Shown piece by piece: positions 1 through 64,000 of a stretch of 64,000 nucleotides of DNA. The notes beneath the pieces are model-generated. The model ran no database searches. It was given only the letters and a program-made list of their open reading frames with translations, and was not told where the DNA came from. Source of the stretch: Myxococcales bacterium (GTDB taxonomy: Bacteria > Myxococcota_A > Polyangia > Polyangiales > Polyangiaceae); contig CANJCO010000019.1 in the NCBI GenBank assembly GCA_947473045.1, positions 1-64,000 on the forward strand, given 5' to 3'. Numbering within the stretch: the first letter of the stretch is position 1; every line of letters begins with the position of its first letter. A program made the position numbers and the translations under genes.

Positions 1-146
1 AGCAGGGTGTTGAAAAACACCCTGATAGTAATTGGCGAAGCCAATTGCGTGGGGTGGGGACCCCGAAAAACCGCGTTTTTCGGGGCGGGGAGGTGCATAC
101 CTCCCCGAGATGAAAGGCTAGCAGGCCGTTCTTCAACGGCCTGTTA
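1..146 (+). repeat. 147-bp multi-hairpin element, copy A
   Basis: This is a non-coding element nearly identical to the copy at 38228..38374 and present in inverted, more diverged form at 1087..1236. It contains five consecutive inverted repeats: a terminal hairpin (1-26), an AATTGGC/GCCAATT hairpin, a CCCCGAAAAA/TTTTTCGGGG hairpin, a GGGGAGGT/ACCTCCCC hairpin and a second terminal hairpin (119-146). The two terminal hairpins are inverted copies of each other, so they act as palindromic terminal inverted repeats, as in a MITE. The first base of the element lies just outside the window. Mobility is inferred from the repeats only. Confidence 0.85.
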
Positions 147-353
147 GTTCGAGCGGTGGGGCTCACGCTTCCCCGCAACGAGCCGCCAGCAGACTACTTC
201 TCCGCGGCTCGCTCGCCGCGACCTCGCGCGCGCCGCAAGAAGGCATTTCTTCGGTGCGATTCCGCAATGGCGTGCACCACGCGTCCATCGAATCTGCAGA
301 CAGCAGACCACCTACCAGCGTTACAAACTTCCAAGTCAGAATATGGAGATCAC

Positions 354-956
354 ATGAACCACCTTGGCCACCTCTTTTCCGTCGCATCGCTGTCCGCCGC
401 CTTCCTTGCGCTCGCGGCCTGCGGAGGCTCGAGCAGCGACAACGCCACGCCTGCTGCCGGAAGCGATCTAAACGGCACATGGGCGTCGACGTGCGTCGGC
501 CCCGTGAACGGCATGTATTCGGTGACGACCATCACGTACGATGACCTCGCGCTCACGGGGAACTACTCGGAGTACAGCGACGCTGCGTGCGCCAGCAAGG
601 TCCATTCGACCGATTGGACAGGTACTTCGACGATCGCAGGCAAGACGGCGACGGGCGAAACCAAGATCGACATCGCCTACGCGTCTTTCAAGTCGACCCC
701 CCTGACGGCGGCCAATGCAGGGCAGAACAACGCGTACAAGTACTGCGAATCCACCGATTGGGCCGCAGGCACGACGAAGGACATCCTCGGCAAGACGTGC
801 CAAGGCTTCTCGATCCCCGTCGGCGGCAAGAGTCTCGACATCTACAAAGTCAGCGGAACGACGCTGACCTTCGGCAAGGACGCCAAGATCGCGGTGACGT
901 TGGCCGAGAGCGACCGCCCGACGACGCTTCAGGCGTACGGACTCACCAAGAAGTAG
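354..956 (+). CDS. small lipoprotein, unknown function
   Basis: The product is a 200-residue predicted lipoprotein. The ATG at 354 is chosen over an in-frame upstream start at 156 because GGAG lies about 8 bases before it and the protein then begins with a signal peptide ending in the lipobox LAAC. The mature protein has a Gly-Thr-Trp motif soon after the lipid Cys and paired cysteines in a beta-rich pattern, a layout common in proteobacterial lipoproteins of unknown role. It is flanked by inverted copies of the multi-hairpin element at 1..146 and 1087..1236, so it may be cargo of a mobile unit. No function can be assigned. Confidence 0.8.
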   Translation: MNHLGHLFSVASLSAAFLALAACGGSSSDNATPAAGSDLNGTWASTCVGPVNGMYSVTTITYDDLALTGNYSEYSDAACASKVHSTDWTGTSTIAGKTATGETKIDIAYASFKSTPLTAANAGQNNAYKYCESTDWAAGTTKDILGKTCQGFSIPVGGKSLDIYKVSGTTLTFGKDAKIAVTLAESDRPTTLQAYGLTKK

Positions 957-1086
957 CAGCGCCGAAGCATTGATTCTTCCCCTCGGATTGGTCGCCGAGG
1001 GCGTCCGCGGAGACGATCGGGGACCCCTGCTCCGCACCGTGTCAGGGAAGTGGTCGCCTCCGTCGCGCAGCGGCGTGAGGGCCTGT

Positions 1087-1236
1087 TAGCAGGCCGTTGA
1101 AGCAGCGGCCTGCTCGCCTTTCATCTCGGGGAGGTATGCACCTCCCCGCCCCGAAAGACGCGGTTTTTCGCCGGTCCCCACCCCACGCAATTGGCTTGGC
1201 CAATTCCTGTCAGGGTGTTTTTCGACCGCCCTGTTC
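1087..1236 (-). repeat. 147-bp multi-hairpin element, copy C (inverted, diverged)
   Basis: This is an inverted copy of the element at 1..146. The inner hairpins are kept, including the GGGGAGGT/ACCTCCCC stem and an AATTGGC/GCCAATT stem whose loop is CAA instead of GAA. The outer hairpin near 1211-1236 is decayed. A further 8-bp inverted repeat (CCCTGTTC at 1229-1236 with GAACAGGG at 1254-1261) joins this end to the transposase relic. Bases 957..1086 between the lipoprotein gene and this element hold nothing recognisable. Confidence 0.8.
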
Positions 1237-1265
1237 GCTTCCTCCGGGTGCGTGAACAGGGACTT

Positions 1266-1385
1266 CGATTGTTCTACACGGAAAGCTTCAAAGCGAAGAT
1301 GGTGCAGCGATTGTCTGCGCCGAACGCGATCAGCGCGCTCAGGCTCTCGAAGGAGGTCGGGGTCTCGCAAGCGCAGCTCTCGTTG
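1266..1385 (+). pseudogene. transposase N-terminal relic (HTH, IS3-OrfA-like)
   Basis: About 40 codons encode a helix-turn-helix start typical of transposase OrfA-type proteins, with FYTESFKAKMVQRL followed by LSKEVGVSQAQLS. After that the frame runs into sequence antisense to the downstream MarC-family gene and the similarity stops, so the catalytic part is missing. It directly abuts the outer hairpin of element copy C, which suggests the transposase belonged to the same mobile family or that the element was used as a target. The family assignment is by eye and the exact limits are approximate. Confidence 0.6.
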
Positions 1386-1457
1386 AGCTCCCCTGGGCGC
1401 AGCCGCGTCGACGTTCAATCGGCTCGCGCCGCGCGGGGCCAACCTCTCCGCGCGCGC

Positions 1458-2096
1458 CTACGAAAACAGCTTCGGAAACGCGTCGTGTGCGCCGTCGATG
1501 ATGAACTGCACGGCCGTCGCCGCGAGGATCAGCCCCATGACGCGCCCGATGAGGTTGATGCCGGTCTTGCCGAGCGCGCGCGAGAAATAAGTCGCGGAGC
1601 CGAGCACGACGAACGCTGTCACTGCGACCGCGAGCACCGCCCCGAACACTGCGCACCGCTCGCCGAACGAGGTCGCCTTGCCTGCGAGCACCATTACGGT
1701 GGCCATCGCTCCGGGACCGGCGAGCAGAGGGAGCCCAATCGGAATGATCGCCACGTCGTCCTTGGCCGCCGCCTCGTGGCGCTCTTCGCTCGTCGAGCGC
1801 GTCGTTGACGCCCTGGCCCGCAGCATTTCGAAGCCGACCACGAAGAGGATGATGCCGCCGGCGATTTTGAACGCCGGCATGGTGATCGAGAAAAACTGGA
1901 GGATGATCGCGCCCGCGGCGCCGAAGACGCCCAAAACCACGATGCAGGTCAGCGCGGCACGGAGCGCCACACGCCGCTGTTCGCCCGCGCTTCGGTCGCC
2001 CACGAGGCCGAGAAAGATCGGCACGCACGCGAACGGATCGATGATCGAAAACAGCTGGCCGAAGCACACCAGCCCGAACGTCAGCAGTCCCGGCAT
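1458..2096 (-). CDS. MarC-family integral membrane protein
   Basis: The 212-residue protein has about six hydrophobic segments in the MarC (UPF0056) arrangement. These include an early GQLFSIIDPFACVPIFL stretch, a GIILFVVGFEML segment, and a central IPIGLPLLAGPGAM motif that is characteristic of the family. MarC proteins sit in the inner membrane. Their transport role is unproven and the old multiple-antibiotic-resistance link has been withdrawn. The length is normal for the family. The gene is divergent from recD2, about 50 bases away. Confidence 0.88.
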   Translation of the reverse strand: MPGLLTFGLVCFGQLFSIIDPFACVPIFLGLVGDRSAGEQRRVALRAALTCIVVLGVFGAAGAIILQFFSITMPAFKIAGGIILFVVGFEMLRARASTTRSTSEERHEAAAKDDVAIIPIGLPLLAGPGAMATVMVLAGKATSFGERCAVFGAVLAVAVTAFVVLGSATYFSRALGKTGINLIGRVMGLILAATAVQFIIDGAHDAFPKLFS

Positions 2097-2147
2097 GCCG
2101 CGCTCTTAGCACGAGCGACCGTCGCAAAGTCCCCGGGGTCGACTACG

Positions 2148-4319
2148 GTGAGCAGCGTGGGTGAGATCGTCGTCGAAGGCGAGGTGACGCGCGTCACCTT
2201 CGAGAGCGAGTCGTCGGGCTTCCGCGTGGTGAAGCTGCGCGTGCCGGGGCGGGGCGAGCCCATGGCTGTGGTGGGGCAGTTTCCGCAAGTTGGCGTCGGC
2301 GCGCGCCTGCGCGTCACCGGAACCCTCGAGACGACCGGCAAGCACGGCGAGCAGCTCCGCGCGACCTTCGTGACCGAGCTCGGCCCCTCGACCCTGCGGG
2401 GGCTCGCGCGCTATCTCGGCTCGGGGAGCATCAAGGGGATCGGTGAAAAGAGCGCCGAGCGCATCGTGTCGCATTTCGGAATGGAGGCGCTGCGTGTGCT
2501 CGATGAGGCGCCCGAGCGGCTGACCGAAGTTTCGGGCCTCGGCAAGGCGCGCGCGCTTCAAATCGCCGACGCGTGGCGCGAGCAGCGCGGCGTACGCGAA
2601 GTGATGGTGTTCCTGCAGACGCACGGGGCTTCGCTGTCGCTCGCGACGCGCATTCACAAGCGCTTCGGCGCCGCCGCGATGGCGGTGGTGTCGCGCCAGC
2701 CTTACCGCCTCGCGATGGAGGTCTCGGGCATTGGCTTCGCGACTGCGGATCGCATCGCGCACTCGGTCGGCATCGCCGGCGATTCGCCCGAGCGCATGCA
2801 GGCCGGGCTTCTGCACGTGCTCGGAGAGCTCACCGAAGGCGGCCACTGCCACTCGCCCGAGGACGAGCTCTTCGAGCGCGCGGCGCAGCTGCTCGGCCAG
2901 GCGGAGCGCCCTCCGCTGGAGCACGCGGCGGCGACGCTGGCGCTCGGCGGCTACGTCACCCTCACGCTGATCGACGGCGTGAAAATGTATTCTACACGCA
3001 CTGTTTTTGCGGCTGAAATCAGGCTCGCTGAGCGCATACTGGAGCTGGCACGCACCTCGGCTACGAAGATCGCGGGGGCGGGCGAGCTGCTCGCGAAATT
3101 CGAGCTGGCGCAGGGCATCGAGCTCGCGCCGGAGCAGCGCGCGGCGGCCCTCGCGGTGGCGACTTCGTCGGTGCTCGTGGTGACCGGTGGCCCGGGCGTC
3201 GGAAAGACCACCGTGCTTCGCGCCATCCTGGCCGTGCTCGCCGCGTCGCACGTGGGGGTTCGTCTCGCAGCGCCTACGGGCCGTGCGGCCAAGCGCATGA
3301 CCGAGACCACGTCGCGCGAGGCGCAGACGCTGCACAGGCTGCTCGAGTTCGATCCGCGCACGGGAGGCTTCAAGCGCGGTCGTGGCGCGGTGATCGAAGC
3401 GGGCGCGATCATCGTCGACGAAGCGTCGATGGTCGATCTGCTCATGGCCGACGCGCTCACGCAGGCCGTGCCGACCGGGGCGCGTCTCATCCTCGTGGGC
3501 GACGTCGACCAGCTGCCGTCGATCGGGCCGGGCGCCGTGCTGCGCGATGTGATCGCCTCGGGCGCGGTGCCGTGCGTGCGGCTCGTGCATATCTACCGCC
3601 AGGCCAACGAGAGCCTCATCGTGGCCAACGCCCACCGCGTCAACGCCGGACAAGCGCCCGCTATCCCCCCGCCGGGCGATGACAGCGCCGATTTCTACAT
3701 GACCCTTCGGCCCGACGCGGCGGCCGCGAAAAAGACGGTCATCGACCTCGTCACCCAGCGCATTCCGAAGCGGTTCGGCTTCGACCCCGCGCGCGACGTT
3801 CAGGTGCTGGTGCCCATGAACCGCGGCGAAGCAGGCTCGATCGCGCTCAACGCGGCGCTGCAGGCCGCGCTCAACCCGACCGGCGTGGCGCTCGTGCGGG
3901 GAGGCAAGACCCTGCGCGTGGGCGACAAAGTGATGCAGCTTCGCAACGACTACGACAAGGACGTGTGGAACGGCGACCTTGGCCAGATCGCCAGCGTCGA
4001 CGTCGCCGCGGGCAAGCTGACGGTGCGATTCGACGAGCGGGAGGTCGACTACGATGAGCAGGAGACCGACGATCTCGCGCTCGCTTATGCGTGCACAATA
4101 CACAAGTCGCAGGGCAGCGAATACGCGGCCGTCGTGGTCGTGATGCTCTCGAGCCATTTCGTGATGCTCTCGAAGAGCCTGCTGTACACCGCGCTCACGC
4201 GAGGCAAGCGCCTCGTGGTGCTGGTGACCGACCTTGCAGCCGTGAAGGTCTCGCTCGGGCGGGATCGCCGCGGCGATCGCCGCACGCGCCTCGCGTCGCT
4301 GCTGTCGGCAGCGCCGTGA
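2148..4319 (+). CDS. recD2: RecD2-type SF1B DNA helicase
   Basis: The 723-residue protein is a RecD-like 5'-3' DNA helicase of the RecD2 class, which works without RecBC. The N-terminal third has an OB-like beta region and helix-hairpin-helix segments (around GLARYLGSGSIKGIG and SGLGKARALQIAD). The helicase core shows Walker A GGPGVGKTT (residues 347-355), motif II DEASMVD (near 424), GDVDQLPSIGPG (near 450), IHKSQGSEY and YTALTRGKR. The start is GTG at 2148, with a second GTG at 2157 also possible. Two AT-rich palindromic sites (2986-2996, 4092-4102) lie inside the gene. Its likely role is DNA repair. Confidence 0.95.
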   Translation: MSSVGEIVVEGEVTRVTFESESSGFRVVKLRVPGRGEPMAVVGQFPQVGVGARLRVTGTLETTGKHGEQLRATFVTELGPSTLRGLARYLGSGSIKGIGEKSAERIVSHFGMEALRVLDEAPERLTEVSGLGKARALQIADAWREQRGVREVMVFLQTHGASLSLATRIHKRFGAAAMAVVSRQPYRLAMEVSGIGFATADRIAHSVGIAGDSPERMQAGLLHVLGELTEGGHCHSPEDELFERAAQLLGQAERPPLEHAAATLALGGYVTLTLIDGVKMYSTRTVFAAEIRLAERILELARTSATKIAGAGELLAKFELAQGIELAPEQRAAALAVATSSVLVVTGGPGVGKTTVLRAILAVLAASHVGVRLAAPTGRAAKRMTETTSREAQTLHRLLEFDPRTGGFKRGRGAVIEAGAIIVDEASMVDLLMADALTQAVPTGARLILVGDVDQLPSIGPGAVLRDVIASGAVPCVRLVHIYRQANESLIVANAHRVNAGQAPAIPPPGDDSADFYMTLRPDAAAAKKTVIDLVTQRIPKRFGFDPARDVQVLVPMNRGEAGSIALNAALQAALNPTGVALVRGGKTLRVGDKVMQLRNDYDKDVWNGDLGQIASVDVAAGKLTVRFDEREVDYDEQETDDLALAYACTIHKSQGSEYAAVVVVMLSSHFVMLSKSLLYTALTRGKRLVVLVTDLAAVKVSLGRDRRGDRRTRLASLLSAAP

Positions 4320-4437
4320 TCGCGCGAGGTTCGGCCCTCGCGACCGCGGGGCCGCTGCGCTATGATCGCAGCCTTCGGGAATCTTTCCCGGAGCGTTGAC
4401 GTAGTTCATTCGGGTTCGCACGCTGAAGGCGCAAGGC

Positions 4438-4974
4438 ATGTTCAAGCGACTGATCTTCGGGTTGTTGTTCGGCGTCTTCGTGGGCGCCGGAGTGGCGGCC
4501 GTGGCGATCAAGGCGCTCGGCGTGGTCGCGTTTGGCGAGGGCGGGGCCGCTGCGCTGCTCGCGTACGGGCTGGCGGCGGTGACCGGCGTGCTGGTCGGCC
4601 TCATCGCAGGCAAGCCCATCTGGGCCAGCGACGCGAAGATCGAGGCCGGTCTCAAGGCGTTCTTCGGCGCGCTCCTCGCTTCGGGGCTGTTCTTCGCGCT
4701 GCGCAAGTGGCTGCACGTTGAGGTCAACCTTGGCAGCTTTGGCGCCGGCCCTGCTGCCGCGACCGAAATCGGACAATTGCCCGCCATCGCCCTGCCGCTG
4801 ATCGCTGGCGTGCTGGGGGCGCTCTACGAGGCCGACAACACGCCCGAGGCGAAGGACAAAGCCTCGGCCGCGGCCGCTCCGAAGGCGGGCGCAAAGCTGC
4901 GCGTGGCCGGCGGGGCCGGTGTCGCGGCCGATGATGGCGACGAAGCGCCAGCGCCGCGGCAGGCGAAGCGTTGA
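4438..4974 (+). CDS. predicted small membrane protein, unknown
   Basis: The 178-residue protein has about four hydrophobic segments (roughly residues 5-30, 38-60, 75-92 and 115-132), rich in Gly and Ala. A hydrophilic Ala/Lys/Asp-rich tail of about 45 residues probably faces the cytoplasm. It begins 118 bases after recD2 on the same strand and ends just before the deacetylase gene. No family was recognised. The reading frame is well supported by length and composition, and the antisense frames here are shadows. Confidence 0.75.
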   Translation: MFKRLIFGLLFGVFVGAGVAAVAIKALGVVAFGEGGAAALLAYGLAAVTGVLVGLIAGKPIWASDAKIEAGLKAFFGALLASGLFFALRKWLHVEVNLGSFGAGPAAATEIGQLPAIALPLIAGVLGALYEADNTPEAKDKASAAAAPKAGAKLRVAGGAGVAADDGDEAPAPRQAKR

Positions 4975-4984
4975 CGCGCGCGTG

Positions 4985-5830
4985 ATGCCTCCGGCGCGCG
5001 CCGCCTTTTACGCAGCAACAGTCGCGGCGCTCGCGTTTTCGGCTCGCGCAGCGCTCGTCGGGCCGCCGCCACTGCGCGTAGCGGCCCTCGTGGCAGCCGT
5101 CTATTTCTCGATGTTGATGGTCGGGGTCCTCGTGCTCCGGCTGCGCGTCTTTGTCGACGCGGTGATCGCGGGGCCGCCGGGCTCGCGCGGCGTGGTCCTC
5201 ACCTTCGATGACGGCCCCGATCCGAAGTCGACGCCGCGCGTCCTCGAGGTGCTCGCGGCCGCGGGGGTGACGGCGACTTTTTTCGTCATCGGTCGCAAAG
5301 CTGAACAGCATCCCGAGATCGTGCGCGAGATGGTCGCCCGTGGTCATCAGGTCGCGCTGCATTCCTACGCGCACGACCGCCTGTTTGCGATGCGCGGCCC
5401 CGCGGCCTGGCGTCGCGATCTGGACAAGGGCCTGCGCGTGCTCGAGAGCATCACCGGCCAGCGAGCTTCGCTCTTTCGACCGCCCATCGGGCACACGAAC
5501 CCTCACGTCGCGGGCGTGATGCACGCGCTTGGGCTCACCGTGGTCGGCTGGACGGTGGGCGCGCGCGACGGCGTGCGGGGCTCGCCTCGGGCCGTCACCG
5601 ATCGCGTGCTGAAATACGCAAAAAATGGCTCGATCGTGCTGATGCATGATGCGAGCGAGCGCGGAGACTTCGAGCCTGCCGCAGTGGCCGCGCTCCGCGA
5701 CATTGTCGCCGGTCTCGCCGCGCGCGGTCTGCCCGTCGTGAGCCTCGCCGACTGGCTTCAGCCCCTTCGCGAAGGCGGAGCGGCCACTGGCGCGCCGAGC
5801 GTCACGACGAACCGCGCGCCGCCCGCGTAG
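4985..5830 (+). CDS. polysaccharide deacetylase (NodB/CE4 family)
   Basis: A CE4 carbohydrate esterase, 281 residues if it starts at ATG 4985. The same frame opens at 4919 but would overlap the previous gene by 56 bases. A hydrophobic N-terminal region (two probable membrane segments) is followed by all CE4 motifs: TFDDGPD with the catalytic Asp pair, the metal-binding HSYAH, RPPIG, and VLMHD near the end. It probably removes N-acetyl groups from peptidoglycan or a cell-surface polysaccharide on the outer side of the membrane. Its 3' end overlaps the convergent histidine kinase gene by 73 bases. Confidence 0.9.
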   Translation: MPPARAAFYAATVAALAFSARAALVGPPPLRVAALVAAVYFSMLMVGVLVLRLRVFVDAVIAGPPGSRGVVLTFDDGPDPKSTPRVLEVLAAAGVTATFFVIGRKAEQHPEIVREMVARGHQVALHSYAHDRLFAMRGPAAWRRDLDKGLRVLESITGQRASLFRPPIGHTNPHVAGVMHALGLTVVGWTVGARDGVRGSPRAVTDRVLKYAKNGSIVLMHDASERGDFEPAAVAALRDIVAGLAARGLPVVSLADWLQPLREGGAATGAPSVTTNRAPPA

Positions 5831-7239
5831 CCGGAGTCGAGCTCGATCGTGCCTCCGCTCGCCTCTACGATGCCGCGGCAAACCGCGAGGCCGAGGCCCG
5901 TGCCTTTGCCGACCTCTTTCGTCGTGACGAAAGGCTCGAAGATGCGCTCGCGCACGCCGGCGCTCACTCCGGGGCCGTTGTCTTCGACCTCGATCACGAC
6001 GCGGCCTCCGTGAGCGCGCGCGCGCACCGTGACGCGACCGTCTGCGCGACCGTCCTGCGCATCGCCCGCGTTCAGCACGAGGTTGACGAGCACCTGCGAC
6101 AGGCGCCGCGGCGCGATCGCTGCGCACAGCGGTCCCTCGGGCGCGTCGAGTGACAGGGTGAGCGACTTGAACGTGCGCTGCGGCCTGGCGAGCGCGAGCG
6201 CTTCGCTGGCGACCTGAACGACGTCGGCGATCTCGGCCCCGTCGCTGTCGGGCGTGGCTTCATCGGGGCGCGAAAACGCCAGCAAGTCGCGGAGCACAAA
6301 GTGAATGCGCTCGGTCTCCCGGCTCATTCGCCCGAGAAAATCGCGCTGTTCGTCGGGCGTGAGGTCGCCCGCGAGGAGCAGCTCCAGCAGGCCCATGATC
6401 GCGGTGATGGGGTTGCCGATTTCGTGGGCCAGTCCGGCCGACAGTCGCCCGACGCTCGCGAGGCGCTCGCTGCGCACCAGCTGCGACTGCGCCTGCTGGA
6501 GACTCAGCTGCGCGCGCTCGAGCTCGCCCACCTTCTTGCGCAATTTCGCCTCTTCCTCGACGAGGCGTGAGGTCATTTGCGCCACGCTCGACGACAACTC
6601 GACCAGCTCGCGCGCGCCCGAGCGGGGGACATCGATGCGCCGCCCGCCGGCGGCGAATTTGTCGGCCGCGAGCCCCAGCGCTTCGACGGGCCGCACGATG
6701 AGCCGGGTCAGCGTGAGGTAGCCGGTGAACGCGATGGCGAACGCGAAGACCAGCATGTAGCCGCCCACGAGGCGTATCAGCGGCGCCGATCGATCGGTGC
6801 TCTCGTCGGTGCGCAGCCGCGCGATCACGGCCCCGCCGGCGTTCGGAACCACAACGTCGAGCGCCCGTCCTGCGGCCCCCCGCACCGTGGTGATCGACTC
6901 GCGCATGGGGGCGACGGGCGCGCTGATGCGGGCCATTTCGCGCTCGTCTCCCGCGCAGGCGACGCGAATGCCATCTGCAGTATACACACAAATCGCGTCG
7001 ACCCCGCCCGGGCCCACGTGGCTCGCGAGCACGCGCGCGAGATCACGATCGCCGCGCGCGCGAACGTCTGAAACGTGGGCGGCCACGGCCCTTCCGATGG
7101 CGCGTGCCGACTCCTCCCGCGCCGCGAGCAGCGTGGCCCTCGCGAGGCTCGCCACCGCGAAATACAAAGGCGCGAACGCGAGCGCCATCACGCCCACGAG
7201 CGCGAGCACGATTTGCAGGCGTAGCCCGGGAGACTTCAC
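5758..7239 (-). CDS. membrane sensor histidine kinase (NtrB/ZraS-like)
   Basis: The 493-residue kinase has a first membrane segment (residues about 8-32), a sensor region of about 120 residues outside the membrane, a second segment (about 153-178), HAMP (about 180-232), a coiled coil, and a HisKA/HATPase pair. The phospho-acceptor is His272 in GLAHEIGNPITAI. The N box (LVNLVLNAGDAQ), G1 (VEDNGPGV) and a G2 region ending GKGTGLGLAV are intact. No response regulator is in the window. It is the last gene of the leftward rplU-rpmA-HAD-cytochrome run, 27 bases after the cytochrome gene. Confidence 0.93.
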   Translation of the reverse strand: MKSPGLRLQIVLALVGVMALAFAPLYFAVASLARATLLAAREESARAIGRAVAAHVSDVRARGDRDLARVLASHVGPGGVDAICVYTADGIRVACAGDEREMARISAPVAPMRESITTVRGAAGRALDVVVPNAGGAVIARLRTDESTDRSAPLIRLVGGYMLVFAFAIAFTGYLTLTRLIVRPVEALGLAADKFAAGGRRIDVPRSGARELVELSSSVAQMTSRLVEEEAKLRKKVGELERAQLSLQQAQSQLVRSERLASVGRLSAGLAHEIGNPITAIMGLLELLLAGDLTPDEQRDFLGRMSRETERIHFVLRDLLAFSRPDEATPDSDGAEIADVVQVASEALALARPQRTFKSLTLSLDAPEGPLCAAIAPRRLSQVLVNLVLNAGDAQDGRADGRVTVRARAHGGRVVIEVEDNGPGVSAGVRERIFEPFVTTKEVGKGTGLGLAVCRGIVEASGGTIELDSGYAGGARFVVTLGAPVAAPPSRRG

Positions 7240-7266
7240 ACGCGCCAGTCTACCAGCAGCGGCGCC

Positions 7267-7560
7267 TCAGTCGGCGGCCGCGCCACCGTCGCGCGCGTCG
7301 GCGGCAAGATAGTCGACCATGAGCGCCCAGTCTTCGTCGCTCAGGCGAACACGCTTGTGGTGCCGCGACAGCGCGCGCTCAAGCTGTTCGCGGCTCTTTT
7401 CGCCAGGTTCGACGTGCGCGTGGCAGGAGCCGCACTTCGCCCTGTGCGTGCTGGCGATGCCCACGAAACGAGGCGCGATCGGGGCGGCAGGCCCGCCGCA
7501 CGCAGGCGCGAGAGCCGCAAAAATGACGGCGCACATGGCAGCCAGCAGCGAGGCGCGCAT
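7267..7560 (-). CDS. small c-type cytochrome-like lipoprotein
   Basis: The 97-residue product has a signal peptide ending in LAPAC (lipid Cys) and one haem c attachment motif CGSCH. A Met about 45 residues later, in WALMVDYL, fits as the second axial ligand. This is the minimal pattern of a monohaem or SHP-like cytochrome domain anchored to the cell envelope. The gene lies 4 bases after the HAD gene and 27 before the histidine kinase, so it is probably co-transcribed with both. The electron partner is unknown. Confidence 0.8.
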   Translation of the reverse strand: MRASLLAAMCAVIFAALAPACGGPAAPIAPRFVGIASTHRAKCGSCHAHVEPGEKSREQLERALSRHHKRVRLSDEDWALMVDYLAADARDGGAAAD

Positions 7561-7564
7561 CGCG

Positions 7565-8440
7565 TCAGCCGACCGCGATGCCGAAGGCGTGCCGGGCCGC
7601 GCTCGCGACGCCGCCGCCGGTCAGCGGCGTCTCGTCGAGAATGTGCGTGACCGATTCCTTGACGGAGTCCGGGGCCTGCCCCATCGCGTAGCTCCGGCCG
7701 GCGGCGCGGAGCATGGGCACATCGTTGACCCAGTCGCCGACGGTGACCGTCTCCTCGATCGCGATTCCGTGGTGGCTCGCAATCCACGCGAGCGCTGTGC
7801 CCTTGTCACCGCCCGACGCGCGCACGATCATGCCCCAGCAGCCTGCGCTGGCGCCCATGGGCCGCGTCGGAAACGTGGCGACCTGCGCGTGCTCGCCCAC
7901 GCCCGCTTGAATTCGAGCCGCCGCGCCCTGGATCTGCTCGAGGCTGCCTACCGCCACGACGGCCGTGATGCCGGCTTCGTGATCCCACAGGTGGTGATCG
8001 ACCACGCTGCCGGTGCGGGTGATGTCGGGCGACCAGGTCGCCACGTATTCGAGATACGGTTCGCCCGCGTCGTCGTGCACGATCGCGTTGCCCGAGAACA
8101 AAAACGTGGCCGGTCCGCTCGCGGCGAAACTCTCGCGAAGCGTGCCCGCATGCGACGTAGCGAAGCCCTTGTGAAACAGCGTCTCGTGCGTGGCGGCCGA
8201 CACGACGTGGCTGCCGTCGACGCACCCCACAGGTCCGCGGATACCCACGATTTCTGCTGCGTTTCGGGTGCCGGAATACATACGGCCGGTAATGATGGTG
8301 ACCACCACTCCGGCCGTTTGCAGTGCCTTTAGCGCCCTTACGTCGCGCGCGTGCGGAACGCCCTGCGGATTGAGCAAGGTGCCGTCGAGATCGACGGCGA
8401 TGAGCCTGGGCCGGGCCGACGACGGAGCGCGCACGTTCAC
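7565..8440 (-). CDS. HAD-superfamily hydrolase, Cof type
   Basis: The 291-residue protein carries all four HAD motifs: DLDGTLL with the nucleophile Asp, the Thr of TIITGR, a Lys in GGDKGTAL, and the acidic GDWVNDVPML. The cap insert between motifs 2 and 3 and the total size fit Cof-type (class IIB) sugar-phosphate or flavin phosphatases. It is cytoplasmic. It follows rpmA by 64 bases, in the place usually held by obgE in rplU-rpmA operons. The substrate cannot be told from sequence. Confidence 0.9.
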   Translation of the reverse strand: MNVRAPSSARPRLIAVDLDGTLLNPQGVPHARDVRALKALQTAGVVVTIITGRMYSGTRNAAEIVGIRGPVGCVDGSHVVSAATHETLFHKGFATSHAGTLRESFAASGPATFLFSGNAIVHDDAGEPYLEYVATWSPDITRTGSVVDHHLWDHEAGITAVVAVGSLEQIQGAAARIQAGVGEHAQVATFPTRPMGASAGCWGMIVRASGGDKGTALAWIASHHGIAIEETVTVGDWVNDVPMLRAAGRSYAMGQAPDSVKESVTHILDETPLTGGGVASAARHAFGIAVG

Positions 8441-8504
8441 GTTACGCTCCGAACATCGACGCGGGTCTCCCGGGTATCACCGCGCGCACGCCGCCCGAGA
8501 AGTC

Positions 8505-8765
8505 TCAGGAAGCGGCGGGGTAGACGCTGACTTTTTTCTTGTCGCGCGAACGCCACTCGTACTTGACGGTGCCGTCGACGAGAGAAAAGAGCGTGTAGTC
8601 CTTGCCGAGCGCGACGTTTTTGCCCGGAGCGATCGTCGAGCCGACCTGGCGAACCAGGATGCTGCCCGCCGTGACCGTCTCGCCGCCGTAAACCTTTACG
8701 CCGCGACGCTGCGAATTGGAATCGCGACCGTTGCGAGTAGAGCCTGCACCTTTTTTGTGAGCCAT
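8505..8765 (-). CDS. rpmA: 50S ribosomal protein L27
   Basis: An 86-residue L27. It begins with the conserved [20 protein letters not shown] and has the usual glycine-rich basic core ([22 protein letters not shown]). There is no N-terminal extension needing cleavage, as found in Firmicutes. AAGGAG lies 8 bases before the ATG. It follows rplU by 13 bases in the classic order. Confidence 0.98.
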
Positions 8766-8778
8766 GGTGGTGTCTCCT

Positions 8779-9087
8779 TCAACCCGTGATGCCGGTGACT
8801 TCGAGGGCGGTGAACGGCTGACGATGGCCGTTCTTGCGGCGGTAGTTCTTCCGCCTCTTGAACTTGAAGACGATGATCTTCTTGTCGCGGTCCTGAGCCG
8901 TGATTTTGGCTTCGACCTGCGCGCCTGCAACGAGGGGCTGGCCCAACTTCATGGCCTCGCCGCCGAGGAGCAGAACCTTGTCGAAGGTGATGACGTCGCC
9001 GACGTTGCCGAGAAGCTTCTCGACGCGGAGCCTGTCGCCCTTCGCGACCTTGTATTGCTTTCCGCCCGTTTGAATGACCGCGTACAT
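8779..9087 (-). CDS. rplU: 50S ribosomal protein L21
   Basis: A 102-residue L21 starting [18 protein letters not shown], with the basic [15 protein letters not shown] segment near the C-terminus that binds 23S rRNA. A GGGAG ribosome-binding site precedes the ATG. It is the first gene of a leftward operon (rplU, rpmA, HAD hydrolase, cytochrome, histidine kinase). Much longer open frames on the same strand upstream of the ATG are not real extensions. Confidence 0.98.
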
Positions 9088-9107
9088 GTGAACTCCCGCT
9101 TCTGTTT

Positions 9108-9131
9108 GCCGCGGCAAAGAGGCTCCGCGGC
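9108..9131 (-). promoter_or_regulatory. possible rplU leader hairpin
   Basis: A 7-bp perfect stem (GCCGCGG/CCGCGGC) with a 10-base loop lies 21 bases before the rplU start codon. Ribosomal operons often carry leader structures bound by their own protein, so this could be an L21-type leader. The stem is short and GC-rich and could occur by chance. Confidence 0.25.
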
Positions 9132-9273
9132 GGGGGTGGCAGCGCAAAGGCGATGCCGGTGGAATGGGACGCGGGAGTATACGGGCGACGGGCTGGTTGT
9201 AAAGCGTTTTACCAAGCAGGCCCTCGCGACCAGCCGCTGCGCAATCGGCGCGTTGCTTGCTACCATCGCGCTC

Positions 9274-9897
9274 ATGATGCGCGCCGGCTCGCTTGCTCTC
9301 GCTGTTTTTCTGCTGATTGGCTGCAGCGCGACCGATCCAGGGGTGGATGGATTGACCAGGGCCGACCGGTCGCAAAATCCGGTCGACGCCGGCGTTTCCG
9401 TGCCGGGCGACGCTGCGGTCAAGACAGGCGATGCGGCGGTCAAGGCCGACGCCGCGGTGAGCGTCACCGGGTTTACCGGCGCGGGCGCATTCGTGAGCAA
9501 CGTGCCGGCGACGAGCGCCGCGCAGCACCACAAGTCGAAGGGCGTCGGCGTCGTCCCGAGCAAGTCCGCCGCCTGTTTGAACTGCCACGGGATCAACGGC
9601 AACGCGCCCTATTTTCTCTTTGGCGGCACCGTGTACAGCGACGTGGCCGGCACGCAGCCCGCCGCGGACGCCGAGGTTCGCGTGCGCGGCGGTGACGGCT
9701 CGGGTTTTTTGGCGCACAGCGATGTCGATGGCAATTTCTGGTACGCGCCCCAGATGGGCGACAAGCTGATCTTCGCAGCGCTCACCGCGGTGCGGGGCGT
9801 GAGCAGCAAGGTCACGCCGATGGACGGCGCGATTTCGGGTGCGGACTGCAACGGCTGCCACAGCGGCGGCGGCACGGGCGCCGTTCACTATCCCTGA
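9274..9897 (+). CDS. lipoprotein with two CxxCH motifs
   Basis: The 207-residue product begins with tandem ATGs (9274 and 9277) and a signal peptide ending LLIGC. An Asp/Ala-rich linker follows, then a domain with CLNCH, a beta-sandwich-like stretch resembling carboxypeptidase-regulatory folds (GGTVYSD, DAEVRVRGGDG, HSDVDGNFWY), and a second CNGCH near the C-terminus. It could bind two c-type haems at the cell surface, or the CxxCH pairs could bind metal. The gene is divergent from rplU and convergent with the next gene, 4 bases away. Confidence 0.8.
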   Translation: MMRAGSLALAVFLLIGCSATDPGVDGLTRADRSQNPVDAGVSVPGDAAVKTGDAAVKADAAVSVTGFTGAGAFVSNVPATSAAQHHKSKGVGVVPSKSAACLNCHGINGNAPYFLFGGTVYSDVAGTQPAADAEVRVRGGDGSGFLAHSDVDGNFWYAPQMGDKLIFAALTAVRGVSSKVTPMDGAISGADCNGCHSGGGTGAVHYP

Positions 9898-9901
9898 CGC
9901 G

Positions 9902-11650
9902 TTATGGGTCGAGTCGCGTGCCGAACCCTGGCGCGGGCGGCGGGGCCTCCCGGTAGCTGTCGCTTAGCTCCGTAATCCAGGTGAGCGAGCGGTCTTCCAG
10001 ACTGCGATCGAAGACGAAGCGAAGTCGGGCAGGCCCGGCGACGCCAGCGTCGAGAAGGGTGACGCGCAGACCCGGGATCGTGATTTCGTCTCCGGTGACC
10101 AGCGGCGCGTCGTCGCCGCGGAAGAGGTCTTCACGCCCCGCGGGGAAGAAGCCGCGGCCGTGCGGGATGATGGCGTCGAGGGTGCGGTCGTCGCGCCGGA
10201 GCAGCAGCGCGTGGCCGCCCATCACGAGCGGTCTCCAGCGCGCGATTGGCGGCCTTCCGGGCGCAATCGCGAGCGATCCGAACAGCGCAGACTGCCAGTC
10301 TCCGCGGGCGACGATGACCTCTGCGTCGGGCGCGTCGCCGATGTGCTCCCGAAGCCAGCGCGCGCGGCGCGCGAAGGCTGTCGCGGTCGCATGAAACTGC
10401 CTCGCCGCGATCCACGTTCCCACCGGCGCGTGCACCAGGTGCGCGAACGCCATCAGCGCCGCCGCCGCGCGAAGGTGCTGCGTGCGGCGATCGGGGGGGG
10501 CGGGAGACGCACCGAACCATCCGTGCTCGATGAGCGCGGCCACAGCGGGCGCGAGGCCGAGCACGCTCGCGCCCACGAGACGCATCGACGCGGTGACCGC
10601 GAGGGTGGGGACAAGCGCGATGAATGAGCCTAAAATAAGCCATTTTGCGTGATTTCTGGGTTCATCGGCGAGCGCCCGCGCCGCGCGCGACAGGGGCCCG
10701 GCGAGCGCCAGAGCGGTGGCGAGCACCACCGCCGCCACGGCCCACGCGCTGGCGCCAGCGCCCCACGAATCGGCGTCCGCGGTCAGCCAGGCGTCGATCA
10801 GCAGCACTGCGACGCGCCGCGGGGCCGCCGCCAGAAAACGCAGCGGCTCGCGCGTCGGGTCGAGGTAAAATCCCGAGCCGGCGGTGCCGTAATGAAGCGC
10901 GGCGCGCGCCGCGGCGTATGCGCTCGCCGGCCCTGCAAGCGTGAGCAACGCGGCGAGGCGCCTTCGCGCGGCGCCGGCGCGAAACAGCTCGAACGCGAGC
11001 ACGTAGCCGCCGAACGCGAGGCCATATTCTCCCGAGGCGAGCGACGCCGAAAACAGGCCGACTGCGAGCGCAGCATGGCGCTTCAAGCCGCGCTCTCGAA
11101 AGCGTACGTGCGCCCCGAGGCCCAGCGCACCCAGCGCGAGCGACATCACCACGGTGCGGCTCGCGATCCACCCCAGCGGCACGGCGTGGCAGGGCGCGAG
11201 CGCGAAGAACGCCGTCGCCAGCAGCGCGACGCGCGCGGGCATCAGCCGCCGGTAGAGCGCGCGGGCGGCCAGCACGGCGGTGAGCCACCATGCGACCGAA
11301 ACCGCGTGCATCGCGCCGGCGGAGCTGCCGAAAATCAGGTGCTCGGCGTAAAGCGAGGCGCTCGCGAGCGGCCTGAAGAAGCGCAGCTCGAGCCGCGCGT
11401 CGGTCCACCACGGCAGCACGCCGCGCTCGATGAGCACGCCCCGGTCGGCGCTCGAGACGAAGTCGTAGAGCTCGGTCGGGCCGCGGTGGCCGGGATAGGT
11501 GCCGGCGACCATCGAGATGTGGGCGTAGTCATCGAGCCAAAACGGGGCGCGCAGCCCGGGCGACAACGCCAGCAGCCCCACTGCGACGATGGCCGCGAGG
11601 GCGATCCGCTCGCGTCGCGCCGCGCGCTTCGTGTCGGAATCGGCGTCCAT
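9902..11650 (-). CDS. polytopic membrane protein, GT-C glycosyltransferase-like
   Basis: The 582-residue protein has around ten hydrophobic segments and a large C-terminal soluble region. An acidic motif in the first outside loop (FWLDDYAHI) and the general layout match GT-C fold enzymes such as PMT or dolichyl-phosphate-sugar dependent transferases. Those use the loop acidic residues for catalysis on the outer membrane face. No specific family was recognised. It may transfer a sugar to an envelope polymer or protein. The start at 11650 follows from frame length. Confidence 0.7.
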   Translation of the reverse strand: MDADSDTKRAARRERIALAAIVAVGLLALSPGLRAPFWLDDYAHISMVAGTYPGHRGPTELYDFVSSADRGVLIERGVLPWWTDARLELRFFRPLASASLYAEHLIFGSSAGAMHAVSVAWWLTAVLAARALYRRLMPARVALLATAFFALAPCHAVPLGWIASRTVVMSLALGALGLGAHVRFRERGLKRHAALAVGLFSASLASGEYGLAFGGYVLAFELFRAGAARRRLAALLTLAGPASAYAAARAALHYGTAGSGFYLDPTREPLRFLAAAPRRVAVLLIDAWLTADADSWGAGASAWAVAAVVLATALALAGPLSRAARALADEPRNHAKWLILGSFIALVPTLAVTASMRLVGASVLGLAPAVAALIEHGWFGASPAPPDRRTQHLRAAAALMAFAHLVHAPVGTWIAARQFHATATAFARRARWLREHIGDAPDAEVIVARGDWQSALFGSLAIAPGRPPIARWRPLVMGGHALLLRRDDRTLDAIIPHGRGFFPAGREDLFRGDDAPLVTGDEITIPGLRVTLLDAGVAGPARLRFVFDRSLEDRSLTWITELSDSYREAPPPAPGFGTRLDP

Positions 11651-11779
11651 CGAGGGGACTGGCGGCTACCACGGATTGCCGGTGCGTGGCCCGGGCATCG
11701 GCTCGGGCAGGCTTGCAGCGCGGTGCTGAGCGGTTGTGACCTTGTCGTCGGGGCGCTGGTGCGGTACAGTATTCCCGCC

Positions 11780-12109
11780 TTGAAAACTATTCGCTTTATT
11801 TTCCTTGCCCCTGCCGCTGTCGCAATCCTCGCCGCCTGCGCGACCTCTGCAGACGACCCGTCGACCTCCGTTCCGGCGGCCGATGCCGGCAAGGACGCGA
11901 AAGCGATCACGACCGACGGGGGCGGCAACAACAAGGACGGCGGCGGCAGCGGCACCTGCTCGGCGCAGTGCCAGACCGACACCGACTGCCAGTCTTCTTG
12001 CGGTACGCCGCCGGCCGGCATTTTTTGCTGCGATACGCTGACGGCCACCTGCTTCACCGTCGCTGACAGCGTGTGTCCGGAGCCTCCCGACGCAGCGACC
12101 GGGGGCTGA
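11780..12109 (+). CDS. short Cys-rich lipoprotein
   Basis: The 109-residue product starts at TTG 11780, which gives a clean signal peptide MKTIRFIFLAPAAVAILAAC. A GTG at 11759 is the alternative. The mature part has an Asp/Gly-rich linker and a compact domain with nine cysteines (CSAQC..CQSSC..FCC..CF..C), suggesting a disulfide-bonded knot. It is followed 72 bases later by a strong intrinsic terminator. The function is unknown. Confidence 0.7.
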   Translation: MKTIRFIFLAPAAVAILAACATSADDPSTSVPAADAGKDAKAITTDGGGNNKDGGGSGTCSAQCQTDTDCQSSCGTPPAGIFCCDTLTATCFTVADSVCPEPPDAATGG

Positions 12110-12181
12110 GCGCGCGCCGAGGGGCGTGCCTGTTTCCGAGGCCAGCGCGAGCGCGAACGACCGCGTCGCCATGGCTCACCG

Positions 12182-12213
12182 GCCCGCACGCCGCCAGGCG
12201 TCGCGGGCTTTTT
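12182..12213 (+). terminator. intrinsic terminator
   Basis: A GC-rich stem (GCCCGC + ACGCC paired with GGCGT + GCGGGC, one bulge, loop GCCA) is directly followed by TTTTT. It sits 72 bases after the Cys-rich lipoprotein gene and just before the end of the convergent gene at 12226. Confidence 0.85.
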
Positions 12214-12225
12214 CGTGGCTCGGCG

Positions 12226-13344
12226 TCAGAAATCGTACGCGAGGTCGACGCTCGATTTCACGACCCAGCCTTCTGCGCGGTTGTCGGTCCAGCGAACGTA
12301 GGCAGGTCGAGCCGGGTAGAGCCCGAGCCACAGGCCGCGCGCCGGAGAGAAGCGAACGCCCAGCAGCGTGTCGACGTAAACCGACATGCCGCTGCTGGTC
12401 CCGGCCTGCGCGCCGATCGCGAGCGCGAGATTGCGGACGGCGGGGAATTCTCCGTGCAGCGCGAGGCCGAGCACTGGCATGACCTGCGTTTGAGCGGGCA
12501 CGGCGAACCCCTGAAGCGCCCGCAGTCCGAGCGTGATTTCGGCGAGATTGAACAGGCGCATGCCGCCGCGGACGCCGAGCGACAGACACGATCCGAGGAT
12601 GAGGCAGCCTCCTCCGTCTACGCCGACGAGCCCGCGGACGGTCGCGCGCCTTGCTGCCGTACGCGAAAAGAGGCTGCCGTCGTCTTCGGATGGCGGAGCG
12701 CCCGGGCCGGAGTCGCCTCGGTTTCCGCGGTGGTACCCTCCCACTGGGACGATGATGATGGGAGGTCCCACATGGAAGTGTCCACCTCCGTGAAGGCCGG
12801 GTCCGGGTAGCCCTCCCACGTGGGTCCCTCCGTGGCCGATCCCCGCGCCGCCAGCGCTGCCGGCGTGTCCCGCCGCGCCTCCGCCCGACGGCTTCGCGCC
12901 CGAGCTGCCGAGCGATTTCGCGCCACCCGCGAGGATGATGACGGCCGCGGCGACTACGACCACGACGCCCGCGGTGATCGCAACGCTGCCCGCGCCGTCA
13001 AACGTCTCGACCTCGGCTGCGGCGATGTCGCCCCACGCGATGAGGGGCGTTGCGCTCGCGCACGGGGCGCCGCGCTCCGGCCGAACGGCGATTCCCTCCT
13101 GCATGCGGCAGAGCAGCCCGGCCTCGACTTGCGCGGTGCGCTGACCTCCGGGCGTGATGAACGTGATGTCACTCTCCGGCGCGATCTGCACAGTGTCGCC
13201 CGAGTCGTCGACCAGCTCGATGAAGTTGCCGTCGGTGCGAAGTGACTCGGCGGCGTTCTGGAGGGGCACGGTCGCGGACGACGTGCACGCGAGCTGTGCG
13301 GCGAGCGCAGCGGCGAGCGCTGCACGAAGTCGAAGCTGAAGCAT
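12226..13344 (-). CDS. envelope lipoprotein with Gly/His-rich linker and C-terminal beta domain
   Basis: The 372-residue predicted lipoprotein has the lipobox AQLAC. An N-terminal domain of about 100 residues is followed by one strongly hydrophobic segment (AVIILAGG region, about 120-145), a Gly/His/Pro-rich linker, and a C-terminal region of alternating hydrophobic strands ending in Phe (DLAYDF), like an outer-membrane barrel or a barrel-associated domain. No family was recognised. The window shows no same-strand neighbour close enough to imply an operon. Confidence 0.75.
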   Translation of the reverse strand: MLQLRLRAALAAALAAQLACTSSATVPLQNAAESLRTDGNFIELVDDSGDTVQIAPESDITFITPGGQRTAQVEAGLLCRMQEGIAVRPERGAPCASATPLIAWGDIAAAEVETFDGAGSVAITAGVVVVVAAAVIILAGGAKSLGSSGAKPSGGGAAGHAGSAGGAGIGHGGTHVGGLPGPGLHGGGHFHVGPPIIIVPVGGYHRGNRGDSGPGAPPSEDDGSLFSRTAARRATVRGLVGVDGGGCLILGSCLSLGVRGGMRLFNLAEITLGLRALQGFAVPAQTQVMPVLGLALHGEFPAVRNLALAIGAQAGTSSGMSVYVDTLLGVRFSPARGLWLGLYPARPAYVRWTDNRAEGWVVKSSVDLAYDF

Positions 13345-13417
13345 CCTCCCAGTATAGTGGATTTGTGCTGCCCGCGGCGGGCCCGGGGCAACGACGCTGC
13401 GGCTGGCGCGCCTGGGA

Positions 13418-14278
13418 CTACAGCGCGTTGTGCGCGGGGTCGCGCTCGCCGGCGATCAGCTGCTCGAGCACGACGACGAGGAGGTCCTCGTGCGTCGGAA
13501 CGGCCGGGATCAGCTTGCGCTTGATGATGAGCGCGATGACGGTCGGGCGCTCGGCGGGCTCGCACGACGCGAGCATCTCAGCGGCCTCCGCGACCGTGAT
13601 TTCCCGCGGTCTGGAGCCGCGCTTGCCCACTTCGCTGCCGACGTTCGCCTTCCACCACGTTGGCCACGGATCGCAGGGCGCTGGCGTGAGCTCGCTCAGC
13701 AACGCGGCGCGCAGCCACGGCACCTCGGTGATCTTTCCGACCGCCGCCTCGAGCATCGGGCGCGGGTCGGCGCGCAGCAGTCGATCGGGCACCCCGAGCT
13801 GCACGCGCAGCTGGCGGGCGCGCGACGGGCCCATGGTGACGTACGTGCCAAGGGCCTCGGCGAGCGCTTCGTCGGTGATCAGCGGGGCCTTCGCGAGGGC
13901 GCGCAGCAGGTCGATGCGCTCGCGCACTGCGGCGCAGCTTCCGTCGACCGCTTCGACCGATTCGGGAAACAGCAGCGATACAGGCATCGCGTCGCCCCGT
14001 ATCACGAGCTCGACACACGAGAAAAATGCGGAGCTCATCGCCTTGAGGCCGGCGTCATCGAGAATGTTCGACGCATCGAGGAGGCGCAGACCGGCCAGTC
14101 CCTGTTCGAAGAAAGCCGGCTGCTTGGCGACGATTTTCACCACGGCCTTGCGCACGCTCTCGCGGAGCATGTTTGCCTCGAAGCGCTTGCCGGTCTCGAC
14201 CGCGAGCGCATCGCGCAGCGTCTGGATGTCGCCTACCTCGACCTTGCCCTCGCGGGAAATCTGGGCGCGAACCGTCAC
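13418..14278 (-). CDS. unknown partner protein coupled to SF2 helicase
   Basis: A 286-residue mainly helical soluble protein with no recognised domain. The GTG start at 14278 overlaps the TGA of the upstream helicase gene (GTGA, 14275-14278), a classic sign of translational coupling. Longer in-frame extension upstream runs through the helicase gene in another frame and is rejected. A charged N-terminal half (RFEANMLRESVRKAVVKIV) and a C-terminal half with a PWPTWWKANVG motif are the most distinctive parts. The coupling suggests it works in one complex or pathway with the helicase. Confidence 0.8.
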   Translation of the reverse strand: MTVRAQISREGKVEVGDIQTLRDALAVETGKRFEANMLRESVRKAVVKIVAKQPAFFEQGLAGLRLLDASNILDDAGLKAMSSAFFSCVELVIRGDAMPVSLLFPESVEAVDGSCAAVRERIDLLRALAKAPLITDEALAEALGTYVTMGPSRARQLRVQLGVPDRLLRADPRPMLEAAVGKITEVPWLRAALLSELTPAPCDPWPTWWKANVGSEVGKRGSRPREITVAEAAEMLASCEPAERPTVIALIIKRKLIPAVPTHEDLLVVVLEQLIAGERDPAHNAL

Positions 14279-16353
14279 GGGAGCCTCGCCGCGCGTCGAG
14301 CGATCGCCAGGTCGACCAGCGCGTGGAGCATGGCGCGCTCCGACGTAGCCGCGCCGGCGACCGCTGCTTGACGCGCGATCTCCCGCCACTCGTCGCGCAG
14401 ACGCCCCGCCACGAGGCGCAGCACGTCGCGCACGAGCGGCGGCAGAGGCGGCAAAGGAGGCAACGGCGCACCGCTCGGCGGATCGGTCTCGGGCGTGGCG
14501 GGCGCCTCGGCGGCGACAACTGGGATGGTACCAGGTGGGAGGTACCACGCTGCGGGCGCCTCGGGGCCGAGCTGCAGGGGCGCGAGGGCGTCGTCGCGCA
14601 TCATCGCGTCGGTGATGTCGATCCACTCAATCGCCTCGGGAACCGCGCCCAGCTGCGTCGCCGAAACATATTCGACGATGGCTCCCGAGACCTTGGCGAT
14701 GCGCGCGAAGCCCTCGAGTACGTGGGGAGGCACAAGCGGGGCGGCGAGGGAGGCGTCGCGGCCGTCGTGGGTGGATACGACCCAGTCGCGCAGCTCGCGA
14801 GCGTTGGGGGCAGTTCCGAAGCACGGAAGGGTGGCCCGTCGCTCGCGCCCGCTGATCTGGGCGCGCGCCGTCCACCAGCCGCGCAGCGGCATGGATCGGG
14901 CTGTCTCTTCGGAGAGCCCGTGTCGCTCGAACAGCGCCCGCAGGTTCTCAATCGCGGCCGTGAGCTTGGCCGCCGCCTCGTCGTCTTCGGGCTTGCTCAC
15001 AGCGACCTTCGCCGCCGGATCGTCGATGATGCCGAGCGCGAGGTTCATCTCGTTTTCGTCGGTAAAAGACGAGGTGAGCGACTCGTGCAGCGCGCTGGTG
15101 ACCGAGTCGTAGAATGACACTACGCGGCACTCCTCGGAGCCCCCGGTCTTCGGTCCGCGCATGCCGCGGCCGACCATCTGCGCGAAGAGGATTCGGCTGC
15201 GCGTGGCCCGCGCGAGGGCCACAGTCTCGACGCACGGCAGATCGGTGCCTTCGGTGAACACGCCGCAGTTGATGACGACCCGCACGTCCTTGCTGCGGAA
15301 CGTCTCGACGATCGCGCGACGGGCCTCCGACGCCGTGTGGCCGTAGACCTCCTCGACCGTCACGCCGCTTTCGCGCAGCAGGGCCGTGAGCGCGCCACCC
15401 TGCGCGATCGTTTCGGCGAACACGAGCGTTTGCCCCCACGCTGGGCCGTTGGTCACGAGCGCGTCGACGATGAGCTTGTTGCGCTCTTCGTCTTCGGCGA
15501 TGCGCGTAAGGAGGGTCTGCGGAAGCTCGCCTGTTTCGTCGACGAACGCGCGCCGCTCGCTCGTGGTCATCTCATAGGTGATGTGGGTGTCGATCGGCAC
15601 GAGCACCGGCTTGGCCAGCACTTCGGAGCGAATGAGCTCGAGCTGTCCGACCTCGTGCAGCACCCTGCCAAAAATGCGCGCGAGCAGCGGCTGCTCTTCT
15701 TCGGCGGTGCGCGTCGGAGTCGCTGAGAGGCCTAAAATACGAGCGTTTGGCCACTGCTCGAGGAGGTGATCGAGCAGCGCCTTCCAGCTGGGGGCGGCCC
15801 CGTGGTGGCATTCGTCGACGACGATCAGGTCGAAGGCGCCCTGCGCCTCTGTGAGGCGCTGCAGGTTCTTGCGCCGTCCCCAGTTGAGCGTCGGGATCGA
15901 TGCGACCAGCACATCGGCGCGCCTCGCCTCGTGGCGGTAGCTCGACCATTCGCCCACGGTGAAGCTGCGTTCGCAGTCGTACGCCGACTCGACGAACGTT
16001 GCGGTCGCCTGATCGATGAGCTCGATGCGGTGGGTGAGCCACAAGCATCGTGCGCCGTGGCTGACGAGGTCACCGAGCACGAACGACACGGCCGTACGCG
16101 TCTTTCCGCCGCCGGTAGGCAAGCACAAAATGCCCGTCTTTTCAGGGCCGGAGAGCCAGTCGCGCAGCGCCTCGACGCCACGCTCCTGATGATCGAACAA
16201 GGCGCGCTGCACCAGCCGATGCCCCAAAGGCGGCTGGTCGCGGTCCACCTCGTAAAAGGTGGGCCTGGCCTCGGTAGCAGGGGCCGCGGCGCGAGGTCGC
16301 GAAAGGCCGCCTCGGTTGTGCTCGCTGCTCTCCATGCTGATTGAGTCGGGCAT
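14275..16353 (-). CDS. SF2 DEAD/DEAH-type helicase
   Basis: The 692-residue helicase resembles SSL2/UvrB-type SF2 enzymes. Seen motifs are GGGKT (81-85, Walker A Lys84), DECHH (180-184, motif II), GLSATPTR (motif III), FAET (motif IV) and QMVGRGMRG (392-400, motif VI). About 280 residues after the core carry no recognised domain and include a Pro/Leu run. It is cytoplasmic and expected to move on or remodel nucleic acid. The gene downstream is coupled to it by a 4-base overlap. Two-gene helicase modules are common in genome defence, but neither protein matches a defence family I can name. Confidence 0.92.
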   Translation of the reverse strand: MPDSISMESSEHNRGGLSRPRAAAPATEARPTFYEVDRDQPPLGHRLVQRALFDHQERGVEALRDWLSGPEKTGILCLPTGGGKTRTAVSFVLGDLVSHGARCLWLTHRIELIDQATATFVESAYDCERSFTVGEWSSYRHEARRADVLVASIPTLNWGRRKNLQRLTEAQGAFDLIVVDECHHGAAPSWKALLDHLLEQWPNARILGLSATPTRTAEEEQPLLARIFGRVLHEVGQLELIRSEVLAKPVLVPIDTHITYEMTTSERRAFVDETGELPQTLLTRIAEDEERNKLIVDALVTNGPAWGQTLVFAETIAQGGALTALLRESGVTVEEVYGHTASEARRAIVETFRSKDVRVVINCGVFTEGTDLPCVETVALARATRSRILFAQMVGRGMRGPKTGGSEECRVVSFYDSVTSALHESLTSSFTDENEMNLALGIIDDPAAKVAVSKPEDDEAAAKLTAAIENLRALFERHGLSEETARSMPLRGWWTARAQISGRERRATLPCFGTAPNARELRDWVVSTHDGRDASLAAPLVPPHVLEGFARIAKVSGAIVEYVSATQLGAVPEAIEWIDITDAMMRDDALAPLQLGPEAPAAWYLPPGTIPVVAAEAPATPETDPPSGAPLPPLPPLPPLVRDVLRLVAGRLRDEWREIARQAAVAGAATSERAMLHALVDLAIARRAARLP

Positions 16354-16620
16354 GATAGCGCCTCCGGGGGTCGATCGGGCCGTATATCGCCCGCACGTCG
16401 ATTCAGGCGGCGCGCGCCGCGATCGGATTGCATGCTGCAGCGGCCTCGCGTTGCCGCCGCCGCGTCGCCTCCGACCGGGCGTCCGCAGGCACCGAAGCTG
16501 CGCGCGGCGCTGCGGGATTGGGCCGGCGTTTACAATCGGCGCGCGCCACCACGAGCCATCGGCGGGCTTGTCGGGGCGCCCGCGCTGAAGACGGCGCGCA
16601 CTTTCAATTCGACACGGCCG

Positions 16621-16927
16621 CGGGGCTCGCGCCCTCCCGCGCGATCTCGGTTCTCGGTGTGTATCAGGACGGCAGGATGAACCTCGAGGCCTGGGACGGC
16701 GCCGTGGGCCCTGCCGTTACTCGGCGTCCGAGCGACGCACCGCCTGTGGGATCGCCATGCGCTACAATGGCGCGAGCACAGACCACGCGACTGCGAAATT
16801 CGTCCCAAAACTCGCCAATGCACTGCCGTCGGCGCGATGCGGCGGTTGGAGCTGGGCTACCCCGATCGGCGCGGCGCGCGTGCGCGATCCGGGCAGCGAA
16901 GGCGCACTTGCGATTTCGGCGCCCTAA
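16621..16927 (+). pseudogene. possible decayed gene in a 620-bp gap
   Basis: Between the helicase gene and tRNA-Gln no intact gene is visible. Two gene-like fragments occur in different frames: about 16636-16720 (SVLGVYQDGRMNLEAWDG) and a 56-codon piece 16757..16927 (starting MRYNGASTDHATAKFV and ending at TAA) with coding-like third positions. They could be one gene broken by a frameshift near 16730. The assignment rests on appearance only. The rest of 16354..16976 shows nothing recognisable apart from likely helicase promoter sequence. Confidence 0.3.
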
Positions 16928-16976
16928 GCGTCTCGCTCAAGCGACCGCCCTCCGGAGGCCGCGGGCGACATTTCAG

Positions 16977-17047
16977 TTCGGGCGCAGGGATTCGAACCCC
17001 GATAAGGAGCACCAAAAACTCCTGTCCTGCCATTGGACGACGCCCGA
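16977..17047 (-). tRNA. tRNA-Gln (anticodon TTG)
   Basis: A 71-base cloverleaf. The acceptor stem TCGGGCG/CGCCCGA, D-arm GTCC/GGAC, anticodon stem GGAGT/GCTCC with loop TTTTGGT (anticodon TTG), and the T-arm with TTCGAAT are all present. CCA is not encoded. Confidence 0.95.
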
Positions 17048-17123
17048 GTAGTGGCGCGAAATTAGTCGACCGCGTGCGAAACACAAGCGTCCGTCGCGTC
17101 TCGCGCCCTGGCTTGCGGTGCGA

Positions 17124-18791
17124 TCAGTACGGATTGTCGTCTTCTGCAGCCGGCTTCGGGGCCGGTTTCGGCTTCGGAGTCGGTGCGGTGGTGGGGGCGG
17201 TCGTTGCCGCCGGAGCGGGCTTGGTGACGACGGGGCTGGGAACCGGCTTCGCTGCGGGCTCGGGCGTCGGCGGAATGATCGTCGGGGCGGTGGTCGGCGC
17301 AGGCGCGGCGCTGACGCTCGGAGCGGCGTCGACGGCGGGGGCGCTGGCGCTGGGAGCTGCGGGAGCCGAAGCCGTCGCCGTAGCGGTCGCAGTGACGGCG
17401 GCGGTGACGACTGGCGGTGCGCTCGCCGTGGGGGCGGCTGCTTTCACAGTCTCGGGTGCGACCGGGGCAGGATCGCTCGGGGCGCCGCCGAAAACATTCA
17501 ACTTGTAGGCGCCAAACAGGCCTGCCGCGACGAGCACGGCGGCGACCACCCAGGTCGCGCCTCCGCTCTTTTTCTCGGTTGAGGGCGCAGGCGCTGCAGC
17601 GGCGGGCTTCGGCGACGGCGGCTTGGCGGGCTCGGGGGCGGCTGCCGCGACGGGCTTCGGCGACGGCGGCTTGGCGGGCTCTGGGGCTGCTGCCGCGGCG
17701 GGCGCTGCAGCAGCAGGCTTGGCGGGCTCGGGGGCGGCGGCGGGCGGTGCAGGCGCAGCAGCAGGCGCATCGGCCACGGCGGGAGCGGATTTCGCTTCGG
17801 CGCCGTCAAGTGCGGGGATGTCGTCGAAGAGCGCCGCGAGCGCCGACGAACCTGATTTCGCGGGCGTCGGGATGGGCGCCGCAACCGCGGCTGCTTCTGC
17901 GGCGGCCGGCGCTTGCTGCCCGTCCGCGGCCTGCTCGGCGGCGGCAGGCGCAGCAGGAGCCGCTTCGTGCGCGGCGTCGGACTTCGCTTCGTGCGCCGGC
18001 ACTTCGGCGATGGTCGCGGCAGGCGCCGAAATCGGCTTCGCGGGCTCGAGCTTGCCGAGCTCTTCGAGCGAGCCGCCGGCCTCCTTCAGCGCCACTTCGA
18101 GAAACTCGCTCGCCTGGCGCATCACGGTGCGCTCTTCGGGGGCCGGCATGTCGCCGACCGAGTCCGTTTCCGGGAAGAACCCGCCCGCTCGCGCTTCGGG
18201 GGCCCGCTCGGCCGCCTTGGCAGCGGGCGACTGCGGAACGGTCGTGTTGAACATGGGCATCGGCGGCATCGACGCAGGCAGCGAGCCGCCGCTGGGGACC
18301 GTCCTGTTGATCGACGTGGCGGCGCCAGGCGGCGCGCTCGCGGGGTGGGCTTCGGCCGCGGCGGGCGCGTCAATCGGCGGGGCGCCCTTCGGGGCGTCGA
18401 CGGCTCCCTCCGCGGCGGGTTCGCCGACGTCATACGCACCACCGGCGCTTCCGTGCTGCGCCACGACCCGCTCGATCAGGTCCCGCGACTTGTCGTCGAC
18501 CTTGATGAACTTGACGCCCATCCCTGCGGGACGATCGGGCGTTGCCTGAGACGTCTCGCGTTTCCACACCACGCGTCCGACACCCGCGATCACCGGCTCG
18601 TCGGCGGCGAGGCGAATCTCGAACTTGAGCAGCGTGCCCGATGCGAACGGGCTGCTGGTCTTGACGAAAAGTCCGCCCCTGGAGACGTCGTACGAGTGGT
18701 TGTCGATGAACTCCTCGACGTTGGCACTCTTGAAGCGCACGTTCAGGCTGACGAACTTCGTGCGGGGATCTTTGCGCGTATCTTCAGTCAT
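17124..18791 (-). CDS. PilZ-domain protein with long Pro/Ala region and membrane segment
   Basis: The 555-residue protein begins with a PilZ domain of about 110 residues of the myxobacterial type (SYDVSRGGLFVKT, then GVGRVVWKRE and GMGVKFI), expected to bind cyclic di-GMP. About 300 residues of Ala/Pro/Glu-rich, low-complexity sequence follow, with a tandem PEPAKPPSPKP repeat. A single hydrophobic segment (WVVAAVLVAAGLFGAY) comes next, then a second Ala/Pro/Thr-rich tail ending in DDNPY. It may anchor c-di-GMP sensing at the membrane. The architecture parallels the Ser/Thr kinase at 35276. Confidence 0.85.
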   Translation of the reverse strand: MTEDTRKDPRTKFVSLNVRFKSANVEEFIDNHSYDVSRGGLFVKTSSPFASGTLLKFEIRLAADEPVIAGVGRVVWKRETSQATPDRPAGMGVKFIKVDDKSRDLIERVVAQHGSAGGAYDVGEPAAEGAVDAPKGAPPIDAPAAAEAHPASAPPGAATSINRTVPSGGSLPASMPPMPMFNTTVPQSPAAKAAERAPEARAGGFFPETDSVGDMPAPEERTVMRQASEFLEVALKEAGGSLEELGKLEPAKPISAPAATIAEVPAHEAKSDAAHEAAPAAPAAAEQAADGQQAPAAAEAAAVAAPIPTPAKSGSSALAALFDDIPALDGAEAKSAPAVADAPAAAPAPPAAAPEPAKPAAAAPAAAAAPEPAKPPSPKPVAAAAPEPAKPPSPKPAAAAPAPSTEKKSGGATWVVAAVLVAAGLFGAYKLNVFGGAPSDPAPVAPETVKAAAPTASAPPVVTAAVTATATATASAPAAPSASAPAVDAAPSVSAAPAPTTAPTIIPPTPEPAAKPVPSPVVTKPAPAATTAPTTAPTPKPKPAPKPAAEDDNPY

Positions 18792-18886
18792 GGGGCCGTC
18801 ATGCTACCGCCCTACCGGGCCGGACGCTACGGTCAGCGTTCGGCAGGGCGACAGCCGCCGGAGGCCAGCGGCCCGGCGCCAAACGC

Positions 18887-20128
18887 TCAGCGCTTCGCGG
18901 CGGCGGGCTTTGCGGCCTTTGTTGCCTTGCCGGGCCTGGCCGCGGTCGTCGACTTTCCAACCTTCTTGCCCTTCGGCAGATCGTACTCGATCGTCGGCGC
19001 GAGCGAGCGCCTGCGCTTGTCGACCTCTTTTTGCAGCGCGAGCACGGCCTCGCCCCGCGCGTCGTAGAGCCGCCGCGGCTTGCGGTGCACCGCGGGATCG
19101 CTGAGCAGCGCGTACACGAGCCACGGAAACACCGCCGTCACGTCGGTGTGCACATAGACGCTGCCCGTTTGCACGCTCTCGGCCGAGACCTTGCCCCACG
19201 TGTGCCCCTCACCGGCCGGGCACGAGCTCAGCGCGCCGTTGTCGACCGGATCGACACAGAACTGCACGTCGACGTCGAACCCGTGTGTGGGGACTCCCAG
19301 AATTTGGTCGAGGAGCGGCTCGCCTTGAAGGGTGTAGTTCTTGGGAACTCCACCTCCCAGAATCCAGATCGCCATCCGCTTCTTCAGGCGGCCGAAGCAG
19401 TGGTGCTGCATCGCGCCCATCTCAAATACGTCGTCGTTAATGTCGATCTCGAGCTTGAACGCGTCGCCCAGCATGCGCCTTAGCTTGACGATGTTCAGGA
19501 AGATCGATCCGTCCTGCACGGCGCCCACGAAGATGGGAACCCCGAACTTGTAGGCTGTCGAGAGCAGCGAGGGCTCCTTCACCCCGAGCGCGTTTTCGAT
19601 CTCGAAAATGTTCTTGCCGAGCAGGTAGTGCAGCTCGACCGTAGTCATTTTCTTCTGAAACTCGGGCTTGCGCAAAATCGCGCTAAACAGCTTGTCGGTC
19701 TCGAGGAGCGTCTCCTCCCAGAATCCCAGATCGTAGATGCGAATGATGCGCGCGAGGCGATATTGCAGGTCTCCCGCGTTGGGTTCGATTTCGCGAATGC
19801 GGTGGCCGATGATGCGGTGGGCGTCGTGGTAGAGGTTGGCGCCGGTGGTCGTGATGCAGTCGACGAGGCCGCGCTCGATGAGCGGGATCAGGCACGACTG
19901 ATGAAGGCCGGCCGGCGTCATCGCGCCCGAGAACGTCAGGAACGTGCAGAAGTCCTGACGCGAGACTTTGCTCATCAGCTCGAACGCAGTTCGTTCCTGT
20001 CGCCCCACGTAGGCCGGGAACATGTTGGCGATCACGTCGGCGGGTTTTTCCTTGCCGGTGATGCCTGTAGGATGCACGTTTTTTGCGCGCTCGAACTGCT
20101 TGCGAAGGACGGTCTTTTGCGGGGCCAT
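18887..20128 (-). CDS. deoxyhypusine synthase-like protein
   Basis: The 413-residue protein belongs to the deoxyhypusine synthase/homospermidine synthase-like fold family. Landmarks are TTTGANLYHDAHR near residue 93, the NAD-site-like GVPIFVGAVQDGS, and GGGVPKNY (258-265), where Lys263 corresponds to the catalytic Lys of eukaryotic deoxyhypusine synthase. Bacteria lack eIF5A, so the substrate is probably a polyamine or another protein. The C-terminus is Lys/Ala-rich. ATG 20128 is chosen. An open frame continues upstream to 20311 without a better start. It is divergent from the FliH/SctL-like pair. Confidence 0.88.
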   Translation of the reverse strand: MAPQKTVLRKQFERAKNVHPTGITGKEKPADVIANMFPAYVGRQERTAFELMSKVSRQDFCTFLTFSGAMTPAGLHQSCLIPLIERGLVDCITTTGANLYHDAHRIIGHRIREIEPNAGDLQYRLARIIRIYDLGFWEETLLETDKLFSAILRKPEFQKKMTTVELHYLLGKNIFEIENALGVKEPSLLSTAYKFGVPIFVGAVQDGSIFLNIVKLRRMLGDAFKLEIDINDDVFEMGAMQHHCFGRLKKRMAIWILGGGVPKNYTLQGEPLLDQILGVPTHGFDVDVQFCVDPVDNGALSSCPAGEGHTWGKVSAESVQTGSVYVHTDVTAVFPWLVYALLSDPAVHRKPRRLYDARGEAVLALQKEVDKRRRSLAPTIEYDLPKGKKVGKSTTAARPGKATKAAKPAAAKR

Positions 20129-20212
20129 GGTGTCGCGTTTCTTGGCGAAGGTGCGGCGCGGCGTCAAGTCGCGTAACGTGCATTGCGCATGTGGGAGCGG
20201 AGCTTCGTGGCC

Positions 20213-20401
20213 ATGAGCGTCGCCGTAGGTGAGCCTCCGGGCGCTGTGACGGGCGCGCTCGGGCAGGGGCCGACCGGCGGGGCCGACGCGCTGCTCGAGG
20301 CGTTGCGCCACCCCGATCGCTACGCGAAGGCGTCGGCGCTCGCGCTGCCGCTTGCGGAGATCGCGGGCGACCTCGCATCGCTGGAGCTGTCGTGTCTCTG
20401 A
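20213..20401 (+). CDS. small protein coupled to FliH/SctL-like gene
   Basis: A 62-residue acidic, Leu/Ala-rich helical protein of no recognised family. Its TGA (20399-20401) overlaps the GTG start of the next gene at 20392 by 10 bases, which supports a real, coupled gene. A GGAG lies upstream of the ATG. In type III secretion clusters the gene before sctL is often sctK, but this protein is far too short to be a complete SctK. Confidence 0.55.
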   Translation: MSVAVGEPPGAVTGALGQGPTGGADALLEALRHPDRYAKASALALPLAEIAGDLASLELSCL

Positions 20402-21033
20402 CGCGCGCGCGGATCGTGCGCGGGCCCGTTGATGCCGAGGCTGCCCCCGCGACCCTCGGCGTGCCGCCCGCGGTTCGCAGTCGCGTCGCGCGCGAGCGGG
20501 CCGATGCGGTGCGTGAGGGTGAGGCCATCGTGGCCGAGGCGGCGAAGCGGGCGGCCGAGCTGCTGGAGGGGGCCGCGGCGCAGGCGGCCCAGGCGGCGGC
20601 GCTTGCTTCGCGCGAGGCCGAGCTGCGCGAGGAGGCGCGGTTCGCGGCTGCGTGGATCGCGCTCCGTGCGCGCGAAGAGGCGGCGGCCGAAGGCGCCCTC
20701 GAGCGGTCGGTTGCGCTGGCCGTGGTGCTGGCCGAGCGCATCGTCGGAGCGTCGATCGCCGCTGATTCCAGCCAGATCGCTGCGCTCGCGTCGCAGGCTC
20801 TGGCCGAGGCCGCGGGCGCCCGTCGCGTGGCCATCGAGGCGCATCCGCTCGACGCAGGCGCCCTGTTGGCGCACATTGCCCACTTCGCGCCGCTGCCCGT
20901 CGAAGTCTCAGAGAACCCTGAGCTCACCCGCGGCTCGCTCCTGCTCCACACCGACCTCGGAACCCTTGATGCCAAGCTCGCCCCCCGAATCGAGCGACTC
21001 GCCGCAGCCCTCGCGGGAGCCCTCCGAAAGTAG
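20392..21033 (+). CDS. FliH/SctL-like stator protein
   Basis: The 213-residue protein has a long Ala/Glu/Arg coiled coil (about residues 30-105) and a C-terminal domain ending with GSLLLHTDLGTLDAKL and a Leu/Ala-rich helix. This matches the FliH/YscL/SctL family, which binds and restrains the flagellar or type III secretion ATPase. No ATPase (FliI/SctN) or other export gene lies in the window. The start is GTG 20392. It overlaps the next gene by 65 bases. The family call rests on the C-terminal motif and coiled coil. Confidence 0.65.
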   Translation: MSLTRARIVRGPVDAEAAPATLGVPPAVRSRVARERADAVREGEAIVAEAAKRAAELLEGAAAQAAQAAALASREAELREEARFAAAWIALRAREEAAAEGALERSVALAVVLAERIVGASIAADSSQIAALASQALAEAAGARRVAIEAHPLDAGALLAHIAHFAPLPVEVSENPELTRGSLLLHTDLGTLDAKLAPRIERLAAALAGALRK

Positions 21034-22144
21034 CGCGCCCCAGGCGCCCCGATCGATTCGCCGCAACGTTCTGCTCTTTGTCGCGACCATCGCGAGCGTG
21101 GTTTTCGTGGGGTCGGGCTTCGATCTCTCGGCCCCGCACGTGCCTTCGCGCGCGCAATGGCTCGACGGGCTGCAGTACGCGGCAGGGCTGCTCGGTGTGC
21201 TCGTCGCGCACGAGACCGGGCACTACGTCGCGGCCCGCCTGCACCGCGTCGACGCCTCGCCACCGTTCTTCATTCCGCTGCCGCTGGGCCTCGGCACGAT
21301 GGGCGCCGTCATTCGCATGCGCGGACGCATCGCCACGCGCGCTGCGCTGCTCGACATCGGGGCGTCCGGCCCGCTCGCCGGGCTCATGGTCGCGTTCCCC
21401 GTGTACGCATGGGGCGTCGCGCACTCGAAGCTGATCGCGCTCGACGACGGCAAGGCCTACGAGCAGCTCGGCTCGTCGCTCGCGGTGCGCGCGATCGAGC
21501 ATTTTTTTGGTCCGCATGTGCCGGCGGGAATGGACGTGCTGCTGTCACCGGCGGCGTTTGGCGCGTGGGCCGGCATGCTGGTGACCATGCTCAACCTGCT
21601 CCCCGTGGGACAGCTCGACGGCGGACACGTGGCCTACGCGCTCTTCGGCCCGAAGCAGGACGCGTTCGCGCGCAACGTGCACCGCGCGCTTCTCGCGGTA
21701 TTTTTTGCAAGTGTTGCAGGATACACGTTTCGGGATTGGCGCGCCGGCATCGGGCTGGCGCACTTTGCGAAGAACGTCGGCAACTCGGTGTTTTGGCTGG
21801 CGTGGTTTCTGGTGCTGCCGATCCTTGGCATGGTCGCGGCGCGCAGCGACGACAAGCCAGCCGGCCAGGTGTCGCTGCGGACGCGCGTCGTGTCGCTCGT
21901 CGGTCTGCTCGCGATGGCGTCGCTTGGCGGCGAGCGGCACGGCGGGCTCGCGTGGCTCGGGTTCTTCGGCGGTCTCGCCCTGCTGCTGGCCATGGAAGCG
22001 CGCGGCGGCACGCTCACGCCGCACGCGCTGTTCGAGCATCCGGCGACGGGCGCGGAGCCGCTGGGGCGCGGTCGCAAGGCCGTCGCCGTGCTCACGCTCG
22101 CGATGTTCGTGGCCCTGTTTATGCCCACGCCCATCAGCATGTGA
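20969..22144 (+). CDS. site-2 protease family (M50) metallopeptidase
   Basis: The 391-residue polytopic membrane protein has the M50 zinc motif HETGH in VAHETGHYVAARL and the second metal-site motif LLPVGQLDGGHV, with about six to eight membrane segments. The lack of PDZ insertions and the order of motifs resemble EGY-type or uncharacterised bacterial M50 proteins rather than RseP. It probably cleaves membrane-embedded regulators. ATG 20969 lies inside the end of the FliH/SctL-like gene (65-base overlap), so the two may be co-expressed. Confidence 0.9.
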   Translation: MPSSPPESSDSPQPSREPSESSAPQAPRSIRRNVLLFVATIASVVFVGSGFDLSAPHVPSRAQWLDGLQYAAGLLGVLVAHETGHYVAARLHRVDASPPFFIPLPLGLGTMGAVIRMRGRIATRAALLDIGASGPLAGLMVAFPVYAWGVAHSKLIALDDGKAYEQLGSSLAVRAIEHFFGPHVPAGMDVLLSPAAFGAWAGMLVTMLNLLPVGQLDGGHVAYALFGPKQDAFARNVHRALLAVFFASVAGYTFRDWRAGIGLAHFAKNVGNSVFWLAWFLVLPILGMVAARSDDKPAGQVSLRTRVVSLVGLLAMASLGGERHGGLAWLGFFGGLALLLAMEARGGTLTPHALFEHPATGAEPLGRGRKAVAVLTLAMFVALFMPTPISM

Positions 22145-22210
22145 ACGCGCAGCACCCCGCGCGCCTGCGGGCCGATCAACAACGTCGGCCGACTGCGCCG
22201 CGCGTTCAGT

Positions 22211-22453
22211 TCAGTCGATGACGACTTCGAAGTCTTCGGTCACCGGGTTGGCCAGCATCGCGTCGGCCATTTTTTCGAGGCGGGGCTTGAGGTCCGCCGC
22301 GTGGGCGTCGTCGAGCTCGACCTCGATGAGCTTGCCGATGCGAACGCCCTTCACGCCCTCGAAGCCGAGCCGCTCGAGCGCGCGCCGAACGGCGTCTCCC
22401 TGCGGATCGAGAACTTCGGTCTTGAGCCGAACGATGACGTGCGCCTTGGCCAT
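22211..22453 (-). CDS. purS: phosphoribosylformylglycinamidine synthase subunit PurS
   Basis: The 80-residue small subunit of the three-part FGAM synthase. It has the expected length and core (VIVRLKTEVLDPQG, ALERLGFEGVKGVRIGK). It links PurL and PurQ in purine step 4. It is 12 bases downstream of purC. purQ and purL are not in the window. Confidence 0.96.
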   Translation of the reverse strand: MAKAHVIVRLKTEVLDPQGDAVRRALERLGFEGVKGVRIGKLIEVELDDAHAADLKPRLEKMADAMLANPVTEDFEVVID

Positions 22454-22465
22454 GGGGGGCTTCCT

Positions 22466-23425
22466 TTAGATGTGAAGGTTCTTGCGAATGCGTTCGATCG
22501 GCGGAGCCTCGTCGGGCACGAAGGGCTGCCCGGTGATGCGCTCGAAGGCCTCGATGTACCGGAGCGCAGCGCCCACGCGCACATCGTCGGGCAGGGGCAT
22601 GGGCTCGCCGTCGCCGCGGTAACCCTGCTCGGTGTAAAACCGGCGCACGAAGTCTTTGTCGAGCGGCTCGGGATCGAGCCCCTGCTCGAACCGCGACTCA
22701 TAGCTTTGGGCGTGCCAGAAACGCGACGAGTCGGGCGTGTGAATCTCGTCGATGACGATCACGCGGCCGTCTTTGGTCTTTCCGAACTCGTACTTCGTGT
22801 CGACCAGAATGAGGCCGCGCGCCGCGCAGGCGGCCTGTCCCGCCGAAAACAGACGCATGGCGATCTCGGCGGCTTCGTCGAAGTCTTCGGGCGTCACCTG
22901 TCCGAGCGCGAGGATCTCTTCGCGCGAGCCCGAGACGTCGTGCTGGCCTTTGGGAGCCTTCGTGGCGGGCGTGAGGATCGGCGCCGGCAAGTGCTGGTTC
23001 TTGCGCAGTCCGTCGGGCAGTGTGTGACCGCAGAAGTTGCGCTCGCCCCTCGCGTAGTGCGTCCAGATCGACGTCGAGGTAGAGCCGGTCACGTAGGCGC
23101 GCACCACCATCTCGACCAGCAGGGGCTCGCACTCGATGCACGCGAGCACGTTCGGATCAGGCGTCGACAGAAAGTGGTTGGGCGCAACCTCTCGGGTCGC
23201 CTCGAACCAGTGCGCGGCGAGCCGGTTGAGCACTTGACCCTTGAAGGGGATCGTCCCCAGCACGCGATCGAAGGCGCTGATGCGATCGGTGACGACGATC
23301 AGGCGCCTCCCGTCGCGCGTGTAGTTGTCGCGAACCTTGCCTTCGTATTTTTCGCCGAGCTCGCGAAAATCCGTGGCGTCGAGCGTGCGCGTGAGGGCTT
23401 GCCTGAGCGTGGCTTCGTCGACCAT
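22466..23425 (-). CDS. purC: SAICAR synthetase
   Basis: The 319-residue phosphoribosylaminoimidazole-succinocarboxamide synthase joins CAIR and aspartate with ATP. Family hallmarks are [25 protein letters not shown] near the N-terminus, [14 protein letters not shown], and the signature [31 protein letters not shown] (quoted in parts). The length matches the longer plant/bacterial form. It is the first gene of the purC-purS pair and reads away from tRNA-Leu. Confidence 0.97.
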
Positions 23426-23527
23426 CTTGCGCGGCTTCTAGCCCATCTCGCGCGCCGAGTCATGCCGCGCGGCAATCGGCAGCCCAAACCTTGCTCGCGC
23501 TCGTGTAAGGTGCGCGGGCGCAACCTG

Positions 23528-23608
23528 GCACGGGTGGCGGAATGGCAGACGCAGTGGATTTAGGTTCCACCGCCGAGAGGCGTAAGGGTTCAAGTCCCTT
23601 CCCGTGCA
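23528..23608 (+). tRNA. tRNA-Leu (anticodon TAG)
   Basis: An 81-base class II tRNA with acceptor stem GCACGGG/CCCGTGC, anticodon stem GTGGA/TCCAC with loop TTTAGGT (anticodon TAG), a long variable arm (CGCC..GGCG) and T-loop TTCAAGT. CCA is not fully encoded. It is divergent from purC, about 100 bases away. Confidence 0.95.
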
Positions 23609-23649
23609 CCGGCCGCCTCGTGGGCGGCCCCTCGGCCGCGCGCGATTGC

Positions 23650-25182
23650 CTAAACCGACGCTGCGTAGAAGGCGCCCACGTCGGCGCGGAAGGCGCGGCG
23701 CGAGGCCTCCCATGCATAGTACATGTGACCTCCGAGGTAGCTGGTCATCACGAGCCGCTCGCGCTGCGACGGCTGCAGGCGCATGAGCTGCGCGAGGCGC
23801 GCGCTGGCGAAGTAGGGCGTGACGAGATCGTAGTAGCCGTGGGTGATCATCACCCGCATGTGCGGGTTTAGCGCCATGCCGTAGCGGAGATCGTCAGTGG
23901 CGCCGACTTGCAGCTCGAACGCGTGTTTGCGCCCGTCGAGCTTCCACGTGTTGTTGACCTCGAAGCTGAGCAGTCGGTAGTCGCGGTCGGTCTCGAGGCC
24001 GAGGGTCGTGCGCAGGTGGGCGTTGATGCCCGCGGTGAAGGCGCGCTCGACGGCGAACAGCGTCGGGTCGGCGCCGTGGAACGAGTCGCGATCCGAAAAC
24101 GGGTCGATCGCGAGCATGCTCGCGTCGTAGAGCCCGCAGACCACGCGCTGCTCGCGGAGCAGCTCGCGCACGAACGCCTCGCGCGTGACGCGTCCGCCGC
24201 GCTCGCGGACGAACGCCTCGGGCAGCCCGATCAGGGCCGCCGCCTGATGGCAAATCGACGTGTATTCAGCGTCGCTGAGACCACGGCCGCGAATGAGCAG
24301 GCTCGCGAGCGGGCCAGTCGCGAAGGCCTCGGCTTGCTCGCGCGCGCCCTCGGCGGTCGTTCCGGCCGCGAAGCCCCTGCTCCTGCCGTGATGCAGCGCC
24401 GACAGCGCCATCGACGGAAACAGCTCGAGCCAGTGCAGCGCGTCGTAGTCGCCGCCGTCGAGCAGGTGCAGCTCCATCGCGGGTGAAATGAGCATCGCGC
24501 CCGACAGGCCGACGCCGTAGCCTTGCTGCAGCAGGCGGGTGAGCTTGGCCGCGCGGAAGCCGCCGTAGCTCTCGCCGGCGATGAACACCGGGTTGGTCCA
24601 CAGCTGGTGCTTCGAGAGAAACCGGCTGATGAACTCGCCGAGCGACTCGAGATCGCGGCTCATCGTGAAAAACTCGTGGTCGGCTTCTTTCGGCGCTGCG
24701 GGGGCTGCGGCCTTCGCGTCGGTGCTCGGCGCAGCGTCTGCAGCGGGGGCAGCGATCGTGCGGCTGAAGCCGGTGCCGATCGGATCGATGAACACCAAAT
24801 CGGTGAACGCGAGCCACGTCTCGAGGTTGTCGACGAGGCGCGCGGGCGGCTTCGGCAGCGAGCCGTCGGCGTTGAAATGCACGCGCCGCGGACCGAGCGC
24901 GCCCACGTGCAGATACGCCGACGCCGCGCCCGGGCCGCCGTTGAACACGAACGTCACCGGTCGGTCGGCGCGACGTCCGCTCGCCATGCGGTAGTGCACA
25001 TGAAACATCTCGGCGACGGGCTTGTCGTCCTTGCGAAGGATCATCCAGTCGGCGGTGGCCTCGCACCGCGCGTCGCCCGCGCCCGGCAGCGCGACGGTCA
25101 GCTCGCGCGAGGCGCCTTTAAGCGCGCCCGCAGGTGAGGGGTCTTTGTCCTTGTCCCTGGTGTCCTTTGCTTGCTCAGCCAT
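23650..25182 (-). CDS. serine carboxypeptidase-like protein (peptidase S10)
   Basis: The 510-residue S10-family serine peptidase shows the oxyanion region NGGPGAASAYLH, the nucleophile Ser205 in GESYGG, Asp452 in HGYYDLVTP and His486 in LGGHMYY. No signal peptide is visible: the N-terminus is a charged MAEQAKDTRDKDKD stretch, so it appears cytoplasmic. Eukaryotic S10 enzymes are secreted or vacuolar. An Ala/Pro-rich insert (about 145-165) sits in the middle. It is divergent from the GxGYxYP gene. Confidence 0.9.
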   Translation of the reverse strand: MAEQAKDTRDKDKDPSPAGALKGASRELTVALPGAGDARCEATADWMILRKDDKPVAEMFHVHYRMASGRRADRPVTFVFNGGPGAASAYLHVGALGPRRVHFNADGSLPKPPARLVDNLETWLAFTDLVFIDPIGTGFSRTIAAPAADAAPSTDAKAAAPAAPKEADHEFFTMSRDLESLGEFISRFLSKHQLWTNPVFIAGESYGGFRAAKLTRLLQQGYGVGLSGAMLISPAMELHLLDGGDYDALHWLELFPSMALSALHHGRSRGFAAGTTAEGAREQAEAFATGPLASLLIRGRGLSDAEYTSICHQAAALIGLPEAFVRERGGRVTREAFVRELLREQRVVCGLYDASMLAIDPFSDRDSFHGADPTLFAVERAFTAGINAHLRTTLGLETDRDYRLLSFEVNNTWKLDGRKHAFELQVGATDDLRYGMALNPHMRVMITHGYYDLVTPYFASARLAQLMRLQPSQRERLVMTSYLGGHMYYAWEASRRAFRADVGAFYAASV

Positions 25183-25280
25183 GTCGGCAGGGTAGCGCGT
25201 GCGGACTGCGCGGGCCCTGCCAATTGCTCGCGGCCAGCCAGGTCTCTTTCGCGGTGTCGCCGCGCGAGTATGCTCCCATC

Positions 25281-27989
25281 GTGCAGAAAAAAGCCTTCGC
25301 GTCGCTCCTTGTGCTCACGTTGGCCTGCGGCGCAGACGACCCTGCGATCGGGCCCGGCGCGGCCGCGGATGGCGGCGTCGATTCACCGTCGGGGGAAGCG
25401 GGGCCCGACGCCGCGCTGGCGGCTGAGCCCATTTACGTGATCGACCTGTCCGCGCAGTATCTCAACTGCTTCGGAGGCTGCAAAGCGGCGGTGTCCGCGC
25501 AGCCGGTCGCCAAGACGCTCGACAACCTCGACACCCTCGTGCTTGCGATGAGCGTGCAGGGAATCGTCAACCGCAAGGGGCCGCGCTTGTATGTCGTGGC
25601 GACCCCCGCCGACGCGTTCTGGCTCCAGCGCGCCACGGAGGCCGGCAAGGCCTGGGGCTGGGCGGCGGCGCACCCGCAGAAGAAGCTCACGACCGCGAGT
25701 GAGCTCGCGTCGACCTTCGGGGCCGAGCTCAAGGGGAGCGTGCGCTGGACGGCCGATGTGCCTGCGACGCTCGATGTCGCGACCACTGCGGCCGGCGCGC
25801 TCGGGCTCGCGATCGTTCGCGAAAGCAGCCCCGTCGCCGCGGCCGTGCTCCCCACGTGGCCGGTGCAAAGTGATCTCGTCGGAAAGTTCAAGACCAAGCG
25901 CGACGCCTACGCCTTTGCCCGCGCGACCTATTTGGGCAAAACCAGGCCCGGGCTGATCGGCTATCAGCTCGATGGTTGGCCGTGGACGCGCCTGCTTCAG
26001 GGGGCCGACGGGAGCGCAGTGGCTGCGCCCAACATCCTCGCGCGCGACTACCTGATCGGCGAGCAGGCCTACGTCTTCGACTTGTCGCCGTGGGCTGACG
26101 TCACGCCGCCCGACGACGGCTCGCAGCCACTCGGCAGCGATCTGGCCGAGCTCGTCGCCACCCTCGACGCAGCGCACGCCGCCGTAGCCGGCAAGGAGCT
26201 CGGCACCATGTGGGGCTTTTACCCTGTCGACAAATACGCAGTCGGCGTTCACTCCGAGCCCGTCTCGGGCGAGTGGACGACGGCGCGGATCATTTCGGAG
26301 CACGGCGTTCGCCTCACTGGAAACGGCGGTCAAGCGTACGGGCTCGAGGCCGGCAACGCGTCGTTTCACAAGTGGGGAACGTTCCCCAACCACGCCCCGC
26401 GCCACGCCTCGCCCACACCCTCGCAGCTGGCCGATCTGGGATATATCAATCAGCGCCTGCAAAACCCCGGCTTCGACTGGAACAGCCTCGCAGGCTGGAC
26501 GATCGACGCGCAAAACCGCGCGATTTATGCGGGCTCCGCTGCGCCCGGAGGCCACGAGTACTTTCTCGAGTTCAACGGCGCCCTCAATCAGAGCCTCTAC
26601 CAGACTGTGCCTGTCGCGCCGCAGGCCGGCGAGACCTGGCGCCTGCGCGCCCAGTACCGGTTGCCGCAGCCGGCGAGCCGGGCCAAGTTGGTGCTGTGGG
26701 GGCTGGGCGGCGGCGACGAAGCCGCGCAAGTCGCGCTCACCAACGCCGACGGGCAGTGGCACACGGCCGAGGTGACGCTCTCTCCGGCCACGAGCGCCCA
26801 CACGGCCATGCGCGCTCAAGTCTACCTCGACGCCGCCGGCCCGAGCGTCGACCTGGACGAGCTTCGCCTCGCCCGCGTCGCGCCGTGGAGCAACGACGTC
26901 GCCCCGCTGACGTTCGCCACGTTCTTCGAGGCCGACTACGACATGGGGACTCCCATTTATGCAACGCCGGTCGCAGTGTACCCGAAAGTGTGGACCGATC
27001 AGGCGCGCGGCAGCTTCCCGGTGGCGTGGGATTTCGCCCCCGATACGATCGACTACTACCCGGGCGTGATGCACTATTACTTCGCGACTGCGACTGCCAC
27101 TGACTGGTTTACGGTCTCCGATTCCGGGGGCGGATATGTCAATCCCAGCTATCTGTCGGCGGCCGATCGCGCGCTGTTCATCAAGAGCTCGCGCCGGGCG
27201 ATGAGCCGCACCGGTGAGTCGTTTATGAGCTTCTTTCTAAACGGCTACGCGGCCTCGCCGGCGCCCGACGTCGAGGCTGCCTGGAACGCCCTCGGACCCG
27301 ACGGCGTGATCGCCAATCAACTGTCCTCGCCGGATCACCGAATGGTGGGCAACGTGGGATGGTGGGCAGTCGACAGCAACGGGTGGTCGTACGGCGGCAT
27401 CTCGGAGGGCGACGCCGCCGCGAATCTCGACAAAGCCTATGTCGCCCGCTACGGAAACGCGGCGACGGGCGTTCGGTTCCTCGCCGGTCGAAACGTGTAC
27501 ACGGGGCCCGATCTGGCGAGCCGCATGGTCGCAGCCAGCCGCGCGTTTCATCCGGAGCGCGATCTCACTGCCGTCGATCCTTACACGTTCGGCTACCTCT
27601 ACCGGCAGTGGAGCGGCGGGGCGAACACTTCGCGCGCCTCGTGGCTCGATGACACCCTGCCGCGCGCGGCGGCGCCAGGCGCGTCGCTCGCGGGCTCCGT
27701 ACGGGTGCGCAACGACGGGTGGGAGACGTGGAGCGCCTCGGCGTGCAAGCTCGGCGTCGTCGTCAGCGGCAGCGCCGACGCGACCCCCTCATCTCCGGCG
27801 GGCGCAACCGTGGCCACGTTCGCGCTGCCCGCGGACGCCTCTCCAGGGGCCGCGGTCGACGTCGCAGTCACGCTCGCTGTGCCGAAAAACGCCGGAAAAT
27901 ACGCCATTTCCTACGACATGAGCTGCGGCGGCTGGTTCGAGTCGGCGCTCAACCTCGAGTACCACGACGCGCTCGTGGTCTCCCCGTGA
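25281..27989 (+). CDS. GxGYxYP-family putative glycoside hydrolase, lipoprotein
   Basis: A 902-residue lipoprotein starting at GTG 25281, with LTLAC as lipobox. After an Asp/Gly-rich linker, the stretch LVLAMSVQGIVNRKGPRLYV fits the GxGYxYP N-terminal domain. The name-giving motif appears as SGGGYVNPSYL (around residue 620). Between them, about residues 395-545, is an inserted beta-sandwich with NPGFDW and LNQSLYQTVPV, resembling a carbohydrate-binding module. The C-terminus looks like an Ig-type domain (RVRNDGWETWS). It probably acts on a surface or external polysaccharide. Confidence 0.8.
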   Translation: MQKKAFASLLVLTLACGADDPAIGPGAAADGGVDSPSGEAGPDAALAAEPIYVIDLSAQYLNCFGGCKAAVSAQPVAKTLDNLDTLVLAMSVQGIVNRKGPRLYVVATPADAFWLQRATEAGKAWGWAAAHPQKKLTTASELASTFGAELKGSVRWTADVPATLDVATTAAGALGLAIVRESSPVAAAVLPTWPVQSDLVGKFKTKRDAYAFARATYLGKTRPGLIGYQLDGWPWTRLLQGADGSAVAAPNILARDYLIGEQAYVFDLSPWADVTPPDDGSQPLGSDLAELVATLDAAHAAVAGKELGTMWGFYPVDKYAVGVHSEPVSGEWTTARIISEHGVRLTGNGGQAYGLEAGNASFHKWGTFPNHAPRHASPTPSQLADLGYINQRLQNPGFDWNSLAGWTIDAQNRAIYAGSAAPGGHEYFLEFNGALNQSLYQTVPVAPQAGETWRLRAQYRLPQPASRAKLVLWGLGGGDEAAQVALTNADGQWHTAEVTLSPATSAHTAMRAQVYLDAAGPSVDLDELRLARVAPWSNDVAPLTFATFFEADYDMGTPIYATPVAVYPKVWTDQARGSFPVAWDFAPDTIDYYPGVMHYYFATATATDWFTVSDSGGGYVNPSYLSAADRALFIKSSRRAMSRTGESFMSFFLNGYAASPAPDVEAAWNALGPDGVIANQLSSPDHRMVGNVGWWAVDSNGWSYGGISEGDAAANLDKAYVARYGNAATGVRFLAGRNVYTGPDLASRMVAASRAFHPERDLTAVDPYTFGYLYRQWSGGANTSRASWLDDTLPRAAAPGASLAGSVRVRNDGWETWSASACKLGVVVSGSADATPSSPAGATVATFALPADASPGAAVDVAVTLAVPKNAGKYAISYDMSCGGWFESALNLEYHDALVVSP

Positions 27990-28000
27990 GCCGTCCCGGG

Positions 28001-28108
28001 TGTTCAGGCGTGTGAACATGCGTGTTCAGGCGTGTGAACATGCGTGTTCAGGCGTGTGAACATGCGTGTTCAGGCGTGTGAACATGCGTGTTCAGGCGTG
28101 TGAACATG
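28001..28108. repeat. 22-bp palindromic tandem array, 5 units
   Basis: Five head-to-tail copies of a 22-base unit, perfect except for the last two bases of the final copy. Each unit contains the dyad TGTTCA-N6-TGAACA, and the joints form GAAC-N6-GTTC dyads, so the array can be read as overlapping palindromes. It lies between the ends of two convergent genes (27989 and 28153). It has no spacers, so it is not CRISPR. It may be a protein-binding array, a structured RNA 3' end, or a mini-satellite. Confidence 0.9.
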
Positions 28109-28152
28109 TCGCCGGGTGGCTGCGATCGGCGGACCGGCTCGCAGCCGCGACG

Positions 28153-28731
28153 TCAGCGGGCAGGAGCGGGGCGCCAGGCGAGCCCGGTCTCGCAGTCGAT
28201 GTGGGTCAGCGCCACGCCGTCGCGCGAGATCGCGATCAGCCCGAGCACGATGGGCAAGTGAAAGCGGCGCGGCCCGACTGAGCCGGGGTTGAAGATGGTG
28301 ACGCCGCGGTCGCGCGCAGCGAAGGGCACGTGCGAGTGCCCGCAAACCACGAGGCTCGCGTCGTTTCGCTGCGCTGTGCGAAGCACGTCGGCGCGTAGCA
28401 AAGTGCCGCAGACGGCGATGTGCGTGAGCAAAATCTTGAGCAGCGTGCGTTCGGCCTCGCGCACGTCGATGGTGAGCGAGTCGGGCAAATCGACTTCGCG
28501 TTCGTCGATGTTGCCGCGCACCATGCTCACCGGCGCCACCTCGGCGAGCGCCGCGATCACGTCGCGATTGCCGATGTCGCCGGCGTGAAAGATGTGGTCC
28601 GGACCCAGCGCGACGAGGCGCTCATGCAGCAGCGGATGCGGTCTCGAGTGCGTGTCCGCCACCACCGCGATTCGCAGCGATGGTCCCCGCAGCGTGAGCG
28701 TCTCGAGCGCGTGTCGTTTGGCGGGCGGCAT
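28153..28731 (-). CDS. YfcE/MJ0936-family metallophosphoesterase
   Basis: The 192-residue calcineurin-like phosphoesterase has all metal-site motifs: ADTHS (D-H), HAGDIG (GD), VRGNIDE (GN.D), a His in LLTHI, and the closing GHSHVPF. The size fits single-domain MJ0936/YfcE phosphodiesterases. It is cytoplasmic and the substrate is unknown. It begins 20 bases after the upstream NlpC/P60-like gene on the same strand. Confidence 0.93.
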
Positions 28732-28751
28732 CGCCGCGGACCGTAGCGCGC

Positions 28752-29567
28752 TCAGCGGTGGCGGATCGCGTAGAAGTGCCTTCCGTCGCTGAAGTTCAGG
28801 CGGGTGCCCGAGATGCTGAAGTTGAACGACGCCGTCTTGGCGACCTGCCCGCAGTTGCCTTCTTCGATGAAGGCCGCGGTGCCGGCGCTCCGGTTGATCC
28901 AGTGCCAGAACAGCATCACGTGGTGGTGGCCGCCTTCGTCGACGTTGACCGCGTCTCCAGGGGCGAGGTCGCTCGCCTGGATGGTGTAGCTGACGCTGGT
29001 GTCATAGGGCGCGAAGCCACCGGTCGTGTGACCCGGCGCCGCGAGGCCCCACGCGTACGACACGAGGCCGGAGCAGTCGGAGCGGTAGTTGTCCCACGTC
29101 TCGTGGGGCCGGTAGCAGGTGCCGCCGCAGATGGCGTCGTGGCCGCCGTTGGTGCCGCCGCAGTAGGGCACCTGCGCGCTGACCCAGCTCATCGCGCGGG
29201 TCACGGCGCTGCCGCCGCCGCTGTTTCCGCCGCCGCTGCTGCCGCCGGACTTGGCGAGGTAAGCCCCCGACGCGTAGCCCGACGTGCCCTGAAAGCTCAC
29301 GTGGTAGAAGCCGCCGACGGGCTGCGCGTCGAGGGTCTTGACGGTCGACCCGGGTGACATCACGTCGATCACCGTCTTGCTCGTGCTGGGCCCCGAGCGC
29401 AGGTTGAGCGCGGCGGTCGTCACGAGCTGCGTCCCTACCGGCAGGCCTCCCGAGAGCTCATCGCTCATCGACGCGGACTCGTCGACGTTGTCCGCCGGCG
29501 ACGACGCGGTGCAGGCGGCGGTCAGCGACAGGGCAACGGCGAACGAGAGCTTGAGCGCGAGGTTCAT
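28752..29567 (-). CDS. SH3b + NlpC/P60-like lipoprotein
   Basis: The 271-residue protein from ATG 29567 has a signal peptide ending LTAAC. A bacterial SH3 domain (ALNLRSGPSTSKTVIDVM) is followed by a Gly/Ser linker and a cysteine-peptidase-like domain with SDCSGLVSYAWGL (nucleophile Cys) and a His-rich EGGHHHVMLFWHW (catalytic His). This is the plan of secreted peptidoglycan endopeptidases. A GTG at 29576 is an alternative start. It probably remodels the cell wall. Confidence 0.88.
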   Translation of the reverse strand: MNLALKLSFAVALSLTAACTASSPADNVDESASMSDELSGGLPVGTQLVTTAALNLRSGPSTSKTVIDVMSPGSTVKTLDAQPVGGFYHVSFQGTSGYASGAYLAKSGGSSGGGNSGGGSAVTRAMSWVSAQVPYCGGTNGGHDAICGGTCYRPHETWDNYRSDCSGLVSYAWGLAAPGHTTGGFAPYDTSVSYTIQASDLAPGDAVNVDEGGHHHVMLFWHWINRSAGTAAFIEEGNCGQVAKTASFNFSISGTRLNFSDGRHFYAIRHR

Positions 29568-29705
29568 GCCTCCCACCTCTGCGAGCGCCGTGCCGTAGCG
29601 TTCTGTGGCTAAAATCGGCTTGTTTCGCGCGCTACGCTGGGGCCCCAGGGCACCGTACGATCCATGTAGTCTTTTCGGAGCGCAGGTGATCGAAGGGGCG
29701 CGCTT

Positions 29706-29933
29706 TCAGGACTCGCCGTTGCCCGAAGCGCTCGGCGTCTTGATGCCCGAAGCGCTCGGCGTCTTGATGCTCGAGGCGCTCTCGGGGGCCGCCACCGCGT
29801 TCATGCGAATCGACGGCTTGGTGTGGCGATCGAGCATGAGGGCGGTCATCTCGGCCTCGGCGTTGGCGAGCGCTTCGCGCAGATCGCCGATGCGCTGGGC
29901 CAGATCGATGATGCGGTCTCTTCGGGAGGTCAC
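29706..29933 (-). CDS. small protein with repeated C-terminus
   Basis: A 75-residue reading frame beginning at GTG 29933. The N-terminal half is a heptad-like helix (LAQRIGDLREALANAEAEM). The C-terminal half has the tandem peptide repeat IKTPSASG, produced by a 24-base DNA repeat. There is no clear ribosome-binding site. It could be a small coiled-coil protein or a non-coding stretch. The helix pattern favours a gene. Confidence 0.5.
   Translation of the reverse strand: MTSRRDRIIDLAQRIGDLREALANAEAEMTALMLDRHTKPSIRMNAVAAPESASSIKTPSASGIKTPSASGNGES
29721..29781. repeat. 24-bp tandem repeat, 2.5 units
   Basis: The 24-base unit beginning GCCCGAAGCGCTCGGCG is present twice exactly (29721-29744, 29745-29768), with a diverged partial third copy. 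It lies within the small reading frame at 29706..29933 and keeps its frame. Confidence 0.85.
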
Positions 29934-29994
29934 GCTGCACTATCGTGACGGTGCGCCCCCGGCGTCAAGTCGCAGCGACTCAATGCGCGCCGCC

Positions 29995-31290
29995 TCAGCC
30001 GCAGAGCCCCGCGCAGGTGGTCTGCGCGCGCAGGCACGACAGACCAACGGGGCTCGGCTTCAGGGCGCTCCACGCCGACGTGCCCGCGCCGAACCAGTAC
30101 GCGTCGCCGAGGAGGCCGCAATCCCCGACGCCCTGCGCGACGGCGAATCCGTGACCGTCGGCGCGTGGCGCGAACACGAACGCGCTGCGCCGCTCGGGTG
30201 CGGCGACGTCGATCGTGGTGAAGTCGGGCGCGAACACGCAGGCCTGCGTCGACGGCGCGTGCAGCACGTCGCCCCCGGGGAGCCGCTTCCACGCGCCGGA
30301 GCCCACGTCGAGCGCGTAGACGTCGTTCTGGTTGCCCACGGCGCCGTCGTCGTGCCCGCCGAACGTGAGCAGCTTGCCCGTGGTGGTGTCGAACGCGAGG
30401 CCGTGCTTGATGCGGCCCGTCGGCGTCTCCCCGCTGGTCGCGATCGGACTCCAGCTGGCCGCGGCGATATCGAGCGCCCATACGTCGCGCAAGAACGGGC
30501 CCGTGAACGCGCCCGCGTCTCCTCCCGAAAATACGTACGCGGTGCGGGTTTTGTCATCGATCGCCATCGCGTGAAACAGGCGCGCGGGAGGCGCTGATTT
30601 CGTGGCGATCTGCGTCCACGCGAGCGTCGTGAGATCGAGCGACCAGGTGTCGGCGAGGGGGGTGAAGTCGAGTCCGGAGGTCGACGCGTTGCCGCCGAAG
30701 ACGACGAGCGCGTTGCCAGTCGCGTCGAGCGCCGTCGCGGCGTTGGAGCGGCCCTTGGGCGCTTTGCCGGTGGTCGCCAGCTGCTCCCACGCCTCGGTCT
30801 TGAAGTCGAAGGACCATACGTCGGAAAACAGCGTGTAGGCCCCGCTCGCTCCCGCGCGTGACCGACCGCCGAACAGAAGCGCGCGGCCGCGGGCTGGATC
30901 GGCCACGATCGCGTGCCGTGCGCGCGCGCCGGGCCCGTCGACCTTCGCCTCGCGCCACACGCGGCAGTTGACGTCGAGCAGCCACGTGTCGCCCGCGTGC
31001 GTATGCGCGGCCGCGCCTCCGCAAGGCGCAGTCGCCGTATCGCCTCCGAACATGAGCAGCGTGTCTGCAAGCGGCGACAGGGCTCCCGCTGTGTCGCCTC
31101 GGGGCGTGGGAATCGATCCGCCGGCGGCTCCCGAAGTGCACGAAGCTGGCGCATCGCCGCTCGGATCGAGCGTTGTGGCCGCAGCGTCGGAGCCCCCGTC
31201 CGCGCCCGTGGCCGAAGTGGTCGTGGTGGCGGACGAGCACGCGAGGATCCCCAGCGAAGCGAGGGCGAACAGGGCGACGGAGCAGCGCAT
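29995..31290 (-). CDS. Kelch-type beta-propeller lipoprotein
   Basis: The 431-residue lipoprotein has lipobox LGILAC. After an Asp/Ala/Thr linker it has about six Kelch-like blades with recurring features: a FGG turn (MFGGDTA, LFGGRS, VFGGNA, FSGGDA, TFGGHD), then D-W/V-x-L-D (DTWLLD, DVWSFD, DTWSLD, DVWALD, DVYALD) and a Trp 8-10 residues later. This predicts a cell-surface or periplasmic propeller for binding. It is divergent from the amidase gene, 69 bases away. Confidence 0.88.
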   Translation of the reverse strand: MRCSVALFALASLGILACSSATTTTSATGADGGSDAAATTLDPSGDAPASCTSGAAGGSIPTPRGDTAGALSPLADTLLMFGGDTATAPCGGAAAHTHAGDTWLLDVNCRVWREAKVDGPGARARHAIVADPARGRALLFGGRSRAGASGAYTLFSDVWSFDFKTEAWEQLATTGKAPKGRSNAATALDATGNALVVFGGNASTSGLDFTPLADTWSLDLTTLAWTQIATKSAPPARLFHAMAIDDKTRTAYVFSGGDAGAFTGPFLRDVWALDIAAASWSPIATSGETPTGRIKHGLAFDTTTGKLLTFGGHDDGAVGNQNDVYALDVGSGAWKRLPGGDVLHAPSTQACVFAPDFTTIDVAAPERRSAFVFAPRADGHGFAVAQGVGDCGLLGDAYWFGAGTSAWSALKPSPVGLSCLRAQTTCAGLCG

Positions 31291-31359
31291 GCTCGCGGCG
31301 ATAACACGAAACGAGCAGCCGCGGCGGTCGCGCCCCGCGCCCTGCTAGACTGCCTCGCG

Positions 31360-32835
31360 ATGTTTGCCGAATACGACAGTTATGACGCCACCGGCCTCGC
31401 GGAGCTCGTCGCCTCCGGGCAGGTCACTGCAGCCGAGTTGCTCGAGTCCGCGCTCGCGAGGGCCGAGGCCACGCGCGAGACGCTGAACGCGATTTGCGCG
31501 CCGATGCACGGGGTCGCCCGGGAGCGCACGAAGGAGCCGCTGTCAGGCCCGTTTGCCGGCGTTCCGTTCCTCATCAAGGACATCGCCCAGGACTACGCGG
31601 GCGTCGCCACGATGGCCGGCAGCCGGGCCTTCGCCACGCGCGTGCCCGAAGTGCATGCGGAGATCGTCGCGCGGTTTCTTCGCGCCGGACTCGTCATCTT
31701 CGGAAAGACGAGCACCCCGGAGCTCGCGCTCAAGGCCGTCACCGAGCCCGAGCTGCACGGGCCGACGCGAAATCCGTGGAGTCCCGATCGCACGCCGGGA
31801 GGCTCGTCGGGAGGGGCCGCATCGGCCGTGGCCGCAGGTGTGGTGCCCATGGCAGGCGCTTCGGACGGGGGCGGATCGATCCGCATCCCAGCCTCATTTT
31901 GTGGGCTTTTCGGGCTGCGTCCGTCGCGCGGCCGGGTTCCCTGTGGACCGGCACACGGGGAGTTTTGGGAGGGCGCTTCGAGCGAGCACGTGCTCACCCG
32001 CAGCGTGCGCGACTCGGCCCGCATGCTCGACGCGATCTCCGGACCCGACGTGGGCGCGCCGTTCGACATCGCGCCGCCCGAGCGTCCGTTTGCGGCGGAG
32101 GTCGGCCGGCCGACGGGCAAGCTGCGCATCGGCTTCTGCACGCGATCGCCGCTGGGCACGCACGTCGATCGCGAGTGCGTCGTCGCCGTCGACAACGCTG
32201 TAACGCTGCTCCGGGAGCTCGGCCATGAAGTCGTCCCCGCGGAGCCCGAGATCGACGGCGAGGCGCTGGCCGCTTCGTTCATGACCCTGTACTTCGGTCA
32301 GGTCGCCGCGAGCGTCGCGCACGCCCGGCAGCTCACCGGCGCGCACGAAGACGCGTTCGAGCTCGACACGCGGGCGCTCGCGCTGCTGGGTCGCAGCCTG
32401 GCGGCGGGCGAGTACGTGACGGCGCGCAGGCGATGGAACGACTACGCCCGCGCGCTGGGCCGCTTCTTCACCCAACATGACCTCTATCTCACCCCGACCG
32501 TCGCAATGCCGCCGGCGCGCATCGGCGAGCTTGCCCTGCCGTCCGCGCAGCGCGCGGCGCTCAAGGTGGTGCTGGCCGCAGGGCTCGGCAAGGCGCTGCT
32601 CGCGACCGGCATCGTCGGGCAGCTCGCCCGCGAAAATCTGATGCGCACGCCGTTTACGCAGCTGTCGAATCTCACGGGCACGCCGAGCATGTCGGTGCCG
32701 CTGCACATGAGCCCGGAGGGGCTGCCGGTGGGCGTTCATTTCTCGGCCCGCTTCGGTCAGGAAGGCGCGCTCATTCGCCTCGCCGCAGCGCTCGAACAGG
32801 CCGCGCCCTGGCAGGCGCGCCGCCCGCGAAGCTGA
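31360..32835 (+). CDS. amidase (amidase-signature family)
   Basis: The 491-residue protein has the Ser-Ser-Lys triad of the amidase-signature family: Lys73 in PFLIKDI, the cis-Ser in PGGSSGG (149-150), and the nucleophile Ser173 in DGGGSIRIPAS. Enzymes of this type hydrolyse small amides (amides, 6-aminohexanoate-type linkages) or the Gln side chain in GatA. The lack of adjacent gatB/gatC and the divergent C-terminus favour a general amidase. It ends 13 bases from the convergent globin gene. Confidence 0.93.
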   Translation: MFAEYDSYDATGLAELVASGQVTAAELLESALARAEATRETLNAICAPMHGVARERTKEPLSGPFAGVPFLIKDIAQDYAGVATMAGSRAFATRVPEVHAEIVARFLRAGLVIFGKTSTPELALKAVTEPELHGPTRNPWSPDRTPGGSSGGAASAVAAGVVPMAGASDGGGSIRIPASFCGLFGLRPSRGRVPCGPAHGEFWEGASSEHVLTRSVRDSARMLDAISGPDVGAPFDIAPPERPFAAEVGRPTGKLRIGFCTRSPLGTHVDRECVVAVDNAVTLLRELGHEVVPAEPEIDGEALAASFMTLYFGQVAASVAHARQLTGAHEDAFELDTRALALLGRSLAAGEYVTARRRWNDYARALGRFFTQHDLYLTPTVAMPPARIGELALPSAQRAALKVVLAAGLGKALLATGIVGQLARENLMRTPFTQLSNLTGTPSMSVPLHMSPEGLPVGVHFSARFGQEGALIRLAAALEQAAPWQARRPRS

Positions 32836-32848
32836 AGTCACGCAAGCG

Positions 32849-33298
32849 TCAGGAGCCGGGCGTCCACGGCTTGGCGATGACTACGACGGCCTCGGACTTG
32901 TAGCGACCGGTGCAGTCGGCGGGCGACTCTTTCACCAGCCGCCGCTTGAACGCGTAATCGATCTTGAGCCAACGAAGGCGCAGCGCGTCGGGAACGTCGC
33001 ACTCGAGCAGCGACGCGCCCAGCATTGCGTGGCGCAGCTCGAAGAGCTCGGCGGTGATGAACATGTGCTGGTGCGCGTAGGCGGGAAGGCGGCCGCAATA
33101 GCGCTCGGGGCCGCCCATGCACTGCGCCATGAAGTCGGTCTGCTGGCCCTCGATCACCGTGCGCGGCACGCCGTCGAAGAACTGCTTGAGCCACGGGTGG
33201 GCGTAGAGCTTGTCGTAGAAGACTTTGTGCACGCGCTGGAGCGTGGGGTGGCCGCCCAGTGCATCAAACAGAGAGGCGTCGAGCGCGATATCATCCAT
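32849..33298 (-). CDS. truncated-hemoglobin-like globin
   Basis: A 149-residue protein from ATG 33298. FDALGGHPTLQRVHKVFYDKL and the distal-site QQTDFMAQCMGG segment (with PERYCGR) are typical of bacterial truncated globins, and a His in AYAHQHMFI fits the proximal haem ligand. An open frame continues upstream to 33343 but lacks support. It is cytoplasmic, probably binding oxygen or NO. The gene follows msrA on the same strand, which fits an oxidative or nitrosative stress context. Confidence 0.85.
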   Translation of the reverse strand: MDDIALDASLFDALGGHPTLQRVHKVFYDKLYAHPWLKQFFDGVPRTVIEGQQTDFMAQCMGGPERYCGRLPAYAHQHMFITAELFELRHAMLGASLLECDVPDALRLRWLKIDYAFKRRLVKESPADCTGRYKSEAVVVIAKPWTPGS

Positions 33299-33423
33299 GA
33301 CGGTCTTGCGCCCCGGCGCCGCGCGGGCGAATGCGCAGCGCAACGCTCCACGCTATCAGCTACGGCCGAACTTCGCCGTCCGATAAGCCCGGAGGGCCGA
33401 AAAGCCGCCGCGCGGGGGCCGGG

Positions 33424-34113
33424 CTACAGCGACTCGAGCTTGCGCGCGATCGGGCACGAGTGGTCGCCGGTGCGCTCGGAGTACTGCTGGTGGAAGGCCT
33501 CGGCTTTGTAGAATGCACGCATCGGCTCGACCTTCGTGGCGATTGGCCGCGGCAGCGACGGCTGCTCCCGTGCGATCGCGGCCCGCACCGCCGCGGCCTG
33601 CGCGTCGTCGAAGGTGAACACGACGCTGCGGTAGTTGTCTCCGCGGTCGGGGCCCTGCCGATCGACCTGCGTCGGATCATGAATCTCGAAGAACGCCGTC
33701 AGCAATTTTTCATAGCTGATTTTAGCCGGATCGAACTCCACGAGCACCGCCTCGGCGTGGCCGGTCGTGTGCGTGCACACGTCGTCGTAGGTGGGGTTTT
33801 GGGTGTGACCTCCCGAGTAACCCACTGCCGTGGCGACGACTCCGGGCACGTGACGAAACGCGTCTTCGACTCCCCAGAAGCAGCCCGCGCCGAAGGCGGC
33901 CAGCGCGTGACCCGGCGCCGCGGTGAGCGGCGTTCCCATGCCCGCGTGGCCCGGATCGGTGCCCACGGCCGGCGCGGCGGCGACCTTGGCGGCGGCGGGT
34001 GCATCCGCGGCGGCGGTGACGTCGGGCGCGCGCGACTGGTGGCAACCGGGCGCGCTCAGGGCGCAGGCCGCGAACGCGAAGACAGAGATGAGCGTAGCTG
34101 CGGGGCGATTCAT
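33424..34113 (-). CDS. msrA: peptide methionine sulfoxide reductase A, exported
   Basis: A 229-residue MsrA with an N-terminal export signal and a possible, atypical lipobox (APGC, Cys24), followed by an Ala-rich linker. The catalytic motif GAGCFWG (Cys78) and the downstream YSGGHTQNPTYDDVC and HAEAVLV segments are conserved. An extra-cytoplasmic MsrA would repair oxidised Met in envelope proteins. The ATG at 34113 has GGAG upstream. A TTG at 34128 overlaps that site and is rejected. Confidence 0.93.
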   Translation of the reverse strand: MNRPAATLISVFAFAACALSAPGCHQSRAPDVTAAADAPAAAKVAAAPAVGTDPGHAGMGTPLTAAPGHALAAFGAGCFWGVEDAFRHVPGVVATAVGYSGGHTQNPTYDDVCTHTTGHAEAVLVEFDPAKISYEKLLTAFFEIHDPTQVDRQGPDRGDNYRSVVFTFDDAQAAAVRAAIAREQPSLPRPIATKVEPMRAFYKAEAFHQQYSERTGDHSCPIARKLESL

Positions 34114-34159
34114 GGAGGGCTCCTTCAAGAGCTACTACGCACGACGCGCGCCCGCCGTT

Positions 34160-35182
34160 TCAGTTGGGCGGAAGAACGGTGACCGCGGCGCTCGTGGTCA
34201 CGCCCGCGCCGTCCCAGCCGAGGGAGATGCTCGGGAAGCTCTGGAGCGACGTTCCCTTGCCCGCGCTGTCGATGCGGATGAGCTGCGCGGGTACCGTGGC
34301 CTTGTTCGTATCGACGTAGCTGCGCGAAAACGCATAGATGCTGTCGTTCCACGCGGCGACGCCGAACAGCCTGCCGAAGCCGGTGCCCGCGCCGAGGAAC
34401 TGCTTTTTGAGCGTGGGCGCGGGCGTCTTCGACTGGTACGCGGCCGACATCGCCGGGACGTCGATTTCGGCCACGATGTCGCTCACCGAGACCGGGAGGC
34501 TCTTGCCGTAGAGCCGCACTGTGGCGAGGCCGCGCGCCTTACCGTTTTGCGTGTAGAATACAATGTCTCCCGACAGCTCGTAGGTGCCGCCGTTGGGGCC
34601 TGCGCCGAAGCTGCCGAGCTGCGCCGTCGCGCCCGAGGTCTCGACGGCGTAGAGGTCGCCGAGGCTGTCGCCCGCCACGAGCGTCTCGCCTGCGCCGAGG
34701 ACGCCGGCCGGCGCGAAGCCGAGCGCGTAGAACCGTTGCGAGGCGCTGACCTTGAAATCAGCCACTTTCGTGAGCACGACCTTGCCGGGGCTCGCGGGAA
34801 TTTTGGCGGTGAAGATGGCGGCGGCGGTGTTGACCCAGACGTCGCCGGCAGAGTTCACCGCCAGATCGGTGATGGGGTCGAGGGCGCCGCCGGCGTAGTC
34901 GAACGGGCCGATGTCGAGCACCTGTTGGGTGGTCACGTCCATCGTGAACAGCTCCGTGTCGGTGTGGGCATAGATGACGGCGACCCCGCCTCCGCCGCTG
35001 TCGGAGCCACCGCCACCGCCACCGCCACCGTCTTTGAAGCCCGTCGCGCCGTCGCCGCCCGAAGTGGCCGCGTCGCTGCCGGCGTCGCTGCCGTTGTCGA
35101 AGCCTGAAACTGGAGAGGCGGCGCAGCCTGCGAGCACAAGCAAGGCCGAGGCAACCGAAAGTGAAGCGGTACGATGAATCAT
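34160..35182 (-). CDS. beta-propeller-like lipoprotein, unknown
   Basis: A 340-residue lipoprotein (VLAGC lipobox) with a Gly/Ser/Asp linker, then repeated strands such as DPITDLAVNSAGDVWVNT and LVAGDSLGDLYAVETSG, as in NHL- or SMP30-type propellers. The ATG at 35182 has GGAG upstream. The layout resembles the lipoprotein at 54913. An AT-rich palindrome (34552-34562) lies inside. It is 46 bases upstream of msrA on the same strand. Confidence 0.78.
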   Translation of the reverse strand: MIHRTASLSVASALLVLAGCAASPVSGFDNGSDAGSDAATSGGDGATGFKDGGGGGGGGSDSGGGGVAVIYAHTDTELFTMDVTTQQVLDIGPFDYAGGALDPITDLAVNSAGDVWVNTAAAIFTAKIPASPGKVVLTKVADFKVSASQRFYALGFAPAGVLGAGETLVAGDSLGDLYAVETSGATAQLGSFGAGPNGGTYELSGDIVFYTQNGKARGLATVRLYGKSLPVSVSDIVAEIDVPAMSAAYQSKTPAPTLKKQFLGAGTGFGRLFGVAAWNDSIYAFSRSYVDTNKATVPAQLIRIDSAGKGTSLQSFPSISLGWDGAGVTTSAAVTVLPPN

Positions 35183-35275
35183 CAAGAGTCTCCAGGCGCC
35201 GCCCGAGCGCCACGGGGTTATGGCTCAGACGGCTGGCCGGCGCCAGTCACAATCCAGTGACGTTTGGCGGCGTGT

Positions 35276-36832
35276 TCACAGCCCGGATGAAGGCTTTCGC
35301 GCAGTCGATTTCGCGGCGTCGACGCTCGCAGCAGGCGCGGCTGCGGGAGCTTCGGCGCGTGGCGAGGCGCCGGGGATGGCCGTCGCGGTCACCTCGGCGG
35401 CGTGACCGGGAACGGCAGGCCCGCGCGCGCGTCGGGAAAGCAGCACGGCCGACGTCGCCGCGAGGGCCAGGACGAGCACCGCGACAGCGAATTTCAGACC
35501 GGTCGACGCGCGGCCGGAACGCGAAATCGTGGTCGCTTCGCGCGGCGAGAGCAGGCTCGGCGCAGGGGCCGGCTCGGCGGGTCGCGAGAGCGGGAAGGGC
35601 TGCGTCCCGGCGGCGGCGGGCTCGGCCTTCGCGGCAGGCGATCGCTCGGCCATCGTGGCGGCGCCGCGATCGACGGCGCGCGCTGCGCCCGGAGTGTGAC
35701 CTTCATCCCCGCGCGACATCATCATCGTGCCCGTCGCTGTGCGCTGCGCGACCGTGGGACCGCCTCCCGCCAGCATCGGCGTTGGGGGCCCGGCCGTGAC
35801 CGCGGTCCCGCCCGGCGAGGCCGTCGTGGGCGCGAGGGCGAAGGCCGGCCCTGCCTGCGTCTCGACGCTGCGCAGGCTCCGCTCAGGCTGCCGCGCGCTG
35901 CGAGGCGCGATGCTGATCACCTCGTCGACGGTGGCGCTCGCCTGGACGTTCGCGATGGTGGCCGCGAGCCGCTGCTTCATCGCGCGCAGCGTCTGGGCGA
36001 AGCTGTACGCGTCTTTGGGTCGCTCGTCGGCCTTCTTGGACAGCGCCGCAGAAACGAGCGCATCGAGGTCGCCGGGCACCGTGGCCCAGCGCGTGAGCGG
36101 TGGCGCTTTTACGTCGATGTGCGCCTTGCCGATCTCGACTTCACCGGTGAAGTCATCGAACGGTCCGCGACCGGCGATCATCTCGTAGAGCACGAGCGCG
36201 GCGGCATAGAGATCGCTGCGCGGGGTGACGTCGCGTCCAAGGATCTGCTCGGGGGGCGCGTAGCGGAAGGTGCCGATGAACCGGGCGCCGGTGACGATCG
36301 TGCTCCCCTGCGCGAGCTTGATGATGCCGAAATCGAGCAGCTTCGCGAGCGATCGCCCGTCGCGTCCGCGCGTGATGAAGATGTTGTCGGGCTTCACGTC
36401 GCGATGAACGATGCCGAACTCGTGAGCGTGATCGAGCGCGTCGAGCAGGTCGATCTCGATGTCGAGCGCTTGCTCGAGGGTGAGCTTGCCCTTTCGATCG
36501 AGCACAGTGCGGAGCGACTGCCCCTGCAGCCTCTCCATTACATAGTAGGGCAGGCGCTTGTGGTCCTGGGTGGTCCCCGAAGTGAACACTTCGACGATGT
36601 TGGGATGCTGCAGCTTTGCCAGCGCGCGCGCCTCGCGTGACAGGCGCGCGGCGAGGTCTTCGCGCCCCGCGAGATCGCCATGGAGCGTCTTGAGCACGTA
36701 GCGTCGCCCGACCGAAGTGTCTTCGACGTCGTAGACCGTGCCCATGCCGCCGGCCCCGATCACGCAATGCACTTTGTAAACCGTTCCGGGCACGCGATCG
36801 CCGGGCTGGTAGTCGGGGGTCCGCACCGTCAT
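35276..36832 (-). CDS. Hanks-type Ser/Thr protein kinase
   Basis: The 518-residue kinase starts at ATG 36832 with GGAGAG upstream. The catalytic domain has GAGGMG (glycine loop), Lys48, the catalytic HRDVKPDN (143-150), DFG (167-169) and APPEQ (192-196). About 150 residues of Ala/Pro/Thr-rich juxtamembrane sequence follow, then one membrane segment (about 447-467) and an Ala/Pro tail of about 50 residues outside the membrane with no recognisable sensor domain. All catalytic residues are intact. The long open frame upstream of 36832 is antisense shadow. Confidence 0.93.
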   Translation of the reverse strand: MTVRTPDYQPGDRVPGTVYKVHCVIGAGGMGTVYDVEDTSVGRRYVLKTLHGDLAGREDLAARLSREARALAKLQHPNIVEVFTSGTTQDHKRLPYYVMERLQGQSLRTVLDRKGKLTLEQALDIEIDLLDALDHAHEFGIVHRDVKPDNIFITRGRDGRSLAKLLDFGIIKLAQGSTIVTGARFIGTFRYAPPEQILGRDVTPRSDLYAAALVLYEMIAGRGPFDDFTGEVEIGKAHIDVKAPPLTRWATVPGDLDALVSAALSKKADERPKDAYSFAQTLRAMKQRLAATIANVQASATVDEVISIAPRSARQPERSLRSVETQAGPAFALAPTTASPGGTAVTAGPPTPMLAGGGPTVAQRTATGTMMMSRGDEGHTPGAARAVDRGAATMAERSPAAKAEPAAAGTQPFPLSRPAEPAPAPSLLSPREATTISRSGRASTGLKFAVAVLVLALAATSAVLLSRRARGPAVPGHAAEVTATAIPGASPRAEAPAAAPAASVDAAKSTARKPSSGL

Positions 36833-36955
36833 TGGCTCTCCGAAGGTTACCACCGTTCGAGGCAGCGGCCCAAGCCGCGCAGGCCAGCGTTTCGGGCCGA
36901 GCGCGCGCGCGGCGGGGCGTCTGCCGGTCCGCTTTTGCGCTAAGCATCCTGCACT

Positions 36956-38230
36956 TTGAATCCATCGCCCCCACGCAGGAGCAAGGCCGGTGGCGCCAAA
37001 AAGCGCCCGACGCGCTACGCAGGCAACGCGGCCAGCGCAGCGCTCGCGACTGCGCTGCGTCTCCACAAGCGCGGCGATCACGAGTCCGCCCGCGCGGCCT
37101 ACGACGCTGCGATCGCGGGCGCGCCGCGCGATGTCGATGCGTGGATGAACAAGGGCGCCCTCGCGGTGCTCGCAGGTCGCGCGGCAGAGGCCATCGCCGC
37201 GTTCGCCTCCGCCACCGCGTTCGCGCCCGATAACGCGCGCGCGGCCCGTGACGCGGGCATCGGCCTCGCCGCCATCGGTGAGCTCGGCGGCGGTCGCGGA
37301 GCCCTCGAACGTGCGATCGTGCTTGATTCCAGCCTGATCGGCGCTCGGCTCGCCCTCTGCCGCGTGGTCGCCGAGCTCGGGGATGAAGCCGCTGCGATCC
37401 ATCACGCCCGCTGCGCCGTGCGCGATGCGCCCCGCGACGCCTCCGCACACGTCGAGCTGCACAGGGCCCTGTTCGATGATCGCGATCTGGGCCCGTGCCT
37501 CGAAGCTGCCGCGCGCGCAGTCGCGCTCGACCCTGGCCACGCGCTGGCGAGGCTGTGCCTTTCGGGAGCGCTGGCGCTGTCGGGCGACCTGCACGCAGCG
37601 GCCGCGGCGCTCGGCGACGACGGCCTCGTCGCGACCGGTCTCCGCGATGCGATCGCCTACGCGACCGCGGCGCGGCCCGTGGCGTCGCGGTGCTTTTCGT
37701 CGACGCGCCAAACCTTGTATTTTGCAATGAATCACGCGCCGCCTTCCGGCCTCGTGCTCGAGCTCGGCGTGCGACACGGCGTCACGCTTCGCGTGCTCGC
37801 CGGCGCCTCGGGCGACCCGTCGACTGTGCACGGCTTCGACTCGTTCGCGGGCCTCCCCGAGCCGTGGCAGGGGCGGCCTGCCGGAGCGTTTTCAACCGGC
37901 GGCGAGCTCCCCGAGATGCCCGATGGCGTCGCGCTCCACGCCGGGTGGTTCGACGTCACGCTCCCGCGCTTCCTCGCCCGCACCTCCCAGCCGCTGCGTC
38001 TGGTGCACATCGACAGCGATCTGTACTCGAGCGCGCGGACGGCGCTGCGGGCGCTGGGGCCGAGGGTGCGGCCCGGCTGCGTGCTCGTCTTCGATGAGTA
38101 CCTCGGCAACGCGAGCTGGCGCAGCGACGAGCACCGCGCGTTCCGCGAAGCCGCTGCCGACTTCGGCTGGCGCTTCGAAGAGCTGTCGCTCAGCTGGCTG
38201 ACCGGGCAGGGAGTCGTTCGGATTCTTTAG
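36956..38230 (+). CDS. TPR protein fused to TylF-like methyltransferase
   Basis: The 424-residue protein starts at TTG 36956. No other start occurs before the first repeats. About residues 25-230 are TPR-like helical repeats (GDHESARAAYDAAI, GRAAEAIAAFASATAFAPD). About residues 245-424 form a class I methyltransferase of the TylF/macrocin O-methyltransferase group: LVLELGVRHG, HGFDSFAGLPE, HAGWFDVTLPRFL, VHIDSDLYSSA, VFDEYLG. The product probably modifies a sugar or polysaccharide. Its stop codon TAG is the first three bases of the multi-hairpin element at 38228. Confidence 0.82.
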   Translation: MNPSPPRRSKAGGAKKRPTRYAGNAASAALATALRLHKRGDHESARAAYDAAIAGAPRDVDAWMNKGALAVLAGRAAEAIAAFASATAFAPDNARAARDAGIGLAAIGELGGGRGALERAIVLDSSLIGARLALCRVVAELGDEAAAIHHARCAVRDAPRDASAHVELHRALFDDRDLGPCLEAAARAVALDPGHALARLCLSGALALSGDLHAAAAALGDDGLVATGLRDAIAYATAARPVASRCFSSTRQTLYFAMNHAPPSGLVLELGVRHGVTLRVLAGASGDPSTVHGFDSFAGLPEPWQGRPAGAFSTGGELPEMPDGVALHAGWFDVTLPRFLARTSQPLRLVHIDSDLYSSARTALRALGPRVRPGCVLVFDEYLGNASWRSDEHRAFREAAADFGWRFEELSLSWLTGQGVVRIL

Positions 38231-38374
38231 CAGGGTGTTGAAAAACACCCTGCTAGGAATTGGCGAAGTCAATTGCGTGGGGTGGGGACCCCGAAAAACC
38301 GCGTTTTTCGGGGCGGGGAGGTGCATACCTCCCCGAGATGAAAGGATAGCAGGCCGTTCTTCAACGGCCTGCTA
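38228..38374 (+). repeat. 147-bp multi-hairpin element, copy B (complete)
   Basis: The best-preserved copy. The two 28-base terminal hairpins (38228-38255 and 38347-38374) are inverted copies of each other: both start TAGCAGG, share GTTGAA in the centre and end CCTGCTA. The GT/AC pair in the left stem is replaced by CC/GG in the right, which keeps both stems paired. It differs from copy A at about five positions, and inside the second hairpin a C-to-T change leaves a G-T pair. 38375..38443 holds nothing else recognisable. Confidence 0.88.
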
Positions 38375-38443
38375 GTTAGCAAAACACACTGCACGCTTTC
38401 GCGTGCCGCCGCGGCGCGCCCACCGCCGCGAAAACGCCGGGTG

Positions 38444-39415
38444 TCAGCGGGTCGGGACGCCGTACTGTTTGGCGTAATCGAGCCACACTGCGTGCTGGGC
38501 CTCGAGCTCGCCCGGGAGCATCGCTCGCGCGGCCTCGTCGCTGGGCGAAGCCTTGTGGCCGCCGGCGGCGGAGACAGGCAGTCCGAGCGCCGCGCGCGCG
38601 AGCTGTCCGACGCAGGTCGTAATGGTGGTCGCGATTTGCTTGCTGGTGCGCGCGGTGAAGACCTCTTTCGCGCCGATGACGCCGAAGACCTTGGCGAGGT
38701 CCGAGGGCGGCAGAAAGCAGATGCTCGCCTCGGGCTGCGTGTAGCAGGCGGGATGCGTGGCGAAGGCCGTGTCGAGCAGCGCGCTGCACGTCGCGGCTGG
38801 CGCCGGCGCCCGGTTCGCGTGCGCAAAACCCTGCGTTGCAGCCTCGACTTCGGGCACCAGCGCGCGTTGCAGGCAGAGCATCACCGAGTCGACCCACGCG
38901 ACGCCCTTTTCGGAGAAGTCGGTGCGACGAAATGCGTTGCAGTAGCGCTCGCCAAAGCCCAGCGCGTAGCCGTTTTCGCCGCAGGCGATCGCCGCGTCGA
39001 CGCACTGCGCGTAATGCGCGCAGTTGCGCGTGATCGGCTCTGCGCACGCCGCGAGCCTGGGGTACGCCTCGGCCGTCGCCTTGCAAGACTGCGCCTTGCC
39101 CTCGCGCACGAAGCACGCGGCTGAATGGTGCTTGCAAGCGTGGCCCGGAGGCAGCTTCGCGACGCACGCCGCGACCGCTTTCTCGGCCGCCTTGTCGCCG
39201 CAGTGCTCGCGATTGATCTCGGCGCGGCAGGTCGTGCGCACCACGTCGTCTGCGGGCACGAGCTCCACAACGGTGGCCCCGAGGGGCTGCTCGTCGAAGC
39301 CGACTCCCTCGGCGCCTTCAAGGTCGGGGGCCGCGCTGCACGCGCCCAAAATAAGGGCATTTCCTGCCAGAAACGCCGCCATGGATGCGAATCGGTACGG
39401 AGCGCGCGAACTCAT
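38444..39415 (-). CDS. Cys-rich lipoprotein, unknown
   Basis: The 323-residue lipoprotein (LILGAC) has about 18 cysteines in the mature part, spaced in a helical rather than repeat-like pattern (for example CVAKLPPGHACKHHSAACF and the AACAEP/NCAHYAQCV pair). It is probably disulfide-bonded and surface-exposed. No family was recognised. It is divergent from the DUF115 gene, and an AT-rich palindromic site (39525-39535) lies in the shared upstream region. The ATG at 39415 gives a clean signal peptide. Confidence 0.75.
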   Translation of the reverse strand: MSSRAPYRFASMAAFLAGNALILGACSAAPDLEGAEGVGFDEQPLGATVVELVPADDVVRTTCRAEINREHCGDKAAEKAVAACVAKLPPGHACKHHSAACFVREGKAQSCKATAEAYPRLAACAEPITRNCAHYAQCVDAAIACGENGYALGFGERYCNAFRRTDFSEKGVAWVDSVMLCLQRALVPEVEAATQGFAHANRAPAPAATCSALLDTAFATHPACYTQPEASICFLPPSDLAKVFGVIGAKEVFTARTSKQIATTITTCVGQLARAALGLPVSAAGGHKASPSDEAARAMLPGELEAQHAVWLDYAKQYGVPTR

Positions 39416-39575
39416 GTGCGGCCTTGTACGCAAGGGTGCGAGCGGATGCAAGCGCGCGCAGCTCCCGAGCGACCGCACACGCCAGCGGCCACGCGCCCTG
39501 TGTCGGTCTGCGTCGGTATTTGATTGTATAATGCATTCGTTCCGGCGCGGGCGCGGCAGCGTGTAAGATGGGGCG

Positions 39576-40883
39576 ATGACCGCAGCCGAATCGATGGCGC
39601 TGGTGCAGACGCGCTTTCCCGAGGTCGCGCGGGCGCTGGCCGGGGCGGCGCCGCCCGCTCGCGTGGAGCTCGTCGCGGGCGCGCTCGTTCCCACGCTTCG
39701 GATCGACGGCGTGCAGCTCGCGGGCGCGTTCGAGCCGCGCGCCGAGGCCGAGCTTCAGGCCGCGCGGGTGCCTGCGGGGAGCGGCTCGGCCACGGTCTAC
39801 GATCCGGCGCAGGGCGCGGTGGTTCGGGCGCTGCTGGCGCGCGCAGAGCTGCAGCAGCTCACGGTCGTCGTCCTCGCGCCGGCTGCGCTGCGCGAGGTGC
39901 TGCAGCGCCCCGGGGACCACGACTGGCTGGCCGACGCTCGCGTGACCGTGCGCCTGCCGCTGGCCGGTGATCGCCCGCAAGGAGCGTGGACGGTCTCTCC
40001 CGCCGCCCTCCGTCTCGCCGATGCCCGCGCCGAGCCGCTGCGCGATCAGATCGTGCTCGCGCTGTCTGCGCGGTATCAGGCCGAGCGCTTTGCCGAGCAG
40101 GATGCCGAGCTCGCGGCGAGGATGGCCGGCAACCTCGCGCGCGCGCGGCTCGATGGCGATGTGGCCTCGCTCTTCGGTCGCTACGCAGGCGCGCACGCGG
40201 TGGTGGCGGGAGCGGGCCCTTCGCTTTCGGACGAGGTCGCGTGGCTGCGCGCGCAGCGATCGCACGTCGTGGTCATCGCCGTGAACTCCGCGCTGCGTCC
40301 GCTGCTCGCCGCAGGGGTCTCTCCCGATGTGGTCGTGGCGCTCGATTCGGCGGCGACGCTGCAAGAGCACCTGGCCTGCCCGGAGGCGCCCGAGCTCGCC
40401 GAGCGTTACCGCGGGCTGACTTCGGTGCCGCTCGTCTACGCGTGTGCGGTGCATCCAGACGCCATCGGCGCGTGGGCCGGGCCTCGCCTCGTTATGCACC
40501 TGGCGCATCCCCGCTACGACGCGATCGCCGCGCAGGCGCCGAAGGGGCGCGTGTGGTCGGCGGGCACGGTTTTGCACGCCGCGGTCGATCTCGCCGCGCA
40601 GTCCGGCGCAGCCGCGATCACGCTGATCGGAGCTGATTTTGGCTACCCTGCCCACCGCTCCCACGCCGACGGCGCGGTCGGAGCGCAGGCGGTCGATACG
40701 CCCAGCGCGCGCATGCAAACGCGCGACGGGTACGGACAGCCGCTCGCGACCGACATCAACCTTCTTGGCTACTTGCGCGATCTCGACGACTGGGCGCAGC
40801 GGCACCCGGGGGTTCGCGTGTACAAGCGCGGTCGCGCCGGCGCGGCGATGGTGCACGTGCCGTTCACGGAGGAGCAACCGTGA
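39576..40883 (+). CDS. DUF115/Maf-like (motility accessory factor family) protein
   Basis: The 435-residue protein belongs to the DUF115 family. Conserved parts are VVAGAGPSLSDEVAWL (a nucleotide-binding-like Gly motif), VALDSAATLQEHL, and the family hallmark LIGADFGYPAHRSHADG. DUF115 proteins include Maf glycosyltransferases that add nonulosonic acids to flagellins, and MptE-like pterin enzymes. No flagellin or sugar-synthesis gene is in the window, so the target is unknown. Its TGA overlaps the next start codon (GTGA, 40880-40883). Confidence 0.85.
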   Translation: MTAAESMALVQTRFPEVARALAGAAPPARVELVAGALVPTLRIDGVQLAGAFEPRAEAELQAARVPAGSGSATVYDPAQGAVVRALLARAELQQLTVVVLAPAALREVLQRPGDHDWLADARVTVRLPLAGDRPQGAWTVSPAALRLADARAEPLRDQIVLALSARYQAERFAEQDAELAARMAGNLARARLDGDVASLFGRYAGAHAVVAGAGPSLSDEVAWLRAQRSHVVVIAVNSALRPLLAAGVSPDVVVALDSAATLQEHLACPEAPELAERYRGLTSVPLVYACAVHPDAIGAWAGPRLVMHLAHPRYDAIAAQAPKGRVWSAGTVLHAAVDLAAQSGAAAITLIGADFGYPAHRSHADGAVGAQAVDTPSARMQTRDGYGQPLATDINLLGYLRDLDDWAQRHPGVRVYKRGRAGAAMVHVPFTEEQP

Positions 40884-41131
40884 GCGTGTCGTCCCTGGCT
40901 GTTGCATGCCGCGCGGCTGCGATCTGGTATCGCGTCGGCGAGGAGGCCGCGGGCAGCGCGGAGCTCAAACGCCTGACCGAGCAGTTCATCGCGCTGGCCG
41001 GCGCGGGCGACGCGCGCGTACTCGGGCTGCTGCCTGCGCTTCAGGAGCTGGTCGCGGCGCAGGGCCGGGGAGATTTTCTGCGTGTGGCCGACCTGCTCGA
41101 GTTCGCGCTCGCCCCTGCGCTGCGATCTTGA
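40880..41131 (+). CDS. small helical protein coupled to DUF115 gene
   Basis: An 83-residue, mostly helical, Leu/Ala-rich soluble protein starting at GTG 40880 inside the stop of the DUF115 gene (4-base overlap), which supports translational coupling. A central EQFIALAGAGDARVLGLLPALQELV stretch forms amphipathic helices (quoted in part only to show character). It could be a chaperone or adaptor for the DUF115 protein. No family was recognised. 41132..41362 shows no gene. Confidence 0.7.
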   Translation: MSVSSLAVACRAAAIWYRVGEEAAGSAELKRLTEQFIALAGAGDARVLGLLPALQELVAAQGRGDFLRVADLLEFALAPALRS

Positions 41132-41362
41132 AACAACGCTGAAATCGTCGCCCTCGGCCACCGCAGGCGCACGCGAGCGGCCCGCACCCGCGGCGCTGTC
41201 GGTGTTGCCCGCCCTGCCCGCGGACCTGGACGTGGTCGATTTTGACGCCTGCGGCGGAGGGTGGCTGCAGCGGTCAGCGCGTCGTAATTCGACGAAGTGC
41301 TCGCGCAGTGAGCGGCGCCGCGTGCACGAGCGCTCTCGCCGCGAAGCGGCCGCGCCGGCGAA

Positions 41363-42379
41363 TCAGAGCGTCGCCGTTGGCGTGCCGCCAGGGTTGTCGT
41401 TGCCTTCTCCGATGCCCCTGATCGAGGGCACCCGTTCGGTGCCGGCGAACAACTTGTCATTATACAGCATGTCGTTGATCGTCACCTGGCCACCAGGCTC
41501 GCGCTCGTGGATGAAAAAGGTCGATCGACCGGTGGCGCGAAGCGCGTCGCAGGGCACACCCGTGGCGGAAAATGCGCTCGCGATCACGACCGTCGTCCCC
41601 TTGCCGCGCGTCGACGACACCGTGATTGCGGGGTACCTCGCATCGGAGAGCGCCGCGTTCCCCAGCGCCCTGCAGAAGCTCGCGTCGGTGGGGTGGTTGT
41701 ACAGGTTGTAGAGCGAGAGCTTGCTGTACAGCGGAATCTTCAGGAGCTCCCGGTAGACGCAGCCGACGAACGTCTTGGGGGTCGGGTCAGCGTCGACCAT
41801 CGCGCGCGTCATCGCGTCATGCGCCGGTGGCCGCGAGATGTTGAGCGACGTAAGCCCCCAGTTGGTGCTGTAGAGAAACTGGTAGTGGATGGCGCTGACT
41901 TCGGCGCGAACCAAGGCGGGGTTTTCGTTCTTCAGGTACGTGTAATACTCGGTCGCGCCGGTCTTTTTCCCGTCTACGATGTAGTGCATCAGCTCGGAAA
42001 AGATGGTGTCGAGGCCGCCGGCCTCCTCGAGCGCCATGTACACGCCGACCTTGCCCTCGCGCCCCTGCACCGCCACTCCGGGAGAGCCCGTCCAGCGGTT
42101 GGCGGTGTCGGCGTCGGGGCCGGCGTACGTGCTGCGGACCGCCTTCTCGTCGACGGCTGTGTCGCGGTGGCCGGACGCGTAGTGGAACATGGGCGTGTTC
42201 ATCGGGAACTTCTTGTCGTACTCGCCCCGCTGACAGGCAGGGGACGCCAGAACCTTGAGAGCAGCCTCGTAGGTGGCGTTGTAAAGCTCCTGGTCGCCAA
42301 GCGTCGGCATGCGTAGTTCCTCGGCGCCGAGCGGCTGGCAGCCTGGCGCTTGTTGAGAAGGTGAAGTTCCAATGGCCAT
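41363..42379 (-). CDS. hypothetical protein, no recognised family
   Basis: A 338-residue protein without signal peptide or membrane segment. It is rich in Tyr and Asn compared with its neighbours (MFHYASGHRD, EYYTYLKNENPAL, YSTNWGLTSLNISRPP), and its Lys and Asn use is higher than usual here, which may indicate transfer. The order R-W-(G..)-VYMALEEA faintly recalls RES-type toxin domains, but the catalytic residues do not line up convincingly. No adjacent antitoxin-like gene is seen. It is divergent from astA. Confidence 0.65.
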   Translation of the reverse strand: MAIGTSPSQQAPGCQPLGAEELRMPTLGDQELYNATYEAALKVLASPACQRGEYDKKFPMNTPMFHYASGHRDTAVDEKAVRSTYAGPDADTANRWTGSPGVAVQGREGKVGVYMALEEAGGLDTIFSELMHYIVDGKKTGATEYYTYLKNENPALVRAEVSAIHYQFLYSTNWGLTSLNISRPPAHDAMTRAMVDADPTPKTFVGCVYRELLKIPLYSKLSLYNLYNHPTDASFCRALGNAALSDARYPAITVSSTRGKGTTVVIASAFSATGVPCDALRATGRSTFFIHEREPGGQVTINDMLYNDKLFAGTERVPSIRGIGEGNDNPGGTPTATL

Positions 42380-42452
42380 TGGGGCACGGGCGCCCGCGAA
42401 CGGCCCACTTTCCCGCTTCGTCGCTCCTCGGCGCCTCCGGCACCCGCCCTGA

Positions 42453-42481
42453 TTTTTCGCGTCGCGACCACGCGCGAAAAA
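42453..42481. other. AT-tipped inverted repeat in divergent promoter region
   Basis: A perfect 9-bp inverted repeat, TTTTTCGCG (42453-42461) and CGCGAAAAA (42473-42481), lies between the starts of the divergent genes at 42379 and 42541. Terminators of this form usually follow genes, so here it may be an operator, an attenuator, or a barrier between two promoters. Confidence 0.5.
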
Positions 42482-42540
42482 AACGCCTAAAATCAGCTGA
42501 ATTCGCCACCCGGCGCGCGTTGTACTAGAAGCCGTCTGGC

Positions 42541-43581
42541 ATGCTTCCGTACGAGATCCGCGGCGCGACCCCCTACGACGAGGAGCAGCTGCACGCGGTC
42601 GCGCATCACCTCAATACGGTGAACCTGCCCGACGATCGCGAAGAGATTCGCGCGATTCTAGACCACGCGCACAAGAGCTTCACGGGGCACATCAAGGACC
42701 CCAAGCGGCGCGACTACGTCTTTGTGCTGGTCGATACTGCGCGCGACAAAATCATCGGCACCTCGATGATCATCGCGCAGCTCGGTCGCCGTGACGCGCC
42801 CTACATCTATCTCGACGTGATCGACGAGGAGCGGTACTCGGCCACGCTCGACCGGCACTTCAAGCACACCACGCTCTCGATCGGCTATTCGTACAACGGC
42901 CCGACCGAGATAGGCGGCCTCATCCTGCTCCCCGAGTACCGCAAGGTGCCCGAGCGCCTCGGTCTGATCATCTCTTATGTGCGCTTTCTCTACATCAAGA
43001 TGCACCGAGAGATGTTCCGCGATGAGGTGCTCGCCGAGCTGCTTCCGCCGCTCGAGTCCGACGGCACCTCACATCTGTGGGACGCCCTCGGTCGGCAGTT
43101 CACCGACATGACCTATGCCGAGGCCGACCGCCTCTCGAAGAAGAACAAGGAGTTCATCCGCGCGCTCTTCCCCGAGGGCACCATCTACGCGTCGCTGCTG
43201 ACCCGGCAAGCGCAGGACGTCATCGGCAAGGTCGGCGCGCAGACCAAGGGCGTCGAGCGCATGCTCCGGCGGATCGGCTTTCGTTACGCTGAGCGCGTCG
43301 ACCCCTTCGATGGAGGTCCGCACTTCACCGCGCCGACGGACGAAGTGGCGCTCGTGCAGCGCACGCACCGGGCAACCGTGGCCGAGGTGGTCGCATCCCA
43401 CAAACACGCGCGCAGTCGGTCGCTCGTCGCAGTGCATCTCAGCGAGCCTCCCTACTTTCGGTGCGTGCTCGCCCATTGGTTCGACGGCGCCGACGGCAGC
43501 TCGGGCGCGCTGGGCGAAGAAGCGGCGAGGCACCTGGACGTCAAGGTGGGAGACGAAGTGTGGGTCCTGGGTATCGACTAG
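42541..43581 (+). CDS. astA: arginine N-succinyltransferase
   Basis: The 346-residue AstA-family enzyme transfers succinyl from succinyl-CoA to arginine or ornithine, the first step of the ammonia-producing AST pathway. Conserved family parts include YVFVLVDTARDKIIGTSMI, the HTTLSIGYSYNGPTEIGGL segment and the EFIRALFPEGTIYASLL segment (parts shown). The length is normal. No other ast genes are in the window, so it may act in another arginine-related role or the pathway is scattered. Confidence 0.92.
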   Translation: MLPYEIRGATPYDEEQLHAVAHHLNTVNLPDDREEIRAILDHAHKSFTGHIKDPKRRDYVFVLVDTARDKIIGTSMIIAQLGRRDAPYIYLDVIDEERYSATLDRHFKHTTLSIGYSYNGPTEIGGLILLPEYRKVPERLGLIISYVRFLYIKMHREMFRDEVLAELLPPLESDGTSHLWDALGRQFTDMTYAEADRLSKKNKEFIRALFPEGTIYASLLTRQAQDVIGKVGAQTKGVERMLRRIGFRYAERVDPFDGGPHFTAPTDEVALVQRTHRATVAEVVASHKHARSRSLVAVHLSEPPYFRCVLAHWFDGADGSSGALGEEAARHLDVKVGDEVWVLGID

Positions 43582-43625
43582 GGGGACCTGTCCGCGTTCG
43601 TTCCCCGCGCGCGCTGGGCGAGAGC

Positions 43626-44474
43626 GTGGATATCGAAGCAGGCGACGGCGTGGTGCTGCGCGCGATCATGCGAGAGCCGAAGGGAAAGCTCGTGGGCACA
43701 GCGGTGCTCGCGCATGCGATGTTCGCGCGCCGCAGCGAGTTCGACCGGGCGGGGTTCGCGGAGGCCTTTTCGTCGCGCGGCTGGCGCACGATCGCCTTCG
43801 ATTTTCGCGGGCATGGCGACAGCGACGGAAAGGATGCACAGTACACCTATGACGATCTGGCCCTGCGCGATCTGCCCGCTGTCGTCGCCGCCGCGCGGGC
43901 GCGATCGCGCAAGCGGCCTGTGGTCGTCGTCGGGCATTCGCTCGGCGGTCACGTCGCTCTGGCCTCGCAGGGCGCGGGCGCGTCGCGCGCCGACGCGATC
44001 GTGGGCATCGGCTCGAATCTCTGGCTACCGCAGCTCGAGCCCTCGGTCGCGGCGCGGCTGACCAAGCGCGCGATGATGCTGTCGGCCGAGCGGATCACCG
44101 AGCGTGTTGGGAGGTATCCTGCGCGCGCGTTGCGGGGCGGAAGCGACGACGCCTGCGCGAGCTACATGTTCGATCTGGTCCGCTTCACGCTCACCGACGC
44201 ATGGCGATCGCGCGACGGATCCATCGATTACCTGCAAGCGCTGGCGCGCATCGATGTGCCCGTCTACGCGATCGGCAGCGAGGGCGATCGCATCCTCGCG
44301 CGTCCCGCTTGCGTTCGCGCGATGCACGCCCGCGTTCCGGGGGCGCAGGTCGACATGATCACGCGCGCCGACGACGGCAGCGCGCCGCCCGGTCACATGG
44401 AGCTGGTGACGACCACCGCCGCCCAGAGCAGCTGGCTGCGCGCCGAGGCCTTCTTGCGACAGCGCCTCGGCTAG
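43626..44474 (+). CDS. alpha/beta hydrolase
   Basis: A 282-residue serine hydrolase starting at GTG 43626. The oxyanion/lid region AHAMFARRSEFDR, the GHG turn (FRGHGDSDG) and the nucleophile in VGHSLGGHVAL are typical, with the likely acid in AIGSEGDRIL and His in GHMELVTT. It lies 44 bases after astA on the same strand, so it may be co-transcribed. The stop codon TAG falls inside an 11-base match to the end of the multi-hairpin element. The in-frame opening upstream at 43461 overlaps astA and is rejected. Confidence 0.88.
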   Translation: MDIEAGDGVVLRAIMREPKGKLVGTAVLAHAMFARRSEFDRAGFAEAFSSRGWRTIAFDFRGHGDSDGKDAQYTYDDLALRDLPAVVAAARARSRKRPVVVVGHSLGGHVALASQGAGASRADAIVGIGSNLWLPQLEPSVAARLTKRAMMLSAERITERVGRYPARALRGGSDDACASYMFDLVRFTLTDAWRSRDGSIDYLQALARIDVPVYAIGSEGDRILARPACVRAMHARVPGAQVDMITRADDGSAPPGHMELVTTTAAQSSWLRAEAFLRQRLG

Positions 44475-44482
44475 CAGGGTGT
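44472..44482 (+). repeat. possible relic of the element's end
   Basis: The 11 bases TAGCAGGGTGT match the left end of the 147-bp element exactly, and, as at 38228, the TAG is the stop codon of the preceding gene. Nothing else of the element follows. It may be a deletion remnant or chance. Confidence 0.3.
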
Positions 44483-47400
44483 CACCTGCGACGCCGGCGT
44501 GAGACCATGAGCGCCGCGGCGAGCGCCGCGCCGGAGAGCCCGATCGCCGAAGTGCTTCCGCTGCCGGTGACTTCGCAGCCGCAGCCGCCGGAGTCGCTCG
44601 GGGGAGGCGCACCGGGATCGCCGCCATCACCGGCGACGCCTGCGTCCGCCCCGGTGCTCCCGCCGTCGGGCGCGTCGGCGATGACCTTCACGCCGTTCGA
44701 TGCCGCGTCGACGCTCGGTCCTTGCGGCGAGTTCGCGCGCACGGCGAACGTGTAATGGCTGCCTGTCACGAGCGGCAAGCCCTTGATCGACGCGCTGGTT
44801 TGCGTGCCCACGTCCGTCCACGCGGGCGACGAGAGCACCTTGCCGTTGTCGTCGACGATGGCCACCGAATAGCTCGTGGCCCCGGTTACCGCCTTCCACG
44901 CTCCCGAGAGGGTGTCGGCCGCGACGATCGTGTCGACGTCGGCGGTCGTCAGGCCGCGGGCCGGATCGGTGTCGATCACAGCGGTGGGCGAGTCGATGGC
45001 CTTGTTTTTGAGGTCGTAGAGGAACCCGTCGGCGGCCGTGACCAGCACCTCGTCGCGTCCGTCGCCGTCGGTGTCGCCAAAGACGGCCTCGCCGGTGGCC
45101 ACGTGCAAATCGACCGCGAAATCCAGAGAGGCGGCGCACGGATCGACGCCGTACACAAAACCGTCCTGGGAGCCGACGACTGCCGTTGGGTGGCCCTTAC
45201 CTGTGAGGTTTTCGTGCACGGCGGCCGCCGTCAGCTGACCCTGGAACACGGCCGCCGCGGCGGTCTCGTCGGAATACAAGCCGCCGGTCGCGAGCACGAT
45301 CGTCTTGGCGACCCCCAGCGACGGTCCCGACAGGCGCGTCATCTTCAAGCGCGACGGGTGCTGCGACGATCCCTCCACGAGCACTTTGTCGGCCCCGCAA
45401 GTCGCGATCGCCCCATAGGGGTAAGGCCGATCGTCATCCTGGGATGCATACAACGCCGAAGCGAGATCATGGGAATACAGGCGCACCGGCGAATAGCCCG
45501 CTTGAAGCACCACTTCGCTGATCCCGTCGCCGGTCGTGTCGATCAAAATCGGCATAAAATAGGCGTCTCCGGTGCCTCCGGAGGCGATCTGTGAGCCGCT
45601 GGCGCCTGACAGCACGTAGGTGCTGGGGCCCTGCTGAACGACATCGTCGAGCGCGTCACCATCCCACTTACCGACGGCCACGCCCGCGGGCTGCCGCCCC
45701 GCTCCGGGCGAGACGGGGGCGGCCTGCCAGAGCGTCGCGCCGTCTTTGCCCGAGATGGCGCGCGTGTTGAGAATGGTGTCGCTCGGATCGCCCCACTGGG
45801 CGACCAGATCGGGCACCGCGTCGCCGTCGAAATTGCCGGGCACGAGATCGCCCATCGTGGCGCTGACGAACGCGGCGTCCCAAACGGGCGTTCCGTCTCC
45901 ATGAAGCACGCGAATGCCCGGTCCGCTGCCGGTCGTGTGGCAAGCGATGCCGGGATCGGGGCCGTCGAGGCCGCTCGCGATCGTCGGGGCGGAGGCGCCA
46001 GGCACCGACCACGCCGCCGACGGAGGCGACACGAGGCTGGCCTCTTTTGGGTTGAAGCGCAGGAGCGCGCCGCGGCTGTCATTGACGAATATGGAGTCCG
46101 GGGCGCCGCTCTTCATGGGAAACGTGCGCGGAGCGTCGGTGAGCTCGCGCCAATTTCCGGCCGCATAATATCCGCCCACGCGGATGACGAGCGGCGCGGG
46201 GAACTCGCCGCAGCACTGAGCGACGGCGAGCTGGCCGTCGAGCAGCTCGAGGTAACCGTCGCTGCGCGCGAGCGCGACTGCGGGATCTCCCGGGTGGCTG
46301 GCGGCGAGGGCCCACGCCTGCTGCACTTCGACGCCCGCGGGGAGCGAGCGCGTTCCCAGCTCTTTCGGCACGCCGCCGCCCGCCGAGATGGCGATCAGCG
46401 AGCCCTTGCCCGACGCCGGCCGCGCGATCAGGTCGGCGAGCCCGTCGTGATCGAGATCGGCGGTCACGAGCCCGGCGTTCGCGCCGTAGCGGGCGCGACG
46501 GTCGAGTCGCGTGAAGGTGAGCGGCTTGCGATCGGCCACCTGCCAGCTGTCGACGAGCGTGGGGCTCGGAAGGCGGTTGAACGTGAAGGCGTGCAGCTTC
46601 GTTGCGTCGGTGGTGAAGAGCGTTTGCCGGCCCTTGGTGGTGGTCTCGGCGGTGCCCATCATGAATTGGGAGGTCACAGGTGCCACCAGCTCGGCTCCGG
46701 TGAGGGCGTCGAAGATGTGCGTGACCCAGCCGCCCGGGCCTCCGTCGGTGGTCGAGACGACGAACTCCTGCTTGCCGTCGCCATCGAGGTCTACGACGGG
46801 ATCGACCCATCGCAAGTTGCCCCCCGAAGGCGGCGCGAGCAAGCTCGTCCACAGCACGTCGAGCGCCTTGGTGCCGGGGTTGAAACGCAGGGCCGTCGCG
46901 CGCCTGTTGCCGGCGACGGACTCGCTCAGCACGCACATGAGCTCCTCGCCCGGCGCTCCGTCGAGGTCCTGGGCCTTGCACACATAGGCGCTCGTCCAGC
47001 TCGTGAGCGCGGGCGAAGCGCCAAGCTTTGCGCCCGTCTTGCCGTCGAACAGCTCGAAGTGATCGAACGCTCCGAGCAGCAGCTCCTGGCGCCCGTCTCC
47101 GTCCACATCGACGAGCGACTGGCTGTTGCCACCGCCGCAGGACGCAAAGCCTGTAGTATACAGTAACTTCGCCGCGCTGAAGCCGCCGCCGAACGAATAC
47201 ACGAAGCCCGACTTGCCGCTGTTGACGCCGCAGCAGCCGCACTCCTGAATCGACACGTCGGCCTTTCCGTCGCCGTCGAGGTCGCCCACGCGGATGCCGC
47301 CGAGCGTACCCATCTCGCCGTCTGGCTCGGTCCACTCGATCTCGCCCGTCGTCGACTTCACGATCACGAGGTGGTTGCTGTTGTTCGTGACGAGGTCCTG

Positions 47401-47766
47401 CACGCCGTCGCCGTCGAAGTCGGCGATCGCGGCGATGGCGCCGACGCCGCGCGGCTTGGTTTGCCACAGGCCCTGATCGGTCTGCTTTTTGGCCACGAGG
47501 CGGCCGCCGGCTGCGTAGATGAGATCGCCATATCCGTCGCCGTCGGCGTCGAACGAAGCGAACTGGCCGTCGCGCAGCGAGCCCCCGAGATACGTTCTCC
47601 AGTAGGTCACCGGCGCGACGAGATCGCTCTTGCCGGTGGCGGCTGCCGTGCGTGCGGCGTCGTGGCGGGCCATCGGCCAGCTCGCGAGCGAGGGGCGCGG
47701 CGCGGACAGTACGGCGGCGGTGACGAGCGCGAGGGCGCCGGCGAAGGCGCGAGGGTGGCGAAACAT
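44482..47766 (-). CDS. VCBS/FG-GAP repeat surface protein with MYXO-CTERM
   Basis: A 1094-residue secreted protein with a signal peptide ending SLASW. Many FG-GAP/VCBS blades are recognisable by calcium-binding loops such as FDADGDGYGDLIY, DFDGDGVQDLV, DLDGDGKADV, DVDGDGRQEL, DFDGDAVPDLV and DTDGDGRDEV, which suggests one or two beta-propellers. A fibronectin type III-like domain (AVTGATSYSVAIVDD) precedes an Asp/Gly linker and a MYXO-CTERM-like end (GCGC, hydrophobic stretch, then RRRRR), the myxobacterial surface-sorting signal. An AT-rich palindrome (47152-47162) lies inside. Confidence 0.92.
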   Translation of the reverse strand: MFRHPRAFAGALALVTAAVLSAPRPSLASWPMARHDAARTAAATGKSDLVAPVTYWRTYLGGSLRDGQFASFDADGDGYGDLIYAAGGRLVAKKQTDQGLWQTKPRGVGAIAAIADFDGDGVQDLVTNNSNHLVIVKSTTGEIEWTEPDGEMGTLGGIRVGDLDGDGKADVSIQECGCCGVNSGKSGFVYSFGGGFSAAKLLYTTGFASCGGGNSQSLVDVDGDGRQELLLGAFDHFELFDGKTGAKLGASPALTSWTSAYVCKAQDLDGAPGEELMCVLSESVAGNRRATALRFNPGTKALDVLWTSLLAPPSGGNLRWVDPVVDLDGDGKQEFVVSTTDGGPGGWVTHIFDALTGAELVAPVTSQFMMGTAETTTKGRQTLFTTDATKLHAFTFNRLPSPTLVDSWQVADRKPLTFTRLDRRARYGANAGLVTADLDHDGLADLIARPASGKGSLIAISAGGGVPKELGTRSLPAGVEVQQAWALAASHPGDPAVALARSDGYLELLDGQLAVAQCCGEFPAPLVIRVGGYYAAGNWRELTDAPRTFPMKSGAPDSIFVNDSRGALLRFNPKEASLVSPPSAAWSVPGASAPTIASGLDGPDPGIACHTTGSGPGIRVLHGDGTPVWDAAFVSATMGDLVPGNFDGDAVPDLVAQWGDPSDTILNTRAISGKDGATLWQAAPVSPGAGRQPAGVAVGKWDGDALDDVVQQGPSTYVLSGASGSQIASGGTGDAYFMPILIDTTGDGISEVVLQAGYSPVRLYSHDLASALYASQDDDRPYPYGAIATCGADKVLVEGSSQHPSRLKMTRLSGPSLGVAKTIVLATGGLYSDETAAAAVFQGQLTAAAVHENLTGKGHPTAVVGSQDGFVYGVDPCAASLDFAVDLHVATGEAVFGDTDGDGRDEVLVTAADGFLYDLKNKAIDSPTAVIDTDPARGLTTADVDTIVAADTLSGAWKAVTGATSYSVAIVDDNGKVLSSPAWTDVGTQTSASIKGLPLVTGSHYTFAVRANSPQGPSVDAASNGVKVIADAPDGGSTGADAGVAGDGGDPGAPPPSDSGGCGCEVTGSGSTSAIGLSGAALAAALMVSRRRRR

Positions 47767-47825
47767 GGAGCCGATGTTCGCACGCGATCCGGGCGACCAC
47801 CAGACGTGTCGCCGCGGGCCGGTCG

Positions 47826-49244
47826 TCAGCAGCTCCGGTGACCGCTCGCCGGGAATATCTTGCCGGGGTTGAGCAGGCCTTTCGGGTCGAACGCGACCTT
47901 AACCCGCTTCTGAAGTTCGATAAGCGCGCTGCTCTGCTCGATTGCCAAATAGGGGGCCTTCGCGAGTCCGATCCCGTGCTCGCCGCTCAGGGTGCCGCCG
48001 AGCTCGATGGTCGCGTGCATGAGCGCCTCGATCGCCATCGATACCGCGGCGGCCTCTTCGTCTTCGTTCCACAGAAAGTTCACGTGCAGGTTGCCGTCGC
48101 CGGCGTGACCGTAGGTGAGGTGACGAACCGCAAAGCGCTCGCCGATCGCTTCGACGCGCCGGAGCAGCGTCGGGATTTCGGTGCGCGGCACCACCACGTC
48201 CTCGCTGAGCTTGTGCTTTGTCAGCTTGCGCGTCGCATAGGAGAGCGCTTTCCGGGCCGACCAGAGCCGCGCGCGCTGCGCCTCGTCCTGCGCGACCACC
48301 ACGTCGATCGCGTCGCGCGAGACGACCTCGCCGAGCCGCTCGCACGCGGCCATCGCATCGTCGCCGTCGACCTCGATGAGCAGCATCGCGCCGGCCCTCG
48401 CGTCGATTGCGTTGCCGGCGCTTCGGATGGCGTCGAGGGTCTGCGTGTCGAGCAGCTCGAGGCACCGGGGCACCAGACCCGCGGCGACCACGTTGGAGAC
48501 GCTCGCTCCCGCCGCGTGGACGTCTGCGTAGAGCGCGAGCATCGTCGCCACCTGGCGCGGCTTCGGCACGAGTCGCAGGGTGGCTTCGGTGAACACCCCC
48601 AGCGTGCCCTCGCTGCCGACCAGAAGCGCCGTGATGTCGTAGCCGGTGACGCCCTTCGCCGTGCGCTTGCCGCTGCGCACGATTTCGCCGCCCATCAGGC
48701 ACGCCTCGACGCCGAGCACGTAGTCGCGCGTCACCCCGTATTTGAAGGCGCGCGGACCGCCGGCGTTCTCGCCGAGGTTGCCGCCGATCATGCAGAGGTC
48801 TGCGCTGTTGGGGTCGGGCGGATAGAACAACCCGAGCGCCTCGACCTCGGCGTGCAGCGCAGCGAGAACGACCCCGGGCTCGACCACGGCGATGAGATTT
48901 TGGCGGTCGATCTCCTTGATTTGCGCGAGCGCGTGCGTGGCCAGCACGATGCCGCCGGCCACCGGGACCGCGCCACCGGTGCGCCCGGATCCGCCCGCGC
49001 GTGGGGTCACCGGAATGCCGTAGCGCGCGGCGATTTCGAGCGTTTTTGCGACGTCTTCGCGGCTCGTCGCGATCACGACGGCGTCCGGGGTGGTTCCAAG
49101 GGCGGCGCTGTCGTCGCGCGCATACGGCGCGCAGCCCGCGTCCGCCGTGATGACCTTCGACGGCCCCAGCGCACGGTCGAGCGCTGACTTCGCCGCGTCG
49201 ACGTGCGCCGCGGGCGCGCGCGGAAGTGTGGGGATGACGATCAC
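47826..49244 (-). CDS. FAD-linked oxidase, GlcD/D-lactate dehydrogenase type
   Basis: The 472-residue flavoprotein has the PCMH FAD-binding domain (TPRAGGSGRTGGAVP, then DLCMIGGNLGENAGGPRAFKYG and LVGSEGTLGVFTEATL, quoted in parts) and a C-terminal domain ending GEHGIGLAKAPYL and FDPKGLLNPGKIFP. The length and motifs fit the GlcD/DLD group that oxidises 2-hydroxy acids. GlcE/GlcF partners are absent from the window. It is 19 bases downstream of the PglZ-like gene, so the two may share a transcript. Confidence 0.93.
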   Translation of the reverse strand: MIVIPTLPRAPAAHVDAAKSALDRALGPSKVITADAGCAPYARDDSAALGTTPDAVVIATSREDVAKTLEIAARYGIPVTPRAGGSGRTGGAVPVAGGIVLATHALAQIKEIDRQNLIAVVEPGVVLAALHAEVEALGLFYPPDPNSADLCMIGGNLGENAGGPRAFKYGVTRDYVLGVEACLMGGEIVRSGKRTAKGVTGYDITALLVGSEGTLGVFTEATLRLVPKPRQVATMLALYADVHAAGASVSNVVAAGLVPRCLELLDTQTLDAIRSAGNAIDARAGAMLLIEVDGDDAMAACERLGEVVSRDAIDVVVAQDEAQRARLWSARKALSYATRKLTKHKLSEDVVVPRTEIPTLLRRVEAIGERFAVRHLTYGHAGDGNLHVNFLWNEDEEAAAVSMAIEALMHATIELGGTLSGEHGIGLAKAPYLAIEQSSALIELQKRVKVAFDPKGLLNPGKIFPASGHRSC

Positions 49245-49263
49245 GTCAGCAGTATAGGGCCAG

Positions 49264-50877
49264 TCAGTGCGGCTCGCCGGTCAGCCACGCGAACGCCGGC
49301 ACAATCACCTCTTCGGGGGCAGCGCCGCCGTGGTGGGCGGCTCCGGCTGCGTCGAGCACAAAACCGTGATCGCCGAACACGTACACGAGGGTGCGCGCGG
49401 GCAGCGTTTTGACCTGCCTCGCGATCGCCTCGGCCGCGGCCTTCGCGAGCTCGGGGATGAGCTCGAGCGCGTGCCCGCTCGCCTTGGCGAGGCCAGCCTC
49501 GATGACGTCGAGCTTGTAGACGTCGCGGCTGCCGACCTTTACGCGGCGAATGACCTCGGCGGTGCGCGCCCGAAGTGGATCGGCCTCGCGCTCGGCGTCG
49601 AACGGCTGCCGAAGCGCCTCGACGCCGCGCGTGAGCGCCTCGAGCTGCCTTCCGGTGACGCTCGGAAGCGCCGCGAACAGCGCCGCGTCGCTCGCCAGCG
49701 AAGCCCGGCCGGCGAGCTCGCGCGTCAGGTGCTCTTTCACCAGCGTGCCGACGTCCCAGCGCATGGCGTCGACCAGGATCAGGTGCGCGGCGCGGGCATC
49801 GTGGGTGCGCGTGAGGCGCTTGGCGAGCTCGTGCGCGTCGAACACCATTTTCGGACGCTTGCCCGTGAGCGCGAACGTCGGGCACGCCTCTGCGTAGGCG
49901 CGCGAAAACGTGCGGTGAAACTCGCTCTGCGCGGCGATCGCGGCCTGGTCTGCGAGGCCGCGCGCGATGGCGTTGGTGAGCGGCATGTAGCTCTCAGCGA
50001 ACAGGCGCTCGAACGTGGCGAGGGGCTGGGGTCCGCGCGCTGCCTCCAGCGCGGCGATCCACGGCCTGAATTCGGCCTCCGCGATGACCGCGCGGGCTGG
50101 CGCCGGGGGCGGCGCGGGGGGCGCGGGCGCTGCGGGAGCGACGCGCGCGCCTGAGCGCATGCGCGACGCGAGATCATGGACGGGCTGGGCGCGCCTCGTC
50201 GGGGCGGCCGCCGGAAGCGGGGCGACCGCTGCGATGGCCTCGGCAGGGGCCGCCGCGTTCGTGACCACGGGCGTCTCCGTCACGGGCGCCGCCCCGGGCA
50301 ACTCGCGCGGAGCGGTGTCGGCCACGCGCGCCGGAGCCGCGACGAGGGCGACCGGCGGCGAGGAGCGAAGCCGCGGCTCGGTGAGGCCGATCAGCTCGAC
50401 CAGAGGCACTGGCGCAGCGAACGCGACCAGACGTACGGCGTTTTCGGGGAGCAGCAGCGTGACGGGCCGCTCGCGGCTCGCAAACGCGTAAAATCGCAGG
50501 GCGCGCGCGTCGACGGCATCGAGGCCGCCCACCGGCTCGGCGAGGCGCTCGAGACCCGTCAGCGAAAGGCACAGGGCGCGGTGCCCGAGCTTGCGCGCGC
50601 GAAAGAGCTGATCGCTCAGCAGCGCGCTCGGTCCGTCGTCGGCGCCCATCCCCGGAGAGCTCGCGCCCCGCGCAGAGAGCTCGGTCTCGATGCGCGCCTC
50701 GATCTTTTCGCCAAGCTTGCCGCGCGCGCCGCGGTCGCAAGCGACTTGCACGACCATCGCGCCCTGCTCGGCGAGCGCGGCCAAATCGAGCTTCATCGCA
50801 TCTTCGCACACGAGGCGCGTCTCGCCCATGAGCGACGCGCGGGGCGCAGAAACATGCGAGGTCGAGAGCGATTGCAT
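49264..50877 (-). CDS. PglZ-like alkaline-phosphatase-fold protein
   Basis: A 537-residue protein if it starts at ATG 50877. Upstream (50913) and downstream (ATG 50830) alternatives exist and none has a good ribosome-binding site. The C-terminal half resembles PglZ (alkaline phosphatase superfamily): HLILVDAMRWDVG with the first metal Asp and likely nucleophile region, FAALPSVTGRQLEALTRG, and YVFGDHGFVLD with a later GGAAPEEVIVPAF. The N-terminal half and an Ala/Pro linker are unassigned. PglZ occurs in BREX loci and in PorX-type response regulators. Neither context is present here. Confidence 0.75.
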   Translation of the reverse strand: MQSLSTSHVSAPRASLMGETRLVCEDAMKLDLAALAEQGAMVVQVACDRGARGKLGEKIEARIETELSARGASSPGMGADDGPSALLSDQLFRARKLGHRALCLSLTGLERLAEPVGGLDAVDARALRFYAFASRERPVTLLLPENAVRLVAFAAPVPLVELIGLTEPRLRSSPPVALVAAPARVADTAPRELPGAAPVTETPVVTNAAAPAEAIAAVAPLPAAAPTRRAQPVHDLASRMRSGARVAPAAPAPPAPPPAPARAVIAEAEFRPWIAALEAARGPQPLATFERLFAESYMPLTNAIARGLADQAAIAAQSEFHRTFSRAYAEACPTFALTGKRPKMVFDAHELAKRLTRTHDARAAHLILVDAMRWDVGTLVKEHLTRELAGRASLASDAALFAALPSVTGRQLEALTRGVEALRQPFDAEREADPLRARTAEVIRRVKVGSRDVYKLDVIEAGLAKASGHALELIPELAKAAAEAIARQVKTLPARTLVYVFGDHGFVLDAAGAAHHGGAAPEEVIVPAFAWLTGEPH

Positions 50878-50949
50878 GCGGCGATGTGTGCACCGAGCAG
50901 GCGAAAAGGCCAAGTTTCGGGCCTCGCGCGCGCGGTCGCGGCTCGCTCG

Positions 50950-50977
50950 TTGACAACGCCGCAGAGCGCCCTACGCT
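50950..50977 (+). promoter_or_regulatory. sigma70-type promoter for 6S RNA
   Basis: A perfect TTGACA (50950-50955) is followed after 16 bases by TACGCT (50972-50977), a weak -10 with the conserved TA and final T. The expected transcription start is near 50983-50984, matching the 5' end of the folded RNA. Confidence 0.6.
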
Positions 50978-50982
50978 GGTGG

Positions 50983-51190
50983 GGTTCCCTCTGCCTGGCT
51001 CGTGATTGCGCAGACTTATGGATCCCTTACGTTTGTGAACCAGGGGCGCGACCCATCGCTCGGTGTGCACGCCGGGCAGCACTGCAAAGCGCTGATAACT
51101 CGGAAGCCTTAAGAGCGATCCAGCGCCCCACCTAGCCACACTGGCTAGGGGTTCATCAAGTCTGCACACGGCCGCGGCGGTACGGAACAC
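50983..51190 (+). ncRNA. ssrS: 6S RNA
   Basis: A folded RNA of about 208 bases. The ends pair GTTCC (50984-50988) with GGAAC (51184-51188), and further in GCAGACTT (51010-51017) pairs with AAGTCTGC (51158-51165), leaving a central single-stranded region. The 3' half contains GAAGCCTTAA (51103-51112), a hallmark of proteobacterial 6S RNA, and a hairpin at 51132-51148. 6S RNA mimics an open promoter and binds RNA polymerase sigma70 holoenzyme. The 423-base gap 50878..51300 between genes is otherwise empty apart from its promoter and terminator. Confidence 0.83.
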
Positions 51191-51201
51191 TAATCTCCCC
51201 A

Positions 51202-51232
51202 AAAGCCCGCTCGGCGATCCCGGGCGGGCTTT
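51202..51232 (+). terminator. intrinsic terminator of 6S RNA
   Basis: A 9-bp perfect stem, AAAGCCCGC paired with GCGGGCTTT, with a 13-base loop. It lies 12 bases after the 6S closing stem. The T run is partly in the stem and is short. Confidence 0.7.
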
Positions 51233-51300
51233 GGCTCATGGGCGTGCGGCCGATTGCCAGCTGCACTCCGTTCGAAAAACCTGATAGGAGTGCGCCCGTC

Positions 51301-51501
51301 ATGGCCAACACCGAAGCGAAGCCGCTAAGCCCCGCAGAACGTCAAGACGCCGCGTGGTCGCCCACACGGCTCGTTGGCGTCGGTATCCTCACGCTCATCG
51401 TGGCGCTGTCGGTCATCATCTTCCTGGGCTCACGCCTCGGCGGCTGCATGTACCTCGACGGCTCACACGGGCCGAACGACTACAATCACGGCGCCAAGTG
51501 A
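51301..51501 (+). CDS. small single-pass membrane protein
   Basis: A 66-residue protein from ATG 51301 with AGGAG upstream. A hydrophilic N-terminus of about 24 residues, one membrane segment (LVGVGILTLIVALSVIIFLG) and a short Gly/Asp-rich tail with one Cys are visible. The role is unknown. It lies just downstream of the 6S RNA terminator. In many proteobacteria a fixed gene follows ssrS, but this is not that gene (ygfA/fau). Confidence 0.7.
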   Translation: MANTEAKPLSPAERQDAAWSPTRLVGVGILTLIVALSVIIFLGSRLGGCMYLDGSHGPNDYNHGAK

Positions 51502-51523
51502 ACGGCTGACGGCGGGCGCTGCC

Positions 51524-52549
51524 GTGCGCCTCGTCGCTCTGGCTCGGTCGCCGCGGGTTGCGCTGGCAGGCAGCGGGCTCATCGCCGTTGGCGTGGCGTG
51601 CGGCGAGGATGCTGCGGGCGGATCGCCAGTCGACGCAGGCCCCGACGGGCCCGACGCTGCGCTGCCCGATGTCTCGAGTGCGCCCGATGTCGCCTATCCC
51701 GACGCCGCGCTGCTGTCCGACATCGACGGCGGCCCCATGTGCAACCCGGGTAAGGCGTTCGGCGCTCCGGCGCTGGTGGCCGAGGTCGACACGACCGCGA
51801 GCGAATCCTCGATGCGGCTGTCGCAAGACGGCCTGACCGCCTATTTCTCGTCCGCGCGCGACGGCGGGCCGGGTGGGGTCGATCTCTGGCGGGCCACGCG
51901 CGCCACTGCGGGCGAGCCGTTCGGCGCGCCGCAAAACGTCTCCGAGCTCAACTCGGCAGCGACTGACACGCACGCCTCGATCAGCGCCGATGGCCTCACG
52001 CTCGTGTTCGAGTCGTCGCGGGGGCTGCCCGGCCAGAGCGTGCTCGTCGCCCACCGCGCCAGTACGGCAGACCCGTTCTCGGCGCCTCAGGGTCAGGTTG
52101 GTCTCTTCGGTTTCGGCATCGCCGCCGATCCGTTCGTGCGCGCCGACGGCGCGATGCTTTATTTCGCGGCAGGCGCGACCCCGGCCGATCTCGATATTTA
52201 TCGGGCGCAGCGCTCGGGCTCGGGCTACGCGGGCGCAGTCAATGTCGGCGAGCTCAACGGTCAGGCTCAGGAGTCGCTGCCCACGGTCACGCCGGACGAT
52301 CGCCGCATCTACTTTGCCTCGAACCGCTTCGATTCGCGCGCCAGGGGCGGCTTCGACGTTTGGTTTTCGGTGAGGGCCACGCGAAACGATCCGCTCAGCG
52401 CGCCGGAGCCCGCGACGGAGCTCAGCACGGCCGACGATGACTTCCCCGATTTCATCTCGCCGGACGGGTGCACCCTCTGGATGCACCGCGCAGTCGCTGT
52501 TGACGGCGGCCAAAAAAAGGCGATCTACGTCGCTTCGAAGTCGATGTGA
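51524..52549 (+). CDS. PD40/TolB-like propeller lipoprotein
   Basis: A 341-residue lipoprotein starting at GTG 51524 (VGVAC lipobox). After an Asp/Pro linker it has PD40-type blades with the recurring S-x-DGL-T-AYF-S pattern (LSQDGLTAYFSSARDGG, ISADGLTLVFESSRG, VTPDDRRIYFASNRF, SPDGCTLWMHRA), as in TolB-like WD40 propellers. This predicts a periplasmic binding protein. It follows the small membrane protein by 22 bases. Confidence 0.85.
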   Translation: MRLVALARSPRVALAGSGLIAVGVACGEDAAGGSPVDAGPDGPDAALPDVSSAPDVAYPDAALLSDIDGGPMCNPGKAFGAPALVAEVDTTASESSMRLSQDGLTAYFSSARDGGPGGVDLWRATRATAGEPFGAPQNVSELNSAATDTHASISADGLTLVFESSRGLPGQSVLVAHRASTADPFSAPQGQVGLFGFGIAADPFVRADGAMLYFAAGATPADLDIYRAQRSGSGYAGAVNVGELNGQAQESLPTVTPDDRRIYFASNRFDSRARGGFDVWFSVRATRNDPLSAPEPATELSTADDDFPDFISPDGCTLWMHRAVAVDGGQKKAIYVASKSM

Positions 52550-52558
52550 CGCGTCCGC

Positions 52559-53569
52559 TCAGTCGAACTGCAGCACAGCGGCTTCGCCTTGTTCGGCGAT
52601 CTTTGCATCGATGACGCCGAGCACCCTGCGCCGTCGCTCGTCGACGCCGGAGAGCGTTTTTGCGGGCAGCAGCGGCGCGCCGGGCGAAAGCTCGCCAATG
52701 GCGTCGGCCAGGGCGATCGGGCCGAGCGCGCGCAGGGCGATTACGAGCTTGCGCGAGTAGCGATCGATTTTGCCGAGGAGCGCGAACTGGGCCGCGAGCG
52801 GAGCGGGCGGCGCAGGCTCGAAGAAGGCGCCGTCGTTGTCGATGAACAGCAGCGTGCCCGAGGCTTTGTCGACGCCGACGTTGCCGCCGCTCCAGCGGTC
52901 CCAATTTCCGGTGATGGCGTCGAACACGACGAGCGTGGAAATCTGCGCAGCGAGCCCGGCCTGATCGGTCGGCAGCGGCCCCTGACGCGAAAGCCAGCGC
53001 GTCCAGCGGGCGCGGTAGACGTCGGTCTCGATGGGCAAAAACTCGAGGTTCGAAATCCACGGGATGAGCGCGCCGTCGACCTGGCCGCCGTGCGCGACGA
53101 CCTCGGCGTCGAAAATGCCGGCGGCTCGGGCGTTCGTCGCCAGCGCGGCGCGCAGCGTTTTGGCCTCAAACGACCGCGGCAACGCGGCGGGAACGTTCGG
53201 CAGCGCAAGCGCGCGCGCGAGCCTGCGGGCCGCAATTTCCCCGCGGAAGCGCCCGTGTCCTTTGCGGGATTCGGGCTTGTAGGCAGCGACCGATCCGTTC
53301 GACAGCTCGAGCTTGAACACCACCGACGTGTGCCCGATGGCCTTGCCGCTTCGTGGCGCGGACGCCAGGAATGGCGCGACATCGACTTCGGGCAGGGGCG
53401 CCCTGGCGTCGGGTGGATCGCTCGGGGCCGCGTCCGCGAAGGTGAACGCGAGGGGCAGCCCGGCATCGCTCGCCGCCAGGGTCGAAGCGTCCGGGGTGGC
53501 CAAAGGAGCGTCCTTGCGACCGCACGCGAGGAGCGACAGCGCCGCGATGAGCACGCACCTAAATCGCAA
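52559..53569 (-). CDS. lipoprotein with Fam20-like kinase fold
   Basis: A 336-residue predicted lipoprotein. TTG 53569 is chosen because it gives a basic N-terminus and lipobox SLLAC. GTG 53554 is the alternative. The catalytic-domain pattern matches secreted Fam20/HipA-related kinases: FKLELSNGSVAAYKPESR with the likely ATP-binding Lys, RGEIAARRLARAL, then DAITGNWDRW (D-x3-GN-x-DR) and LLFIDNDGAFF as the metal-binding Asp. An exported kinase of this type would phosphorylate envelope proteins or sugars. It overlaps the upstream hydrolase stop by 11 bases. Confidence 0.7.
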   Translation of the reverse strand: MRFRCVLIAALSLLACGRKDAPLATPDASTLAASDAGLPLAFTFADAAPSDPPDARAPLPEVDVAPFLASAPRSGKAIGHTSVVFKLELSNGSVAAYKPESRKGHGRFRGEIAARRLARALALPNVPAALPRSFEAKTLRAALATNARAAGIFDAEVVAHGGQVDGALIPWISNLEFLPIETDVYRARWTRWLSRQGPLPTDQAGLAAQISTLVVFDAITGNWDRWSGGNVGVDKASGTLLFIDNDGAFFEPAPPAPLAAQFALLGKIDRYSRKLVIALRALGPIALADAIGELSPGAPLLPAKTLSGVDERRRRVLGVIDAKIAEQGEAAVLQFD

Positions 53570-54482
53570 GCACGCGCTCGCGCAAGAACGTCTCAATCGC
53601 GCCGTCGACCAGATCGTGCTGTTCGATCGGCGCCACATGCGTGCCCTCGCGCACGAGCAGAAGCTTCGCGTCCGGAATGAGCTTGGCCATCTTCTCGGCG
53701 AGATACGGCGGCGTGAACGTGTCGCGCTCGCCTGCGATGATGAGCACCGGCACGCGTATTTCGCTCAGGACATCGATCGCGGTGTGCTCACCCGCAGCCG
53801 ATAGCATCCCGACGAACATGGGGAAGTCCACAGACTTCATGTGGGAGAGATAAGGCCGAAAATCCTCGGGATTCAGGCGCCCGGGGTCGAGCTCGCCCAT
53901 GCGCATGGCCATGTTGATGGCGACGCCCTCGGGGATGCGACTCCACAGAGCGCGGGCGAGCGTCTGGTTGCTCTTTACGGCCGCCGCGATTTTCGGAAGG
54001 AACTGATCGAGCAGATCGTGGCCGTGAAAAGTCCTGGTGGGCTGCCCGAAGGTGCCGCACATGAGCACGAGGCCGCGAATGTTCGCAGGGTGCCTGCGGT
54101 ACGCCTCGAGCGCGACCTGACATCCCATGGAGTGACCGAAGAGCACGGCCGGCCCACCTCCCATTTGGGTGCGCACTGCCATGAGGTCATCGGCGTGCGC
54201 CGCGATGTCGATGCGCTCCGGATCGCGGGGAGGCGCGCTGCGGCCGTGACCGCGGTAGTGCCAGTGCGTGACCGCCAGCGTCTGTGCAAGCGCCGGCCAC
54301 AGGTACTTCCAGATGAACCCGTCGCACAGAATTCCGTCGCAGAGGTACGCGCGCACGTCGCCCGCCGACGCCGGGCCCTGCCGGCTGCGGGTGAACAAGC
54401 GCGTGCCATCGGGCCCCTCGACGACCGTCTGCGTCTCGCCCGGCGGCAGCGACAGGGGAGAGCTCTCTTCACGAGGAGACAT
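53559..54482 (-). CDS. alpha/beta hydrolase (lipase/thioesterase-like)
   Basis: A 307-residue hydrolase from ATG 54482. Features are HWHYRGHGRSAPP, the nucleophile in FGHSMGCQVALE, the acid in IIAGERDTFTPP and His in GTHVAPIEQ, giving a complete Ser-Asp-His triad. It lies between a small RHH protein gene (17 bases upstream) and the Fam20-like gene (11-base overlap), so the three probably form an operon. Confidence 0.92.
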   Translation of the reverse strand: MSPREESSPLSLPPGETQTVVEGPDGTRLFTRSRQGPASAGDVRAYLCDGILCDGFIWKYLWPALAQTLAVTHWHYRGHGRSAPPRDPERIDIAAHADDLMAVRTQMGGGPAVLFGHSMGCQVALEAYRRHPANIRGLVLMCGTFGQPTRTFHGHDLLDQFLPKIAAAVKSNQTLARALWSRIPEGVAINMAMRMGELDPGRLNPEDFRPYLSHMKSVDFPMFVGMLSAAGEHTAIDVLSEIRVPVLIIAGERDTFTPPYLAEKMAKLIPDAKLLLVREGTHVAPIEQHDLVDGAIETFLRERVLAI

Positions 54483-54499
54483 CGACCGCGCGATCCGAA

Positions 54500-54748
54500 T
54501 CAGTCGTCGGCGTCGTCGTCGCTGCCGTCGACGTCGTTGACGCTCGGCAGTTTCTTGATGTCGAGGCGCGAGAGCTTCCAGGCCCGTTGAACGACCCATG
54601 ACAGAGACCGGTCGAGTCGCGCGGCCTCTTCCTTGATCTCCTGAAGCATCGACTCGGGGAAGTAGAGGCTCTGCTTGCGCTTGTCTGTCTTCGATGCGCC
54701 CGTTTCGCTGCGCGCGCCCGAAGTCGCGTCCTTCTCACCGATCGCCAA
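54500..54748 (-). CDS. ribbon-helix-helix type small regulator (TIGR04563-like)
   Basis: An 82-residue protein starting at TTG 54748, with GGAGG 6 bases upstream deciding the start. The core KQSLYFPESMLQEIKEEAARL followed by SLSWVVQRAWKLSR fits a ribbon-helix-helix fold of a family common in myxobacteria (quoted in parts). The tail is Asp-rich. It probably binds DNA as a dimer. It is the first gene of the operon with the hydrolase and Fam20-like lipoprotein, which suggests autoregulation. Confidence 0.75.
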   Translation of the reverse strand: MAIGEKDATSGARSETGASKTDKRKQSLYFPESMLQEIKEEAARLDRSLSWVVQRAWKLSRLDIKKLPSVNDVDGSDDDADD

Positions 54749-54912
54749 AGTGACCTCCTCATACGTACTCGAGCCCTTGTCGCGGCCAGGGTGCGCGCGA
54801 CCGGATTGGAGCGATAAGACTATCAGCGATATTTCGCGCGGCGCCAGTCACAAAATGCGAGCCCTCCGCCCTGCGCTCGGCTGGAAGCGGCAACGGTGCT
54901 AAGCACAGGCGC

Positions 54913-55878
54913 ATGAGAGCTCGCGCGCGATGGTTGATCTGGGTCGCATTTGCGTCGGCTGCGGTGGCGTGCGGAACGCGCACGGGGCTGCTCGTCGACG
55001 AGTTTGCAGCCGACAGCGGCAGCGACGCGGGCGTTGACGCGCGGACGACGGATGCGGCTCGCGACGCCCGGCCCGAGGCGTCGGTCGACGCCAGCATCGA
55101 TGCCCCGAAGCCGTTCGATGCGAGCAAGCCCGACGTCCAGATCATCAGCGACTGCCCCGACGCTTCGGGCACCCTGATTTATCTCATCACCTCCGACGAC
55201 CAGCTGCTCAGCTTCTACCCGCCGAGCCTGACCTTCAAGACCATCGGCACGATCGCCTGCCCCGGCGCTGGCAACAACGGTCCGTTCTCGATGGCCGTCG
55301 ATCACACCGGCGTAGCCTACGTGGTCTTCACCGACGGCTCGCTCTATCAAGTGTCGACGGCCAACGCGTCGTGCAAAAAAACGTCGTTCGTGCCCGGACA
55401 ACAGGGGTTCACCACGTTCGGCATGGGCTTTTCGGCCGACCAGAACGGCGATCAGCTGTACGTCTCGCAGAGCATCGCCAATGGCCAGTTCAGCAAGGGG
55501 CTCGCGACCATCGACACCAAGACGTTCAAGCTGAACTTTATCTCCGCGTTCACTCCGCCCACCCCGCGCTGCGAGCTCACCGGCACCGGCGACGGCCGTC
55601 TGTTCGCCTACTGGCCGAACACGCAGGGATCCGGCTCGAACATCGCTCAGATCGATCCGAAGACCGCCAACGTCAACGGCGTCGATCCGCTGATCGCCGG
55701 CGGCCCGAACGACGCATTTGCGTTCGCGTTCTGGGGTGGCGACTTCTGGGTCTTCTCGTCGACGGGCGGTCCGACCACGGTCACCCGGTTTGACCCGGTC
55801 ACGCTCAAGGAGTCGACCGCTACTTCGTTCGGCGGCACGATCGTGGGCGCCGGCGTCTCGACTTGCGCGCCGCAGTGA
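54913..55878 (+). CDS. propeller-like lipoprotein, unknown
   Basis: A 321-residue lipoprotein (AAVAC) with an Asp/Ala/Arg linker and repeated strands such as LLSFYPPSLTFKTIG, FSMAVDHTGVAYVVFTDG and GLATIDTKTFKLNFI, typical of propellers. It resembles the lipoprotein at 34160 in plan (linker, propeller, VGAGVSTCAP-like end), suggesting a paralogous family. It is divergent from the RHH gene and convergent with the transglycosylase gene. Confidence 0.8.
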   Translation: MRARARWLIWVAFASAAVACGTRTGLLVDEFAADSGSDAGVDARTTDAARDARPEASVDASIDAPKPFDASKPDVQIISDCPDASGTLIYLITSDDQLLSFYPPSLTFKTIGTIACPGAGNNGPFSMAVDHTGVAYVVFTDGSLYQVSTANASCKKTSFVPGQQGFTTFGMGFSADQNGDQLYVSQSIANGQFSKGLATIDTKTFKLNFISAFTPPTPRCELTGTGDGRLFAYWPNTQGSGSNIAQIDPKTANVNGVDPLIAGGPNDAFAFAFWGGDFWVFSSTGGPTTVTRFDPVTLKESTATSFGGTIVGAGVSTCAPQ

Positions 55879-55896
55879 GCGCGCGGCGCTGACGGG

Positions 55897-58116
55897 CTAC
55901 GGCGCCGGGAGCGGCGGCAGCAGCGCCGGATTCGGCGCTTCGGGGAGGGGGCCGAGCGGCGCGGGCTCATCGCTCGGAGGCAGCTCGGCAGGCGCCTGCT
56001 TGGCCGCCGGCGAAGCGGTCACAGCTTTGTCTGCGGGCACGTAGATCACGACCGCCTCGTCGTCGCCGAGCGCGTCGCTGCGAGACCTTCGGTTGATGCG
56101 TTCCATGAGGCCGGCCGAGACACCGTAGCGTTTGCCCACCGCCTCGAGCGTGTCGCCGCGCCTGGCCCGAACCACGTAGCGCCGCCGGCCTTTGGCGCTC
56201 TCGAAGAACGTGAAGAACTCCTCGGTGCCGATCGTGAGGGCCCGAACGTCGGCCTCGGCGAGCACGACTACCTTCGACAGGTCGACCTCTTTCGGCACGA
56301 AGGCCTGCACGGTCATGCCCTCGACGAGCCGCGCGCCCGGATCGATGTCGTTCCATTTCAGGAGATCTTCGGCCGGCACGTGGAGCGCCTGCGCGATGGC
56401 GCTGAGCGAGTCGCCGACGAGGATCTTGTAAAATACACGCTTTCGGTCCGGGTACACGAACAGGTCGCTGGGGACGACGACGACGGGCTTGTCGGCGATC
56501 GTCGCTGGCGTCGCTGGCGCGTTGCCCCGCGGAAGCAGCAGCACCGCACCGCCGCGCACAGCCTCGCCGGTGGCGATTGCGTTGATCGAAACGAGCTTGT
56601 CGACGGTCGTTCCGCGCGCATGGGCGATCTGCTCGAGGCTCTCGCCGAAGCGCACGACGTAGCGTTCGAGCGGCGCGTCGTCGGTCTTGAGCTTCGCGGC
56701 GCCGATCGCCACCGCGGCCGCCTTGCCGACCGGAACGCGCAGGGCGTACGAAGTCTCGGTCTCGGTCGCGCCTCCCACGTCGCTGTCTTTGGGCGGGGTT
56801 CGCGAAGCGCGGAGCTCCGGATTGAGTTGCTCCAACTCGCGGGTGGTGGTGCCGGCGGCCTGCGCGAGCTGCGCGAGGGGAACTCCGAATGGAACCCCCG
56901 CGTGCTCGAACGTCACGGGCGCATCGGCCACCACCGCCTCGAGCCCGAACACCTTCAAGTTGTGTGCGACGATCGCAGCCGCGATGATCTTGGGCACGTA
57001 GAGCGTCGTCTCCCACGGCAGCGAACCTTCGGTCTGCGTGAGCGCCCAAAAGTCGTTCGTGTTGTACTTGCGCAGCGCCGACAGCATGCCGCCGTAGCCC
57101 ATGTTGTACGAAGCAATCGCGAGCTCCCAGCTCGAAAAGCGGCGGTAGAGGTCGCTCAAGAAGTCCGCGGCGGCCACCGTCGCGAGCTCGACGTTCATGC
57201 GCTCGTCGACCCACCGGTCCTGTGGGAGTCCATAGGACTTCCCGGTTTCGGGCATAAACTGCCACATTCCGACGGCGCCGGCGGGAGACCGGATGGCAGG
57301 GTCGAAGCCGCTCTCGATCATGGCCAGCCAGACCAGATCGCGCGGCAGTGACTTCTTTTGCAAAATCGACTCGACGAGCGCCCGGTACCGCCCCGATCGC
57401 TTGAGCCAAATCGCGATCGCTCCGCGTGCGCGCGGGTCGCTCTTGTACAGCTCGAGATACCGCACGACGCGCGGCTCGAAGCGCACGGGCAGATCGGGCA
57501 TCTCCAGGCCCGTCAGCCACGAAACATCGCGGCCACCCTCGGCCGGTGGAAGGGCAGGCGCGGCGGGGGAAAACGGCGCACCGGTCGCGTGAACAATGGG
57601 CGCGTCGCTCCCGTGAAACAGGGGCGACGGCAGCTCGCTTGGCCAGGCCGTGCCGACCTGCGGCGTGGCATAGGGAAACGCCTCCCGCTCGGCCTCGCGC
57701 AGCGCGCGCAGCTCGGGGCTCTCGGCGCCCATCGTGACCTCGGGCGCAGTGGGACCGCCGGCGACCGACCTTCGCGTGGCGTCGTCCTGCTGCCCCGCGT
57801 GAGGCTGCGCCTTGACGCCGGGCCGCGCGGCCGGTTTCGCTGGAGTCGGCGGCTTTTTGGCGGGCGCAGGCGGGGAAGGCGCGGGCTTGGCGGGCGGCTT
57901 GGCTGCCGGAGGCGCTGGCTGCGGAGGCGGACGGGGCGCGGCGGTTGGCAGAGGCGGTGCGGGCACGCCGCTGCCCGCGGACATCGCGATCGCCGGTCGC
58001 GCGCTCGCAGCCGGGTGAGGCGACGGCGCGATCCCGGCATCAGCAGGCGCGGCGCTCGCGCTCGCGGCCGCCAGCCAGACGAGCGCACCGAGTCCAGTCG
58101 TCAGGGCACGCCTCAT
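55897..58116 (-). CDS. MltD-like lytic transglycosylase with LysM domains
   Basis: A 739-residue exported protein. After the signal peptide comes a Pro/Ala/Lys-rich region (about 30-110), then a type 1 SLT domain with catalytic Glu268 in AMIESGFDP, AGAVGMWQFMPETG and the ASYNMGYGG motif. Three LysM-type modules follow (YVVRFGESLEQIAHARG, YKILVGDSLSAIAQAL, YVVRARRGDTLEAVGKRYG). It cleaves peptidoglycan between MurNAc and GlcNAc. An AT-rich palindrome (56427-56437) is inside. Confidence 0.95.
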   Translation of the reverse strand: MRRALTTGLGALVWLAAASASAAPADAGIAPSPHPAASARPAIAMSAGSGVPAPPLPTAAPRPPPQPAPPAAKPPAKPAPSPPAPAKKPPTPAKPAARPGVKAQPHAGQQDDATRRSVAGGPTAPEVTMGAESPELRALREAEREAFPYATPQVGTAWPSELPSPLFHGSDAPIVHATGAPFSPAAPALPPAEGGRDVSWLTGLEMPDLPVRFEPRVVRYLELYKSDPRARGAIAIWLKRSGRYRALVESILQKKSLPRDLVWLAMIESGFDPAIRSPAGAVGMWQFMPETGKSYGLPQDRWVDERMNVELATVAAADFLSDLYRRFSSWELAIASYNMGYGGMLSALRKYNTNDFWALTQTEGSLPWETTLYVPKIIAAAIVAHNLKVFGLEAVVADAPVTFEHAGVPFGVPLAQLAQAAGTTTRELEQLNPELRASRTPPKDSDVGGATETETSYALRVPVGKAAAVAIGAAKLKTDDAPLERYVVRFGESLEQIAHARGTTVDKLVSINAIATGEAVRGGAVLLLPRGNAPATPATIADKPVVVVPSDLFVYPDRKRVFYKILVGDSLSAIAQALHVPAEDLLKWNDIDPGARLVEGMTVQAFVPKEVDLSKVVVLAEADVRALTIGTEEFFTFFESAKGRRRYVVRARRGDTLEAVGKRYGVSAGLMERINRRSRSDALGDDEAVVIYVPADKAVTASPAAKQAPAELPPSDEPAPLGPLPEAPNPALLPPLPAP

Positions 58117-58168
58117 CTCTCCATGCTAGCCGGCCGGCAACCCCGCGGGCAAATTCAGCCGCCCGCCG

Positions 58169-59719
58169 TCAAGGCTGGCACGAGCCGTTGACGCAGAAGT
58201 AGAACTTCGCGCACGCCTTGTTGCAGCCGCCGCAATTCGCCGGATCCGTGAGCACGTCGACGCACGCTCCGTTGCACGCGTTGGTCCCGCTTCCGCACAC
58301 GCAGGCGCCCGCCGCGCATACCTTGCCGGCCGCGCAGGCCTTTCCGCAGCCGCCGCAGTTGCCGGGGTCGCTCTGAACATCAGAACACACGCCGCCGCAC
58401 AGGGTTTGCCCGGCGAGGCACGAACAGGCCCCGCCCGCGCAAGCCTGATTGCCGGTGCACGCCTTTCCGCAGCTGCCGCAGTTGCCAGGATCGTTGAGCG
58501 GATCGACGCAGCCACCGCTACACGACAGCAGGCCGGTCTGGCACGTGCACACGCCCTTGCGGCACGTCTCGGCGAGGGGGCAGGCGAGCCCGCAACCGCC
58601 GCAGTTTTGCGGGTCGCCGCGCGTGTTGACGCAGCCTCCGTTGCACGCAGTCTGCCGGTTGCTGCAGCTGCCGACGCACGCGCCGCGGCTGCACAATTCG
58701 CCCGCCCCGCACGCGTTGCCGCAGGCGCCGCAGTTGTCGTGATCGCTGGCCAGCTCGTGGCAGCCGCCGTTGCAGAACGTCTCGGCTGCGGGACACTTGC
58801 AGGCGCCCGACATGCAGGCTTGACCGGCGCCGCAGGGGCGGCCGCACGCTCCGCAGTTCCTGGCGTCGCTCTGCACGTTGGCGCAGCCGTTCTGGCACGC
58901 CGACAGGCCTGAAGCGCACGAGCACTTGCCGCCGGTGCAGGGCTCGCCGGCGCCGCACGCGCTGCCGCACGCGCCGCAGTTCAACGGATCGGTTGCAATC
59001 TGCACGCAGTCGTTTCCGCACAGCTGTGTGCCGCCCGGGCACACGCACGCGCCGGCCGCGCACGCCTGGGAAGGCGCGCACGACTTGCCGCAGCCGCCGC
59101 AGTTGAGCGGGTCGGCGGCGACATCGACGCACGCGTTTCCGCAAGCCGAAAACGGCGGTTCAGAGCAAGCCGCGACGCACGCGCCGGTCTGGCAGAACGG
59201 CGTCTGACCGCTGCACGCGTTTCCGCATGCGCCGCAGTTGGCCGGATCGCTGCCGAGCGCCACGCACGCCCCGCCGCACTCGGTCGCGCCGAGCGCGCAG
59301 CCGCACTTGCCCGCAGCGCAGGCCTGACCGGCAGGGCACGCGTTTCCGCATGCGCCGCAGTTGGCTTCGTCGTTCGCCACGTTCTTGCACGCGCCGTTGC
59401 AGTTGCTCAGCCCGACGGCGCAGGCCGCCTGACACGCGCCGTTTGAGCACACGAGCCTGGCGTCGCACGTGTGCCCGCACGCGCCGCAGTTGTGCGCGTC
59501 GCCCGATGCATCGACGCAAGTGGATCCGCAGGCGATTTGGCCGTCGGGACACTGCACGGGCGGTGGCGCGCTGCACAGGCTGTCGGAGCCGCACGTAGCG
59601 CCCTCGGGACAGTCGGCGTCGGAGGCGCACTCCGCGACCTTCCCGCCGCACGCGCTCGCTACGAGCGTGACGACGAACGCCATGAATGCGGCGATGCGAC
59701 CGAAGGAGCGAACTTGCAT
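58169..59719 (-). CDS. 11-repeat cysteine-rich lipoprotein
   Basis: A 516-residue lipoprotein (VASAC) built of 11 units of about 42 residues. Each unit ends in the motif D-x-x-NCGACG-x-AC and contains CxxGxCxC and GxCV, so about seven cysteines per unit form disulfides. The unit resembles the Stig1-like Cys-rich domains that are frequent in myxobacteria. It was probably made by internal duplication. It may form a rod on the outer membrane. No catalytic function is apparent. Confidence 0.88.
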   Translation of the reverse strand: MQVRSFGRIAAFMAFVVTLVASACGGKVAECASDADCPEGATCGSDSLCSAPPPVQCPDGQIACGSTCVDASGDAHNCGACGHTCDARLVCSNGACQAACAVGLSNCNGACKNVANDEANCGACGNACPAGQACAAGKCGCALGATECGGACVALGSDPANCGACGNACSGQTPFCQTGACVAACSEPPFSACGNACVDVAADPLNCGGCGKSCAPSQACAAGACVCPGGTQLCGNDCVQIATDPLNCGACGSACGAGEPCTGGKCSCASGLSACQNGCANVQSDARNCGACGRPCGAGQACMSGACKCPAAETFCNGGCHELASDHDNCGACGNACGAGELCSRGACVGSCSNRQTACNGGCVNTRGDPQNCGGCGLACPLAETCRKGVCTCQTGLLSCSGGCVDPLNDPGNCGSCGKACTGNQACAGGACSCLAGQTLCGGVCSDVQSDPGNCGGCGKACAAGKVCAAGACVCGSGTNACNGACVDVLTDPANCGGCNKACAKFYFCVNGSCQP

Positions 59720-59853
59720 GCCCTTGCGCTAGCAGCCCGGGCGGTGGTCGCCCAGACACCGCGGGGGTTCACGCGGGGCGATCGCAGAAACCACGCCGAT
59801 ATTAGGCGTTTTGTGCGTGTAAAGTAGTCTTCTGGCGGCGCGGGCCGCGGCGA

Positions 59854-60333
59854 TCAGCGGGCGGGCGGCGCGTCGTCGTCGTCGTCGTGGTCGCGCTGCA
59901 CCTGGTCGCTGCTTTTTGCGGATGGTGTTGCTGCCCCGGTGACGGTGCGCTCCACCGCCTCGGCCACGCTGCCGAAGGCGCGCCCCACTTCTTTCGCGCC
60001 GCTCTTGACGCTCGCGCTGAGCTCGTCGACGGGGATGCGTCGCGCCGCCGATTCGACGCCCTTGACGCCGAGCTTGATGGCCGTCTCGAGGGCGCTCGTC
60101 GGGATGCTGTCGACCGCGCGCTCGAACTCTTTCGACACGCCGCGAACTGCGCCTTCGATTCTCTCGGGCTGCACGCTGGCAACGGCGCCCTTGGCGGCTC
60201 GAAACAGCAGGCCAAGGCCCTTTTTGAGGTCGTCGACCGGACTCGCCGGCGGCGGCGCGGGCTGCGGCTCGGCCGCGTAGACGTCTTCTTCGGGGATGCG
60301 GGGCTCGGTCGCTGCGGGATCGTCGGGGGCCAT
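59854..60333 (-). CDS. hypothetical soluble protein
   Basis: A 159-residue hydrophilic protein. A Pro/Glu-rich N-terminus is followed by three amphipathic helices in a repeated pattern (ERIEGAVRGVSKEFERAV, SALETAIKLGVKGVESA, ELSASVKSGAKEVGRAF), recalling apolipoprotein-like or phasin-like proteins. It ends in an Asp run. No family was recognised. It lies just before tRNA-Ala, which is also on the minus strand. Confidence 0.65.
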   Translation of the reverse strand: MAPDDPAATEPRIPEEDVYAAEPQPAPPPASPVDDLKKGLGLLFRAAKGAVASVQPERIEGAVRGVSKEFERAVDSIPTSALETAIKLGVKGVESAARRIPVDELSASVKSGAKEVGRAFGSVAEAVERTVTGAATPSAKSSDQVQRDHDDDDDAPPAR

Positions 60334-60418
60334 GGCCGACCATGATGCGCACGCCGCCGCCCGATGTACAGCGCGCAGCGCCTGGAGTGACCAGACGCTG
60401 CGTGCCGGACTTGAGGAG

Positions 60419-60491
<73 letters not shown>

Positions 60492-60634
60492 GAGCTCGTC
60501 GGCTTTCGCCGGAGTCGAGGCGCGCACAATACGCACGCGGCGAATGAAGTCAAGCGCCTCGGCGCGGACGGAGGCTTGCGGCGCCACGGAATCGTCATCA
60601 AGCGCGCGCTGCGGGTCGTGGTAATCGCGAACGC

Positions 60635-62344
60635 ATGCGCTTTCGCCTCGCTCTGGCATTCGCCGCACCAATCGTGGTTGCCGCCTGTGGTCGCCCTCTT
60701 CAAAAGCAACCCGCCGTGGTTGCCGCGCCCGCGCCCGCGACGATCACCGTGGGCATCGTCGTCGATCAACTCGCTGCGTGGATCGCCGACGAGCGGCTCG
60801 GCGAGCTGCCTGACAGCGGCGGTTTCGCGCGGCTTCGGCGGGAGGGCGCCTACGCGCGCGACGTGCGCTACGCGCATGCGGTGACCGACACCGCGCCGGG
60901 ACACGCGGCGCTCTACACGGGCAAAGTCCCGCGCGAGTCGGGCATCTACGCCAACGAGGTGTTCGAGGGTGACGCGGGCCCCGTGCGCGCGATCGTGTTC
61001 GACGCCACGAAGAACCTCGTCGGCGAAGGTGGGCCTGCGTCTGCCCCGGGGGCCTCGCTCGCGCGGCTCGACGTGCCGACGCTGGCCGACACCCTGCGAT
61101 CGGTGCGTCCGGACGCCGACATCGTGGCGATCTCGGTCAAGGACCGCGGCGCGCTGTTCGGGGGAGGGCGCGCGCCGAACGCGTCGCTGTGGTTCGACTC
61201 GAAATCCGACGCGTTCGTGACCTCGACCGCGTTCGCCCAGGCCCTGCCGACGTGGGCGCGCGAGCACGCTTCGCACGCTTCGCTCGAAGCCCTCAGAGCG
61301 CCTGCGTGGACGCTGCTCGACCCCGGGTGGGTCTCGTCGCATGCGCGCACCGCCGACGCGCAGCTGGGCGAAGGCGACGACAACGGCTACGGGACCACGT
61401 TCCCGCACCTCGTTTCGGCCTCGAAAAAGCCGGGCGCCGCGTTTCGTACCAGCCCGTACGCCGACGTCGCCGTCGTTCGGCTCGCCATCGACGCCATCGC
61501 GGCGCACGATCCGAAGAAGCCGATGCTGCTCGCGCTCTCACTGTCGGCCAACGACACGATCGGCCACTTGTTTGGCCCCGATTCGTGGGAGGCGTGGGAC
61601 AACTTGCGCCGCCTCGACGTGGCGCTCGCGGCCCTGTTCGCGGCGCTCGACGCGAAGGTCGGCGAGGAGCGGTGGTCGGTCGCGCTCACGGGCGACCACG
61701 GCGCCTCCACGCTGCCCGAGGCGGCCGATGTGGCGAGGCCCTGGTGTGCGTCATCGACGCCCGACTTCTGGGAGCGACCGTGCGGCCCGCTCGGCCGAGT
61801 CGTCGGTGACGTGCTCGCCGACTCCGTCGAGGCCGAGGTTCGCAAGTCGCTCGGCAAGGCGGCGCCGCCGGGGCGAATCGTCCGCGGGATCATCGATCCA
61901 TATTTGTATTTTACACATGAAGTGCTCGCGCTCCCCGAGGCCGAGCGCGCGACCGTCGAAGCGGCCGTGCGCGCCGCGCTGCTCGCCACCGCCGGCGTGG
62001 CAGGGGTCACGGCCTACGCGCCCGCGGAGTGCCCGCCTGCGCGCAGCGAGTCGATCGACGCGCTCGTGTGCCGGAGTACCTCCGCGAAAACAGCGGGTGC
62101 GCTGTATATCGTCACCAAGCCCGGATATTTTTTCGACGCCGGATACGTTGTCGGCAAAGGCTCGAGTCACGGCGCGCCCTACCTCTACACGCGATCAGTG
62201 CCGCTGCTGGTGCGCTCGCCCCACCGCGTGGTGCCGGGCACGGTCGACCGCGCCCCGCGTCCTTTCACGGCGTTCGCGTCGTCGCTCGCGGCGATGCTGC
62301 GCCTTCGCTTTACGTCACCGCCCGAAGACAGCCTCGTTCACTGA
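60635..62344 (+). CDS. alkaline phosphatase-superfamily lipoprotein (PafA/NPP-like)
   Basis: A 569-residue lipoprotein (VVAAC). It has the superfamily metal and nucleophile pattern: GIVVDQLAAW (first Asp), AVTDTAPGHAALYTG with the Thr nucleophile, SANDTIGHLFGP (Asp, His), TGDHGAS, and a final His in GKGSSHGAPYLY. This is the layout of PafA-type phosphatases or nucleotide pyrophosphatase/phosphodiesterases acting outside the cell. The start at 60635 follows the signal peptide. An AT-rich palindrome (61905-61915) lies inside. Confidence 0.9.
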   Translation: MRFRLALAFAAPIVVAACGRPLQKQPAVVAAPAPATITVGIVVDQLAAWIADERLGELPDSGGFARLRREGAYARDVRYAHAVTDTAPGHAALYTGKVPRESGIYANEVFEGDAGPVRAIVFDATKNLVGEGGPASAPGASLARLDVPTLADTLRSVRPDADIVAISVKDRGALFGGGRAPNASLWFDSKSDAFVTSTAFAQALPTWAREHASHASLEALRAPAWTLLDPGWVSSHARTADAQLGEGDDNGYGTTFPHLVSASKKPGAAFRTSPYADVAVVRLAIDAIAAHDPKKPMLLALSLSANDTIGHLFGPDSWEAWDNLRRLDVALAALFAALDAKVGEERWSVALTGDHGASTLPEAADVARPWCASSTPDFWERPCGPLGRVVGDVLADSVEAEVRKSLGKAAPPGRIVRGIIDPYLYFTHEVLALPEAERATVEAAVRAALLATAGVAGVTAYAPAECPPARSESIDALVCRSTSAKTAGALYIVTKPGYFFDAGYVVGKGSSHGAPYLYTRSVPLLVRSPHRVVPGTVDRAPRPFTAFASSLAAMLRLRFTSPPEDSLVH

Positions 62345-62357
62345 GCGTCGTCGCGCG

Positions 62358-63110
62358 TTACTCGCGGAGTTTACGGGCGGGTGACGGTGCCGACAGCAGC
62401 ACGCGCGCCTGCGTGGCGCGCATCGCCCCTGCTTCGAAGGCCCGGGCCGCGAGGGCCAGATCGAACACCAGTCCCCATTTCACGGCGTCGTCTGCGCCGA
62501 GGAAGTACACTTGGGAGTCGCACGAGGCGGAGGCCTTGCGCATGCCCTCCGAGCCCAGGGTCAAGTCGGGACCGGCCATGCCGTGTGCAAACCGCTGGGC
62601 GCTGCCGCCGCCTGCGGCCCAGACCGTGATCGCGGAGTCTTTGCCGACCATGGCCACGACGCTGCACGGGGCGGGCGCGGCCGCGTCGAACTCGACCACG
62701 AGCTCTCCGATCACGCTGCGCTCCCGCGTGGCGGTTCGCAGCACTGCGCCCCTGGCTCCGGCCGCTTTGAGCGCGGCGAGCGCGGTCGACACGCGCGGCA
62801 TCGTCGCGTTGCGCATCGCCTCTACCGGCATCATCGATCCGCGCACTTTCGGGCTGCCTTCGAGCGCCGCGGTGAGCTTGCCTCTGGCGTCTCCCGAAAA
62901 GTCGATGCGCATGCCGGCGAGCGTGGCCGCGGCCTCGTCGACGTTCAGCGAGGGGAGCGTGTCTGCCGCCGGCGGCGCTGCAGCGCGCGCGCTCGCGGTG
63001 ACCTTCGGCGGGGCGTCGGGCTGCGGCTTTGCGTCGGCTGCGGACTTGTCGTCGCAGGCGGCTGCTGCGACGGCGAACGCGAACAGAGCTGCGAAAAGGC
63101 TGCGCTTCAT
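62358..63110 (-). CDS. lipoprotein, unknown
   Basis: A 250-residue lipoprotein (VAAAAC) with a Pro/Ala linker and a mature domain of mixed strands and helices (LVVEFDAAAPAPCSVVAMVG, DAVKWGLVFDLALAARA). The middle faintly resembles ExbD/TolR-like folds, but no motif confirms this. It is convergent with the phosphatase gene, 13 bases apart. Confidence 0.7.
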   Translation of the reverse strand: MKRSLFAALFAFAVAAAACDDKSAADAKPQPDAPPKVTASARAAAPPAADTLPSLNVDEAAATLAGMRIDFSGDARGKLTAALEGSPKVRGSMMPVEAMRNATMPRVSTALAALKAAGARGAVLRTATRERSVIGELVVEFDAAAPAPCSVVAMVGKDSAITVWAAGGGSAQRFAHGMAGPDLTLGSEGMRKASASCDSQVYFLGADDAVKWGLVFDLALAARAFEAGAMRATQARVLLSAPSPARKLRE

Positions 63111-63169
63111 GCGCGGCAGTGTCTCTCAAACAGGCTCGCTGCGCGCGACAAATGCGCGTGCGCCCCGTG

Positions 63170-64000
63170 TCAGCGTGGGCCCTCGACTTCGAGCCATCGC
63201 ACCATCGCGCTGCCGGCGTGTTGGGCGTAGTCGATGCGCAGCTGCCAATCGACCTCGCTGCCGGGAAACGCGCCGCTCACAGCGTCCGGATCCGCCATGA
63301 GGTGCGTGTATTGTCCATGCAGTTGCTGGCGCACGAGCAGCGCCATCGCGCGGCGCAGCTGGGCAGCGAGCGGCGCTGTCCGCGCAGCGGGCGCGTGGTC
63401 TTTGCGCAGGGCTTCGAGGGTGGCCACGCCGGCCTCGCACCGACTCGCCACCGGAGTGAGCCTCGGCGTGACGACGGGGCCCACACCGATGGCGCCGTCG
63501 GAATCATACGAGCTGTCACCCTCGCGCATTTGCAGCACCCTGCCGAACGCCTGCCAGCGCTCACAGAAATCGAGGGCGCCGCGATCGGGGGCGCGATCCC
63601 ACAAATCTCCCATCGCCTGACACGTCCAGTGCTCCTCGCCAAAGTAGTAGCGGTCGCCGAAGAAGTGCCACGCGGGCCCTACCAGGTGGGCGAGGCCTCT
63701 CGAGGCGGCCGCGAGGTAGCGCGTGTCGCCGGTCACGAGGTGCGCCCGCGACAAAGCGAGCGTGGCCTCTCCCGAGAAATAGAGAAACTGCACGTTTACG
63801 CCAGCGCCTTCGAGGGTGAGCTGGTGCATGAACTCGCCGTCGGGTCGCTGCTGCGAAAGCAGCGTCTCGGCCAGCGCGCGCACTTGCGTCCCCGCGTCGG
63901 AGGCGAGCCCCGTTCGCGCGGCCTCGGCGAACGCCACGGTCGCGAGCGCAACGGAGCCGAGCTCGAAATCGCCGGCGTCGGCGTCGCCGATGCACACGTG
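63170..64000 (-). CDS. alpha-toroid (alpha/alpha6)-like protein, partial
   Basis: The C-terminal 277 codons of a gene that continues beyond the window. Repeated helical pairs with Gly/Trp/Asp turns are visible (ETLLSQQRPDGEFMHQLTL, GDTRYLAAASRGLAHLVG, GDLWDRAPD, QLHGQYTHLMADPDAV). This is the look of alpha/alpha-toroid enzymes such as glycosyl hydrolases or terpene-cyclase-like proteins. The start is not visible, so the family is left open. Confidence 0.75.
   Translation of the reverse strand, partial: HVCIGDADAGDFELGSVALATVAFAEAARTGLASDAGTQVRALAETLLSQQRPDGEFMHQLTLEGAGVNVQFLYFSGEATLALSRAHLVTGDTRYLAAASRGLAHLVGPAWHFFGDRYYFGEEHWTCQAMGDLWDRAPDRGALDFCERWQAFGRVLQMREGDSSYDSDGAIGVGPVVTPRLTPVASRCEAGVATLEALRKDHAPAARTAPLAAQLRRAMALLVRQQLHGQYTHLMADPDAVSGAFPGSEVDWQLRIDYAQHAGSAMVRWLEVEGPR

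What the first reader, a model, noticed from the sequence alone, without database searches (positions are those of the whole stretch)
38228..38374. 147-bp element with five hairpins and palindromic terminal inverted repeats, three copies
Copies lie at 1..146, 1087..1236 (inverted) and 38228..38374. Seen: the two 28-base terminal hairpins are inverted copies of one another. Between the two ends, a GT/AC stem pair in one is CC/GG in the other, so base-pairing is kept by paired changes. Inner hairpins are conserved even in the diverged copy (loop GAA to CAA). Known: MITEs and REP-like elements carry short terminal inverted repeats or hairpins. A compact unit with five ordered hairpins is unusual. 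Inference: a non-autonomous mobile element whose ends are recognised as hairpins, as in IS200/IS605 or REP/RAYT systems, or a structured RNA spread through the genome.
Basis: partly seen in the sequence, partly recalled or inferred. Interest (0 to 1): 0.75.

Follow-up and report, generated by a model that had tools for sequence, protein, structure and literature searches.

The report
Hairpin MITE sitting on stop codons
This is a short passenger transposon, present in at least 150 copies in this myxobacterial genome, that often sits exactly on the stop codons of genes and carries a folded centre conserved across a whole bacterial class although its ends differ from genus to genus.

Summary
The 147-bp unit folds into exactly five hairpins (DNA fold z = -11). 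It has at least 150 copies in this genome, not three. Its ~70-nt core recurs in 37 of 318 genomes searched in the class, with strong covariation (146 double-change cells against 34 in shuffles).

In the home genome the element is best read as a MITE of an IS5-family transposon. A single intact IS there (IS5-family DDE transposase) has the same terminal repeat (CAGGGTGTTGAAA) and is flanked by TTAG/TTAG. MITE copies sit at CTAG/TTAG/CTAA, the YTAR target known for IS5, with a target-duplication signal.

Two things are unusual. The core is conserved while the ends differ between genera. Copies also abut stop codons exactly: 45/53 in one relative and 34/64 here, against about 20% of non-coding target sites. 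In four comparisons with relatives the upstream gene ends at or near its ortholog's end, so insertion spares the gene.

The IS partner outside the home genome, the function of the core and the cause of the stop-codon excess are not established.

The parts
38231..38371 (+). element proper, CAGG...CCTG (copy of the finding)
38227..38230 (+). TTAG, left target site; its TAG (38228-38230) is the stop codon of the gene 36956-38230
38372..38379 (+). CTAG followed by TTAG on the right; the second TTAG can be read as the duplicate of the left TTAG if the element end includes CTAG (inference)
38228..38255 (+). terminal hairpin 1 (left inverted repeat)
38258..38274 (+). hairpin 2
38275..38344 (+). class-wide conserved core (model R1)
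38289..38313 (+). hairpin 3, covarying
38314..38335 (+). hairpin 4, covarying
38347..38374 (+). terminal hairpin 5 (right inverted repeat)
3..143 (+). second copy; the contig begins inside its left flank
1090..1233 (-). diverged third copy
36956..38230 (+). upstream gene (TPR + methyltransferase) whose stop codon TAG abuts the element

Best explanation
The element is a non-autonomous, MITE-like transposon. In the home genome it is mobilised in trans by an IS5-family DDE transposase that recognises the CAGGSTGTTGAA terminal repeats. It integrates at YTAR sites (mostly CTAG) and duplicates the 4 bp. CTAG, TTAG and CTAA contain TAG or TAA, so landing on a gene's own stop codon leaves the stop in place, and when two convergent genes meet at one YTAR both stops can be kept. 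Such insertions do not harm the gene, which helps explain how over a hundred copies persist. Shown: copy number, TIR match to a co-resident IS, target motif, duplication signal, exact stop-codon abutment, upstream genes that end at or near where their orthologs end in relatives, and a class-wide covarying core. Inferred: that this particular IS moves it; that the core acts at the DNA level (hairpins in single-stranded or cruciform intermediates); and that relatives with other ends use other transposases.
For: At least 150 copies, 40 near-identical. Intact IS5-family transposase gene in the own genome, 273 bits against cut-off 140, flanked by TTAG|CAGGGTGTTGAAATTC ... TTTCTCAACGTCCTG|TTAG; sister IS in G284 with CTAG|CAGGCTGTTGAA ... 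TTCAACAGCCTG|CTAG. MITE flanks: CTAG, TTAG and CTAA make up 48 of the tabulated left and 57 of the right 4-mers; left and right 4-mers match more than shuffled (17/64 against 10.8, P 0.02; mean identity above all 2000 shuffles). IS5 duplicates Py-T-A-Pu, mostly CTAG (PMC5493358, PMC10359306). Stop codons abutted exactly: 34/64 here, 45/53 in G022. Upstream genes end at or near their orthologs' ends. Covariation.
Against: Only about a quarter of the copies have identical 4-mers on both sides, and some near-identical copies (L004) have none. IS5-family partners with matching ends were not found in relatives that carry other ends. The conserved core is not predicted by a plain MITE model. The stop-codon share exceeds what motif plus avoidance of coding sequence gives. 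No same-species empty site was available.
Confidence: 0.72

Rival explanations
1. REP/RAYT or IS200/IS605-like single-strand transposition: the end hairpins are recognised by a Y1 (HUH) transposase.
For: Palindromic ends, high copy number, places near gene 3' ends, and solo end hairpins in G007.
Against: No Y1_Tnp in the own genome, while the same search rings in 5 of 14 control genomes; terminal inverted repeats, a YTAR target and a duplication signal fit a DDE IS.
Confidence: 0.05
2. Stem-loop-replacing transposition as described for IS1272: a DDE transposase swaps a target hairpin, such as a terminator after a stop codon, for the element, without duplicating a target.
For: IS1272 replaces inverted repeats with no target duplication (PMC5678879); the own transposase also matches the IS1182 model, below its cut-off; copies in G272 and G267 show no duplication; many copies lie beside another end hairpin.
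Against: Both IS copies with these ends are flanked by direct YTAR repeats and the MITE flanks carry a duplication signal; no hairpin was evident at the orthologous sites read.
Confidence: 0.13
3. The conserved core is a functional RNA or 3'-end signal (terminator, processing site or insulator) that is spread by transposon ends and kept at gene ends because it is useful there.
For: Core conserved and covarying across the class while ends differ; placed at gene 3' ends, most clearly between convergent genes in G022; copies without a right end hairpin that still end at a stop codon.
Against: No Rfam match; G.U barely exceeds A.C in the stems (34 to 21); no U-tract after the hairpins; near-identical copies beside unrelated genes and in both orientations in the own genome.
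Confidence: 0.12

Closest known systems
IS5-family insertion sequences and MITEs derived from them
   Same: DDE transposase of the IS5 type in the same genome, matching TIR (CAGGGTGTTGAAA), YTAR target with CTAG commonest, 4-bp duplication signal, no coding capacity, many copies
   Different: Each end is itself a palindrome; the middle is conserved with covariation across a class; copies often abut stop codons
IS1272 / IS1182 family with stem-loop-replacing transposition (PMC5678879)
   Same: Related DDE transposase domain; link to palindromes; some copies without target duplication
   Different: Direct YTAR repeats flank both IS copies with these ends; the IS1182 model is below its cut-off
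REP/BIME with RAYT; IS200/IS605-derived PATEs
   Same: Palindromic units in high copy, often near gene 3' ends
   Different: No Y1 transposase in the genome; terminal inverted repeats and a duplicated YTAR target
Pneumococcal BOX/RUP and Neisseria Correia elements (PMC10969869)
   Same: Modular, structured, MITE-like repeats in more than a hundred copies
   Different: Unrelated ends; by the review Correia lies mostly upstream of genes; no comparable class-wide conserved core is recalled for them

Membership tests
IS5-family MITE (home genome) | TIRs shared with a co-resident IS5-family IS | tested here: met
   CAGGGTGTTGAAA identical at the left ends of MITE and IS; right end CAGGCCGTTGAAGAA against CAGGACGTTGAGAAA
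IS5-family MITE (home genome) | Transposase of the IS5 family | tested here: met
   NF033581 273.5 bits against cut-off 140; DUF772 and DDE_Tnp_1
IS5-family MITE (home genome) | YTAR target, 4-bp duplication | tested here: met
   Motif clear; duplication clear for two IS copies, statistical for the MITE copies (17/64 identical)
IS5-family MITE (home genome) | Moved in trans by that transposase | not testable with these tools
   Needs a transposition assay
IS5-family MITE (relatives with other ends) | IS5-family partner with the same ends | tested here: not met
   None tied to the ends of G022, G313, G272, G298, G056 in searches with two transposase models; other families not searched
REP/RAYT, IS200/IS605 | Y1 transposase in the genome | tested here: not met
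   PF01797 absent in the own genome
IS1182/IS1272 stem-loop replacement | No target duplication; a hairpin replaced | tested here: inconclusive
   Direct repeats at both IS copies; no duplication in g5 copies; no same-species empty sites
Known structured RNA family | Rfam match | tested here: not met
   None at gathering; only chance-level hits at E up to 5
Structured RNA | Covariation with a strand preference for RNA pairs (G.U over A.C) | tested here: inconclusive
   Covariation strong; G.U 34 against A.C 21

The most novel reading that the evidence does not exclude
The folded core is an independently conserved module that has been carried under several unrelated pairs of transposon ends and is selectively placed or kept at translation stop codons, so that it works as a portable, gene-sparing 3'-end cassette (a terminator, insulator or RNA-processing site) rather than as mere transposon filler.
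Probability: 0.2. Interest if true: 0.85.

Novelty: new variant of a known kind. Interest (0 to 1): 0.62.

Why it matters
MITEs are normally defined by conserved ends and a disposable middle. Here the reverse holds across a bacterial class: the middle is conserved with compensatory changes and the ends differ from genus to genus. The exact, gene-sparing position at stop codons shows a simple way for a transposon to reach high copy number in gene-dense genomes, and gives a natural set of more than a hundred near-identical insertions with which to test effects on termination and mRNA 3' ends.

Tried and rejected
Rfam at gathering and permissive thresholds: no family. Y1 transposase in the own genome: none. 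PF13751 and IS5_4 in relatives: no partner tied to the other end types. A pattern search for G022 end hairpins used the wrong loop length and is uninformative. Plasmids (blastn) and viral contigs (exact pattern): no match. An automatic TIR scan missed the imperfect TIR of the own IS; it was found by reading the flanks. An RNA strand bias was tested and is not clear. That stop-codon abutment is only target motif plus avoidance of coding sequence was tested: expected 18-21%, seen 53% (own genome) and 85% (G022), though selection against insertions in promoter regions could account for part. Literature searches found no report of this family in the held library.

Full report
The element is real. 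The unit at 38231-38371 (CAGG...CCTG), with the flanking TAG/CTA, folds as single-stranded DNA into exactly the five hairpins described, at -54.8 kcal/mol against -21.2 +/- 3.0 for shuffles (z = -11). The other window copies are at 3-143 (+) and 1090-1233 (-).

The core is conserved and covaries. A model of the ~70-nt core (38275-38344) finds matches in 37 of 318 genomes of the class. In 74 distinct aligned cores, 94.6% of stem cells are paired against 83.2% in shuffles; 18 of 19 pairs have changes on both sides; 146 double-change cells against 33.8; covariation score 0.332 against 0.129, and at most 0.098 when the partners are slid. That alignment was fitted to the model, which leans the counts somewhat; the first set of 16, aligned by MAFFT without a structure, gave the same kind of result. 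G.U (34) and A.C (21) cells differ little, so the data do not say whether DNA hairpins or an RNA are selected.

The ends are not conserved between genera. For eight genomes, pairwise core alignments score z = 4 to 14 over shuffles, while left ends score z = -1.8 to 4.1 and right ends mostly below 4 (one pair 6.4). Examples: own genome CAGGGTGTTGAAAAAC; G022 AGGTCTGTC / AGAGCTGTC; G313 AGCACCGAT; G298 AGAGGTGACC / AGAGCTGCCC; G272 ATCAGCGAGC / ATGACCGAGC. The general plan (end hairpin, small hairpin 2, GTGGGG, hairpins 3 and 4, GATGA-like sequence, end hairpin) is kept in most.

Partner in the home genome. The genome holds one intact DDE transposase gene of this type (G000:C83) with DUF772 and DDE_Tnp_1 domains, called IS5 family by NCBIfam (273 bits, cut-off 140; the IS1182 model is below its cut-off). 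Its flanks read TTAG|CAGGGTGTTGAAATTC ... TTTCTCAACGTCCTG|TTAG. A sister IS in G284 reads CTAG|CAGGCTGTTGAA ... TTCAACAGCCTG|CTAG. The MITE ends carry the same repeat and sit mostly in CTAG, TTAG or CTAA; left and right flanking 4-mers agree more often than shuffled (17/64 identical against 10.8, P = 0.02; mean identity above all 2000 shuffles). For IS5 the published target is Py-T-A-Pu, most often CTAG (PMC5493358; PMC10359306). No Y1 transposase (PF01797) is found. That this IS moves this MITE is an inference from ends and target.

Position on stop codons. Genes were called with a codon-usage score of my own, so single calls are approximate. In G022, a well assembled relative (Polyangiaceae isolate ACE_MYX3, judged by equal contig lengths), 45 of 53 copies start exactly with the TGA that is the in-frame stop of the upstream gene, and 29 of 37 right flanks called convergent have that gene's stop within 25 nt. 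Non-coding CTGA sites are stop codons in only 21% (26 of 122), binomial P about 1e-22. In the own genome 34 of 64 copies with both flanks abut a stop on at least one side, against 18% (13 of 72) of non-coding YTAR sites. The element of the finding does so: TAG at 38228-38230 ends the gene 36956-38230, whose methyltransferase domain is complete. In genus g5 the abutting stops are TAA, TAG and TGA. Compared with relatives at four loci, the upstream gene is not truncated: at one the G246 ortholog has the same last residues and CGC-TGA; at a second G246 and G250 end with the same LRPKKGAH; at two more the end agrees within a few residues.

Interpretation. The simplest account is a transposon whose target motif looks like a stop codon, so that insertion on a stop with target duplication costs the gene nothing, and such copies survive. 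This predicts the motif, the neutrality and part of the excess. Selection against insertions upstream of genes would add to it. The G022 excess may need more. Stem-loop replacement, known for IS1272 (PMC5678879), is a rival for the variants without visible duplications.

Open points. Why the core is the conserved part is not explained. Partners for the other end types were not found, but not all transposase families were searched. Several copies in G268, G005, G035, G002 and G004 lack the right hairpin and end at or just after the GATGA-like sequence with the convergent gene's stop exactly there, which is unexplained. No match was found in plasmids or viral contigs, and no report of the family in the held literature; subscription journals are mostly not held.

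Noticed in passing
L041 (G035:C267), reverse strand, core at 445-515: The core lies in frame inside an otherwise open purF-like reading frame (between FARPDS and VYEVRKSLG), adding residues without a stop, like the in-frame palindromic elements of Rickettsia.
   Followed up: partly
L036, L043, L050 (G007): Solo end hairpins (AGCAGGGTGTTGAAAAACACCCTGCT), identical to the left end of the home element but without a core, lie scattered like REPs.
   Followed up: no
L342, L343, L044, L088, L034, L350, L355: Copies without a right end hairpin end at or just after the GATGA-like sequence, directly at the stop codon (TAA, TAG or TGA) of the convergent gene.
   Followed up: partly
window 27978-28131: Tandem array of a 22-bp unit GTGTTCAGGCGTGTGAACATGC, itself palindromic (GTTCA...TGAAC), just downstream of a long + strand gene.
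   Followed up: no
window 1268-1410: Fragment resembling an IS3-type HTH_Tnp_1 transposase start, below the Pfam cut-off, directly beside the diverged copy.
   Followed up: partly
window 38280-38320: The core keeps GGGGTGGGG...GGGGCGGGG around hairpin 3 in most genomes, a spacing that could also form a G-quadruplex.
   Followed up: no
window 50985-51187: 6S RNA gene (Rfam RF00013, 62 bits).
   Followed up: no
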